A stretch of DNA of 54,156 bases, taken from an uncultured Ignavibacterium sp. Its GTDB lineage: Bacteria; Bacteroidota; Ignavibacteria; Ignavibacteriales; Ignavibacteriaceae. The stretch spans positions 1-54,156 of the forward strand of contig CAKZLD010000219.1 in NCBI GenBank assembly GCA_937125135.1, read 5' to 3'. The notes below the pieces were generated by a model. The model worked only from the letters and a program-made list of their open reading frames with translations, did no database searches and had not been told where the DNA came from. Positions 1-54,156 of this stretch are shown piece by piece; within the stretch, counting starts at the first letter, position 1, and each line of letters opens with the position of its first letter. Position numbers and translations under genes: made by a program.

Positions 1-24
1 GAATTTCACGAATTAACACTAATT

Positions 25-160
25 AAAACCCAATCCCCAATATCCAATGAACAATTAACAATGTACAATGTATAATGAACAATTAAAAATTTCAAATGAC
101 TAATGACTAATGGCCAATGACCAACCCCCAACCACCAACCCCCAACCCCAAATTCCCCCA
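25..160. repeat. Degenerate heptanucleotide-phased repeat (AAT/AAC every 7 nt)
   Basis: AAT or AAC begins at 32, 39, 46, 53, 60, 67, 74, 81, 88, 95, 102, 109, 116, 123, 130, 137, 144 and 151: 18 consecutive units in strict 7-nt phase; the other unit positions vary. Confidence 0.9.
125..159 (-). other. Potential G-quadruplex motif on the minus strand
   Basis: C-runs at 125-129, 139-143, 146-149 and 155-159 give four G-runs of 4 or more with loops of 5, 2 and 9 nt on the minus strand. Confidence 0.65.
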
Positions 161-254
161 TCCTCAACAAATTCTAATTTAAGTTTGTGAAGTATTAATT
201 AAATTGTTCAAATGAAATGGTATGTATATTTTTATGTAACAATTAAAATGTTAT

Positions 255-473
255 ATGATGATGCAAATATTTTTTCAATCATGGCTGCCTTTCATTTATT
301 TATATGGAGTCGGCGGAATATTTTTCTTTAGTGGAATGTATATTGTAATTAAAAGCGGAGCATTGAACTTGAAGAAAAGAAGACATCGCTTCTGGTTGAA
401 AATTTTATTAGGCGGCTTTTTCTTTTTTATGTTTATGCACGCTTTTCTAATAATAGCAGCACTATATCTTTGA
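255..473 (+). CDS. Small two-TM membrane protein (72 aa), copy 1
   Basis: ORF; WLPFIYLYGVGGIFFFSG...AALYL closely resembles the next ORF; upstream of an SSS symporter. Confidence 0.75.
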   Translation: MMMQIFFQSWLPFIYLYGVGGIFFFSGMYIVIKSGALNLKKRRHRFWLKILLGGFFFFMFMHAFLIIAALYL

Positions 474-479
474 TAAATT

Positions 480-704
480 TTGGAAAACTTTATGCCTTCA
501 ATTTACTATACCTGGTTGCCTTATATTTATCTTTACGGAGTAGGAGGTCTGTTTTTTTTAAGTGGTTTAATAATTGTTAAAAAAGCAGGTGGTTACAATC
601 CACTAAATAAAAGACATCGTTATTGGTGGAAAGTAACAATATTCGGGTTCTTTTATTTTATGGTTCTTCACGCACTCATAATTTTAGCAGCATTATATCT
701 ATAA
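480..704 (+). CDS. Small two-TM membrane protein (74 aa), copy 2
   Basis: ORF; WLPYIYLYGVGGLFFLSG...AALYL, paralogue of the preceding ORF, 6-nt gap. Confidence 0.75.
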   Translation: MENFMPSIYYTWLPYIYLYGVGGLFFLSGLIIVKKAGGYNPLNKRHRYWWKVTIFGFFYFMVLHALIILAALYL

Positions 705-720
705 ATAATTTACAGGGAAT

Positions 721-2817
721 ATGGAATCACATCACAGCTTAGGTACTTCAAGTGATTGGATTGTAATGGCAGTTTACTTCATTGCAATTTTAGCATTTGG
801 AGCTTATTTCAGTAAATACAATAGGACAACAACAGATTTCTTTTTTGGCGGAAGAAGATTTGCCTGGTGGTTAATCGCAATGAGTATAGTTGCAACAGGT
901 GTCGGAAGTCACAGTTTTATTAAATATTCTGCAAAAGGATTCGAAGCAGGATTTTCTTCTACAATGACTTACATAAACGATTGGTTTTTCGTTCCGTTCT
1001 TTATTTTCGGTTGGCTACCAATCATAGTTTATACTAAGATAAGATCTATTCCAGAATATTTTGAAAAAAGATTTTCTCCAATTACAAGATTTTTTGCGAC
1101 ATTCTTATTATTGCTCTATATGATTGGGTATGTAGGAATAGGTTTTTTGACTATGGGGAAAGCAATACTGCCACTGCTTCCTCCCGAATTTACAATTTTC
1201 GGTTTTCATTTTAATGTAACCCTGATGGGTTTAGTTATTGTGATAGCTTTAATAATAGGGATATATATTACTTATGGTGGTCAAACAGCCGTAATATTTA
1301 CAGATTTATTACAGGGATTCATTCTGATCTTTACGGGCTTTTTAGTGTTTTTACTTGGGATAGATTATTTAGGTGGTTTCGGAGTATTCTGGAATTTATT
1401 ACCAACAGAATGGAAATTACCTTTTGCGCATTTTAACAATCCTCCCGGATTTAATTTTGTTGGAATATTCTGGCAGGATGGAGTCGCCGGCTCAGTCGGA
1501 TTTTTATTTATGAATATGGGATTAATTATGCGATTTATGGCTTGTAAAAGTGTTGATGAAAGCAGAAAAGCAGCTACTTTCAATATTCTTTTTATGCTTC
1601 CACTATCTGCAATAGTCGTAGGGAATGCTGGCTGGATTGGAAAAGCCATTTCTGTAGCTAATCCATCTGTCGTTCCACCTGATACAAATCCTGATGCAAT
1701 TTTTGTGGTTGTGGCAAACATAATTTCTCATCCCGGTGTTTTCGGTTTTATAATGGCAGCTTTAACCGCTGCACTTATGTCAACAGTGGATACTTTACTT
1801 AATGCAACCGCTGCAGTTTATATAAATGATATTCACAGACCAGTAAAAAAATGGCTGACCAAAAAGATTCAATCGTGGAAAGAAGAAGATAAAGAAGAAT
1901 TGTTTTCAGCAAGAATAGCAACTGCGATATTCACATTTCTTGGAGTACTAACTGTAATTCCATTTAGTAAATTTCCAACTGTATATGAAGCTCACGGTTA
2001 TTTTCATTCCACACTTACTCCCCCGCTTGTTGTAGCAATATTTCTCGGAGTTTTCTGGAAAAGATTCAGTAATTCTTCAGTTATCGGAACTCTTGTCGGA
2101 GGAGTCGCATTGATGATATTAGGAATGTATTATCCGCGACCATTGATTGAATTTTTTGATCACGGAACTGCATTCGATCCTAAGCATCCATACACTTATA
2201 TAGGTGCGTTATACAATTTATTCGTTTGTGTGTTATTTGCAGTATTGACTACATTTACAATCAAACAGCAACTTAAGATTGTTGAAAAGATTAAAAATAG
2301 TCCTAATCATAGCTTGATAATGGCTTCGATGGTTGTTGCATCAATTGTGATATTTCTACTGATTGCTTTTAATTTATTGCCAATGATAGTGCTTGTAATA
2401 CTTACTTTCATTATGGTCTTCTTCGTTGTGATTGTTTCAAATTATTATATTGAATATAATGAAGAAGAAAAAACGAATGGTTTAACTGTATGGTCAATCA
2501 ACAAAGCAAAAGAATATTTCAAAGGCTCAAAGATTAACGATCGCGAAGGTGAAAAAATAAAAGTTAATTGGAAACTCAAAGAAGGTGAAGATGATACAAT
2601 TCATTTCTCAAAAAACGATATGAAGCGAATGGCTGCTGAAGTTGGTGATTTAGTATATATTTCAGATACGAGGAAATATCTTGGTGGATTAAAATCCTGT
2701 CATACAGTATATGGCGAACCGCACGATGAAGATGGAGTTGTATATATCAGTAGAGAGCACGTTGAACAGGGTCAGTTCGTTAAAGGACATAAGCTAATTG
2801 CTGAAAAAGAAATGTAA
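721..2817 (+). CDS. Sodium:solute symporter (SSS) family protein with soluble C-terminal extension
   Basis: 698 aa; many TM segments; SSS-like FFFGGRRFAWWLIAMSIVATGVGSHSF and ALMSTVDTLLNATAAVYINDI. Confidence 0.9.
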   Translation: MESHHSLGTSSDWIVMAVYFIAILAFGAYFSKYNRTTTDFFFGGRRFAWWLIAMSIVATGVGSHSFIKYSAKGFEAGFSSTMTYINDWFFVPFFIFGWLPIIVYTKIRSIPEYFEKRFSPITRFFATFLLLLYMIGYVGIGFLTMGKAILPLLPPEFTIFGFHFNVTLMGLVIVIALIIGIYITYGGQTAVIFTDLLQGFILIFTGFLVFLLGIDYLGGFGVFWNLLPTEWKLPFAHFNNPPGFNFVGIFWQDGVAGSVGFLFMNMGLIMRFMACKSVDESRKAATFNILFMLPLSAIVVGNAGWIGKAISVANPSVVPPDTNPDAIFVVVANIISHPGVFGFIMAALTAALMSTVDTLLNATAAVYINDIHRPVKKWLTKKIQSWKEEDKEELFSARIATAIFTFLGVLTVIPFSKFPTVYEAHGYFHSTLTPPLVVAIFLGVFWKRFSNSSVIGTLVGGVALMILGMYYPRPLIEFFDHGTAFDPKHPYTYIGALYNLFVCVLFAVLTTFTIKQQLKIVEKIKNSPNHSLIMASMVVASIVIFLLIAFNLLPMIVLVILTFIMVFFVVIVSNYYIEYNEEEKTNGLTVWSINKAKEYFKGSKINDREGEKIKVNWKLKEGEDDTIHFSKNDMKRMAAEVGDLVYISDTRKYLGGLKSCHTVYGEPHDEDGVVYISREHVEQGQFVKGHKLIAEKEM

Positions 2818-2836
2818 AATAATTTATAATTGAAAT

Positions 2837-3493
2837 ATGAAATACTTGCAGATTTTAATAATTACTTTGATAATTCTATCTGGTCAATTCTCTGATTCAT
2901 TTAGTCAAAGACTTGGAGAAGTTGAACCTGAAAAACCATTAGAAAAATTCCCTAACGGCGCATGGGGAATTGACATTATGTTTGGTGAATCAGGCTTCGG
3001 AATAGGTACTTTCATTCGACATCAATTAAACAATAAAGTAACTGGTTATTTCGATGTTTCATTTTCAGAAGCCAAAGATGAGCGTGAAATAGAATATTAT
3101 GATTATTGGGGAAATTCATTCGTAATTGGTAAAAAAAACAGAATATTTCAAATTCCAATGTTTTTTGGATTACAATACAGAATTTTTGAAAATTCTATTG
3201 CTGAAAATTTAAGACCATATCTGAATTTTGGAACAGGACCGTGTCTTATAGTTACAACTCCGTACGAGGAAGAGTTTTTCAGAGCTTTCGGTCTTGCTAG
3301 CTCTCAATGGGCTTATGGCGGATATGTTGGACTTGGTGCTAATTTTGGTTTCGATAAATCAAGTCTCGTTGGTATGAATGTGAGATATTATTACGTCAAA
3401 TTATTCGGTGACGGAGTTGAAAGTCTGTATTATAGATATCAAAAAAATCTTCAAGGACTTTACATTTCGCTTAATTTGGGAATAATGTACTAA
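2837..3493 (+). CDS. Predicted secreted or outer-membrane beta-barrel-like protein
   Basis: Signal peptide MKYLQILIITLIILSGQFSDSFSQ; alternating aromatic/glycine strands; 20 bp after the symporter. Confidence 0.6.
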   Translation: MKYLQILIITLIILSGQFSDSFSQRLGEVEPEKPLEKFPNGAWGIDIMFGESGFGIGTFIRHQLNNKVTGYFDVSFSEAKDEREIEYYDYWGNSFVIGKKNRIFQIPMFFGLQYRIFENSIAENLRPYLNFGTGPCLIVTTPYEEEFFRAFGLASSQWAYGGYVGLGANFGFDKSSLVGMNVRYYYVKLFGDGVESLYYRYQKNLQGLYISLNLGIMY

Positions 3494-3510
3494 AGTTTTT
3501 TATCTGGTAA

Positions 3511-4266
3511 ATGAAAAAAAGAATTTACACTTTTTTATTATTCATTCTTTTCCACACTACTTTTCATTCACAAACTAATAATGTCAAGCCTTATGATTTT
3601 GTTAACGTTAAAGAAGTCATCCCAGATATTATAATTGAGCTGAGATATTTCGGTGAACATAATTTTATCGGTAGAAGAATAGAGGGCTATAACAAACCCA
3701 TCTGCTATCTGACAAAAGCTGCAGCAGATTCACTTTCAAAAGTGCAAGAAGAATTGCGTAAATTCAATTTGACTTTGAAAATATATGATGGATATCGCCC
3801 ACAGAGAGCTGTAAATCATTTTGTTGAATGGGCAAAAGATTTATCAGATACTTTGATGAAAAAAGAATTTTATCCGACAGTTGATAAAAAAAATTTGTTT
3901 CAGGACGGATATATCGCTGATAGATCATCCCATTCAAGAGGAAGCACTGTTGATTTAACGATTGTTCCTATTCCAATCCCAGAACAAGACAGGTTCAATA
4001 ATTATTCAGAACTATGTGAATGCTATCTGCCATTAGAAAAACGATTTAAAGACAATTCAATAGATATGGGTTCGGGCTTTGATTGTTTTCATCCTATTTC
4101 ACACACAATAAATAACAGTTTAGAATTAAATCAAAGAATCAACCGCCTGCTATTGAAAACAATAATGGAAAAATACGGTTTCAAGAACTATCCGCTTGAG
4201 TGGTGGCATTTCACCTTAATTAACGAACCATATCCTGACACATATTTCGATTTTCCTATCGAATGA
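3511..4266 (+). CDS. D-alanyl-D-alanine dipeptidase (VanX/DdpX, peptidase M15D family), exported
   Basis: Signal peptide; YDGYRP, SSHSRGSTVDLTIV (SxHxxGxxxD) and EWWHF Zn/catalytic motifs. Confidence 0.9.
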   Translation: MKKRIYTFLLFILFHTTFHSQTNNVKPYDFVNVKEVIPDIIIELRYFGEHNFIGRRIEGYNKPICYLTKAAADSLSKVQEELRKFNLTLKIYDGYRPQRAVNHFVEWAKDLSDTLMKKEFYPTVDKKNLFQDGYIADRSSHSRGSTVDLTIVPIPIPEQDRFNNYSELCECYLPLEKRFKDNSIDMGSGFDCFHPISHTINNSLELNQRINRLLLKTIMEKYGFKNYPLEWWHFTLINEPYPDTYFDFPIE

Positions 4267-4492
4267 TATTCAAATCAAAATCTTAATTCTCAAAATTGAT
4301 TTCTCATAGATTAGAATTCAACAAAGTCTATCACTATATCTAATTGAAGTTGTATGAAAAGACAAAAATTTTCAAACTTCGACATGATATAGCCAACGGA
4401 TCAGACTAACAATTTAAGTTAAATTTAAGCTTAGAATTCAATCTTAGCAAGAATAAATAATACTTGTAAAACAAGCTCGATTTTTTTGTCTG

Positions 4493-4508
4493 TGGCATTA
4501 ACTTTGCA
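4493..4508 (+). promoter_or_regulatory. Candidate sigma-54 (RpoN) -24/-12 promoter
   Basis: TGGCATTAACTTTGCA: GG-N10-GC spacing, matches TGGCAnnNNNNTTGCW; 37 bp upstream of the epimerase ATG. Confidence 0.65.
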
Positions 4509-4545
4509 AACGTTAGAAAACAAAAAATAAAAAAACGGAAGAAAT

Positions 4546-4956
4546 ATGAATATATCACACATTGAACACATAGGAATAGCGGTAAAAAATCTGCAAGAAA
4601 GTATTGATTATTATGAAAAAGTGCTTAATCTGAAATGTTACAAAATTGAAGAAGTAGCAGATCAAAAAGTTAAGACAGCGTTTTTTATGGTAGGTCAGAC
4701 TAAAATCGAATTACTCGAATCAACTTCACCTGAAGGGCCTATAGGAAAATTTATTGAAAAGAAAGGCGAAGGAATTCATCATCTGGCATTTGCAGTAGAT
4801 GGATTGGAAGAAGCACTTGAATTTGTAAATTCGAAAGGGGTGCAGTTAATTGACTCTAAGCCAAGAGCCGGGGCTGAAGGGTTAAATATTGCCTTTCTAC
4901 ATCCGAAATCAACTTTCGGAGTATTAACAGAATTTTGTGAAAAGCCGAAACAATAG
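4546..4956 (+). CDS. mce: Methylmalonyl-CoA epimerase
   Basis: Glyoxalase-fold: HIEHIGIAVKNLQESIDYYEKVL ... EGIHHLAFAVDGL. Confidence 0.92.
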   Translation: MNISHIEHIGIAVKNLQESIDYYEKVLNLKCYKIEEVADQKVKTAFFMVGQTKIELLESTSPEGPIGKFIEKKGEGIHHLAFAVDGLEEALEFVNSKGVQLIDSKPRAGAEGLNIAFLHPKSTFGVLTEFCEKPKQ

Positions 4957-4968
4957 AAAGTATTAAAA

Positions 4969-6528
4969 ATGAGTCAGCAAGAAAAAATTAAAGAATTACT
5001 CGAATTAAGAGAAAAAGCCAGAATTGGTGGTGGACCCAAAAGAATTGAAGCACAACATAGAAAAGGAAAATTAACTGCACGCGAGAGAATTGATCTTCTG
5101 CTCGATGAAGGTAGCTTTGAAGAATTTGATATGTTCGTTTCACACAGATGTATTGATTTTGGATTAGCCGAAGAAACTTATTTATCAGATGGTGTTGTAA
5201 CTGGATATGGAACTATTGATGGCAGAATCGTTTATGTATTCTCTCAAGACTTTACAGTATTCGGTGGCTCACTTTCAGAGATGTATGCTGCTAAAATTTG
5301 CAAGGTGATGGATAAAGCTATGAAAGTTGGAGCGCCAATAATAGGAATAAACGATAGTGGTGGAGCAAGAATTCAGGAAGGTGTAAAAAGTTTAGGTGGA
5401 TATGCAGAAATATTTCAAAGAAATATAATGGCTTCTGGAGTAGTTCCACAGATTTCAGCAGTATTTGGTCCTTGCGCCGGTGGAGCGGTTTACTCACCTG
5501 CTCTAACTGATTTTATATTGATGTCAAAAGATACAAGCTATATGTTTGTTACAGGACCTAAGGTTGTAAAAACAGTTACTGGTGAGATAGTAACAGAAGA
5601 CCAATTAGGCGGAGCAATGATTCACGGCACAAAATCAGGTGTTACTCATTTCGTAGCTGATAGTGAACAAGAAGGAATTGCTCTTATAAGAAAACTGCTG
5701 AGTTATATGCCACAAAATAACCTCGAAGATCCGCCAATAATGCCTTGCGATGATCCAATTGATAGGTTAGAAGATTCGTTGAATGAAATAATACCAGAGA
5801 ATCCAAGTAAGCCTTATGATGTAAAAGATGTTATTCACGCTGTAGTAGATTATAATGAATTTTTGGAAGTGCAGAGACATTATGCCCCGAATATTGTAAT
5901 TGGTTTTGCAAGATTTAATGGAATATCTGTTGGTATTGTAGCAAATCAACCGAATTATTTAGCTGGAGTATTAGATATAAATTCATCGAGAAAAGCAGCG
6001 AGATTCGTCAGATTTTGCGATGCTTTCAATATTCCTGTAGTTACTTTCGTAGATGTTCCGGGTTTCCTTCCCGGTACTACACAAGAGTATGGAGGAATTA
6101 TAATTCACGGCGCAAAATTACTTTATGCATACGGAGAAGCAACTGTTCCGAAGGTTACAGTCATCCTTAGAAAAGCTTATGGCGGTGCGTACGATGTGAT
6201 GAGTTCAAAGCACTTAAGGGGTGATATAAATTATGCTTGGCCTGGAGCAGAAATTGCTGTTATGGGTCCAAAAGGTGCAATCGAAATTTTATACAGTAAA
6301 GAGTATAAAGAAATAACTGATCTTGAAGCAAGAATGAAATTCCTTCAACAAAAAGAAGAAGAGTATAGACGAAAATTTACTACACCTTACGAAGCAGCTA
6401 AATATGGTTTTATAGATGATGTTATTGAACCACGAAATACGAGGTTCCGAATAATCAGAGCTTTGGAGTCATTAAGAACTAAGAAGGATGTAAATCCGCC
6501 CAAAAAACACTCTAATTTACCATTGTAA
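4969..6528 (+). CDS. mmdA: Methylmalonyl-CoA decarboxylase alpha / propionyl-CoA carboxylase beta-type carboxyltransferase
   Basis: [77 protein letters not shown]. Confidence 0.92.
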
Positions 6529-6543
6529 ATAAGGATAAAGAAA

Positions 6544-6951
6544 ATGTTTATAGCTCAGGTTTTACAAGCTACTACTGATTCAGCATCTGTTCTTGTACAT
6601 CGTAATTCCGATTTATTTATGAAAATCGATCCATTTGGAATTGGAATGACAGTAATAGGTTATAGTGTAGTATTTATTGCCTTATTGCTTCTCTACATAA
6701 TTTTTTATAATCTTTCAAAAGTTTTAACTCTCAATATTAGAAGAATCTTAAGAAAAGAAGGGAAATCTGAAGAAGCTAATAAGGTTGAAGAAATAAGTGG
6801 AGAAATAAATGCTGCTATTGCTTATGCGATTTATTTATACTACAATGAACTTCACGATAAAGAAAATCCAATTATCACTATAAACAGAGTTTCAAAAGCT
6901 TACACTCCGTGGAGTTCAAAAATTTATGGTTTAAGACAAAATCCAAGATAA
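6544..6951 (+). CDS. mmdD: OadG/MmdD-like small subunit of Na+-pumping decarboxylase
   Basis: N-terminal TM helix then AAIAYAIYLYYNELHD...YTPWSSKIYGL; position between mmdA and the biotin carrier. Confidence 0.75.
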   Translation: MFIAQVLQATTDSASVLVHRNSDLFMKIDPFGIGMTVIGYSVVFIALLLLYIIFYNLSKVLTLNIRRILRKEGKSEEANKVEEISGEINAAIAYAIYLYYNELHDKENPIITINRVSKAYTPWSSKIYGLRQNPR

Positions 6952-6961
6952 AGGAATAAAA

Positions 6962-7402
6962 ATGAAAAGCTTCAAATTCACTATACAGGGGAACAAATAC
7001 GATGTGAACGTATTAAATATTGAGGATGAAATCGCTGAGATTGAAGTAAACGGCACTGTTTACAAAGTTGAATTAGAGAAAAAAATAACTACGACAAAAA
7101 CACCAAAACTTGTCAGGTCTTATGCAGTTCCTTCAACTGAGACAGCACCATCTCAACTAAAAACATCAGCACCATCAGCACCTAAAGGAGCTGGATTTAT
7201 AAAGTCACCTCTGCCAGGAGTAATTCTTGATATTTATGTTAAAGAAGGGGATAAAGTTACAATTGGTCAAAAGCTAATTACTCTGGAAGCAATGAAAATG
7301 GAAAATAATATAAATGCTGATAAAGAAGGTATAGTTAAATCTATAAAGGTTAGCAAGGGAGATAGCGTGCTTGAAGGTGATACATTAATTGAAATTGGGT
7401 AA
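6962..7402 (+). CDS. mmdC: Biotin carboxyl carrier (gamma) subunit
   Basis: Ala/Pro linker and biotinylation motif LEAMKMENNI. Confidence 0.92.
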   Translation: MKSFKFTIQGNKYDVNVLNIEDEIAEIEVNGTVYKVELEKKITTTKTPKLVRSYAVPSTETAPSQLKTSAPSAPKGAGFIKSPLPGVILDIYVKEGDKVTIGQKLITLEAMKMENNINADKEGIVKSIKVSKGDSVLEGDTLIEIG

Positions 7403-7407
7403 ATCAA

Positions 7408-8571
7408 ATGGAAAAATTTTTTGAATTTATATCTCACGGAATAGAACAATTCATTGCTTACACTGCATTTCCTAACATGACAGTTGGTCATATTATAATG
7501 ATTACAGTAGGATTAATATTTATTTATTTAGCTATTAAAAAAGAGTATGAACCTTTATTACTTGTTCCGATTGGATTTGGAATTTTATTAGGAAACATTC
7601 CTTTTCTTGAAAGTGCGAAATTGCAAATCGGAATCTATGAGCCGGGGAGTGTATTGAATTACTTATACTTCGGAGTAATGAAAGGAATTTATCCTCCACT
7701 GATATTTCTTGGAATCGGAGCAATGACAGATTTTTCTGCACTGTTATCAAATCCTAAACTAATGCTTCTCGGAGCTGCTGCACAGGTGGGAATTTTCGGT
7801 GCGTATATTTTGGCTTTATTAATCGGTTTCATTCCGGAGCAAGCTGCTGCAATCGCAATAATCGGAGGAGCTGATGGACCTACTGCGATATTCTTATCTT
7901 CAAAGTTAGCTCCAGAATTAATTGGTGCAATAGCCATCTCAGCTTATTCTTATATGGCATTAGTTCCTGTAATTCAACCTCCGATTATGAAGCTGCTTAC
8001 TAATGAAAAAGAAAGAAGAATCAGAATGAAACCACCAAGATCTGTTTCTAAGACTGAAAAGATAATGTTCCCAATTGTTGGTTTGATTCTTACTACTTTC
8101 ATTACACCAAGTGCATTGCCTTTATTGGGAATGTTATTCTTTGGAAACTTATTAAAGGAGAGTGGTGTAACAAAAAGATTAGCTGATACCGCAAAAGGTT
8201 CTTTGATTGATATAGTGACAATTTTAATTGGATTAACAGTTGGGGCATCTACACAAGCAACAACTTTTCTAACTCCCAAATCAATAGGAATATTTGCATT
8301 AGGAGCAGCATCATTTGTAATTGCAACTGCAGGTGGAGTTATTTTTGTTAAGGTTATGAATCTTTTTCTTCCTGAAGGGAAAAAAATCAATCCGTTGATT
8401 GGTAATGCAGGAGTTTCCGCAGTGCCGGACAGTGCAAGAGTATCGCAAATGATTGGATTAAAATACGATCCAACAAATCATCTGTTGATGCACGCAATGG
8501 GACCAAATGTAGCTGGAGTGATCGGAAGTGCTGTTGCCGCAGGTATTATGTTGAGTTTCTTTATGGGTTAA
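7408..8571 (+). CDS. mmdB: Na+-translocating decarboxylase beta subunit (OadB/MmdB/GcdB family)
   Basis: Polytopic; IIGGADGPTAIFLSSKLAPELIGAIAISAYSYMALVPVIQPPIMKLLT and GNAGVSAVPDSARV. Confidence 0.93.
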   Translation: MEKFFEFISHGIEQFIAYTAFPNMTVGHIIMITVGLIFIYLAIKKEYEPLLLVPIGFGILLGNIPFLESAKLQIGIYEPGSVLNYLYFGVMKGIYPPLIFLGIGAMTDFSALLSNPKLMLLGAAAQVGIFGAYILALLIGFIPEQAAAIAIIGGADGPTAIFLSSKLAPELIGAIAISAYSYMALVPVIQPPIMKLLTNEKERRIRMKPPRSVSKTEKIMFPIVGLILTTFITPSALPLLGMLFFGNLLKESGVTKRLADTAKGSLIDIVTILIGLTVGASTQATTFLTPKSIGIFALGAASFVIATAGGVIFVKVMNLFLPEGKKINPLIGNAGVSAVPDSARVSQMIGLKYDPTNHLLMHAMGPNVAGVIGSAVAAGIMLSFFMG

Positions 8572-10052
8572 TTATTAAACTTCGGTAGAGAGAAGGAAAA
8601 TTCAGAGCCTTCTCCGAGTTTACTTTCTACCCAAAGTTTTCCGAAATTCTTATTAACAAAATCTCTGCAAAGAATTATTCCTAAACCTGTTCCCTTTTCT
8701 TTTGCGGTGCCAGGAGTTGTAAAAGATTTATTCAATGCAAATAGATTTTTTAATTGCTCCTCGTCCATTCCTATTCCATTATCTTTTACAGATGTAATGA
8801 TTTTATCACCCTCCTCACGAGTTGAGAGAATTATTTCACCTCCAGAATTAGTAAATTTAATCGCATTTGAGATTAGGTTATTTAGAACGGAATATATCAT
8901 ATTCTCATCTGCATAAGCGATATGATCAGGATTTGTATTATTCAACAAGATAATATTTTTTCGTGCAGCATTCGACTTCAAAAGTTGGAATATACTTTCG
9001 ACCATTCTATTGATGCTAATATCATTTGGTTCGTAGGTTATTTTTCCTATCTGCAGACGCGACCATTCCAATAAGTTAGAAAGAAATTTAATCGTCTGTC
9101 TTGATATTTCTACAATGTTGTTCGAATATTCTTTTACTTCGTCTTTTGTTAGTTCATCTATGTCGGCAGCGAGTATTTCAGCATAACCAGTTAATCCAAC
9201 CAAAGGAGTTCTCAGATCGTGTGCGATAAGAGAGAAGAATTTATCTTTTTCTTTATTGGCTGCTTCAAGGTCTTCAGTAACTCTTCTTAATTCGATTTCA
9301 GCTTGCTTTTGAGTTGTAATATCTCTCAATAAAATCAATGCTTGATCTGAAGAGTTATAGATTATTCTTGCTTCAAAAAAAGAGGATTTGCCGGAATGCT
9401 CTAATGAGAACTCAACTGTCTGAAGCTCTTCATCAGATAAAGTTTTTTTAACTGAAGAAATGATTAAATCAGCAACTTCATTCGGGAAAATTTCTTCAAC
9501 ACGTTTGCCGATTATATCTAATGGGCTTGAAATGAAATTGAAATTGTTTCGGTTACTATATTTATAATCAAGAAAGACTCCATCAAAAGAAATAAGAAAC
9601 AATAAATCCGGAAGAGCTTTCAATATTGATAAATCTCTGAGTTGATAATTTTTTATTAGTTCGTCAACAAATTTTATGTTTGTTATATCTTCGATGATAC
9701 AATCGAAATAAATTATTTCGTTGTTATCATTATAGACAGGATTAACAAACTCTTTAAAGAAAATTACTTTACCGTTTTTGTTGATCCATTTGCTCTCGAG
9801 ATAATTCGACTTAATCTCAAGTTGCAAATAATTTAAGTATTTACTAATCTCAAAATTTTTTTGAAATTCGGAATTATTAGAGAAGTGTTCATAAAACTCA
9901 TCTGAAGTTTTAAATGATAAAATATTTAACAGGTAGTTATTAATAAAAACAGGATAGCCAGATTGATCAATTCTTACTATTCCCAGATTATACTGGTTTA
10001 ATAAAGATTGCTCTAAGGACAGGCTTTGAGTTATTTTATTAGATTCAAGCAT
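8568..10052 (-). CDS. PAS-domain sensor histidine kinase (soluble)
   Basis: PAS-like N-terminus; FFSLIAHDLRTPLVGLTGY H-box; DNGIGMDEE, GTGLGIILCRDFV ATPase boxes. Confidence 0.92.
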   Translation of the reverse strand: MLESNKITQSLSLEQSLLNQYNLGIVRIDQSGYPVFINNYLLNILSFKTSDEFYEHFSNNSEFQKNFEISKYLNYLQLEIKSNYLESKWINKNGKVIFFKEFVNPVYNDNNEIIYFDCIIEDITNIKFVDELIKNYQLRDLSILKALPDLLFLISFDGVFLDYKYSNRNNFNFISSPLDIIGKRVEEIFPNEVADLIISSVKKTLSDEELQTVEFSLEHSGKSSFFEARIIYNSSDQALILLRDITTQKQAEIELRRVTEDLEAANKEKDKFFSLIAHDLRTPLVGLTGYAEILAADIDELTKDEVKEYSNNIVEISRQTIKFLSNLLEWSRLQIGKITYEPNDISINRMVESIFQLLKSNAARKNIILLNNTNPDHIAYADENMIYSVLNNLISNAIKFTNSGGEIILSTREEGDKIITSVKDNGIGMDEEQLKNLFALNKSFTTPGTAKEKGTGLGIILCRDFVNKNFGKLWVESKLGEGSEFSFSLPKFNN

Positions 10053-11904
10053 TGTTATTTAATTCAACTAAATTAAATGACAAAGTGACCTTTGTACCAA
10101 CACCTTTCTGGCTAACAATTTCGACTTCACCACCCATAAGTTTTGTCAATCGGTGGGCAATAGTTAAACCTAATCCCATACCCTGGTATTTTCTTGTAAA
10201 GGCGTCTTCTTCCTGATTAAATGGTTGAAGTAAATCATCAATTTCGTTTTGATTCATACCCTCGCCTGTGTCCGTTACAGCAATGTGCATTTTATTATCT
10301 TTCAAATAAGTTCTTATGACCACATTGCCATAATGAGTATATTTAATTGAATTATCAACCAGAGAAAGAATGATTTTTTCTAATTTATTCTTATCAACGC
10401 GAATCTGTTTTTCAGAGTCAGTTAAATCCAGCAAAAGTTGGATACCTTTTTCAATAGCTCTTTTAAGCAGATTCTCGTAAATATTCTTGACTATTTTGTT
10501 TGGGTTAATATTGCTGAAATCGAAGACCATTTCTCTTGATTCAAGTTGAGAAAGTTCAATTAGATTATCAAAAAGTCGAGTTACTCTGCCTAAAACATCT
10601 TTAAGTAAAGTAGTTATTTCCTGAACTGTACCGTAGTCTTCTTTTTGTAGAGATTCATCTATTATTTCTGAATAGCCAGAAATAGCGTGGAATGGTGTTC
10701 TTATTTCGTGAGAAATATTTTCTATAAATGCACCTTTTAAGCGATTCAAATCCATTTCTTTTTTGTATGCTGATTTGATTTTATTCTGGTATTCGATCTC
10801 AGAAGTGATATTGTTTAGTGTAATAATGTAAGTTGATTCCTCGTTAGCAGACAATATTGAAGCAATTTTAGTTTTGAAAAAGTTATTGTTAAAACTGTAT
10901 TCAAATTCTTTAGATTTTATTTTAGAATTTTGAATTAATCCCACCTGAGTTTTAATCAGAGTAAATAATTCTTTATCAATCAAGTTTTCAATATTGCTAC
11001 CAATTTTGGTTTGATTGCAATTAAACAATTCATAGAAACTTTTATTGGCTCGTTCTAATGCAAGATAGTTTTTTGTATCCTTAATTATAAAAACAGGATC
11101 AGAGATATTATCAAGGATTGATTTAATTTTTACAAGATTTTCTTCAGCTTCAAGCTTCTTTTCAATATGTGTAGTGATATCATAAATAATCACTAAACTA
11201 AGTTTTTCTCCATTTATAAATCTTGCAGAAGGTATAAATTTTATTTCTTTAAAACATTTTTCCCCGCTCTTCGATTGAATTTGAACTGTTTTGCTCCACA
11301 ACTGATTATTGAGAAATGCATTTTCAAGCGAAAGAGAGTCTTCCTTACTGAGAAAGTTTTCAAATGCAAGGCAGAAAAATTTATTATGTATAGATTCGAT
11401 TGGTATATTGAGAGTTTTTTCAAATTCTTCAGATATGTAAATCACGTTGCCTTTTGATGAAGTAATCAATACAGGTATTTTCATCATTTCAAGTGCGGTC
11501 TGAATTGACGCTACTCTATTCTCTCTCTCCAATATTTTTGTTGCATCAGAAAACTTTAGTAAGTAGTATTCACCCTGAGGTAATTTAATTCTGTTGATGT
11601 TAATCAGATATTCTAAATTCTGGTTTGACTCTTCTTCCAAAATCTGAGTACTAAAGGTTGAGAAATTAAATGAAGAAGCTGAAAATAGTTGAAGGTTTTC
11701 TTTTAATTCAGAGATATTTTTATTTTCATCGCTTAAATAGTGTTCATATAAAATAGAATACTTGAAACTGTCATTGTAATAAATGATATTAAAATTTAAA
11801 TCAAGAATAAGGAATGGATCATCGTTAAAAAATAAATCCATTGCCGAGTTTACTAATAGCGTTCCTAATTGGCCAGATAATAATTCAGAATTTTTGATAT
11901 TCAA
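10045..11904 (-). CDS. Multi-PAS sensor histidine kinase (soluble)
   Basis: FIENISHEIRTPFHAISGY H-box; DTGEGMNQNE, GMGLGLTIAHRLTKLMGG; overlaps the next kinase by 8 bp. Confidence 0.92.
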   Translation of the reverse strand: MNIKNSELLSGQLGTLLVNSAMDLFFNDDPFLILDLNFNIIYYNDSFKYSILYEHYLSDENKNISELKENLQLFSASSFNFSTFSTQILEEESNQNLEYLININRIKLPQGEYYLLKFSDATKILERENRVASIQTALEMMKIPVLITSSKGNVIYISEEFEKTLNIPIESIHNKFFCLAFENFLSKEDSLSLENAFLNNQLWSKTVQIQSKSGEKCFKEIKFIPSARFINGEKLSLVIIYDITTHIEKKLEAEENLVKIKSILDNISDPVFIIKDTKNYLALERANKSFYELFNCNQTKIGSNIENLIDKELFTLIKTQVGLIQNSKIKSKEFEYSFNNNFFKTKIASILSANEESTYIITLNNITSEIEYQNKIKSAYKKEMDLNRLKGAFIENISHEIRTPFHAISGYSEIIDESLQKEDYGTVQEITTLLKDVLGRVTRLFDNLIELSQLESREMVFDFSNINPNKIVKNIYENLLKRAIEKGIQLLLDLTDSEKQIRVDKNKLEKIILSLVDNSIKYTHYGNVVIRTYLKDNKMHIAVTDTGEGMNQNEIDDLLQPFNQEEDAFTRKYQGMGLGLTIAHRLTKLMGGEVEIVSQKGVGTKVTLSFNLVELNNNA

Positions 11905-12532
11905 TTTGGATTCCCTTTATTGATAAATTATTTTCAGAAAAAATGGATAAATCCTCCACAGCAAAAATAATTTTCTTGTTGTTTAATTTTTCAATGAAAT
12001 TTATGACATTAAGATAGATTTGAGAAAGCAGATTACTCAATTTTTCTTCTATTCCATTTAAGATATTAAAATAGTACGTGGAATTCACCTCTGTTTCCCC
12101 AACTATAAAAAAAGTCTTGATTCTCGGAAAAATGATATTAAGAACTTCATAATTTATGTATTCGGTGTTCACGTGTCTGAAGTTGAACGAAATATCTAAA
12201 ATAAACCTATTAACATTTGAATAATTTACCGTAGCAAAATCAGAGATTTTTACTGAAACTTCCTTCGTTGCGGGAGATTTTGGATTTACAAGGAAACTGA
12301 AGGAATAATTTTCGTATTGAAATTCTATCTCAATTAACTCTTCAGATGATACGTTAAACTTTTTGAGTTTCCAATTAAGATGAGAGATATAAATAAGCGC
12401 TGAAGAATAAGTAAGAGTATCAGCAAAGTTTTCTTTTTTATAAACTTTGTTAGAACCAGATTCCTTTCTGGAGGATTTGATTTCATTTCGCATCTCTGGT
12501 TTAAGATTGATATTTTCAATTTTATTTAGCAT
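11885..12532 (-). CDS. Uncharacterised 215-aa protein in the motility/phosphorelay cluster
   Basis: Intact ORF overlapping the downstream kinase start by 20 bp; no family recognised. Confidence 0.7.
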   Translation of the reverse strand: MLNKIENINLKPEMRNEIKSSRKESGSNKVYKKENFADTLTYSSALIYISHLNWKLKKFNVSSEELIEIEFQYENYSFSFLVNPKSPATKEVSVKISDFATVNYSNVNRFILDISFNFRHVNTEYINYEVLNIIFPRIKTFFIVGETEVNSTYYFNILNGIEEKLSNLLSQIYLNVINFIEKLNNKKIIFAVEDLSIFSENNLSIKGIQIEYQKF

Positions 12533-12538
12533 ACATTA

Positions 12539-12566
12539 CCTCATTTAATTATCGAAGCGAATGAGG
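12539..12566 (-). promoter_or_regulatory. Inverted repeat enclosing the Shine-Dalgarno of the 215-aa ORF
   Basis: CCTCATT (12539-12545) and AATGAGG (12560-12566); on the minus strand AATGAGG overlaps the GAGG SD, 6 nt before the ATG. Confidence 0.55.
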
Positions 12567-12581
12567 TTCAAGTTTAGTAAT

Positions 12582-13241
12582 CTAATCTAATTTAATCATT
12601 TTTTGATCGCCGGAATATTTAATCAGTTCCGGATTTTGAATATTCACCAGCTGTGCTGCAAGTGATTTTATTTTTTCGAGGGATAATTCAATAATTTTTA
12701 AGTCTTCTTCGAGACTAGCTTTATTTTTTTCAGTGATTTCAGATTTTAAGTTTTCAATAGCCATACTCAAACTGCTCAGAGGATTATTCAAATTGTGTCC
12801 GATTGTGCAAGCCATTTCAATGAGAGCTTTGGAGTGCTCAACTAATTTTAGTTCATTCTGAAGGTCAAAAATTCTTATGCCTGATTTTATTCTGGCAATT
12901 AACTCCTGATTTTCAATAGGTTTGACTAAAAAATCATCAGCACCAATATCTAAACCGGCAACTCTGTCGTTAAGAGAAGTACGTGCTGTCAGAATTATAA
13001 AATAAATTGTTTTGTAATTTGGTTCGCTTTTAAGTTTTGAGCATAAAGTTAATCCATCCATTACAGGCATAGTCCAATCTGCCAAGATAACTTTTGGAGA
13101 AAATGATTTTAATTTTTCTAATGCTTCCTGTCCATTCGAGGCGGTTTCAACAATAAAATCATTTTTGACTAAAAGTTTTTCAAGGATAAATCGGGTATCC
13201 TTCTCATCTTCGACTAATAAAACATTATTTGGCAAATTCAT
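12582..13241 (-). CDS. Response-regulator receiver fused to a histidine-containing DHp-like domain, no ATPase domain
   Basis: Receiver (VEDEKDT, ADWTMPVMDG, ILTA, VKPI) then IGHNLNNPLSSLSMAIENL; ends about 85 residues after the receiver linker. Confidence 0.85.
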   Translation of the reverse strand: MNLPNNVLLVEDEKDTRFILEKLLVKNDFIVETASNGQEALEKLKSFSPKVILADWTMPVMDGLTLCSKLKSEPNYKTIYFIILTARTSLNDRVAGLDIGADDFLVKPIENQELIARIKSGIRIFDLQNELKLVEHSKALIEMACTIGHNLNNPLSSLSMAIENLKSEITEKNKASLEEDLKIIELSLEKIKSLAAQLVNIQNPELIKYSGDQKMIKLD

Positions 13242-13633
13242 AAGTCAAGATATCTGTTAATTTTTTGAATAAACATATTAAAATTGATAATGGGTTTTGT
13301 TATAACATCAACCGAATCATTATAAATATTTTCTGTTTCTTTATCATAATTGATGATTGTGCCTGTAACAAACATAATTGGAATATTTTTAGTGGAATCA
13401 TTACTTTTCAAGTATCTCGTAAATTCAATACCATCTACTTTTTTACCGTTTAAGTAAGTATTAGTAAGATTAATATCCATTATCAAAAGCCCAACTTTTT
13501 CTTTGGTAATAAAATCAATTACTTCAGAAGCATTGTCAGAAATGAAAGACTTGATACCATATCTGTTGAAATAAAACTGATAAAGCTGGCTTGCTAATTC
13601 ATCATCCTCAACAACTACGACTAATTTTTTCAT
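13238..13633 (-). CDS. Stand-alone response-regulator receiver domain
   Basis: VVVEDDE, MDINLTN, FVTG, TKPI; 4-bp overlaps with the genes on both sides. Confidence 0.88.
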   Translation of the reverse strand: MKKLVVVVEDDELASQLYQFYFNRYGIKSFISDNASEVIDFITKEKVGLLIMDINLTNTYLNGKKVDGIEFTRYLKSNDSTKNIPIMFVTGTIINYDKETENIYNDSVDVITKPIINFNMFIQKINRYLDL

Positions 13634-14412
13634 TCTGGTGATTCCGTAGCAAATTTGATAATAAGGCTCGTTCTTCGGTTTACTGCTGAAAATGGATCAT
13701 TAGGGTCACGCAATCTCGTATCTGCATAACCTCTTACTTCATCAATTTTTTTTGGTTCTAAACCTGAATTGACTAAGGTTCTTCTGGTTGCATTTGCTCT
13801 TTCGGAACTTAATTCAAAATTTGAATAACCTTTAGCTCCATGAATATATTGTCTCGAATCTGTGTGTCCTTCAATGATTACTTTGTTAGGTATATTCTGA
13901 AGATTAATTGCAATTTGCTGAATAATCCTTGTAGCTTCTGGTTTCAGATTAGCAGTACCAACTTCAAAAAATACATTTTCATTGGATTCAGTAAGTTCTA
14001 TTCTCAAACCTTCATTTACAATTTCAATATTAATTTGATCTGCAAGTTTCTGGAATTCAGGATTTTGTTTGAGTTCCTGTTTTAGAGCTTCGCCCATTTT
14101 TTCTAATCTTTGAATTTCCATTTCTCTTAACTGCTCTTTAATTACAATCGAATCAATCTTAATCGGAAGACTTTCAGAATTTCCAACAGATATAGCTCTG
14201 AGTTTTTCAGTAAACCCAATCGGATCTTTGAAATAACCGGCAACACTTTCAACAACTTTTTGATCTTGACCTAAAACCCAAAGAACAATAAACAAAGCCA
14301 TCATAGCAGTTACGAAATCAGCGTAAGCTACTTTCCAGGCACCACCGTGATGACCGTGCCCGTGTTTACCTTTTTTTATTATTATCGGAGCTTGCTGATC
14401 TGTTCCTTTCAT
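13630..14412 (-). CDS. motB: Flagellar motor stator protein MotB (set 2, OmpA-type C-terminus)
   Basis: GGAWKVAYADFVTAMMALFIVLWVLGQ; IIEGHTDSRQY. Confidence 0.92.
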   Translation of the reverse strand: MKGTDQQAPIIIKKGKHGHGHHGGAWKVAYADFVTAMMALFIVLWVLGQDQKVVESVAGYFKDPIGFTEKLRAISVGNSESLPIKIDSIVIKEQLREMEIQRLEKMGEALKQELKQNPEFQKLADQINIEIVNEGLRIELTESNENVFFEVGTANLKPEATRIIQQIAINLQNIPNKVIIEGHTDSRQYIHGAKGYSNFELSSERANATRRTLVNSGLEPKKIDEVRGYADTRLRDPNDPFSAVNRRTSLIIKFATESPE

Positions 14413-15275
14413 TTGCCGCTTTCTCCTCTACCCCTTATATAGTTTTCAAGCTCTGAAAATGAAGGTCTGTAGTCACTAAAAATTGTTCTTCGGGCAAATT
14501 CTACAGAAACAATTGGAGGATTACCTTTAGCATATGCAACAATACAAGCTTTAATTGTTTCCAAATATCTTTTCTCACTTTCGTGAATTAGTTCAAGGTT
14601 GGTGGCCATCGGACCAACAAATCCATAAGAAAGAAGAACTCCTAAAAATGTACCAACAAGTGCAGCGGCAACGTGTAATCCAACATATTCTGGTCCTTTG
14701 TCAATTGAGCTCATTGTAACAATAATACCCAAAACTGCAGCTACAATTCCTAATCCGGGAAATGCATCACCAACTTTTGAAATTGTTGCCGTAACAGGTT
14801 TGCCTTCCATTTCAAAAGTTTCTATTTCTGCATCAATTAATGTCTCCAATTCGTGTGGTGGTACTCCTCCTGAAAGCATTACTTTCATTGTATCAGAAAA
14901 GAATGTAATGACGTGATGATTATTAACAAAGTTTTTAGCTTGTGAGAGTATTTCACTTTCTTTTGGATTTTCAATATGTTTTTCAATTGCAAGTAAACCG
15001 TCTCTTTGAGCAATTAAGAACAGATCATTCAATGATTTTAGTAATTCAAGATAATCCTGTTTTGTTATCTTAAAACCCTTAATGAGTAATGGAATTGACC
15101 CGACTATTTTTTTAAGCAGATTAGGTGGCGAAGAAATCAGCATGCTACCAACTGCAGCACCAACTATTATTATGAATTCTGCAGGCTGTATCAAAAGTAC
15201 AATATTTCCACCCGCAAACATAAATCCACCAATAACTGCAAGGATTACAACCACGATTCCGATAATAACAAACAT
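14409..15275 (-). CDS. motA: Flagellar motor stator protein MotA (set 2)
   Basis: MotA/TolQ topology; VIGGFMFAGGN...QPAEFIIIVGAAVG; PGLGIVAAVLGIIVTMSSIDKGPEYVG. Confidence 0.92.
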   Translation of the reverse strand: MFVIIGIVVVILAVIGGFMFAGGNIVLLIQPAEFIIIVGAAVGSMLISSPPNLLKKIVGSIPLLIKGFKITKQDYLELLKSLNDLFLIAQRDGLLAIEKHIENPKESEILSQAKNFVNNHHVITFFSDTMKVMLSGGVPPHELETLIDAEIETFEMEGKPVTATISKVGDAFPGLGIVAAVLGIIVTMSSIDKGPEYVGLHVAAALVGTFLGVLLSYGFVGPMATNLELIHESEKRYLETIKACIVAYAKGNPPIVSVEFARRTIFSDYRPSFSELENYIRGRGESGK

Positions 15276-15281
15276 ATTCTT

Positions 15282-15983
15282 TTACTCCAGATTAAGCGAG
15301 AATGAGTTTCTTTCGATTATAGAAATTATTTCATCCGCCTGATAACGAATAAATTGCCAGTCAACATTAGGAGATTTAACAGCTAATTCTATTTCTTTGC
15401 TAATCTCAGAAATTTCCGGAAAACCCATCGAAGCAGAGACACCTTTTAATTCGTGAAAAATAGTAGCTAATGTGTCTTTGTCTTTAAGTGAAATTGCCTG
15501 AGTAATTTGTTCTTCTTTTTTAGGAAATGCTTTCAAATATATTTTTTTTAATTCTGTATAATCGGTTTTAACCTCTTCACCTTCTGAAGATTTTACTTTT
15601 TCAAGTTTTCGTCCGGTTAATTCCTCAATTGTTGAGATTAATTTTGATTCATCGATCGGTTTGATAAGAACTTTATCAGCACCTGATTCAAGGCAGGCAA
15701 ACAAATTACTACGACTGCTGTTTCCACTAATAACAATTATTGGAATACTTTTAATTTCATTTATAATTTTTATTACCTGAAGACTTTTTATTCCATCAAG
15801 ATTTGGCATTAAAATATCAAGTAGGATCAAATCAGGTTTATGATTCAATGCTTTTTGAATTCCATCCAGACCATCAATGCTGGTGTAAACAGTGCATATA
15901 TATTTTGAGAATAAATCCAATAAAGTTGTTCTGGTTAAATCTGAATCATCAACTATTAAAATTTTTAATGGTTCGTTATTCAT
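15282..15983 (-). CDS. Receiver domain fused to HPt domain
   Basis: IVDDSDLTR, LLDILMPNLDG, VISGNS, IKPI; C-terminal IFHELKGVSASMGF HPt motif. Confidence 0.9.
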   Translation of the reverse strand: MNNEPLKILIVDDSDLTRTTLLDLFSKYICTVYTSIDGLDGIQKALNHKPDLILLDILMPNLDGIKSLQVIKIINEIKSIPIIVISGNSSRSNLFACLESGADKVLIKPIDESKLISTIEELTGRKLEKVKSSEGEEVKTDYTELKKIYLKAFPKKEEQITQAISLKDKDTLATIFHELKGVSASMGFPEISEISKEIELAVKSPNVDWQFIRYQADEIISIIERNSFSLNLE

Positions 15984-15987
15984 AATA

Positions 15988-16221
15988 TTATAATTTATTT
16001 GGTTTAAGTCCTTTTAGATTAATAGGTTTTTCTTTTTTCATTTCAGAGGCTTTCAAAAGTGATTCTTTAACCTTCTCAAATACTTCTTTTCTGTTAATCT
16101 GAATGTTTTTGGGAGCATCAAATCCAAGTTTTACCTGATTTTCGGAAATTGATATAATCTTAATAGTAACTTCACCATCAATTACAATTTCTTCATTTAG
16201 TTTTCTGGTTAATATCAGCAT
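15988..16221 (-). CDS. csrA: Carbon storage regulator CsrA
   Basis: MLILTRKLNEEIVIDGEVTIKIISI...KLGFDAPKNIQINRKEVFE. Confidence 0.95.
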   Translation of the reverse strand: MLILTRKLNEEIVIDGEVTIKIISISENQVKLGFDAPKNIQINRKEVFEKVKESLLKASEMKKEKPINLKGLKPNKL

Positions 16222-16223
16222 CT

Positions 16224-16613
16224 CTACGACTCCACAAAAAGTTTATAGTCAACTGGATACTTTTCATTATCAAGAATTTTCTGATAACCGGTTTTACTAT
16301 CCTGATTGATGTAAATGGGAGCCGTCAGATTGATTGTAATTTTCAATGGATCTTTATTTAGAATAACTACTGCAAACGGTTCATAGTTTTCTTCCATTGG
16401 GTAGTTCTCGTCAATAACTCTGACACCAATCAGAGGGAAACAGAATTCGGGTTTTTCGACCGAGTTTAACCAGAAAAACAGGTCGTCATCAGCTTTGATT
16501 AAAACAAATTTTTTGAGATACTCAAAACCAATCAGACCATTTTCAAAGGTTAAAACCAGATCGTCATCAAATTCTACTTCACCTATATGATCAAATTTTA
16601 CTTTCATATTCAC
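16224..16613 (-). CDS. fliW: Flagellar assembly factor FliW
   Basis: GEVEFDDDLVLTFENGLIGFEYLKKFVL...INLTAPIYIN; adjacent to csrA. Confidence 0.93.
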   Translation of the reverse strand: MNMKVKFDHIGEVEFDDDLVLTFENGLIGFEYLKKFVLIKADDDLFFWLNSVEKPEFCFPLIGVRVIDENYPMEENYEPFAVVILNKDPLKITINLTAPIYINQDSKTGYQKILDNEKYPVDYKLFVES

Positions 16614-16623
16614 ACATTTATTA

Positions 16624-17436
16624 TTATTTAATAATTACTATGTCAACTCTTCTGTTGAGAGCCCTGCCATAAGCAGTTTCATTAGATTCTATCGGCTTAT
16701 ATTCAGCATTTCCAACAATTGAAACTCTATCTGGAGGAACACCCTCAACATTTATTAAATGATAAGCTGTATTCAAAGCTCTCGCTACCGAGAGATGCCA
16801 GTTTGAAGGATACTGAGCTGAGTTAATAGGAATATTGTCTGTATGACCTTCAACTCTAATATCATTCGGTAATTTTTTTATGATATTCGCTATTCTATTC
16901 AGAACAATTTTTGAAGTACTTTTTAATTCAGCAGAGCCAGGTGTGAACACAATATTTTCTAAAATGTGAATTACTATCCCTCTTTCGTTTTCCTCCATTC
17001 TGATAGAATTCGAAAATTCACTTTCCGAAATTAATTGATTCATTTCAATCTTCAATCTATCAATCGGAGTAATAATCATTGGCTCGGGCAAATTCTTAAT
17101 ATTCATCTTTGGGCTCTGACTGCCAAAAACATCTCCGAAAGCCCCCAACATTTTCTCGTACTTTTGAATATCAAGATTCGAAGCAGTGTACAAAAGTATA
17201 AATAATCCTAACAACAGAGTAATTAAATCTGCGTAGGTTATTAAATATCTATCCTTTTCTGAAGACTCTTGAAAAGGATTATCTTCCAATTCTTCTAACT
17301 GTAAACTAGTTCTTGTTCTCTTTGGGGTAACATGCTTATCAAACGAGATTTCACCAGTATCGGAATATCTCCACTTTGAATTGCTATTACTCCCTGAAGA
17401 GACAACAACATCAGTTGCTTCTCGTCCTGATGACAA
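16624..17436 (-). CDS. motB: Flagellar motor stator protein MotB (set 1); true start probably near 17289
   Basis: KDRYLITYADLITLLLGLFILLYTASNLD; VEGHTDNIPI; ORF 5' end overlaps motA by 142 bp. Confidence 0.9.
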   Translation of the reverse strand: MSSGREATDVVVSSGSNSNSKWRYSDTGEISFDKHVTPKRTRTSLQLEELEDNPFQESSEKDRYLITYADLITLLLGLFILLYTASNLDIQKYEKMLGAFGDVFGSQSPKMNIKNLPEPMIITPIDRLKIEMNQLISESEFSNSIRMEENERGIVIHILENIVFTPGSAELKSTSKIVLNRIANIIKKLPNDIRVEGHTDNIPINSAQYPSNWHLSVARALNTAYHLINVEGVPPDRVSIVGNAEYKPIESNETAYGRALNRRVDIVIIK

Positions 17437-18071
17437 TTTTTTAACCTATCTGCTATTGGTAACCAAATTAAATTTGCTGAAAAGACTCCCCATAGAGTGG
17501 CAATGAAAGCTGTTGCGATACTTTTTATAAGTAATGTCGGTTCACTTCCTGCTTGAGAGAGAGCCATAATCAGTCCCATCACTGTGCCTAATATTCCCAT
17601 CGTTGGAGCATAACCTCCCATCTTTGTGAATATAAAAATGTTCTGATTGTGTCTGTCCTGAATTGACTTCATTTCTACTTCTGCGAGTTCCAGTAACATT
17701 TGTGGATCTGTACCGTCAATTGCGTTTCGAAGTAGTTTCCTGCAAAAGAAAAAGTCTATGTTATTTATTTCACTTTCAATTGATAATAGACCTTCCTTTC
17801 TTGCTTTGAAGGATAATTTTACTAAGGTGTCTATTATTACCTGATGATTGTAATTTTTAGGAAAGTAAGCAATTTTTATCAGCTGAAAAATTTTCATGAA
17901 ATTTTCGAAACCAAATCCTATAATAACAGCAGCGAAAGTCCCACCAAAAACAATTATAATAGGAGGAATGAGAAATAAAGCATTTAATGAACCACCTTCC
18001 CAAATAAAAGCGCCAAAAACAGAAAGCACTCCCAGAATTAAACCATTAACACTTCCAAGTTTTTTAATCAT
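17295..18071 (-). CDS. motA: Flagellar motor stator protein MotA (set 1, MotA/PomA type)
   Basis: GLILGVLSVFGAFIWEGG...IIVFGGTFAA; GGYAPTMGILGTVMGLIMAL. Confidence 0.92.
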   Translation of the reverse strand: MIKKLGSVNGLILGVLSVFGAFIWEGGSLNALFLIPPIIIVFGGTFAAVIIGFGFENFMKIFQLIKIAYFPKNYNHQVIIDTLVKLSFKARKEGLLSIESEINNIDFFFCRKLLRNAIDGTDPQMLLELAEVEMKSIQDRHNQNIFIFTKMGGYAPTMGILGTVMGLIMALSQAGSEPTLLIKSIATAFIATLWGVFSANLIWLPIADRLKNCHQDEKQLMLLSLQGVIAIQSGDIPILVKSRLISMLPQREQELVYS

Positions 18072-19318
18072 AAATAATCCAGTAATGATTTCGGTAGAAT
18101 TGATGCAGCAATCTTTTGAGTAATCTGCAAGAGATAATCTTTATTTTGTAAATCAATGATTGATCTGACCACATCAACTCCACTAACTTCTTGATTGATT
18201 GCCTGTAATTCCAACGATTGCTGATTCAACATATTTTCAAAAGAGCTGAACTGATTAACGATGTTGCCTATCTCAGATAATTTTTCCAATACTCTAATAT
18301 TAAACTTATCAACCTCTGCTTTTTGCTCTGCAGTGGGAAGTATTCCGTTTCTCAGATTTCGGATGATGTTCTTTAGTGTATTGAAAATATCTGTTTGTTG
18401 ATTAAGATTGAAATTCACTGTATCGGAATTGCCTTCCGATAATTCTTGAAAATCTAAAAAGAAGTTAATTCTTCGAGCAGGAATCGAGATATTTATTTCT
18501 TTAGGAGTTGAACCATTAACCGATATAAGATAACCTGAGTTAGGATCAAACTCCAGAAGCATCGGTGAAGAGGAAGAATGAATTATATTGTTGCTCGAAT
18601 CCAAAACATTGTAGGTGAATTCATACTTTTGATTAGCAGTCTTTTCATAATTCATTTGAAATTTGTATTGATTTCCAAAACTATCAAAAACATCCTTCTC
18701 AATAGTTTTCACAGAGCCGATGACTGAATTTTTGTCGAATGATCCACTGCCTGAGAGAATTGTTCCAAAAACTTCAATTCCGGTAAGGTTTATCCTTTCA
18801 GTAAGTCCACTTGATATTTTGACATTAACTCTTCCTTTTGAATTTACATTTTGAATTATAGTCTGATTATCCTGCGAATATTTGAATGGTGTATCACTTA
18901 AATCCGTTCCACCGAAAACATATCTGCCATCTGCTTTTGAATTAGCAATGTCCATAATGATTTTAAGTGATTGTTCAAACTGGTCTGCGTAATTATTAAG
19001 GTTTTTCTGTTTTAATGGATCTTCAATATCTGTTAGTTTACCAATGATGTTAAACATTTCTGATTGAATTACTTCAAGTGAAAAAATTGTCTGATTCAGA
19101 AATGACAAACCAGTTTTGATGTTGTTAAGATTGGTATTTATCTGATTCAAAACGTCGTTATTTCTAATTATGATTACTGATTTGCTCGGTGAATCAGATG
19201 GTTTTTCTATTGTACTACCGCTTGCAATTTGTCTTTGCAAAAGACTGATTGAGCTTTTCAAACTGTTAATGCTATTTACATAATGACTTGCGATTGAGGC
19301 TTCTGTAACGCGTGTCAT
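18068..19318 (-). CDS. flgL: Flagellar hook-filament junction protein FlgL
   Basis: Flagellin-like N-terminus (LQRQIASGSTIEKPSDSPS); VDVVRSIIDLQNKDYLLQITQKIAASILPKSLLDYL. Confidence 0.88.
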   Translation of the reverse strand: MTRVTEASIASHYVNSINSLKSSISLLQRQIASGSTIEKPSDSPSKSVIIIRNNDVLNQINTNLNNIKTGLSFLNQTIFSLEVIQSEMFNIIGKLTDIEDPLKQKNLNNYADQFEQSLKIIMDIANSKADGRYVFGGTDLSDTPFKYSQDNQTIIQNVNSKGRVNVKISSGLTERINLTGIEVFGTILSGSGSFDKNSVIGSVKTIEKDVFDSFGNQYKFQMNYEKTANQKYEFTYNVLDSSNNIIHSSSSPMLLEFDPNSGYLISVNGSTPKEINISIPARRINFFLDFQELSEGNSDTVNFNLNQQTDIFNTLKNIIRNLRNGILPTAEQKAEVDKFNIRVLEKLSEIGNIVNQFSSFENMLNQQSLELQAINQEVSGVDVVRSIIDLQNKDYLLQITQKIAASILPKSLLDYL

Positions 19319-20673
19319 ACTAACTCCAGAATTGTTCTAAGTAATTCATCTGCAATTTTTATCAATTTAGCGGATGCTTCATAAGATCTTTGAAATTGCA
19401 AAACGTTTGTCATTTCTTCATCTAAAGAAACACCCGAATTTATTTTTTTCTGTTGTTCAAGTTGCTCAAGAACAAGCTGATTTGCTTCGGATAAATTTTT
19501 GTTCAATAAACCGTCATTGCCAATTTCATTAATAAGAGTTGTGTAAAATTCCATTATCGTTGAATTGTCAATCACTTTCTTATCAACAATATTACTGATT
19601 GATAAAGCCAAATCGCCATTTGCCAAAGTACCATCTGAAGAGATCGCTATTAGATTTGGATTTTTCGCTACCAATTCATTTATTTTCAACACTCCATCTT
19701 TATATTCTTCAAAAAAGTTAAGTCCGGTTTGAGTAGGAGTTGTTTTTGTAAATCCGGTTCTGTGAATTTTATTTACTTCGTTAACTATTGTAGTAACAAT
19801 TCTATCAAGCTTTTGTTTATATGAAGAAACTTTAGAGTTGTAAACGCTATATAAAGCATTCATTTCGCCATCGGTTAAAATAACTGAATTAGTACCGCCT
19901 TTAATTCTCATTGAAAGATTACCATTATCATCAAACATTTCAAATTCTTTGATGTGGTAAGAATCAACGGCAAAAGAGCCACCAATTGAAACATTCACTG
20001 TATTATCAGATTCAGTCGTCACATTGATGTTAACTAATTTGCTCAGTTCGTTTAGTAGTGTATCTCTCTGATCCATCAAATCGTTTATTGTGATTTTATT
20101 AGACTGATTATTTTTTATGTCTTTATTAACCTGATTTATTTGAATTAAAAGTTTGTTAATCGAGCTAATCTTTTCATTGAATTCCAGTTTGATATTTTTT
20201 TTAATATTATTTATAGAATTATTCAGAATATTGACCTTGGATACAAGATTGGTTGCAGCATTTAGCACATTGGTTCTTAACGGATTTGAAGTCGGAGAGG
20301 ATGCAAGTTCACTGAAGCTACTGAAAAATTTGCTGATCATATTTCCTAAGCCCAAATCAGAAGGTTCAGAAAATATTTTCTCGATGTTCGTAATCAGCTC
20401 ACTTTGTCTTTTATTATCGTTGTATTTTGAATTTATAATTCGGGATTGAGATTCAATGAAGTAATCGCGATATCTTTTAACATCCCCAATTTTTACACCG
20501 TTTCCCCAAACTAGTCCTGAGCTCAAATCTGAAATGTCAGAAGAGAAAACAATTTTTTGTCTCGAAAAATTCGGGTTATTGGTGTTGGCAATATTATGGC
20601 TTGTAATGTCCATCGCTCTGCGATATACTGCCAAACTTCTGTTTGCTATGTCGAAAATCTTAGTAACTGGCAT
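19315..20673 (-). CDS. flgK: Flagellar hook-associated protein FlgK
   Basis: FDIANRSLAVYRRAMDITSHNIANTNNPNFSRQ; C-terminal VSLDEEMTNVLQFQRSYEASAKLIKIADELL. Confidence 0.93.
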   Translation of the reverse strand: MPVTKIFDIANRSLAVYRRAMDITSHNIANTNNPNFSRQKIVFSSDISDLSSGLVWGNGVKIGDVKRYRDYFIESQSRIINSKYNDNKRQSELITNIEKIFSEPSDLGLGNMISKFFSSFSELASSPTSNPLRTNVLNAATNLVSKVNILNNSINNIKKNIKLEFNEKISSINKLLIQINQVNKDIKNNQSNKITINDLMDQRDTLLNELSKLVNINVTTESDNTVNVSIGGSFAVDSYHIKEFEMFDDNGNLSMRIKGGTNSVILTDGEMNALYSVYNSKVSSYKQKLDRIVTTIVNEVNKIHRTGFTKTTPTQTGLNFFEEYKDGVLKINELVAKNPNLIAISSDGTLANGDLALSISNIVDKKVIDNSTIMEFYTTLINEIGNDGLLNKNLSEANQLVLEQLEQQKKINSGVSLDEEMTNVLQFQRSYEASAKLIKIADELLRTILELV

Positions 20674-21125
20674 TATGCTTTCTTATCCAAAATTTTTTGA
20701 TTTTTTGAACCATAGAGAGTTACCACAAGATCTTTAATAAATTTCCTTGAATGTTCGATTAAATACATATTTTGAAAATTGTATTTAGTTACTTCTTTAA
20801 TCAGCTCAGCTATTTCATTTCTAAGAAAGATGTATTCCTGCTTTTCTTTTTCATCTTTAATATTCAAAGCTTTGAAAATCAGTTCAGGTAGATTATTCTT
20901 CGTATGATTTTTATTATCACCTATCAGCGACTTAATAATTTTTGTTCTATCCTTTTCGATATTTCTAATATCAGAAAGAATTTTCTGATGCATATCTATT
21001 GTTTCCTGATAGTTTTCATATTGCTGATTTACAATAGATTTTTGCATAAGCTTCAAACTTTCAAGAAGTTCTGAAAGCTTATTTTTCTGAGTAACCATTA
21101 ACTCAATAAGTTTTGTGTAAGTCAT
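20673..21125 (-). CDS. flgN: FlgN-like flagellar chaperone
   Basis: Helical 150-aa protein immediately upstream of flgK. Confidence 0.6.
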
Positions 21126-21937
21126 AAGTTTCTTTCAAAATGATTTAAGTAACCAATTACTCTACTTACATAAGCTCGGGTTTCTGAAAAAGGTGGAATG
21201 CCATTGTATTTATCAACATTTCCGGGACCTGCGTTGTAACCTGCTAATGCGAGCTGAAGATTGCCATTATATTTCTCAAGTAATTCTGCCAGATATTTTG
21301 TTCCACCGAAAATATTTTCTTTTGGATTCCAAATATTCCGAACACCAAGGTATTCAGCTGTCGAATCTAATAACTGCATTAGTCCTTTTGCATTTGCAGA
21401 AGATACTGCATCTTCCTTGCCAGCAGATTCAGCGAGGATTACAGATTTTATCAAATTTTTATCTACTCCAAATCTGTTAGATGCTTCTTCAATTATTGAT
21501 TCGTATCTGCTCACACGATTAATTGATTCATTTGTTGGAGCGATCGCATTCATTTCGCTTATCTGATCATTATATCTTATTTTACGTGTAGTTGGTCTAA
21601 TTCTTATCTCTCCAAAATTGAAATTATTCGGTAAATCTTCGCCTGTTAATTTTTTGTAAATCATATTTGCAATACCTAATCCTCTTCCTTCCGACATTTT
21701 ATTTGCAATTTCGAAATGGAAAATTGACTCAAAAGAATCACCGCCATAGCTTTCACTTCCAAACATACCTTCTGTTGTTTGAGACATACTTTTTAGCATC
21801 AAAGAAGTAAGTAAACTTTCAAATTGCTTTGAAGCATCTGCTAATTTTTGTTTTTCAGCTTCAGTTCTAAATGTGTTTGACTGAATTTCTGAAAAGTGCT
21901 TTTGTGGATTAGTTATTTTTAATTCAACTCCGTTCAT
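21122..21937 (-). CDS. flgJ: FlgJ-type rod-binding protein fused to SLT lytic transglycosylase
   Basis: N-term [18 protein letters not shown]...[13 protein letters not shown]-term [38 protein letters not shown]. Confidence 0.9.
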
Positions 21938-21951
21938 ATCAAATAAAATTT

Positions 21952-23046
21952 TTACATTATTACTAATTCGGCAACCAATGCACCAGCTTCTTTAAGTGCC
22001 TGGAAAATTGCTATAATATCTTTCGGTGAAACTTTCAACGAATTTAGTGCTGCAGCTACTTCCTGAACATTTGAAGCGCCTTGAATAGCAACAGTATTTG
22101 TTGAATCCTGATTAACAAATGGTATTGCATTATTTACAATAGCAGTAGTACCACTTGAGAACGCACCCGGCTGAGAGATGATCGGATAATTTCTGATAGT
22201 AATATTCAGACTTCCATGTGTAATGCTCACTGGTTTTATCTGAACATTATTACCTGAGACTATCGTTCCCGTTCTTTCATTGAGAATAACTTTAGCTACG
22301 TAATCTGTTTGAACAGGAAGAGATTCCAATTCGGATAAAAATCCAATTACATCATTACTTCTATCTGCAGGTATTCTTACTTTAATTTCTGATGCATCTA
22401 CTGCAGTTGCAGTGTTCTCTCCAAATCGTGTATTTATAGTTCTCATTATGTTGTTAGAAGTGGTTATATCAGGCATTTTCAAAAACAGACTTAATTGATT
22501 GTTTGTAAAAGTATTCTGAGGTATTTCATTTTTGAGAACACCACCCAATGGAACTCTTCCGGTCAATGCATGATTTTTAGCTATTCGATTTCCTGTGTAT
22601 GTATTAAAATCATATCCACCAATTGAAATCGGACCTTGAGCAAAAGCGTACACTTCACCATCCATAGCTGAAAGAGGAGTCATTAGTAATGTGCCGCCTA
22701 ATAAACTTGAAGCATCACCTAAAGATGAAACAATTACATCAAACTTAAATCCCGGCTTAAAATTGTGTTGAAGATTTGCAGTAACCATTACAGCAGCAAC
22801 ATTTCTTGTTCTAACATCAGTTTGAGGAACGGTAATACCAAATCGTTTGAGCATACTTGTAATGGATTGCATAGTGAATTGTGTTCTGTAACTGTCTCCT
22901 GTACCAGCCAGACCAACAACAATTCCATATCCGATAACTTGTTCTGTATGATCGCTGTTCAGGTATGCAATGTCCTTAATTCTTTGCGCCAACATTATAT
23001 TGCAAAGAATGAGAACTAAAACGAGTGTTAAAAATAATTTTTTCAT
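21952..23046 (-). CDS. flgI: Flagellar P-ring protein FlgI
   Basis: [31 protein letters not shown] ... [10 protein letters not shown]. Confidence 0.96.
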
Positions 23047-23054
23047 TTTTACAC

Positions 23055-23624
23055 CTAGAATAAAAATCTAAAGAAACGAGTCAATAAACCGGGCGTTTGA
23101 GCTCCGCTAACAATTCCACTTCCTTCAAAAGTGATTTCAGCATTAGAAATATTGTATGAGAGTACTGAGTTATCAGATCGAACATCGGAAGTTCGCACAA
23201 TTCCTTTAATGGTTATTAACTGCTCTTCATCGTTAATGACGATTTTTTTGCTACCACTTATAAGAAGATTTCCGTTTGCAAGGACAGAATCAATCGTAGC
23301 ACTAATTTTAGTTTGTATTACTCCTGATGTTTTAGTTGATCCTGAGCCTTTGAATTCATTTCCATTTCCAACGGTTGCATCTCCACCCGGTAGTGATTTA
23401 CCATTAAAATTACCGGATAGGTTAACTGACATATCAGTCTGCCTTCCACTTTTGGTTTCAGCATTATTTGATGCAATTGATGATTCGACAACAATAATTG
23501 TAATCGCATCTCCGACTCTTGCAGCTTTCTGATCTGAGAAAAGTGAATAACTTGCATTCTTTCTCATCTCTTGTGAGCAGACTGTTATTGTAAATACTGT
23601 GAGCATTAAAATTATTTTTTTCAT
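23055..23624 (-). CDS. flgH: Flagellar L-ring protein FlgH
   Basis: SYSLFSDQKAARVGDAITIIVVESSIASNNAETKSG ... SDNSVLSYNISNAEITFEGSG. Confidence 0.93.
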   Translation of the reverse strand: MKKIILMLTVFTITVCSQEMRKNASYSLFSDQKAARVGDAITIIVVESSIASNNAETKSGRQTDMSVNLSGNFNGKSLPGGDATVGNGNEFKGSGSTKTSGVIQTKISATIDSVLANGNLLISGSKKIVINDEEQLITIKGIVRTSDVRSDNSVLSYNISNAEITFEGSGIVSGAQTPGLLTRFFRFLF

Positions 23625-23627
23625 ATT

Positions 23628-24278
23628 CTACTCGACTAATACTTTTTGTGAACTTATAACTTTTGCTTTTAATAACTCATTATTCTCAGCTAAAACGTCA
23701 ATAATTTCTCCGATCTTTCCATTCTGTCTGGCAATTCCCTGATAAGAAATTCTAACTGATCCTTTTTGAACCTCAAGAAAAATTTTTTCACCAGATTTTA
23801 TAACAGGTAATTCTTCGATAATTTCATAAACCAAAGCTTCTCCTTTTCTTATTGTGAATCTGGATTTGTAGTTCTGATATTCGATTTCCTGTTCGACTAA
23901 AGTTCCTCGAAGTTTACTTACTTCTACTAATTGATAATTGAAATCATCACTGCTTAGAATCTTATTGAATGGAATATCTTTTTTAGCAATCAAAACATTT
24001 TTGAACAATTTTACTCTCAGACGAATCACTGAATTAACATTCTTATCGTGAGTTGAAAGCACCGGCAAAAAAACTACATCAGATTTTTGAATTATTGATT
24101 TGGAATAATCAATCTTTATCTGCTCGAGATTAACCTTACTTATTAACTGATAATCTACTTTCTCATAATCTGAAAAATGTGATTTCAGATAATTCTGAAT
24201 CTGATCTTCAGTAATCTGTGAGAATAAGAAAGTATTAAACAATATCATTAATAATAAGATCATCATTTGATTAACCAC
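23628..24278 (-). CDS. flgA: Flagellar P-ring assembly chaperone FlgA
   Basis: SAF-like C-terminus (PVIKSGEKIFLEVQKGSVRISYQGIARQNGKIGEIIDV); position between flgG and flgH. Confidence 0.85.
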   Translation of the reverse strand: MVNQMMILLLMILFNTFLFSQITEDQIQNYLKSHFSDYEKVDYQLISKVNLEQIKIDYSKSIIQKSDVVFLPVLSTHDKNVNSVIRLRVKLFKNVLIAKKDIPFNKILSSDDFNYQLVEVSKLRGTLVEQEIEYQNYKSRFTIRKGEALVYEIIEELPVIKSGEKIFLEVQKGSVRISYQGIARQNGKIGEIIDVLAENNELLKAKVISSQKVLVE

Positions 24279-25071
24279 GCTTTAAATTGTTAGCCATTGT
24301 CATCATTTCTTCCACAGTTTTAACAGTCTTGCTGTTTATTTCATAGGCTCGCTGAGCAGTAATCATCGAAATCATTTCTTCTACCACATCAACATTTGAA
24401 GTTTCAAGGTATCCTTGTTGAATTTCTCCGAAACCATCAGTTCCGGGATTTCCAAAAATGGGCGCACCACTCGCCTGAGTTTCAACGTAGAGGTTATTTC
24501 CGATTGGATTCAAGCCAGCCGGATTAACGAATTTGACCAACTGAATATTCAATGTGGCAACAGACGATCCATCGCTTTCCATAATATCTATTACACCATC
24601 AGGAGAGATATTCAGACCCGTTGCACCATCAGTTAATTGAATGTCTGGATATAAGGCAAATCCGCTGCTATTAACCAGTACACCATCAGCATTTAATTTA
24701 AATGAGCCATCTCTTGTGTAAGCATATGTTCCATCCGGTCTCCTTACTTGAAAGAAACCTTCGCCTTGAATAGCTAAATCAAACAAATTATTTGTCTGAA
24801 CGAGTCCACCTTGTTCAAAAATCTTCTGAGATGAGCTTGGTTTAACTCCGTTACCAATACTTACATTTTCAGTTCCGACTTCTCTTATTCCGGGAGCGGT
24901 GGTGTTAATCGGATTAACAGAAACACGCTGATACATCAAATCTTGAAACTCAGGTTTATTACGCTTAAAAGCTGTTGTATTCATATTTGCAATATTGTTT
25001 GCAATAACTTCAATGTTCAGCTGTTGAGCGTACATTCCTGATGCTGCTGTTCTTAATGCTCTTGTACTCAT
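24271..25071 (-). CDS. flgG: Flagellar distal rod protein FlgG
   Basis: MSTRALRTAASGMYAQQLNIEVIANNIANMNTTAFKRN ... SNVDVVEEMISMITAQRAYEINSKTV. Confidence 0.96.
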   Translation of the reverse strand: MSTRALRTAASGMYAQQLNIEVIANNIANMNTTAFKRNKPEFQDLMYQRVSVNPINTTAPGIREVGTENVSIGNGVKPSSSQKIFEQGGLVQTNNLFDLAIQGEGFFQVRRPDGTYAYTRDGSFKLNADGVLVNSSGFALYPDIQLTDGATGLNISPDGVIDIMESDGSSVATLNIQLVKFVNPAGLNPIGNNLYVETQASGAPIFGNPGTDGFGEIQQGYLETSNVDVVEEMISMITAQRAYEINSKTVKTVEEMMTMANNLKRG

Positions 25072-25080
25072 ATTTTACTC

Positions 25081-25788
25081 CTAAACTTTTCCTATTTCAT
25101 TTGCTTTTTGGATTGAATCATCAAGAGATTGAACAATTTTATAAGAAGTTTCATAGTCTTTTGAAACTCTGATCATATTTTCCATTTCTTCAATTGGGTT
25201 CACATTCGATTCTTCAAGATATCCTTGAATGATTCTGTAATTACTCTGTGTATTGTCTAAATCAATTTCTGAAAAATCAAAATATTTTAATCCTAAATTT
25301 CCTAACTGATTTTGTTTATCCGAATTCTGTGCAATTAATAATGTATCTATAATTTCCTCACCGACTCTGATTTCTCCTTCTTCATTGATCGAAATAGATT
25401 GTTCCCTATCTACAATGTATTTAAGTAAATTAATTTCTCCGTTTCTACCAAGTACTTTTTGTCCTTTTTGATTAACAAGAAATCCATCCTCTGAAATCAG
25501 AAAACTACCGTTTCTGGTTAATTCATACTGCCCTTCGGAATGACACACAAAATATCCTTCACCCTGAATTGCAAGATTCAATGGATTGCCGGTTTGCGAA
25601 AGGTTTCCCTGACTTAAATCAATTGGAGTTTTTATTTCAGCAGTTCCGTATTGATTAAGAATTTCGACAAAGATTCCGTCTCTTTTGTATCCGATAGTGT
25701 TAATGTTTGCAAGATTGTTTGATATCCTTTCGAGGTTTCTCATATGGTTATTCAAACTTCTTGCAGCATGATAAATTCCTTTAATCAT
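25081..25788 (-). CDS. flgF: Flagellar proximal rod protein FlgF
   Basis: IYHAARSLNNHMRNLERISNNLANINTIGYKRDG ... SNVNPIEEMENMIRVSKDYE. Confidence 0.88.
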   Translation of the reverse strand: MIKGIYHAARSLNNHMRNLERISNNLANINTIGYKRDGIFVEILNQYGTAEIKTPIDLSQGNLSQTGNPLNLAIQGEGYFVCHSEGQYELTRNGSFLISEDGFLVNQKGQKVLGRNGEINLLKYIVDREQSISINEEGEIRVGEEIIDTLLIAQNSDKQNQLGNLGLKYFDFSEIDLDNTQSNYRIIQGYLEESNVNPIEEMENMIRVSKDYETSYKIVQSLDDSIQKANEIGKV

Positions 25789-25796
25789 TTTGCACC

Positions 25797-26096
25797 TTAT
25801 TTTAACGAATTGATTCTTGCTGCCAGTAATAGTTCACCAACAGGTAATCTTTTCTCTCTGGCAGTTTGATAAATTAATTTTTGATCAATGTTATTTATGT
25901 TCTTAATATTAACTGCAATTGATTTTTTTCTTTTGAATGATTTTTTATTTGAAATCAGTTTTTCTTCCCGCAACAACTGGATTTTTTTTGCCTCGTCTTC
26001 GGAAAAATCAGAATTAGTTTTATTCAATGATTTAAATCCAATAATTGTTGCAACTACTGAGATAGAGCCAATTATTATTAATATAACATCTATCAT
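25797..26096 (-). CDS. Uncharacterised 99-aa single-TM protein in flagellar operon
   Basis: N-terminal TM helix; basic linker; C-term YQTAREKRLPVGELLLAARI. Confidence 0.65.
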   Translation of the reverse strand: MIDVILIIIGSISVVATIIGFKSLNKTNSDFSEDEAKKIQLLREEKLISNKKSFKRKKSIAVNIKNINNIDQKLIYQTAREKRLPVGELLLAARINSLK

Positions 26097-27379
26097 GCTC
26101 TCACCTTTCTTATCAATGGGAATGAAAATACTAACGTGCTTCCTGAAGAATTTTTAGAATCAATAAAGAATTCACCTTCGTGTTTTTCCATCAAAGATTT
26201 AAGGATGTTTATTCCAATCTGATTCTCTTTTATGTTTTCAAAATCAAGAGATTTGGTAAAAATCATTTTAACAGTAATGCTTTGTTTAGAGTATCTGGAT
26301 TGAATTATTATCCCGCCATTATTTTCTGTTAGAGGATTGACAAGACTAAATCCGTTAATTAAAATCTGATTAAGATAATTTGTGCAACTAAGGACAGTTG
26401 GAATATTTTCTTCAAGATCAAGAACCATTTCACAGTTTTCAGCAAGTAGTGCCGGTTGAATCAATTTGTTAAATTCAATTATGCTTTCGTTGATAGAGCA
26501 AGGACTAATTTTGGGATTAGAGTTGTTGATATTTATGAATTTAACTAATCTATCAAGAATCTGTTTTATATCATAAACTTTCTTTTTAATAATGTCAAGA
26601 TTTTCATCTTGAGAAACCGGGATTTCATGTCTTATCAAATCTGCATAAGTTAAAATCACCTGAATTGGAGATGAAATTTCTTCAAGACTTCTATAAGTAA
26701 GCTCACCGAGAGCTGCAAACCTGAAGTCATTTTCTAATTTTGATTGCAGTGTATGTAATTGTGAATAAACGTTATTTAGTTCAAGTCGGTTGAGATCATT
26801 TTGTATTCTTTGAAAAGTTAAATTCAAAATTGTAAGAAGATATCTTACTTCTTTACGATTAACATCATTTTGAGATAATCTTGTGAAAGAGAAGAAAAGA
26901 GCTTTAAACTTTAATTGATTATAAATTGGAACAATCAAACAATTCTCATAACCCGAATCAATTTCATTAAGTATAATTTGCGGTTGCCTTGATTCTGCAA
27001 TCCATTCGATAATTCCGCTATTAACACTCTTCTTGATAAACAAAGAAATGGTAGGATCACAATTGGAATTTATGGCAAACAGATTAGATGTTTTTTCATT
27101 GAGAACAAAAATCTCCGGTGAGAAAAAGTATTTCAATGAAGCAACTGTATTATTAAATTCCTTTAAAACCTCGAGAGTATTTTTAAGGGTAAGAATTTTT
27201 TCGGAAAAACTTAATATGTTCTCAAGGGAAACAACGCTATTGTATTTTTCAGTAAAAATATTTTCAGAATTATCATTCTGATTTTTACTGAATTGCTTTA
27301 CAATTTCTTTACGATCTAAAATGGGTAAAGAAAGAGTAAAAGGATAATACTGCTGTTTATTTTGTTTGATTACTCTCAA
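26093..27379 (-). CDS. Degenerate (pseudo) histidine kinase
   Basis: DHp-like FAALGELTYRSLEEISSPIQVILTYADLI with Glu where the phospho-acceptor His is expected; C-term GINILKSLMEKHEGEFFIDS..GSTLVFSFPL but no DxGxG. Confidence 0.7.
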   Translation of the reverse strand: MRVIKQNKQQYYPFTLSLPILDRKEIVKQFSKNQNDNSENIFTEKYNSVVSLENILSFSEKILTLKNTLEVLKEFNNTVASLKYFFSPEIFVLNEKTSNLFAINSNCDPTISLFIKKSVNSGIIEWIAESRQPQIILNEIDSGYENCLIVPIYNQLKFKALFFSFTRLSQNDVNRKEVRYLLTILNLTFQRIQNDLNRLELNNVYSQLHTLQSKLENDFRFAALGELTYRSLEEISSPIQVILTYADLIRHEIPVSQDENLDIIKKKVYDIKQILDRLVKFININNSNPKISPCSINESIIEFNKLIQPALLAENCEMVLDLEENIPTVLSCTNYLNQILINGFSLVNPLTENNGGIIIQSRYSKQSITVKMIFTKSLDFENIKENQIGINILKSLMEKHEGEFFIDSKNSSGSTLVFSFPLIRKVRA

Positions 27380-28260
27380 CTTAAAAACCTCACAAATTCC
27401 ATTTGTTCCCAGAATAAATCTTTGTAATTAGTTGAAAACTTTTCCGCATCAAGTTCTTTTTCGAACTTGAATTTGTTGAAAGTCAGCTCGTCTAATTTTA
27501 CACCTCTATCAAGATACAATTCGCCAATCTTCAATGCTTCAGTCATAAAATCTGCAAGATTTATGATTGAAGACATTGTTGGGCTTGACTGTGACTGTGA
27601 AGGATAATGATGATAAAGGACTGGTTCAACAATTTCATTCGGGAAATTCCATTTATCAAGGAGAATACTACCGACCTCCTCGTGAGTAATACCATTTACT
27701 TCGATTTCAGCTTCTTTAAGAGTTAATCTTTCTGTCTGCATAAGATCTACAACTCTGACAAAACTCGAGTGCATATACCTGTGAATAATCGAAAGACCGA
27801 TATCGTGCAAGAAGCCACAAATAAATGCTTCACCAGTGTTTTGAAGCCCAATATCTTTTGCAATTTTTTTAGCTGCAGAACCGACCATATAAGAATGTAA
27901 TAAAAAGTCTTTTTGTGATAGATATTTATCTGTCTTGTTTCTCAAAGCATCCGAGATTGAAATAGCTGCAACGATATTTTTTAATTCTTTAAATCCAATG
28001 ACAAGAATTGCAAAATCGATAGTAGTTACTTTTCTCTGTAAGCCATACATCGGAGAGTTTGCAACTGTAAGTATTTTAGTAATAAGTGCCTGATCGTGAC
28101 TTACAAGTTTATTCAATTCCATTGCATTAGTTCTTGGATTATCCAAAGCTTTTATCAATTCAAATACAACTTTGGGAATCACGTTCAGGTTGAAAACATT
28201 ATTGATAATTTTTAATGTTCTTTCTCTTTTTTGTTGTGATGTAAGTTCTGTGCTTAGCAT
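27376..28260 (-). CDS. HDOD domain protein, copy 2
   Basis: LVSHDQALITKILTVANSPMYGL; GFLHDIGLSIIHRYM. Confidence 0.92.
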   Translation of the reverse strand: MLSTELTSQQKRERTLKIINNVFNLNVIPKVVFELIKALDNPRTNAMELNKLVSHDQALITKILTVANSPMYGLQRKVTTIDFAILVIGFKELKNIVAAISISDALRNKTDKYLSQKDFLLHSYMVGSAAKKIAKDIGLQNTGEAFICGFLHDIGLSIIHRYMHSSFVRVVDLMQTERLTLKEAEIEVNGITHEEVGSILLDKWNFPNEIVEPVLYHHYPSQSQSSPTMSSIINLADFMTEALKIGELYLDRGVKLDELTFNKFKFEKELDAEKFSTNYKDLFWEQMEFVRFLS

Positions 28261-28268
28261 ATGATTTC

Positions 28269-29147
28269 CTAAAAAATAAGTGAATCGAATTGTGCTTGAA
28301 AAAGTTCTTTATAACTATCTATGAAATTCTCCAGATATTGTAAATCTCCAAGGTTAAGAATATTGATAACTCCGATGTCAAGCATTAAACCCTCATCCCA
28401 CTCAAAATCACCTATCAAAAATCTTTGGGTCATACAATCTGCCAGATGAACAATTGCAGCAAGCTCCCTGTTATCTGTTGCCATTGATGGAGTATGATGA
28501 TATAAAATTCCATCGCCTAAACTTTCTGGTAAATTCCATTTTTCAATAAGAAATTTTCCTATTTCCTGGTGAGATAATTTCATTACTTTTTCTTCGGCGG
28601 AGAGATAACTCATTTTTTGATTCTCGACCAGAGCAACAATATCATGAAATTTATTATTAAAATATTTGTGTATGACAGTAATGCCTAAATCGTGAAGCAA
28701 ACCAACAGTAAAAGCCTCACCGGATTTACGATAACCCAGATCATCAGCAATTCGTTTTGCTGCTACTGCAGTCATTATTGAATGAAACCAATAAGCTCTC
28801 TTGTTCCAATTACGCTCATCAATCGTTCTGAATGCATCCATCATAGAAAAAGCCACAATGATATTTTTAATCTGATCAAAACCAAGAATAACTATGGCAA
28901 ATTCAAGTGTTGAAACTCTTCTCGGCAAGCCGTAAAGAGGTGAGTTAGCTACAGTTAAAATTTTTGCAACCATTGCCTGATCTTTACTAATTACCTTGCT
29001 TAAATCAGATGCACCGACACGTGGATTCTCAAGCATTTTGGAAACTTCTAACATTAAGAAAGGAACTGGAGGTAGATTTCTTATTCCTGAAAGAAGTTTA
29101 TTTCCAAGTTCTCTTTTGGCAGTTAAATCTGTAATTATATCATTCAT
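28269..29147 (-). CDS. HDOD domain protein, copy 1
   Basis: VISKDQAMVAKILTVANSPLYGLPRRVSTLEFAIVILGF; GLLHDLGITVIHKYF. Confidence 0.92.
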   Translation of the reverse strand: MNDIITDLTAKRELGNKLLSGIRNLPPVPFLMLEVSKMLENPRVGASDLSKVISKDQAMVAKILTVANSPLYGLPRRVSTLEFAIVILGFDQIKNIIVAFSMMDAFRTIDERNWNKRAYWFHSIMTAVAAKRIADDLGYRKSGEAFTVGLLHDLGITVIHKYFNNKFHDIVALVENQKMSYLSAEEKVMKLSHQEIGKFLIEKWNLPESLGDGILYHHTPSMATDNRELAAIVHLADCMTQRFLIGDFEWDEGLMLDIGVINILNLGDLQYLENFIDSYKELFQAQFDSLIF

Positions 29148-29772
29148 TGTAAACTAAAAGTTTTGATTTAAGATTATTAATTATTTTAGTATGAATTTGC
29201 GATACTCGGGAGACAGTAATTTTCATTAACTCTGCAATTTCCTGATAGTTAAGATTTTCATAATAGTAGAGAGAAATAATCAGTCGGTCTCTTTCATTAA
29301 GCTGTTTCAATGCTTTGATAAGTAATTCTTTCATTTCTCTATTCTCAACTTCATCAAGTTGAGTAGTTTGTTGATCGGGAATAACTTCAGATAGTTGATA
29401 GCCACCATCTTCATCTTCAATTTGATTATTCATCGAAACATTTTGCGGATACTGAGAGTTTTTATTTTCTTCTTCGCTGGTTTTTAGTTTTGATTGGATT
29501 TTTCTTAGCTCGTCAATAATCTTACCTTTAATTCTTTGTATCGCATAAGTTTCAAACTTAGTTCCATAGTCGGGATCAAATCTATCCACAGCTTCACTCA
29601 ATCCTTCGATTCCAAACTGGAAAAAATCTCTTTCATCTAAAATGTTGTTTGCCGACAAGTGGGATTTTCTTATAACATAGTGTACAAGATTTATGTACCT
29701 TAAGATTATCTCTCTTTTTAATGCCGGTGTTGGAGAAGATTTGAATTCTCTCCACAATTCTGAGTTACTCAT
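29140..29772 (-). CDS. fliA: RNA polymerase sigma factor FliA/WhiG type (sigma-28)
   Basis: RYINLVHYVIRKS...FQFGIEGLSEAVDRFDPDYGTKFETYAIQRIKGKIIDELRK; C-terminal HTH. Confidence 0.93.
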   Translation of the reverse strand: MSNSELWREFKSSPTPALKREIILRYINLVHYVIRKSHLSANNILDERDFFQFGIEGLSEAVDRFDPDYGTKFETYAIQRIKGKIIDELRKIQSKLKTSEEENKNSQYPQNVSMNNQIEDEDGGYQLSEVIPDQQTTQLDEVENREMKELLIKALKQLNERDRLIISLYYYENLNYQEIAELMKITVSRVSQIHTKIINNLKSKLLVYNE

Positions 29773-29995
29773 TATGATTTCCTAAGATTGTTTTATTCTC
29801 GTTTTGATTGTTATCATCACTGCTCTCGAAGGATTTAACCAGAATGTAAGCTCCAATTGATAGAACTATTGTAGTAATAAGGAAGATGATGAGTGATTTA
29901 AGAAGAACCTCTGTAAAAGGTAATTGCCTCTGACTAAAAAATATTATTGAAAAGCAGAAAACTAATAGACCGATATTTAATACTATTTTATTCAT
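29765..29995 (-). CDS. Uncharacterised 76-aa two-TM protein preceding fliA
   Basis: Two hydrophobic segments, acidic tail; overlaps fliA by 8 bp; strong SD (AGGAGG). Confidence 0.65.
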   Translation of the reverse strand: MNKIVLNIGLLVFCFSIIFFSQRQLPFTEVLLKSLIIFLITTIVLSIGAYILVKSFESSDDNNQNENKTILGNHNE

Positions 29996-30085
29996 ATTTC
30001 CTCCTGTCCTAATTTTTCAAATGATATACCAGAAGAAATTTGAAATAAAACGTTTATTTAATTGATTTTTAAGGCTTTTTTGAAA

Positions 30086-30928
30086 TTAAAAACAAGTTGA
30101 TTGGTTAATATTATGCAGTTGAATAAATTTATTTAGTTCTAATACGGAGGATTGAAATGAGGTAATGAAATCAGACTTGATATCATAAAATTCTAAAATA
30201 TTTTGATTATTTACAGCTTTTTTCAAATCACTTATTTCAGGAATAACTGCAAATAATTCTACTTTACTTTTGAGGAAACTATTTACGGCTTTATTTAATT
30301 TTAAAAAGCTTTCCTTTCCTTCGTAAAGGCTCTGAGATTTATTAATCATAAGTTTAAAATCGGATGGCTTTTCTGAATTTTCGTATATCTTAATTAGAGC
30401 ATAGGCATCCATAATTGAAGCGGGATCATCGTTGGTCACAATCATTTTAATCATTGAATTTTTTAATATCCATAATTTGAATTCATCAATGCTTGCGCCC
30501 ATATCCAATAAAACATAATCATAAAAGTTGCTGAGCTTTTTTATTTCTGTTACAAGACTTCTTAAAATATGTTTTGCAGAATTGAGATTAAGTGGGTTTT
30601 CAGAAAGTCCGAAAACAATATGTAGATTTTTATCTATTTCAGTTATTACGCTGCTAAGTTCTTCATTTCTGTAGCAAAAATCATCAAGCGATTTGTTGGC
30701 TCGCTCGTTTAATAAAATATTTACATTAGGAAAACCCAAATCCAAATCAATCAGCAATACTTTAGAATTATTCTTCGCAAGAGTTAAAGCTGTAAGCAAA
30801 GATAAAACTGTCTTTCCGGTTCCACCTTTGCCTGAGATAAAAGATACGATATTCGATTTTTCTGAATAAACATTTTGTTTATGATTAACCTGAAACTCAA
30901 TTACACGCCTTAACTGACCTGTTATCAT
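30086..30928 (-). CDS. flhG: MinD-like ATPase FlhG (FleN/YlxH)
   Basis: FISGKGGTGKTVLSLLTALTLAKNNSKVLLIDLDLGFPNVNILL; next to flhF. Confidence 0.92.
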   Translation of the reverse strand: MITGQLRRVIEFQVNHKQNVYSEKSNIVSFISGKGGTGKTVLSLLTALTLAKNNSKVLLIDLDLGFPNVNILLNERANKSLDDFCYRNEELSSVITEIDKNLHIVFGLSENPLNLNSAKHILRSLVTEIKKLSNFYDYVLLDMGASIDEFKLWILKNSMIKMIVTNDDPASIMDAYALIKIYENSEKPSDFKLMINKSQSLYEGKESFLKLNKAVNSFLKSKVELFAVIPEISDLKKAVNNQNILEFYDIKSDFITSFQSSVLELNKFIQLHNINQSTCF

Positions 30929-32028
30929 AGATTACCATTGTAAATCAGATTTGAAAGATTCTCAGAATCGGCAGCAACTATATCGTCAGGTATAACTTGA
31001 CCATTGGTTATGAAAGATACAGGTATTCCGGTTTTGGTGATTATATTTATAATGTTTCCTAATACCGGAGCTTCATCTGTTTTAGTAAAGATAAAACCAT
31101 TGTAATTAAAAATTCTGAATTTATTAACTGTATCAAGAATAGTTCTGTAAGATGAAGTTGAGCTTATTACTAATAAAGTTTCATCTACATTGATTTGTTT
31201 AAGAAACTCCATATTTTGTTTTAATTGCTCTGCTCTGTTTTGGGAGCGTCCGACCGTATCAATAAAGATTAAGTCTTTTTTAGCAAATCGTTTGATAAGA
31301 GATGGCATTTCATCTGGTGTGTAAGCAACGAGTAAATCAATTTGACTCACATCTGCAAAACTTTGAAGCTGATCAATAGCTCCAAGCCTGAAAGTATCAA
31401 TTGAAATTAGTCCGACATTAAGTTTATGTATCATTTTGGCAATCAAAGCCAATTTTGCAATTGTAGTCGTCTTTCCCACACCAGTAGAACCGACTAATGC
31501 AACTACTTTCTTTTGAGATGGTTTTATATCAAAATTTCTGGTAAGAATCATACTGCTGAGACAAGTCTTCGCATAATTTTCAACGTTATCATATTGCAGG
31601 AAGTTTTTATATTTTTTCATTTGTTCCATAATTGAAACAATCACATTTTTTTGAACTTCCTTATCCTTTAAGTTATAAACAACTTTTTTTAATGCTTCAT
31701 CAATAGATTTTGAAGAGGACTTTTTAGTTTTTGTTGATTCCTGTTGATTATATGTTTCTCTAATTTTTCTTTCATTTACTTTATCGTTCTTATTGATTGA
31801 AAGCTCTTTTGAAACTCTTGATAATTCTTCGAGGAAAGATAATTTATCTGGTTCAAGCGTATGTTTTTGCTGGGCAAAATTTTCAATACCAGCTGTCAAT
31901 TCATAAAATTTCTTATGATTTTTTTCAATCACTTTTGTACTTAAAATTACAGCTTCATTTCCTAATTCATCCTTCATCATATTGGTTGCTTCACGAAGAG
32001 AAGGCGCTGTATATTTTTTAATTTGCAT
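30925..32028 (-). CDS. flhF: Flagellar SRP-type GTPase FlhF
   Basis: MQIKKYTAPSLREATNMMKDELGNEAVILST; VALVGSTGVGKTTTIAKLA; FIDTVGRS. Confidence 0.95.
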   Translation of the reverse strand: MQIKKYTAPSLREATNMMKDELGNEAVILSTKVIEKNHKKFYELTAGIENFAQQKHTLEPDKLSFLEELSRVSKELSINKNDKVNERKIRETYNQQESTKTKKSSSKSIDEALKKVVYNLKDKEVQKNVIVSIMEQMKKYKNFLQYDNVENYAKTCLSSMILTRNFDIKPSQKKVVALVGSTGVGKTTTIAKLALIAKMIHKLNVGLISIDTFRLGAIDQLQSFADVSQIDLLVAYTPDEMPSLIKRFAKKDLIFIDTVGRSQNRAEQLKQNMEFLKQINVDETLLVISSTSSYRTILDTVNKFRIFNYNGFIFTKTDEAPVLGNIINIITKTGIPVSFITNGQVIPDDIVAADSENLSNLIYNGNL

Positions 32029-34066
32029 TTGTCAACTCCAGATTATCAATAAATTCAATCTCCACATTTGAAGGTAATTCAGTAAAAGATAGAACAGCAA
32101 AATCAGGGAATGAACTATTTATCAATCTATAAAAATATGGTCTTATTGTCGCAGAAGTTATAAGTATTGGCTGATATCCAAGTGAATTAAACTTATCATA
32201 AATTTTTTCCAATGAAGATTTAATATCATTTAACATTTGAGGTGTAAGACCCAAAGTTTGTACTGACTCTTTTTGATTTTGTAATGATCTGGTTATGTAT
32301 TGCTCTAATCCCTGACCGATTGAAGCAGCGTGAATTATTCCATTCGAATCCTTATACATATTTGCGATTGTATTTCCTAATGAATGTCTTACATATTCGG
32401 TGAGAACGTCAATGTTTTTTGTAACCTTTGAGTAATCAATTAAAGATTCAATAATCTGCACCATATCTTTAATTGGAACTAACTCTTTAAGCAGATTCTG
32501 TAATATTTTCTGAATTGTTCCAAGTGGCAAATTATCAGGTTGAATTTCTTCTACCACTGCGGGATATTCTTTTTTGAGATTATCAAGCAGTTGTTTTACA
32601 GCCTGACGTGTTAAAATTTTATCAAAATTTTTCTTTAAAGTTTCCTGAAGATTTGTAGAAAGAACAGAAATAGCATCAACAACTGTATAGCCCAACATTT
32701 CAGCTCTATCTTTTTCTTCATTGGTTATCCAATAACTCTCCAAACCGAAAGCCGGATCTTTTGTCAGTATGCCTTGCAAAGATTCTGATATTCCACCTGG
32801 ATTCATAGCAAGATATCTGTCAGGGAAAATTTCATCACTAGAAACTATGTTACCTTTAATCTTTATTACATATTGATTCGGATTAAGTTGGAGATTGTCT
32901 CTAACTCTCACAGGAGGAATCAAAACACCATATTCTAAAGCGATGAATTTTCTTGTAGCAGCTATTTTCTGGAATAAATTTCCACCCTGATTTTCATCCA
33001 CTAAAGAAATTAGCCCATAGCCAATTTCTATTTCGATTGGATCAACCTGAAGATATTGCTCAACAGTTTCTTCAGGAATTGGTTGAGAAATTTTTTCCTC
33101 CGATATAACCTGTTCTGCTTCTTGTACTTCTTTTCTTTTTAGGAATGAACTTAATCCGAGTGAAAATCCTAAAATCATAAATGGAATTGTTGGCATTCCG
33201 GGGAGCACTCCAAATATCATAACTGTAAGAGCAACAATAGCCAAAACTCTGTGATTTGAAAGCAATTGCAACTTGAACTTAGAATCTAATGAAACTCCTG
33301 AAGCATCTCTGGTAACAACAAAGCCAGCAGCAGTTGAAATCAATAAGGCCGGGATTTGAGAAACCAACCCATCACCAATTGTAAGAATCGTGTACTGTTG
33401 AAGTGCATCCACAACCGGAAGATTTCTTTGTCCTACACCAATTATAAAACCACCGATTATATTTATTGCTGTTATTATTAATCCGGCGATTGCATCCCCT
33501 TTTACGAATTTGCTTGCTCCATCCATCGAGCCATAAAATTCTGCTTCTCTGGCAATTGATTCTCTTCTTTTTCTTGCTTCATCTTCATTGATTAAACCTG
33601 TGTTCAAGTCTGCATCAATAGCCATTTGTTTACCGGGCATTGCATCTAAAGTAAATCGTGCAGCTACTTCGGAAATTCTTCCTGAGCCTTTTACTATTAC
33701 TATGAACTGTATTATTACAAGAATAATGAAAACGATAAATCCAACAACATAATCTCCCCTTACAACAAATGACCCGAAAGTTTCAATCACTTTTCCGGCA
33801 TAACCGTCAATCAAAATTAATCTGGTTGAACTAATATTGAGAGACAACCTGAACAAAGTTGAAATAAGAAGAAGTCCGGGAAAGACTGACAAATCCAACG
33901 GCGATTTAATGAAGAGTGAAACAACCAAAATTAAAACCGACAATGTAATACTCAGTGCAAGAAAAAAATCAAGTAAGCCTGCTGGCAGAGGAATTATCAT
34001 CAAACCAAGGATTAAAAGCAATCCAAAGGCGAGCAATATATCCGTATTTCTATTAAATATTTTCAT
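32018..34066 (-). CDS. flhA: Flagellar export protein FlhA
   Basis: FPGLLLISTLFRLSLNISSTRLIL; RFTLDAMPGKQMAIDADLN; 682 aa. Confidence 0.97.
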   Translation of the reverse strand: MKIFNRNTDILLAFGLLLILGLMIIPLPAGLLDFFLALSITLSVLILVVSLFIKSPLDLSVFPGLLLISTLFRLSLNISSTRLILIDGYAGKVIETFGSFVVRGDYVVGFIVFIILVIIQFIVIVKGSGRISEVAARFTLDAMPGKQMAIDADLNTGLINEDEARKRRESIAREAEFYGSMDGASKFVKGDAIAGLIITAINIIGGFIIGVGQRNLPVVDALQQYTILTIGDGLVSQIPALLISTAAGFVVTRDASGVSLDSKFKLQLLSNHRVLAIVALTVMIFGVLPGMPTIPFMILGFSLGLSSFLKRKEVQEAEQVISEEKISQPIPEETVEQYLQVDPIEIEIGYGLISLVDENQGGNLFQKIAATRKFIALEYGVLIPPVRVRDNLQLNPNQYVIKIKGNIVSSDEIFPDRYLAMNPGGISESLQGILTKDPAFGLESYWITNEEKDRAEMLGYTVVDAISVLSTNLQETLKKNFDKILTRQAVKQLLDNLKKEYPAVVEEIQPDNLPLGTIQKILQNLLKELVPIKDMVQIIESLIDYSKVTKNIDVLTEYVRHSLGNTIANMYKDSNGIIHAASIGQGLEQYITRSLQNQKESVQTLGLTPQMLNDIKSSLEKIYDKFNSLGYQPILITSATIRPYFYRLINSSFPDFAVLSFTELPSNVEIEFIDNLELTNAN

Positions 34067-34068
34067 AA

Positions 34069-35154
34069 CTAATAGCTTTTCTTTTTATTCTTTTTCAAAT
34101 TGTAGATATATGCAAGAACCTGCGCAACAGCTTTGAATAATTGTTGCGGAATGGTATCACCAATGTCGCACATTTTGTATAATGCTCTTGCTAACTCACG
34201 ATCTTCATGAATAGGAATATTATGTTCAGCAGCTACTTTTTTAATTCTCAGAGCTAATTCATCAACACCTTTTGCGATAACTTCTGGAGCGTTATTCTTG
34301 AGCATATCATATCTTAATGCAACAGCATAGTGAGTCGGGTTTGTTATTACAACATCGGCAGTAGGTAATTCTTTCATCATTCTGTTTTTCGCAGCCTGAA
34401 TTTGCATTCTCTTAATTCTGGATTTTATCAACGGATCTCCTTCAGTTTGTTTCATTTCTTCTTTTACTTCTTCTTTGGTCATCATCATATCTTTTTTGAA
34501 TTTATATCTTTGATATGCAAAATCCGCAGCTGCAATTAGGATATAAAGAATTCCAAATTTCCAAATAAGAGAAAAAGCAGATTCAATCATAAAAGTCATA
34601 ATATCAGAAATATCGCTGTTCTCAAGAATGGTTGCTGAACTTATAAAATCCTTTAAAACGAAATAAGTGAATAATGAAATCAAAAAGAACTTAAGAATAG
34701 TTTTTAATAATTCAACCAGAGAACGAGTTGATAAAATTCTTTTAATACCATTTAATGGATTGAGTTTACTAAATTTTGGTTCAAGCGCTTGAGGAGTTAT
34801 TTTCAAACCAACCTGTGAAATATTAGAAGCTAAAGAAATTATAAAAACTGCTATTAGAAACGGACTTATAACAGCGATGAAAAACCAATACCAATCCATA
34901 AAAAAGTTTTGAATCATTCCCATTCTTTCTGGGAACACATCAAGAGCACCGAAGATATTGATTGAAAATGAGCTGAATTGTTTGGCAATAGAAGTCTGAA
35001 ACAAAAATATTGTTACAATACCTGCGAAAACAACAAGTAATGAATTTACTTCAGTACTTTTAGCAACCATTCCTTTTTGACGGGAGTCATCAAGTTTTTT
35101 CTGCGTCGGTTGTTCAGTCTTTTCTTGTCCCTGATGTTCAGCCATCTTATGCAC
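34069..35154 (-). CDS. flhB: Flagellar export protein FlhB
   Basis: EKTEQPTQKKLDDSRQKGMVAKSTEV; NPTHYAVALRYD autocleavage motif. Confidence 0.97.
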   Translation of the reverse strand: MHKMAEHQGQEKTEQPTQKKLDDSRQKGMVAKSTEVNSLLVVFAGIVTIFLFQTSIAKQFSSFSINIFGALDVFPERMGMIQNFFMDWYWFFIAVISPFLIAVFIISLASNISQVGLKITPQALEPKFSKLNPLNGIKRILSTRSLVELLKTILKFFLISLFTYFVLKDFISSATILENSDISDIMTFMIESAFSLIWKFGILYILIAAADFAYQRYKFKKDMMMTKEEVKEEMKQTEGDPLIKSRIKRMQIQAAKNRMMKELPTADVVITNPTHYAVALRYDMLKNNAPEVIAKGVDELALRIKKVAAEHNIPIHEDRELARALYKMCDIGDTIPQQLFKAVAQVLAYIYNLKKNKKKSY

Positions 35155-35917
35155 CCATAGTGTTAATTAGTGTATAAAGTCTTTTTTCGTAATCATAGAG
35201 AAGATTTTTAATCATATAAATGTAGAGAGGTAGCGTCAATAAAATTAAAAATATCCCAAGTCCAAGTTTTAATGGTTGTGTTACGAAAAAAACCTGCATT
35301 TGAGGAATCATTCTGGAAATAATTCCTTCAGCTATATGAACGAGAAAAAAAGAAACAATTATCGGAGATGCAATCTTAATCGCAAGAACAAATACACTCG
35401 CAGTCATTTTGACAAGATATAAATGCACTGGTTCTGTTACTGCAAAATTTCCAATCTGAATAACTTTGTATGAGTAATTCAGTGATTGAATCAGATAGTG
35501 ATGACCATTAATCAAAATAAAAATCATCAATGCTCCATAGTACAAGAATTCTCCGATAATGTTTGATTGTATATCTTCATTAGGATTTAGTACTTCAGCC
35601 ATATTTAACATCATATCAAATCCTATTAGTGTTCCTGCGTAATTAACAGCGAAGAATACAAATTGAAGCATAAATCCCATTATCAGACCGGCTAAAACTT
35701 CTTTGACTGCAAACACAAATAGAATCCAGTTTGCTTCGATTGGTGGAACCAAACTTTTATCTACAGTCAGATAGATGATATAACTAACTACTAATGATAA
35801 AAATAACTTTACAGTTACTGGAATTCCTCTGCTCCCGAAAAATGGAGCGACAACCAAGGCAGATGAAATTCGAAGAAAAATCAGAAACAATAGAATAAAA
35901 TCTGTTACGTTTATCAT
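35147..35917 (-). CDS. fliR: Flagellar export protein FliR
   Basis: RISSALVVAPFFGSRGIPVTVKLFLSL; order fliQ-fliR-flhB. Confidence 0.94.
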   Translation of the reverse strand: MINVTDFILLFLIFLRISSALVVAPFFGSRGIPVTVKLFLSLVVSYIIYLTVDKSLVPPIEANWILFVFAVKEVLAGLIMGFMLQFVFFAVNYAGTLIGFDMMLNMAEVLNPNEDIQSNIIGEFLYYGALMIFILINGHHYLIQSLNYSYKVIQIGNFAVTEPVHLYLVKMTASVFVLAIKIASPIIVSFFLVHIAEGIISRMIPQMQVFFVTQPLKLGLGIFLILLTLPLYIYMIKNLLYDYEKRLYTLINTMGA

Positions 35918-36229
35918 TTACTTTATCAGTGTTATAAATATTGTGAAAAATTTTTTAGTTAATGGAATCATAATATCCAAAGCAAATGGTATAATTAGAA
36001 TCACTGTGATTGCAGTTACCAATATTTTAGGAATGAATGTCAATGTCATCTCCTGAATTGAAGTAGCAGCCTGAAATATGGATACTAAAATTCCAACGAC
36101 TAAGGCTACTCCAAGTACTGGGAGCAAAATATAAAATGCACTGTAGAATGCTTCTGATAAAACATCAATCACAACTTGTTCTGTCATTGAACTATACTCC
36201 TGACTATTGAGCCAACAATTAAATTCCAT
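35918..36229 (-). CDS. fliQ: Flagellar export protein FliQ (likely start at 36187)
   Basis: MTEQVVIDVLSEAFYSAF...GILVSIFQAATSIQEMTLTFIPKI. Confidence 0.95.
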   Translation of the reverse strand: MEFNCWLNSQEYSSMTEQVVIDVLSEAFYSAFYILLPVLGVALVVGILVSIFQAATSIQEMTLTFIPKILVTAITVILIIPFALDIMIPLTKKFFTIFITLIK

Positions 36230-36951
36230 CCATCAACAAGGACGAAAAGCAAAATTTTAAATGGTAATGAAACCAACATCGGTGGAAGCATCATCATTCC
36301 CATAGACATAAGAATACTTGAGATTATCAAATCCACCATTAGAAATGGAATAAACAAGAAAAAACCAATGATAAAACCAGTGCGTAATTCACTAAGAGCA
36401 AAAGCAGGAACAATTATATAAGTAGGTAATTCATCTCTTGAGTTTGGTCTTTCCATATCAGCCATAGAAATAAAAAGTTCAAGGTCTTCATTCCTCACGT
36501 GCTTGAACATAAAATTTCTTATAGGCTCGATGCCTTTATTATAAGCATCCTCTACAGAAATTTCCTTATCCATCAATGGTTTTAATGCATTTTGATTAAC
36601 TTCATTCCAAGTTGGAGCCATTACAAAAAAAGTAATGAAAAGAGCTATACCTGATAGCAGTTGTCCGGGCGGCATTTGCTGAGTTCCAAGAGCACTTTTA
36701 AGAAAATGGAATACGATAATTATTCTTAGATAAGAAGTAGTCATAATAATAATTGACGGAGCTAAAGCAAGAATGGTCATCAATAGTAAAATCTGTAATG
36801 TTACCGCAACATCCTGCCCGCTCTGAGAAGTACCAATATCAACATTAAGCTTTGGGATAGGGAAAGTTAAACTTTGATTAGTCTGAGCAAAACCTGTTGA
36901 AGCTAAAATAAAGAAAAGCATCAATACTGAAGTTAAGTTTATCTTTTTCAT
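36184..36951 (-). CDS. fliP: Flagellar export protein FliP
   Basis: MTTSYLRIIIVFHFLKSALGTQQMPPGQLLSGIALFITFFVM. Confidence 0.97.
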   Translation of the reverse strand: MKKINLTSVLMLFFILASTGFAQTNQSLTFPIPKLNVDIGTSQSGQDVAVTLQILLLMTILALAPSIIIMTTSYLRIIIVFHFLKSALGTQQMPPGQLLSGIALFITFFVMAPTWNEVNQNALKPLMDKEISVEDAYNKGIEPIRNFMFKHVRNEDLELFISMADMERPNSRDELPTYIIVPAFALSELRTGFIIGFFLFIPFLMVDLIISSILMSMGMMMLPPMLVSLPFKILLFVLVDGWNLIVGSIVRSIVQ

Positions 36952-37277
36952 CTTTTAATCAAATTCTTTAAGTGGTCGCCAAAGTTCGAACTCGAAGTAT
37001 TATCAGTTTCGTTAATTTCTAATTCATCAGCGTTAAGTTCTTTTATTAAAGTTATATTCTGTTCACTCACTCCTAAAACAACTATTTTATCATTAATCTT
37101 TACAAAACTCATATACTTTTTAGGCATAAGCATTAAAGTGTGAACTACTTTAATATTTGAATGAATTATTCTACCTCCTTTGAATTGGATTTTTTTAACC
37201 AGAAGAAGAAGTCCAAATAAAAGTCCAATAATAAGAAGTAGAGGGAAAATGAGTTTAATTATATCAAAGAAGCCCAT
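36948..37277 (-). CDS. fliO: FliO-like flagellar biosynthesis protein
   Basis: N-terminal TM, KVVHTLMLMPKKYMSFVKINDKIVVLGVSEQNITLIKEL; between fliN and fliP. Confidence 0.82.
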   Translation of the reverse strand: MGFFDIIKLIFPLLLIIGLLFGLLLLVKKIQFKGGRIIHSNIKVVHTLMLMPKKYMSFVKINDKIVVLGVSEQNITLIKELNADELEINETDNTSSSNFGDHLKNLIKR

Positions 37278-37663
37278 CAGATTAATCCCTTCAAGGAATT
37301 TTTCGGCTCGGTAAGAGAGACAATCTTTACACCAAAATGTTTATCAATTACTACTACTTCACCTTCTGCAATTTTTTTGTTGTTTACGTAAATATCAACT
37401 GGCTCGCTTGCTAATTTATCGAGTTCAATTACGTAACCTCTTTCCAGCTCAAGAATATCTTTAATCTGCATATGAGTTCTTCCTAACTCAATATAGACAT
37501 TTAATTCTAAGTCTTTCAGGAAATTTATTTTTTCATCTATATCTGAACTCCCGCTAAATTGACTTTCATCAAATGAGGGGAATTCTGCGGCAGAGGCTGT
37601 TGTCTTGTTTTGTTCTTCAGACTTAAATTGATTTAAATTCTGATTATCAAATGGATTATCCAT
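37277..37663 (-). CDS. fliN: Flagellar switch protein FliN
   Basis: LKDLELNVYIELGRTHMQIKDILELERGYVIELDKLASEPVDIYVN. Confidence 0.95.
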   Translation of the reverse strand: MDNPFDNQNLNQFKSEEQNKTTASAAEFPSFDESQFSGSSDIDEKINFLKDLELNVYIELGRTHMQIKDILELERGYVIELDKLASEPVDIYVNNKKIAEGEVVVIDKHFGVKIVSLTEPKNSLKGLI

Positions 37664-37672
37664 ATTATTTCC

Positions 37673-38647
37673 TCACAATGAAATATTGGTTAATAAATTT
37701 TTTGTTATTCTGATAGCTTTATGATTATTTGCAACACCGGGATATGCAAAATATGAAAGCTTATTATTTACATTGACTTTGAGCTCATCGTGGATTCGAT
37801 TATCAAGAACGATTATGTCACCGACTTTCAAATCGAGTAGCTCCTGAAAACTAATCTTCGTCTCGCCAAGTTCAACCACAACAGGCAATTCAACCTCGGC
37901 AAGTTGAAGTTTTATTACTTCAGGTGCTGTCATACCAAAATATTTTGAATTTTTTATAGTGCTAACTCTTTTCGATGATAATTTAGAAAGAATAGGATCA
38001 AAAGCAAAAGTTGTAAAACATAAATTCATCAGATAAGACTGATCACCGATAGAAATCTCGAATGAAATCAATAAAACTGATTCGTTCGCTGATGACAATT
38101 GAACAAAATCAATATCCGTTTCGAAACCATCAAGTTTGTACTCGAAATTATCAATAACCATCCAAGCTTTTTTGAGATCAAAAATTATTTTTTCAACAAC
38201 ATTAGATAAAACTTTTTGCTCGATTTGAGTAATAACTTTCTGAGGTTTCATACTATTACCATTACCGCCGAGAAGTCTATCAACCAGAACTAAAGCAAAA
38301 TCTATATTAAGCTCAAGTACCATTCTGATATCAGTGCCTTTTATTGTGAATGCATATAGCACAGCCGGATCAGGGACAGATAATACGTATTCAGAGTAGT
38401 AAATCTGATCTACTGTATTGACTCTGATATTTACAACGGTTTGAAGGGTTGTCATTAAATAAGAACCAAAACTTTCAGCAAAATTTTCACTTATGTTTCT
38501 AATGGTTCTTAACTGTGATTTCGATATTCTGTTCGGTAAGCGGAAATCATAAGGTTGTACTTCTTTTTGATTAGTTTTAACTTCACCTATTGATCCACCA
38601 CCCCTGAGAATATCATCAATATCTTGTTGTGATAAAACTTCTGCCAT
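37673..38647 (-). CDS. fliM: Flagellar switch protein FliM
   Basis: VLSQQDIDDILRGG...YDFRLPNRISKSQLRTIRNISENFAESFG. Confidence 0.97.
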   Translation of the reverse strand: MAEVLSQQDIDDILRGGGSIGEVKTNQKEVQPYDFRLPNRISKSQLRTIRNISENFAESFGSYLMTTLQTVVNIRVNTVDQIYYSEYVLSVPDPAVLYAFTIKGTDIRMVLELNIDFALVLVDRLLGGNGNSMKPQKVITQIEQKVLSNVVEKIIFDLKKAWMVIDNFEYKLDGFETDIDFVQLSSANESVLLISFEISIGDQSYLMNLCFTTFAFDPILSKLSSKRVSTIKNSKYFGMTAPEVIKLQLAEVELPVVVELGETKISFQELLDLKVGDIIVLDNRIHDELKVNVNNKLSYFAYPGVANNHKAIRITKNLLTNISL

Positions 38648-38664
38648 AATAATTAGTCTCTTGT

Positions 38665-39201
38665 CTATTGAATTATAAATTTGCTGAAATAAAGATCGTT
38701 TATTTTCACTTTAGGAATTTTGGATTCTATATTCTGAACTATCTGCAATTTTAATGAATCTCTCTGGGCAACATTACTCAATTCATTTACTGTTTTTCTG
38801 GCAATGCTACTTATAACTATATCCTTAAGAATTATTGATTTCTCTTCCATAATCTTTTTTGATTCTGCACTATTCATATCAAAACCGAGACTGGTTAATA
38901 CAAGAATTTTCCCGTTCGATTCTGCTGGATTGCATATTACATCTTCAAGTGTAAAAAGAAATTCTCCTACTGATTTTGCAGAAGAGTTTTTTTCGTCGTT
39001 TTTCTCTGTATCTTTTTTATTATTCTCTTCGCTATTCTGTTCATCGTTGCTGGATTTTTCCATCTTCACATTTTCCTTAGAATTTGAATTGTCCTGTTCA
39101 CTATGATTTTGTGAAAGCAAAATGTTTGCTGTTATAAAATAGACCACCACAAGTTGGAGTATAAAAAGCGGTAAACCAATAATTAAAATTTTTGATTTCA
39201 T
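38665..39201 (-). CDS. fliL: Flagellar basal body-associated FliL-like protein
   Basis: N-terminal TM, acidic linker, C-term ILKDIVISSIARKTVNELS...KVKINDLYFSKFIIQ; upstream of fliM. Confidence 0.85.
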   Translation of the reverse strand: MKSKILIIGLPLFILQLVVVYFITANILLSQNHSEQDNSNSKENVKMEKSSNDEQNSEENNKKDTEKNDEKNSSAKSVGEFLFTLEDVICNPAESNGKILVLTSLGFDMNSAESKKIMEEKSIILKDIVISSIARKTVNELSNVAQRDSLKLQIVQNIESKIPKVKINDLYFSKFIIQ

Positions 39202-39253
39202 TTTTTGCTCTAAATCTTATTGTAGTAATTCATATTCAATTTTTTTTATAAGT

Positions 39254-39269
39254 CTCAATCAATATGCCA
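39254..39269 (-). promoter_or_regulatory. Near-consensus sigma-54-like element upstream of fliL
   Basis: Minus strand TGGCATATTGATTGAG: GG-N10-GA (one mismatch to GC) about 55 bp upstream of the fliL ATG. Confidence 0.35.
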
Positions 39270-39340
39270 GTAAAATTGATTAAATAACCAAATAAAATGA
39301 GTTTAATGAGTATAAAATTGGTTATTATTAAACAGTTGGA

Positions 39341-39376
39341 TAAAAATAAAAAGGGAGCCTCCATTAAGAGACTCCC
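39341..39376 (-). terminator. Rho-independent terminator downstream of flgE
   Basis: Minus strand GGGAGTCTCTTAATGGAGGCTCCC hairpin followed by TTTTTATTTTTA. Confidence 0.88.
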
Positions 39377-39399
39377 CTATTTGAGGGCTAAGGAAGGGA

Positions 39400-41031
39400 C
39401 TATCTTACAAGATTTGTAATTTCCTGAAGTAATGAATCTGAAACAGTAACAACTCTGGCACTTGCCTGAAAGCCACGCTGAGAAACAATCATTCTAGTAA
39501 ATTCTTCTGATAGATCAACATTAGATTGCTCTAATGCACCAGATTGGATTGTAGTTCCTGAAGATTCGCCTGGTTCGGCAACTAAAGCTTCGCCAGTATT
39601 TGCACTTACTGTAAATAGATTTTCACCAACACTTAAAAGACCATTAACATTTGGGAAAATTGCCAACATTATCTGAGCTAGTTTTCTTGATTGACCGTTA
39701 CTGAATACACCTATGATGTGACCATATTTATCAATATTCAAATTTGATAATGAAGCAGAAGCTGAACCATTTTGACTTAATGCAGAAACAACGGAACTAG
39801 CTGATGTTTGTGTGATTCCATCAAAGCCTTCTCCAAAATTTAATGTAACATTTTGTGAGCTTGCTCCGCCTGTTGGATTAAATGTCAAAACAGGAGGATT
39901 TGGGATGATAACATTTATAGAACCATCAGTATTGAAAGTAATACTTCCTGAATTTCCGCTCAAAGTACCTGAACTTTCAGGAACAGATGCTGACCATCTC
40001 CAGTTATTGTTACCTACTTTTGTGAATTTCAAAGTCAGAATGTGGGGGTTGCCTAATGAATCAAAAATAGTTACTGAACCGGTGATGATGGTCGGTTTTC
40101 TGTTTGAATCAACTGTTGATGCGACGGTGCTTGTGGCATTATTCTGAGTAATCTGTGTCATATTAAAATTAAAGTTGATACCCAAAGTTGTATCCTGAAT
40201 CTGAATAACAGCAGGTGGATTTCCATTGACTGTTGCTAATGCTCCTGTGGTAGGATTAAAAACGACGGGGACAGTAGTTGGTCCTAAAACTGTACTACCA
40301 TTAGAATTCCGTAAGCGATATTGCATATTATAAGTGTCAGCACCGGTTTTAGTATATGTAACAATGAAAGTATAGCTATTTCCATTTTCATCATAAATAG
40401 TATTTTGATCTGTTACTGATTCTCCAATTGCAAGTGCAGAATTGATATTACCTGTTTGTAGATAATTTTCTGAACGAGTTAATGATGATGCACTATTTAG
40501 ATTTCCACCCCAGGAAATTTGAGAAGTAACAACTGCAGGTAGTCTCATATTAGAATCTATCTTTATATTTTCAAGGTAATTACCCGGAGGAATGATTCCA
40601 TCTTTAGCTACTTTACCTTGAACAATACCACCATTTTGTGGATTAACTAATCTTCCTTCAGCATCAAATATAAATGAACCTGCTCTTGTGAAGAATTTTT
40701 CTCCGTTATTTTCAAGAATAAATAATCCGGATCCTTGTAGAGCCAAGTCGGTAGTAATACCAGTACCTTCAAAGGTTCCTTGATTCCAGGTTCTGTCAAC
40801 AGTATTTATTCTCATACCTAAACCAATCTGAAAGCTATTTATTCCGCCGGTAGTATTTGTTGGATTAGAACCATACCTTAAAATTCTATTAAATGTATCA
40901 CTGAAAGTAATGCGTGAACCTTTGTAACCGATTGTATTGACATTAGAAATATTGTTACTTATAACGTCCATCATATATTGATGATTTCTTAGACCAGAGA
41001 CACCCGAAAAGAGTGAATTTAAAAGTGGCAT
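39400..41031 (-). CDS. flgE: Flagellar hook protein FlgE
   Basis: NSLFSGVSGLRNHQYMMDVISNNISNVNTIGYKGSRITFSDTF ... SNVDLSEEFTRMIVSQRGFQASARVV. Confidence 0.96.
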   Translation of the reverse strand: MPLLNSLFSGVSGLRNHQYMMDVISNNISNVNTIGYKGSRITFSDTFNRILRYGSNPTNTTGGINSFQIGLGMRINTVDRTWNQGTFEGTGITTDLALQGSGLFILENNGEKFFTRAGSFIFDAEGRLVNPQNGGIVQGKVAKDGIIPPGNYLENIKIDSNMRLPAVVTSQISWGGNLNSASSLTRSENYLQTGNINSALAIGESVTDQNTIYDENGNSYTFIVTYTKTGADTYNMQYRLRNSNGSTVLGPTTVPVVFNPTTGALATVNGNPPAVIQIQDTTLGINFNFNMTQITQNNATSTVASTVDSNRKPTIITGSVTIFDSLGNPHILTLKFTKVGNNNWRWSASVPESSGTLSGNSGSITFNTDGSINVIIPNPPVLTFNPTGGASSQNVTLNFGEGFDGITQTSASSVVSALSQNGSASASLSNLNIDKYGHIIGVFSNGQSRKLAQIMLAIFPNVNGLLSVGENLFTVSANTGEALVAEPGESSGTTIQSGALEQSNVDLSEEFTRMIVSQRGFQASARVVTVSDSLLQEITNLVR

Positions 41032-41070
41032 AATGACCTCCTATGTTTTTAAATTTTTTTATTAAATTTT

Positions 41071-41121
41071 GTCCGACTTCAGTCAGTCGGTCGGACTGGG
41101 CGTCCTCGAAAGGTCCCGCCC
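41071..41121 (-). other. Structured leader upstream of flgE (two GC-rich hairpins)
   Basis: GTCCGAC (41071-41077)/GTCGGAC (41090-41096) and GGGCG (41098-41102)/CGCCC (41117-41121) with an inner CCT-TTCG-AGG stem on the minus strand. Confidence 0.7.
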
Positions 41122-41139
41122 ATAGTTAATTATTTAATT

Positions 41140-41511
41140 TTATGCAAATACTACTGAATCAATATTTGTGAACACATTCTCACTACTGCTCTCTATCGGC
41201 AGTGCAGTAATTATTGTTCTATTTGGGATATTAACGATAAACGCAGTTGAGTTCATCATTACAAGTGAATCTCTTGAACCTTTTTGCTCAGCTTTATCAA
41301 CCGCTTCATTAATTTTCGTTAAGTCTTCATCACTTAACTTAATGTGTCTTTCTTCCAGTCTTTTGACAGCGTGATGAGAAAACTTAATTTTCTCCAGCTC
41401 TTGTTGAAAGATAGATTCAAAGCTATCTGATGAGCCACGATTATGTACCCGATTTCCTTCAAAGTTGTTTATCGGAAGGAAGGGTACTTGTATTCCATTT
41501 ATCTCATACAT
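41140..41511 (-). CDS. Flagellar operon protein (TIGR02530-like)
   Basis: FSHHAVKRLEERHIKLSDEDLTKINEAVDKAEQKGSRDSLVMMNSTAFIVNIPNRTIITAL; between flgD and flgE. Confidence 0.88.
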   Translation of the reverse strand: MYEINGIQVPFLPINNFEGNRVHNRGSSDSFESIFQQELEKIKFSHHAVKRLEERHIKLSDEDLTKINEAVDKAEQKGSRDSLVMMNSTAFIVNIPNRTIITALPIESSSENVFTNIDSVVFA

Positions 41512-41525
41512 TTTTTACCTCCGTT

Positions 41526-42197
41526 TTATGGATTTAATATTTCAGTTATATCTTTTAAGTTATATTCGACGCCATTTACAAGAAGTTTAGTCCCTAATTC
41601 TGTAAATCTGACACCATCAATTTTTCCAAATAGGAACAAGCTTACATCAATTGCATTTCCATTGTAATCATTTGCAATAACTTCAAATCTGTATTTACCA
41701 TTAGGAACTTTGTCACCTTTATTATCGGTAAAATCCCAGGAAAGTTTATTATCTCCTGCATTTCCGGAAACATTTTCTATTGTCTTGACCAATGCACCAT
41801 TTTCATTATAAATTTTTATAGTAACAGATTTTGCATTAGTACTTAAGTTATAACCAATGATTTGTTCGTTTTGTCCGACATAGTTAAACTCACTTTTATC
41901 AAGTTTTGCATTTTTTCCGATAAGAGTTGCAGCAAGAGTGTTATTAATAGATTGAGATAATAAATAGTTGGCATCAAGGCTTGTTTTCATTGATTCATTA
42001 AGATTAATTAATTGTTCGACAGAAGTAAACTGTGCAAGCTGAGCAGCGAACTCTGCTGATTCCATCGGATTTAGTGGATCTTGATTTTTCATTTGAGTTA
42101 ACATTAATTTCAGGAAATCATCTTTCCCCATTACATTTTTATTCTTCTGCTGATTTCCATTTATTGAACCATAGCTAGTTAAACTACCAGTCAACAT
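41526..42197 (-). CDS. flgD: Flagellar hook capping protein FlgD
   Basis: GKDDFLKLMLTQMKNQDPLNPMESAEFAAQLAQFTSVEQL. Confidence 0.95.
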   Translation of the reverse strand: MLTGSLTSYGSINGNQQKNKNVMGKDDFLKLMLTQMKNQDPLNPMESAEFAAQLAQFTSVEQLINLNESMKTSLDANYLLSQSINNTLAATLIGKNAKLDKSEFNYVGQNEQIIGYNLSTNAKSVTIKIYNENGALVKTIENVSGNAGDNKLSWDFTDNKGDKVPNGKYRFEVIANDYNGNAIDVSLFLFGKIDGVRFTELGTKLLVNGVEYNLKDITEILNP

Positions 42198-42206
42198 TTT
42201 TGTCTC

Positions 42207-45200
42207 CTATGCTAAATATTCGATTGTATTATAACCGAGATTCCTTTGTTTTACTTCATCAGTTTTATCTTCGTTCTGGAGGATATTTTTATTATTTCCG
42301 TTTTTTCTCTTTTGATTTGCACTGTTTTGACCTTTGTGCTCTTCAGATCCGAGATAAACATTCAGATTTTGTGGATTCAAACCTTCTTGTCTGAGAGATT
42401 CTCTTAAGTGAGTTAAGTTCGACAAAATAATATTCTTTGCTTGTTCTGATTGTACTTCTATCTTGGCAGAGACAATGTTTTCAGAGTTATCAATTGTGAT
42501 TTTAACTCTGCCAAGTTCCTCTGGATAAAGTCTTAATTCAACCGAGTTGTTATTTTTGAATAGATTATTTAGTTCTGCACGATAATTTAGATTATTTTCA
42601 TTTAGAGTTTTTACAAAATTCTCTAAAGACTTTGATTCAATAAATTTATTAAATTCAAATTTCTTCGTATCAATATTAAGTTCGTTATTAGACTTCATTG
42701 ATACTGAAGAAATCTTCTTATCAAGCCCTGAAACAGTGTTCCTGAAATCAATATTAATTTCTTCGTCAACATTGTGGTTTTCTTTGATTAAAGTGCTTTT
42801 GCTTTCCTGATAAGAATTTTTAGAACCATCTTCCTGCTGATTGTTAAATTCATTCTTAGCTTCGTTATTCAATAGTTCTTTATTAGGAACATTAATCTTT
42901 TCAGCACTTATCTTTGTTTCTTTTTGATTATCAGAATTGATTTTCAGAGTTTGTGAAAATGACTGCTTATTCTCTGAACTTTCTTGATTAAATCCAACAA
43001 CACCTTTAGGTGGCTTTTCACTTACAATTCTTATATGATTATCGTTTGACGAATATTCTTTCTGAATTTTAATGATATTACTTTCGGTTCTTAAGTTAAT
43101 TCCTTCATTCTTATTTAATCCGTCAACTGATTTAGTATTAATAGTTTGAATTTTTTGTTCAGTTTTATGAAAATCTGAATTTGGTTTCGAGTCTTCCATT
43201 GAAATTGATTTATTCTTTTGAGTTTGGTTATCTGAAGAAACGGATTTTGAAGCAATATCAACTTTTAATGATTTGATATCTTGATTTGTCAATGTTTTGT
43301 TGTTTTCGGATTTATTTTCAGTTTGGTTTTGCAAGTCGTTTATGTTTAAGTCAGTTAAGGATGATTTTTGTTTTTCAAATGACTTAATTGAAGAAGTCAA
43401 TTCGGTGTTTTGATTTTTAATTTCCGCTAAACGATTTAAATCGGTTTTGCTCTTGCTTGTAAACTCAAAATTTCTATTTATATCCTTTGAAAAATTTTGC
43501 TTTAAAGAACCAGTTGAAGATTCAGAATCTTTAATTGATGAATCGTTAATTGATGAATCGTTAATTTTTAATTTAGTTACAGATTTGTATGTACTAAAAT
43601 CGTCCGGATTTCTAAATAAGCTTTTATCTGGTTTAACATTTAATGGCTCACTTGGTTTATCTGTAACATTATCTAAGATTAAAGATTTATTTGTTGATTG
43701 ACGATTTTTTATTTCAAAATTCTCAGTCAATAATTCATTATCATTAAAACTAATCTTAACATTTTTTGTTTCGGTATCAGTATATGACGGTTTGAAATTA
43801 TTTGAAACAGACTGATCTTCGTTGGAGGTACTAATGTTTGGTTTGATATTTTCAATTTTAGAATTTGAATTTTGACTATCAAAAGTATCGTTTAGATAAT
43901 TCCCAGTAACTTTATTTGTAACATTTTCAAAATTGTTTTGAATTGAACGATTTGTTGAAACTACTTCTGAAGCTTTAATATCAGATTTTATATTTAATTC
44001 GTTTGCAGGAATTTTTATTGCTTTTACATCCGACTCGTTTTTGGGATTAACAACAAAGTCATTTCGCTGATTTAGTTTAATATTTTCAAAGTTTATTGAT
44101 TTGTCACTCGACTGAATATTTTTAATCTCAGTTTGATTTTTTAATATTGGATTATCATCATTAGTAAGTTCGATACTTCTTAAATCCCTATCCACAATAA
44201 CTGTTTTATTGTTATTCCTAATCGGATTAACTTCAGTAGAAACATTATTTTGTTGGATTGATTGGTTACTTTCTTCTTTTTGATTTAATACTGTTTTCTG
44301 ACCGTTTATTTTTTCTAAATTTAACTTGGAAACAGTAGAAAGTTCTGATTGAACACTTGCTTTATTATATGAAATTGCTCTAAAAAGATTTTGCAATTGT
44401 CTGTCTGATATGAAAGTATCATTTTGATTTAGACCAGTACCAGCATCAATGATTTCATTTTGCTGAGACTGTTGATTAGTAATTACTTTGACAGTTATAT
44501 CATTTTTATTTGTTGTCTGATTGCTTTCGAGTGCTTTTGTAATATCGGTTATAATTTCAGGGTTAACTGATGATTTTGTAGAGACCGTATTTGATCTATC
44601 TGTCTGAATAATAATTTTTATTTGAGGATTGTCAGAATTTTTTGAACTTGATTTTTCAATTTTTGAAACAGGATTTAATAAATCATTTTCTTGTTTCTGA
44701 GTATTAGAAATCAGTTCAGTAATTGACTTTTGCTCGGTTTTAATTTCAGTAGAATGTGCTTTTATTGTTTGCTCAATACTACTATTCTTAACAGAATGAG
44801 TTTCATTCGAATGTTTATAATTTGTCTCACCACTCTTAACTTTTTCAGTAGTGGAAATTAATTCTTCTTTAAGTTGGTCATCCTTCACCGTAGTCTCAAA
44901 TACAATATCACTTTTTGGTTGAGGAATAACAGAATCATTATTGAATTTTCTTTCCGAACTATCCTGATTTTTTAATTGAATATTTTGCAAGATAGTTTGG
45001 TCTTCATCGTTCGCTAAATTTTTATTTTCAGAAGGAAATAACTTCCTTTCTGTTTTTTCAGCTTGAGGTAAATGCTCTATAATTTCTGAACTCGTTTTTG
45101 AAAGATAATTCTTACTATCAGAGTTATTATCTGGAATAAATTGATGTTCAGATTTAAGTTCATTGTTGAGAGTTTGAATTTGTGTCTTGTTATTTTCTTT

Positions 45201-45818
45201 GATGTCCGGTTTATCCTGAGTAATTATTGATGGAATCACCTGAGATAATATCTCAAATAACACTTTTTTACCAGCTGCGCTAAGAGTCAATGAGAAAGCA
45301 GACTCATTTTCAATAGTTTCAAAAAGAAATTTTTCAATGTTTGGAATGTGAGAGCTATCTACATTTTGAGATAAAATGAAATTTTTAGAAAAAAGTTTTA
45401 ATTCAACATTTTCAGATAAATTATTTTTCTCAACCAGTAGTTTTATCAGATTAGAAAAACTGTTTACAAATTGTTGAGGTGAGTAAATAATCTTTTCCGT
45501 TTCGCTGATCTTTTGATTATTAGAATTATCCTCTTCAAAAAATAATTTTGACAAAGAAACGATTGGATCATTTGTCTCTTTGAAATTTGTATTCGACAAT
45601 ATTACATTTGAATCAAAACTATAATTGATAAAAACACTTTTATAATCAATCAAGTTGCCGCCAATATGCTCTGGTATCAAGCCTAATTTTTCAGAATCAT
45701 TATTTACATTCATTATCTCTGAGAAAAGAAATCCGAACATCTTTTCTGAGTTTTCTGATTTACCTGAGTGTTCAGAATTTACTAACGGTTTTGACAAAAA
45801 GAGTGTGTTGATTAGCAT
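42207..45818 (-). CDS. fliK: Giant flagellar hook-length control protein FliK (1203 aa)
   Basis: C-terminal SVELRLYPEELGRVKITIDNSENIVSAKIEVQSEQAKNIILSNLTHLRESLRQEGLN; long Asn/Ser/Lys/Gln-rich N-terminal region. Confidence 0.92.
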   Translation of the reverse strand: MLINTLFLSKPLVNSEHSGKSENSEKMFGFLFSEIMNVNNDSEKLGLIPEHIGGNLIDYKSVFINYSFDSNVILSNTNFKETNDPIVSLSKLFFEEDNSNNQKISETEKIIYSPQQFVNSFSNLIKLLVEKNNLSENVELKLFSKNFILSQNVDSSHIPNIEKFLFETIENESAFSLTLSAAGKKVLFEILSQVIPSIITQDKPDIKENNKTQIQTLNNELKSEHQFIPDNNSDSKNYLSKTSSEIIEHLPQAEKTERKLFPSENKNLANDEDQTILQNIQLKNQDSSERKFNNDSVIPQPKSDIVFETTVKDDQLKEELISTTEKVKSGETNYKHSNETHSVKNSSIEQTIKAHSTEIKTEQKSITELISNTQKQENDLLNPVSKIEKSSSKNSDNPQIKIIIQTDRSNTVSTKSSVNPEIITDITKALESNQTTNKNDITVKVITNQQSQQNEIIDAGTGLNQNDTFISDRQLQNLFRAISYNKASVQSELSTVSKLNLEKINGQKTVLNQKEESNQSIQQNNVSTEVNPIRNNNKTVIVDRDLRSIELTNDDNPILKNQTEIKNIQSSDKSINFENIKLNQRNDFVVNPKNESDVKAIKIPANELNIKSDIKASEVVSTNRSIQNNFENVTNKVTGNYLNDTFDSQNSNSKIENIKPNISTSNEDQSVSNNFKPSYTDTETKNVKISFNDNELLTENFEIKNRQSTNKSLILDNVTDKPSEPLNVKPDKSLFRNPDDFSTYKSVTKLKINDSSINDSSIKDSESSTGSLKQNFSKDINRNFEFTSKSKTDLNRLAEIKNQNTELTSSIKSFEKQKSSLTDLNINDLQNQTENKSENNKTLTNQDIKSLKVDIASKSVSSDNQTQKNKSISMEDSKPNSDFHKTEQKIQTINTKSVDGLNKNEGINLRTESNIIKIQKEYSSNDNHIRIVSEKPPKGVVGFNQESSENKQSFSQTLKINSDNQKETKISAEKINVPNKELLNNEAKNEFNNQQEDGSKNSYQESKSTLIKENHNVDEEINIDFRNTVSGLDKKISSVSMKSNNELNIDTKKFEFNKFIESKSLENFVKTLNENNLNYRAELNNLFKNNNSVELRLYPEELGRVKITIDNSENIVSAKIEVQSEQAKNIILSNLTHLRESLRQEGLNPQNLNVYLGSEEHKGQNSANQKRKNGNNKNILQNEDKTDEVKQRNLGYNTIEYLA
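43531..43567. repeat. 15-bp in-frame tandem repeat inside fliK
   Basis: TTAATTGATGAATCG x2 (43531-43545, 43546-43560) plus partial third; encodes NDSSINDSSIKDSE. Confidence 0.8.
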
Positions 45819-46357
45819 TATTCAAACCTTGTTAATTTGTGAACATATTCTGATTCAAGAAACGAGATGATTTTTGCTGCCTTTTTTTGTTTCATAGCAT
45901 AAATGATATCTCTCGCTTGATTATCGGAATAATTTTTTAATAGTTTAGAAGCCTGAGCCGGAGGCAGATTTTCAACCAATTTGACAGTCTTTTTCAACCA
46001 AGCAGAATATGCAGAGTCTCTTTTAGCTTTCTCAACTAAATTTTTGTTAACCTCTGAGTTTGATTTTTCGTCTGTTTTATTTTCTGTTATCGATTGATCT
46101 TTTTGATTAAAATTATTTTGGAAACCATTAAGTCCAGTTTTGTCAACTAAGGTTGTATCACTCTCGGATTGAGAATTATTCACAGTAACAGTATCTTTAA
46201 TCGCCAAAGAATCTGCAGCAGCGAGTGATTGATTGTCCAACCTTGGAGAGAAGTCGAATTGGAAAATGTTGTTATAAAGAGTGTTTAGATAAACCAACAT
46301 TCCAGTAACAAATAGGAAAGCAAAAACAAACGGAATTACTATTGCAATATTTTTCAT
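45818..46357 (-). CDS. MotE/MgtE-N-like flagellar protein
   Basis: N-terminal TM; C-term WLKKTVKLVENLPPAQASKLLKNYSDNQARDIIYAMKQKKAAKIISFLE; between fliJ and fliK. Confidence 0.75.
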   Translation of the reverse strand: MKNIAIVIPFVFAFLFVTGMLVYLNTLYNNIFQFDFSPRLDNQSLAAADSLAIKDTVTVNNSQSESDTTLVDKTGLNGFQNNFNQKDQSITENKTDEKSNSEVNKNLVEKAKRDSAYSAWLKKTVKLVENLPPAQASKLLKNYSDNQARDIIYAMKQKKAAKIISFLESEYVHKLTRFE

Positions 46358-46806
46358 ATTCTTTCTCTCATAAAGTTTTGAATTGCTAATTCGTCAAACA
46401 TTTTCATTTCAATTTTATTTTCTTCTTTTTCAAATTCTGCTTTTTTGAGTTCCTCATATTGTTCTATTATCTTTTTTTCTTTAGAATAAATTTGAAGTTG
46501 TTTGATTTTATTCTCTTTTTCTTTTTCAAGCAGAAGTATTTCCTTTTCAATATCTTTTATTTTAGATATTAAAGTGATTTTATAATTCTGTAAGAACTGC
46601 ATTTGGGAAGAACTTATTCTTTGAAGCTTGAAATTTCTGAGTGAATCAAGTTCCTGAATCAGTTTTTCTCTTTCGGAAATTTTTTCATTTATTCTGGAGT
46701 TGACCTGCGCTATTTCTCTTTTCACCTTTGATTCAAGGTTTTCTTTTACTTTTTTTACCGATTCAAGATTGAATTTGAATTTGGACATAATCAACTCATA
46801 ACTCAA
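46354..46806 (-). CDS. fliJ: Flagellar export protein FliJ
   Basis: Coiled-coil FKFNLESVKKVKENLESKVKREIAQVN; directly after fliI. Confidence 0.85.
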   Translation of the reverse strand: MSYELIMSKFKFNLESVKKVKENLESKVKREIAQVNSRINEKISEREKLIQELDSLRNFKLQRISSSQMQFLQNYKITLISKIKDIEKEILLLEKEKENKIKQLQIYSKEKKIIEQYEELKKAEFEKEENKIEMKMFDELAIQNFMRERI

Positions 46807-48124
46807 TTATATTATTTAATCTATCTATTGTTGATCTGAAATCAGTTTTTTCAAACATATCCTGTTTAATGAAAGATTTAAGTTGACCAATTTTAGATAA
46901 TGAATGATCAATCTGAGGATTGCTTCCTTTCACATAAGCACCAATGTTAATTAAATCTTCTGCTTCTTTATAAGTTGCTAAAATTTCATTGAAAATTCTT
47001 ACTCTGTCCCAATGTTCTTTTGAAACTATATCCGGCATTACTCTGCTAATACTTTGCAGAGGGTCTATCGCTGGATAAATTCCGCTGTTCGCTAATTTTC
47101 TTGACAGCACAATGTGACCATCCAAAATTGATCTTACGGAATCAGCAATTGGTTCGGTCATATCATCGCCATCTACCAAAACAGTGTACAAGCCCGTTAT
47201 TGATCCTTGTTTTGAAGTACCAGCTCTTTCTAAAAGTTTTGGTAATGTGGCAAAAACACTTGGTGTATAACCTTTGGTGGTCGGTGGTTCACCTATTGCT
47301 AAACCAATTTCTCTTTGAGCCATTGCAAATCGGGTTACTGAATCCATCATTAGTAAAACGTCCATTCCGAGATCGCGGAAATATTCTGCGATAGTCGTAG
47401 CGAGAAAAGCACCTTTCATTCTCAATAGAGCAGATTTATCGCTTGTTGCCACAACTACAACAGACTTTTTTAATCCCTCTTCACCTAAATCTCTTTCAAT
47501 AAATTCTCTTACTTCTCTTCCTCTTTCACCTGTAAGAGCAATTACATTTATATCAGCATTAGTATTTCTTGCAATCATACCCAACAAAACACTTTTTCCG
47601 ATGCCACTGCCTGCAAAAATTCCGACTCGCTGACCTTTTCCGATGGTGAGAAGTCCGTCAATTGATCTAACGCCAGTTTGTAATGGAGTATCTATTCTTT
47701 TTCTATGAAGTGGTGATGGTGGTTGTCTATGAATTGAACGGAATGATGAATACTTAATATCTCCTTTTCCATCCATCGGACATCCTAATCCATCGATAAC
47801 TCTTCCTAATAACTCTTTACCAACTCCTATTGAAAATGGTCTTCCTTCTGCAATAATTTCTGATTTGGGTGCGATACTATGCACATCATCTAAAGCAATT
47901 GATAAAACTTTTCCATCCTTGAATCCGACAACTTCAGACCTGCAAATTAGGTTGCCATCTTTATCAATAATCTTGCAAGTTTCTCCGAGTGAAACATTTG
48001 GACCAATTGATACAATTATCAATCCGATTACATCAGTAACTTTACCACTGAGTCTTATAGTATCAGTGTTTTGAACTACTGAAACATATTTTGAGTAAAG
48101 GTTATCAATCATTGTTTTCCTCAA
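46796..48124 (-). CDS. fliI: Flagellum-specific ATPase FliI (start probably MIDNL at 48112)
   Basis: GIFAGSGIGKSVLLG; LTGERGREVREFIERDLG; MMDSVTRFAMAQREIGLAIGEPPTTKGY. Confidence 0.97.
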   Translation of the reverse strand: MRKTMIDNLYSKYVSVVQNTDTIRLSGKVTDVIGLIIVSIGPNVSLGETCKIIDKDGNLICRSEVVGFKDGKVLSIALDDVHSIAPKSEIIAEGRPFSIGVGKELLGRVIDGLGCPMDGKGDIKYSSFRSIHRQPPSPLHRKRIDTPLQTGVRSIDGLLTIGKGQRVGIFAGSGIGKSVLLGMIARNTNADINVIALTGERGREVREFIERDLGEEGLKKSVVVVATSDKSALLRMKGAFLATTIAEYFRDLGMDVLLMMDSVTRFAMAQREIGLAIGEPPTTKGYTPSVFATLPKLLERAGTSKQGSITGLYTVLVDGDDMTEPIADSVRSILDGHIVLSRKLANSGIYPAIDPLQSISRVMPDIVSKEHWDRVRIFNEILATYKEAEDLINIGAYVKGSNPQIDHSLSKIGQLKSFIKQDMFEKTDFRSTIDRLNNIIEL

Positions 48125-48767
48125 AATAAGTTTCTATCTGACGTTTAATGTTTTCAATTTGTGATGAAATTCTACCATCTGCTTTTCCAATTTCTGTCTC
48201 GATTAGACAGCCGCCTTTTTCTATTCTTTCATCAGCTTCTAATCGAATATTTCCGGATGATAATTTTTTGTTTATCACTGCTAAATGGGATTCCACTAAA
48301 TTCAAATCTGATGGATTTAGCTTAATGATTGCTTCATTAGCAGAAGTCAATTTTTTCAACGCCTCTTCAACCACTTTAAGTACAGGTGAATCTTTTTCAA
48401 CTTCACGACGAATAATTTTCTCAGCTATTTGAAAAGATAATTGGAGTACAAATTCATTTATTCTCTCAATTTGTTCCTTGATTTGACAATCAATTTTTGA
48501 AGTAATTAAGTCCAAAAGATTGTATGCTTCCTTTAATTTTTCTGAATACTCTTTCTGCAAGCGATTGATAGCCTCTTTTTGACCTTCATTAAATCCTTTT
48601 ATAAATTGATTATGAAGTTCAATTTCAATCTGTTTCTGCTGAATTTCGATATTGTCATTTTGAGGAACTAAATTCAGAACCTCGTTGAGTTTAATTCCTT
48701 TAACTTTGTTCGATGAACCATTGAGTATGATTTTCTCAGACATACATATCCTCTTTGCTTCCACCAC
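48105..48767 (-). CDS. fliH: Flagellar assembly protein FliH (start probably MSEKI at 48743)
   Basis: LQLSFQIAEKIIRREVEKDSPVLKVVEEALKKL; between fliG and fliI. Confidence 0.88.
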   Translation of the reverse strand: MVEAKRICMSEKIILNGSSNKVKGIKLNEVLNLVPQNDNIEIQQKQIEIELHNQFIKGFNEGQKEAINRLQKEYSEKLKEAYNLLDLITSKIDCQIKEQIERINEFVLQLSFQIAEKIIRREVEKDSPVLKVVEEALKKLTSANEAIIKLNPSDLNLVESHLAVINKKLSSGNIRLEADERIEKGGCLIETEIGKADGRISSQIENIKRQIETYFEENND

Positions 48768-49779
48768 TAATTACTATTTCACCACTTTCTTCAAGATTCT
48801 TTACAACATCAATAATTTTTGCCTGAGCCGATTCAACCTCTTTCAATCGAACCATACCCATATATTGAAGTTCCTCTTTCAACAAATCAGCTGCACGTTC
48901 AGACATATTCTTAAATATTTTCTCTTTGAGTTTCTCATCTGCAATCTTCAATGAGAGAGCGAGATCTTTTCGATCAACTTCTTTAAGAATTTTCTGAATG
49001 TCTTTATCAGCGATGTTTATAATATCCTCAAATAAGAACATTTGTCGTTTTATTTCTTGAGTAACATCGGGATCCCACATTTCAAAGTTTTGAAGAATTT
49101 CTTTTGTAAGCTTTACGTTCATTTTATTAAGTATAGTTGCTATACTTTTTGTACCGCCAATTTTAGTAACAGTTTGATTGAGAGAGCTTCCGGCCAATTC
49201 ATCAACAATTTTTTCAATTTGTTTTAATGTGCTTGGAGCTACTTTCCCTAAAGTTGCGATTCTGAATGCTACATCTGACCTGAGGTCTGCAGGTAATTCT
49301 CTTAAAGCTTCAGCAGTTTTATCTGGACTTAAATGAGAGAGGATTAATGCAATTGTCTGTGGATGTTCTTTACTAAGAAAACTGACTAACTGTGCTGAAT
49401 CAGCTTTTTTCAGGAAATCAAATCCTTTCATAGTAGTAAGGGATTTAACTTTTTCTATAATCTCTTGTGCTTTTGCAACTCCAAGCGATTTTTCTAAAAG
49501 CATTTGAGCGTATTCAATTCCGCCTTCAAGTACATATTCTCTGGCTATCACCATTTCGTGGAATTCTTTAACAATATCATCAACAACTTTTGAGGAGACG
49601 TTTTTAATTTTTGCTATCTCTGTGGATATTTTTTCAACCTGTTCTGAATCCAGATATTTCATTATAGAAGCTGCTGTTTCAACATCTATTGCAAGGAATA
49701 ACAATGCTGCTTTACGAATGCCTGATACAGGTTCAGCCGTTGAAACATCTGGAGCTGGGTTATTTGCTTTATTACTCAT
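48736..49779 (-). CDS. fliG: Flagellar motor switch protein FliG
   Basis: GIRKAALLFLAIDVETAASIMKYL; EHPQTIALILSHLSPDKTAEAL; MFLFEDI. Confidence 0.97.
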   Translation of the reverse strand: MSNKANNPAPDVSTAEPVSGIRKAALLFLAIDVETAASIMKYLDSEQVEKISTEIAKIKNVSSKVVDDIVKEFHEMVIAREYVLEGGIEYAQMLLEKSLGVAKAQEIIEKVKSLTTMKGFDFLKKADSAQLVSFLSKEHPQTIALILSHLSPDKTAEALRELPADLRSDVAFRIATLGKVAPSTLKQIEKIVDELAGSSLNQTVTKIGGTKSIATILNKMNVKLTKEILQNFEMWDPDVTQEIKRQMFLFEDIINIADKDIQKILKEVDRKDLALSLKIADEKLKEKIFKNMSERAADLLKEELQYMGMVRLKEVESAQAKIIDVVKNLEESGEIVISGGSKEDMYV

Positions 49780-51409
49780 TTTCGTACAACCAAGTGTTTA
49801 TTAATTTTGAAGCGTCTGCCGGGTTTTTGATTATATAATTTTTAATCTTTTCAATTTGATTCTCTCTGTTCATAGCTTCAATAGAAATCTCTTCCTCCAA
49901 ATCGCCAATTGGAAGCTGCTCTCTTTTTTTCTTTATTTCTAATAAAGTTGATTTTCCTGCAGATGATAATTCTGAATGAGGTTTTTCTTTTGTGTCAAGT
50001 CTTCCAAGCGGAACATCGGTACTTCCTTTTGGAAGTTTGTCACTGTCTAAAGTTCCGATATGAATTTTATCTGATTTAATCTTTCCGGTGATATTTTTTA
50101 GAAGAAGAATAGAGCCAGCTATTGCTAGAATTATCAGAATTAAATTTATTATTTCATTCTTATCATCAAAAAAAGAAGGTGGTTGAGCATTAGTATCGTC
50201 TTCCAAAGGTTTTGTTTCGAAAGGAATATTTACAATTGATAGCATATCATTTCTTTCATTGTTGATTCCCAAAGCTCCACGCAATAATTCTTCGATTTTT
50301 CTTAACTGTTCAGGAGAGCGCTGAGTATATTCAACAACTTGCTTACCATCTTTTTCAACTATTTTTGGAATGTCGTTAATTACAGCCGCAACACTCAACC
50401 TTTTAATATTGCCTGTCTCTTCGATAACCTTTTGAATCGTTTTACTAACTTCATAATTTGTAATTGAATTTTCATTGCTTTGTTGCGTGGTATCTCCGAT
50501 TGTAAATCCTGAATTCGAACCTGAAGAGGTCTGTTCACTAATTACAACCTGAGATTCTGGATCATAAATTTCCATTGTTTTTTCTACCTGATTAAAATTC
50601 AATTCGGCATCTACCTGAACCATCGCATTTCCATAACCTAAGACATTATCTAAAAGATTTTGAGCTTTCTGAGCGAGATACATTTCAATGGAATTTTTAA
50701 TTTCGTATTGTTTGGTGGAAGCAAAGGAAAGATTATCTTCAGAATCTTCTCGCCAAAGCAGACGTCCTTTTGTATCAATCAAGGTAATATTGTTTGTTGA
50801 TAATCCTTCAACTGAGCTTGATATAAAATTCACTATTGCTGAAGCTTTTTCGCGGGGGAGTTTGAAATTATCACGTAATTTAATAACTACAGAAGCCGTC
50901 GGTGGAACTTGCTCATCTTTGAAAATTGATTTTTCCGGAAAAACCAGGTGTATTCTCGCTCCTTCAACTCCTTCCTGACCCATAATGGTTCTCGCTAATT
51001 CACCTTCTAATGCTCTTTTGTAATTGAGCTTCTGCATGAATTCACTCATACCCATAGAAGTTTTATCGAACAATTCATAACCAATTGTTCCGGATGAAGG
51101 TAATCCTTTTCCTGCAAGCTCCAATCTGGTTTCATAAACTTTGTCTTTCGGAACTGTAATCATTGTTCCATTATTTTCGATCTGATAAGGAATTTTCTGA
51201 GCATTTAAATGTTCTACTACCTTTGATGCGTCCTGTTGAGATAAATCTGCAAACAATACTGAATAGCTTGGCTGATTAAAAATAGAAATCAAAAGCATTA
51301 TTAGTGTAAATGTGGTAAATACAGAAGCTCCGATTATTACCTTCTGTTTTAACGTAAGTGTACTAAAAAAGTTTTTTATTGATTCTGTTGATGCTTTACT
51401 TTTTGCCAT
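49772..51409 (-). CDS. fliF: Flagellar MS-ring protein FliF
   Basis: YSVLFADLSQQDASKVVEHLNAQKIPYQI; MGQEGVEGARIHLVFPEKSIF. Confidence 0.96.
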   Translation of the reverse strand: MAKSKASTESIKNFFSTLTLKQKVIIGASVFTTFTLIMLLISIFNQPSYSVLFADLSQQDASKVVEHLNAQKIPYQIENNGTMITVPKDKVYETRLELAGKGLPSSGTIGYELFDKTSMGMSEFMQKLNYKRALEGELARTIMGQEGVEGARIHLVFPEKSIFKDEQVPPTASVVIKLRDNFKLPREKASAIVNFISSSVEGLSTNNITLIDTKGRLLWREDSEDNLSFASTKQYEIKNSIEMYLAQKAQNLLDNVLGYGNAMVQVDAELNFNQVEKTMEIYDPESQVVISEQTSSGSNSGFTIGDTTQQSNENSITNYEVSKTIQKVIEETGNIKRLSVAAVINDIPKIVEKDGKQVVEYTQRSPEQLRKIEELLRGALGINNERNDMLSIVNIPFETKPLEDDTNAQPPSFFDDKNEIINLILIILAIAGSILLLKNITGKIKSDKIHIGTLDSDKLPKGSTDVPLGRLDTKEKPHSELSSAGKSTLLEIKKKREQLPIGDLEEEISIEAMNRENQIEKIKNYIIKNPADASKLINTWLYENE

Positions 51410-51412
51410 AGA

Positions 51413-51703
51413 TTATATTGACATCCTTGTTAATTCTCTGTACATATCAATTGTTTTATTTCTTATTTCCATTAAAAGTTCAAGACTGGTCTTTGCTTTT
51501 TCGCCTGCAATCATAACCTCGTGAATTTCAACTCCTTCTCCGTTAATGAATTCTCTGGTAATTTGAGATGATTTTAATTGATCATCATTTACTGATCCGA
51601 TGAACTCACCAAACACACTTGCAAACTCGGCAACATCACTTTTTGGTTTTACTGTCTCCTGAATAAACGGAGTAGTTAATCCAGTAATTTTTTCTATTGC
51701 CAT
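51413..51703 (-). CDS. fliE: Flagellar hook-basal body complex protein FliE
   Basis: VEIHEVMIAGEKAKTSLELLMEIRNKTIDMYRELTRMSI. Confidence 0.94.
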   Translation of the reverse strand: MAIEKITGLTTPFIQETVKPKSDVAEFASVFGEFIGSVNDDQLKSSQITREFINGEGVEIHEVMIAGEKAKTSLELLMEIRNKTIDMYRELTRMSI

Positions 51704-51704
51704 A

Positions 51705-51947
51705 TTAAAATCTCCTGTCGAATAGTGAACCGACTTGTATGTTATTTACTTTACCCGTGCGATTGTAAAAATTGTATTCCATTACTTCAGATTTTTTTTC
51801 CGGAAACATATTTGCAAAAAACTGCTTCTCTTCTTTATTTATCACCTCAAGTTGGTTTGTAGATTTAAGATCATATGTCTTTTGAATTCTATTTGAAGAT
51901 TTTACTGAATGAATCATTGACGAGTTAATGTTATTTTCTATTTTCAT
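51705..51947 (-). CDS. Uncharacterised 80-aa protein between flgC and fliE
   Basis: Intact ORF filling the flgC-fliE gap exactly; C-term VMEYNFYNRTGKVNNIQVGSLFDRRF. Confidence 0.65.
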   Translation of the reverse strand: MKIENNINSSMIHSVKSSNRIQKTYDLKSTNQLEVINKEEKQFFANMFPEKKSEVMEYNFYNRTGKVNNIQVGSLFDRRF

Positions 51948-51948
51948 T

Positions 51949-52446
51949 TTATATCTCCAATGAATCTTTTATCATTTGTTTAGAAGAATTTAATGCAGTT
52001 AAATTAGCTTCATAACTTCTGGTAGCTGCAATCATATCAATCATTTCATTTATGGTATTTATGTTGGACATTTCTACATAACCATTTTCATCTGCGTTCG
52101 GATGTTCTGGCATATAAACTACATCACCGGGAGTTTTATCTTCTTCAATACTTATTTTCATATCTGAATTATTTTGATTTGAAGCTGAATTCTCGATTGG
52201 TCTTCTTATATGATTGGGATTTGTTGTATTCATTTTTATTGTGTTTGAAATATCTCTCATTTGCTCTGAGAAATTTGAATTCTTCTGAACAACATTCAGA
52301 ACTTTTCTTTTGATTGGTTGTCCGTCTTCAGTTCTTACTGAATTTCCATTCGCTAAATTTTCAGCTATCAGATTCATCTTTTTTCTTTGAATACTCAAAC
52401 CTCTTGCGCTAATGTCAAAACCAAAAAAACTATTTCCAATTTTCAT
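51949..52446 (-). CDS. flgC: Flagellar proximal rod protein FlgC
   Basis: FFGFDISARGLSIQRKKMNLIAENLANGNSVRTEDGQP; YVEMSNINTINEMIDMIAATRSYEANL. Confidence 0.95.
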   Translation of the reverse strand: MKIGNSFFGFDISARGLSIQRKKMNLIAENLANGNSVRTEDGQPIKRKVLNVVQKNSNFSEQMRDISNTIKMNTTNPNHIRRPIENSASNQNNSDMKISIEEDKTPGDVVYMPEHPNADENGYVEMSNINTINEMIDMIAATRSYEANLTALNSSKQMIKDSLEI

Positions 52447-52877
52447 ACTCGTCCTCCACCTTTGATAACATTTTGAATTCCTTTGTAATAATCCCCAATT
52501 TTTTTAGATGCGAATTTGAAAAGCAAAGTATTTTCAGCTAAGTCTGACATTTCTTTTTCAATATCAACATTATTAACGCCTGATTTATATTCTTCAATCT
52601 TGGTGTTTTGAATTGAATATGAATCAGGTTCAATCAAACTGAATTTTATGTGTTTTTCTTTAGTGGTTTTGATGCCAGAATTCAAAGTGTCGCCCAGAAC
52701 TTTTTCAAAGGAAATATCTTGTCGTTGATAATTTTCTGTGCCTACATTAGCAATGTTTCTACTGATAACCTTATTTCTTTCGGCACAGTAATCAATAAAT
52801 CTTTCTAATAATTTGATTGTGGATATACTCATTATTGTAACTTTGTTTTGTTTAGAATAACCCAAATCAAATACCAC
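52443..52877 (-). CDS. flgB: Flagellar proximal rod protein FlgB (start probably MSIST at 52832)
   Basis: STIKLLERFIDYCAERNKVISRNIANVGTENYQRQDISFEKVL; GVNNVDIEKEMSDLAENTLLFKFASK. Confidence 0.93.
   Translation of the reverse strand: MVFDLGYSKQNKVTIMSISTIKLLERFIDYCAERNKVISRNIANVGTENYQRQDISFEKVLGDTLNSGIKTTKEKHIKFSLIEPDSYSIQNTKIEEYKSGVNNVDIEKEMSDLAENTLLFKFASKKIGDYYKGIQNVIKGGGRV
52861..52876 (-). promoter_or_regulatory. Near-consensus sigma-54-like element upstream of flgB
   Basis: Minus strand TGGTATTTGATTTGGG: GG-N10-GG (one mismatch to GC), about 30 bp upstream of the probable ATG. Confidence 0.3.
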
Positions 52878-53000
52878 TTGAAAAAGCTAAAAAAATAGAA
52901 ATTTTTAAAGTGTGGCTGTAGAGAATTGGCTAAATATGAACAGATGTAAGATATTGTACAAAAAGTCTTGGTGGAAGGTTGATTCTTAATTTGAATTAGA

Positions 53001-53051
53001 ATTGTCAGTCTTTCTTAAGAATGCTATGCACCAAAGGCTCCGACTGACAAT
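53001..53051. repeat. Perfect 10-bp inverted repeat in the tlpA-flgB intergenic region
   Basis: ATTGTCAGTC (53001-53010) and GACTGACAAT (53042-53051), 31-nt spacer. Confidence 0.8.
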
Positions 53052-53098
53052 TTATAATTTTGAGATAAATTCTTATGAAAGAGACTAACGATAGAAAC

Positions 53099-53617
53099 TT
53101 ATTTCTTCCCTAATAATTTTTTAATCTTATCTTCGTAAACTGTTTTAGGAACTAAACCAACGTGAGAGTCAACTATAAAACCTTTGCGATCAACAATGAA
53201 AGAAGTAGGAATTGCGTTTATTCCGCCATAATCTTTCACAACTTTTTCATCACCGAGGACAACCGGATAGTTTATACCATAGTTTTCAATAAATGGTTTT
53301 AAGTCTTTTATCGTTCTTTCCTGGTCTAAAGAAATACCGACAATCACCAAATCTTTCGAATAATTTTTCTGTAAGTCAATCAAATCAGGAATTCCTTTTC
53401 GGCAAGGAGGACACCAGGTAGCCCAAAAATCAATAATTACAATCTTTCCTTTGTAATCTGATAATTTAACCGTTTTTCCATCTAATGTTTTCAAAGCAAA
53501 ATCAGGAGCTTTTTTATTATCCGGAGTATTTGCTGAAAGTGTATTCAATGATAATATGAAAGATAAAACTATGAATACATTTAATATTGATTTTCGTGTC
53601 ATATTCGCCTTTCTCAA
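53099..53617 (-). CDS. TlpA-like thiol:disulfide oxidoreductase, exported
   Basis: Signal peptide; APDFALKTLDGKTVKLSDYKGKIVIIDFWATWCPPCRKGIPDL. Confidence 0.94.
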   Translation of the reverse strand: MRKANMTRKSILNVFIVLSFILSLNTLSANTPDNKKAPDFALKTLDGKTVKLSDYKGKIVIIDFWATWCPPCRKGIPDLIDLQKNYSKDLVIVGISLDQERTIKDLKPFIENYGINYPVVLGDEKVVKDYGGINAIPTSFIVDRKGFIVDSHVGLVPKTVYEDKIKKLLGKK

Positions 53618-53767
53618 TTATTAGTTAATTGTTTTTATATGAACGTAAGATTGTTTCAAGTAAAAAAAGTTTCAAACATCAGAAAAATGATAAAAAAATT
53701 TGGAGCAATAATTTCATCTGTAATTCAATAATATTTAATTAATTTTAAATAAAAAAACGAGAAATTT

Positions 53768-53962
53768 ATGCAAACAGATGACGTGTTAGACTGGACATGC
53801 CAATATTGTGGAGTTGAAAATTCCGTTTGGGTAGATTTGACCATTGATGGAAAACAAGATTTCGTTGAAGATTGCAGAATTTGCTGCCGCCCGAACAGAA
53901 TAATTGTTGTCAGAGATTTTGACGGAAATGTAACCATCGAATCAAGACCATTGAACGAATAA
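53768..53962 (+). CDS. CPXCG motif-containing cysteine-rich protein
   Basis: WTCQYCGVENSVWVDLTIDGKQDFVEDCRICCRPNRIIV. Confidence 0.9.
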   Translation: MQTDDVLDWTCQYCGVENSVWVDLTIDGKQDFVEDCRICCRPNRIIVVRDFDGNVTIESRPLNE

Positions 53963-53973
53963 AAATTAAATTC

Positions 53974-54012
53974 TTTCAAAAAAACTCTCCACATTTTTTA
54001 TACGGAGAGTTT
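53974..54012. terminator. Hairpin terminator between convergent genes
   Basis: AAACTCTCC (53982-53990)/GGAGAGTTT (54004-54012); T-run after the hairpin on the minus strand. Confidence 0.75.
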
Positions 54013-54043
54013 CAATTAAAATTACTGATATTGATTTAGCTTT

Positions 54044-54156
54044 CTAATCCATTATCATTCTCAAAAAATCTGAACTATCATCATCTTTGTTTGATTTTTT
54101 ATTGAAATTTTTAGACGTGTTCTTGTTCGTTGGAAAATCAAAGCCAAAACCGGGGA
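54044..54156 (-). CDS. Partial CDS (C-terminus only), unknown product
   Basis: Open minus frame to the window edge: ...PGFGFDFPTNKNTSKNFNKKSNKDDDSSDFLRMIMD*; terminator follows. Confidence 0.45.
   Translation of the reverse strand, partial: PGFGFDFPTNKNTSKNFNKKSNKDDDSSDFLRMIMD

Follow-up and report, generated by a model that had tools for sequence, protein, structure and literature searches.

A degenerate heptanucleotide repeat array in an intergenic region of an uncultured Ignavibacterium, and its relation to known bacterial heptad repeats

Heptanucleotide repeats of bacterial intergenic DNA

Long simple sequence repeats (LSSR) with 7-nt units are known from prokaryotes (Mrazek et al. 2007, as cited in PMC4679880 and PMC4692102), and the SPADE survey of 2018 found that, among the intergenic tandem repeats of prokaryotes, heptamers are the most abundant (PMC6344855). 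The array described here lies near the left end of the window, by which we mean the whole 54,156-nt stretch of DNA analysed, which is one entire MAG contig (C219) of an uncultured Ignavibacterium (genome G000, a 2.7-Mb draft in 239 contigs). At least as the survey and the papers citing Mrazek et al. present them, LSSR resemble our array in their 7-nt period, intergenic location, many loci, lineage-specific abundance and lack of an assigned function (PMC6344855). In contrast to LSSR, the window array is degenerate, contains ordered unit subtypes and has composite neighbours. TRF recovers it only as short sub-arrays of 3.9-5.6 copies with 81-90% matches; other arrays of the family are cleaner.

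Direct repeats of TAACTGA occur in Beggiatoaceae, Cyanobacteria and some Bacteroidetes, with mixed heptamer assemblages and contigs that end in them (MacGregor 2015, PMC4679880), and a regulatory role has been proposed for those upstream of genes in marine Beggiatoaceae (PMC4679880). Our arrays share with these the heptamer unit, the intergenic location, an overlapping host range, the mixed assemblages and the breaking of contigs within repeats. However, TAACTGA is absent from the window array, whose words are AATGACY, AATTAAC and AACCCCC. There is also no forward-oriented placement a few nucleotides before start codons; the array stops 97 bp short of the ORF that starts at 255, and the contexts of other arrays vary. 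True TAACTGA arrays were found in two genomes of the phylum (G067 and G117).

Heptamers associated with quadruplexes, GGGNATC and GGGGA(C/T)T, are described from Xanthomonas and Nostoc (Rehm 2015, PMC4692102), and heptanucleotides of Calothrix are at least cited in the same paper (PMC4692102). The former are G-rich 7-nt spacer units, and the C-rich end of our array has a G-run pattern like theirs on the minus strand. Unlike those repeats, the window array has a single G-rich block, and its family shows little conservation of sites between species, whereas their sites are mostly conserved.

STRR heptanucleotides are repeats of heterocystous cyanobacteria. The word AATGACY builds arrays in Nostoc, Tychonema and Microcoleus, and the kinship to cyanobacterial heptanucleotide repeats that an initial annotation of this DNA had suggested held up in a search with four exact copies of this word: among the matches listed, most came from cyanobacteria (Nostoc, Microcoleus and Tychonema) and some from Bacteroidetes genomes. 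Cyanobacterial arrays are nearer to perfect than ours and contain more words. Finally, Geobacter bemidjiensis carries co-clustered multicopy intergenic nucleotide sequences (PMC2996986). As here, several short families of direct repeats and palindromes share the same spacers, although the host group is different and the likeness is one of organisation.

We conclude that the window array belongs to this class, which is known (Mrazek; MacGregor 2015; Rehm 2015; SPADE 2018) and whose function is still unexplained, as far as these works and the citations of Mrazek et al. present it. Head-to-tail 7-nt units occur beyond chance, and many dispersed, mainly intergenic arrays are found. The initial claim that a degenerate, phase-locked form would be undescribed went too far, since mixed heptamer assemblages had already been noted in cyanobacteria and Bacteroidetes (PMC4679880), and the reported abundance of heptamers among prokaryotic intergenic tandem repeats (PMC6344855) also speaks against novelty. 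Setting the array apart from ordinary microsatellites was likewise too strong, since unit-wise duplication with point mutation gives a constant phase with substitutions. What the window array adds to the class is degeneracy, ordered subtypes and composite structure; for a degenerate, ordered and composite heptad form we found no description in the literature.

Anatomy of the window array

On the plus strand, AAT or AAC (AAY) recurs exactly every 7 nt for 18 units, the first at 32 and the last at 151, the array ending at 157. The AA dinucleotide alone keeps the same phase for 19 units from 25, so that we delimit the array as 25 to 157, with the unit consensus AA(T/C)NNNN. No other AAY run of at least six units occurs on either strand of the whole 54-kb window, and runs reached no more than five units in 200 first-order Markov shuffles of the window or in 5,000 shuffles of bases 1 to 250. 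Among all periods tested, lag 7 gave the highest self-similarity of the array (72 bits), while lags that are not multiples of 7 reached at most about 33 bits. The count of 18 units in the initial annotation was thus correct, and the shuffles, which could have produced the same spacing by chance, did not contain the pattern; together with the lag scan they rule out chance and base composition. No ORF of at least 60 aa overlaps the array, in agreement with the annotated non-coding nature, and a coding cause is ruled out.

The array opens with the C-rich units CCCAATC and CCCAATA. These precede an A-rich block (46 to 94: AATGAAC, AATTAAC, AATGTAC, AATGTAT, AATGAAC, AATTAAA, AATTTCA), a block of AATGACY-type units (95 to 122: AATGACT, AATGACT, AATGGCC, AATGACC) and a C-rich block (123 to 157: AACCCCC, AACCACC, AACCCCC, AACCCCA, AATTCCC). 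The units do drift from A-rich to C-rich, as had been noted, but the C-rich opening means that there is no simple gradient. Similarly, the phase is kept without indels in the window array but not everywhere, because other copies contain 6-nt slips, such as AATTTC in C176. The junction from the A-rich to the AATGACY block, AATTTCAAATGACTAATGAC (88 to 107, plus strand), is a signature with four loci in this genome and none in 248 other genomes of the phylum. As a tracer of the family across the phylum, the junction AATTTCAAATGACYAATGAC was rejected; it too is present at four loci here and in 0 of the 248 others, that is, in one of 249 genomes, our own.

To the left, bases 1 to 29 (plus strand) hold GAATTTCACGAATTAACACTAATTAAAA, a remnant of a roughly 10-nt-periodic element, D2 (consensus GCCACGAATTTCACGAATTA), that is truncated by the contig end; intact D2 copies adjoin heptad arrays elsewhere in the genome. 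The array lies 25-32 bases from this assembly break, and its left side is missing. To the right, a conserved spacer flank (176 to 254) precedes a small membrane ORF of 72 aa (255 to 473, plus strand) that has no Pfam or NCBIfam match and is divergent from pstS in four congeners. A similar small membrane ORF of 74 aa, also without a Pfam match, is adjacent (480 to 704), and both are conserved upstream of a sodium:solute symporter gene in the congeners examined. In the window, a gene of this symporter family occupies 721 to 2817 (plus strand) and serves here as context only.

Copies, neighbours and turnover

Dozens of further copies, for which a search had initially been proposed, were found in this genome and its relatives. 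With the window array as query, a BLAST-type search of its own genome gave 28 matches at E<=0.001 and 53 at E<=10, and 17 of 41 genomes, its own included, had matches. The statistics that follow for this genome come from 330 kb, window included, that are biased towards array-bearing contigs. A lag scan of these 330 kb gave 22 strong segments at lag 7. Lags other than multiples of 7 gave between zero and two, and shuffled sequence gave none, which leaves 7 as the sole strong non-triplet period. Seventeen of 18 arrays are clear of any ORF of at least 80 aa, and the remaining one touches an ORF by 1 base. Spacers of every orientation (divergent, convergent and codirectional) contain arrays, which lie on either strand and also beside tRNA genes. 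Several contigs terminate less than 200 bases from heptad arrays; therefore, the repeats probably break the assembly. The ends of two array-bearing contigs (C176, 26367-26443, and C143, 1-77) overlap exactly over 77 bases, which suggests that C176 joins C143 and that the assembler used a k-mer of 77. Heptad arrays were also seen directly beside or between tRNA-like sequences (G002:C2, G004:C180 and G000:C176:21604-21649).

Unsupervised phasing of 246 units recovered AA (94% and 91%), then T (84%) and then four variable positions, with an information content of only 0.24-0.28 bits at unit positions 4 and 7. This difference argues against plain neutral drift, and shared ancestry of the arrays would give it; the unequal conservation may thus reflect shared ancestry or constraint. 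A within-array Fisher test for AA conservation gave p of about 1e-5, which we do not take as proof because the units, having been copied from each other, are not independent. The order of subtypes recurs, from A-rich (AATTAAC, AATGAAC) through AATGACY to C-rich (AACCCCC), and in 19 of 24 arrays, which are partly copies of one another, the AA strand becomes richer in C along its length.

The arrays keep company with several short families: D1 (AAACCACAGATAACACAGATTA), D2, CTTTGCGTTCTTTGCGGT and the palindromes GATTCCGAAACGAGTTCGGAATGACA and GATGCTGAAACAAGTTCAGCATGACG. On the examined contigs, 21 of 25 copies of these elements are no more than 60 bp away from a heptad array. D1 has 23 copies at up to three mismatches, and its reversed control has none. 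D1 and D2 are both degenerate and roughly 10-nt-periodic, and D1-like copies also occur in the congener G005. Long composite stretches at different loci are nearly identical (91% over 147 bp between C143 and C209; 94% over 87 bp between C93 and C210), so they appear to have been copied around the genome.

Congeners provide occupied and empty versions of the same spacers. The pstS gene (TIGR02136) of our genome is on contig C93, whose sequence enters a heptad array and a palindrome before it stops. In four congeners (G002 to G005), the small ORF is divergent from pstS across a spacer of about 170-200 bp without a heptad array. The alignment of C93 to G002 stops at the start of the C93 array, and that of the window to G002 restarts at base 176. 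C93 most likely adjoins the window contig, as judged from synteny and not from an assembled join, which would place the window array in the divergent spacer between pstS and the small ORF. If so, at least about 320 bp of repeat DNA would have been gained there. At a second site (C133, site d), 322 bp with two short arrays in our genome correspond to 144 bp without an array in G002.

A third site (C174), which lies before a gene identified by inspection as deformylase-like, was compared in six congeners, our genome included. G001 and G004 lack an array there. G002 and G005 have short repeats of AAATGTT or AAATGCT, G003 carries an array of 11 units (AATGCTC, AATGACC and AATTACC), and our genome has an AATTAAC array on the reverse strand. 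Unit number at this orthologous site thus varies (0, short or 11 units), in a comparison that is between species only, and the pattern points to local, independent turnover in place. From these differences among congeners, arrays appear to be quickly gained, lost and reworded, with whole modules seemingly copied between sites as well.

In the phylum, heptad arrays are common and use many different words. Runs of at least eight AAY units at period 7 are present in 153 of 299 genomes, and a composition-matched anchor, AYA, forms heptads in 106 of 299, which weakens AAY as a universal anchor; our own genome has 48 AAY matches and 0 AYA matches. Eight consecutive AAY units at period 8 occur in 61 of 299 genomes. 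Octad arrays in which AAT recurs after each 8 nt (e.g., AATTAGATAATGTGATAATTAGATAATTGGAC) were seen at G271:C32:18970-19076, G313:C54:2422328-2422459 and G152:C82:19259-19325, and we found no description of degenerate AAT octad arrays in the literature. The arrays have no phage matches, and their only plasmid matches are to two Nostoc plasmids; we reject carriage by phages or plasmids.

One relative, G012, is a single contig of 4.21 Mb and contains several unrelated heptad vocabularies (AATTCAT/ACTTCAT, AATTACT, AACTCTC, AAGAACC and AATGTAC), with other non-triplet lags near zero. BLAST matches are absent from it between about 2.0 and 3.7 Mb. Among evenly spaced 20-kb samples, eight stretches in that zone held four arrays, compared with 40 in 12 stretches elsewhere (scored candidates). 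The array-poor zone has its centre close to the maximum of cumulative GC skew and is probably the terminus half of the chromosome.

Origin and significance of the arrays

We think, with a probability of about two in three, that the window array is a heptanucleotide array of the LSSR/STRR class that was shaped by slippage-type duplication of 7-nt units, substitution drift and dispersal of composite modules, and that it probably has no site-specific function. Replication slippage or unequal recombination would add or remove units in steps of seven bases, and point mutations would then cause the units to drift. Composite modules could occasionally be copied to other spacers by recombination, gene conversion or some further factor. 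The constant phase would follow from unit-wise duplication, and no selection for phase is needed. We suspect that selection does no more than remove copies from genes; the present comparisons gave no support for a site-specific regulatory role. The order of subtypes and the composites do require a dispersal step by some enzyme, and this counts against our account. Even so, we rank the mobile element, regulatory site and quadruplex readings below slippage and drift.

The dispersal step could be the work of a non-autonomous mobile element, a composite resembling a MITE or REP/BIME that is moved by a transposase in trans and in which the heptads are internal filler. Composite modules with 91-94% identity at different loci, lineage-specific gains at two sites and the co-clustering of palindromes and roughly 10-nt-periodic elements with heptads would all fit. 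However, palindromes adjoin only some arrays, and no common ends, terminal inverted repeats or target duplications, by which REP/BIME or MITE elements are recognized, can be defined; module ends vary from copy to copy. Moreover, arrays of other words grow in place in congeners, and the database matches include no phage and, among plasmids, Nostoc only. We consider such an element unlikely.

Alternatively, proteins or RNA-level regulation might read functional sites through the constant AAY core, by analogy with the role proposed for the TAACTGA repeats of Beggiatoaceae. The strong position-specific conservation of AAY and the probable position of the window array in the promoter region from which pstS and the small ORF diverge are consistent with this possibility. 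It is nevertheless improbable, given that arrays occupy all types of spacer, on either strand and beside tRNA genes, are absent from orthologous sites in congeners, and have a common counterpart in the phylum in the composition-matched AYA anchor. We see a slim chance that AAY arrays, with period 7 here and 8 in other Bacteroidota, do not arise by passive slippage and that a constraint on the AAY core holds the register, for example through a protein that reads the repeat or a templated synthesis machinery.

A further proposal, by analogy with the GGGNATC heptamers of Xanthomonas and Nostoc, is that a G-quadruplex or another non-B structure is the selected property. The minus strand from 125 to 159 does contain a potential quadruplex motif with four runs of 4-5 G; the 330 kb have only four motifs of this kind, of which three are inside heptad arrays. 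Yet the C-rich block alone qualifies, and most arrays here and in relatives are A-rich and unable to form a quadruplex, which makes selection for structure very improbable. Chance periodicity or a contig-end artefact can be practically dismissed even though the window array lies at the end of a contig in a MAG of 239 contigs, since shuffles gave at most five units and similar arrays lie inside contigs and in the single-contig genomes G006 and G012. Two other candidates were rejected. A structured RNA is disfavoured by the array-bearing contigs C210, C209 and C97, on which Rfam models found only one tmRNA and one tRNA, both outside arrays. A CRISPR array would have constant repeats with unique spacers of constant length, and the continuous heptads have no spacers.

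The favored period of seven in bacterial intergenic repeats is an acknowledged open question (PMC6344855). Here, related species of one genus offer the same spacers with arrays, without them and with arrays of other words, so that the birth, rewriting and copying of arrays can be traced. With the same set of species, unit duplication in place can be separated from the dispersal of composite modules.
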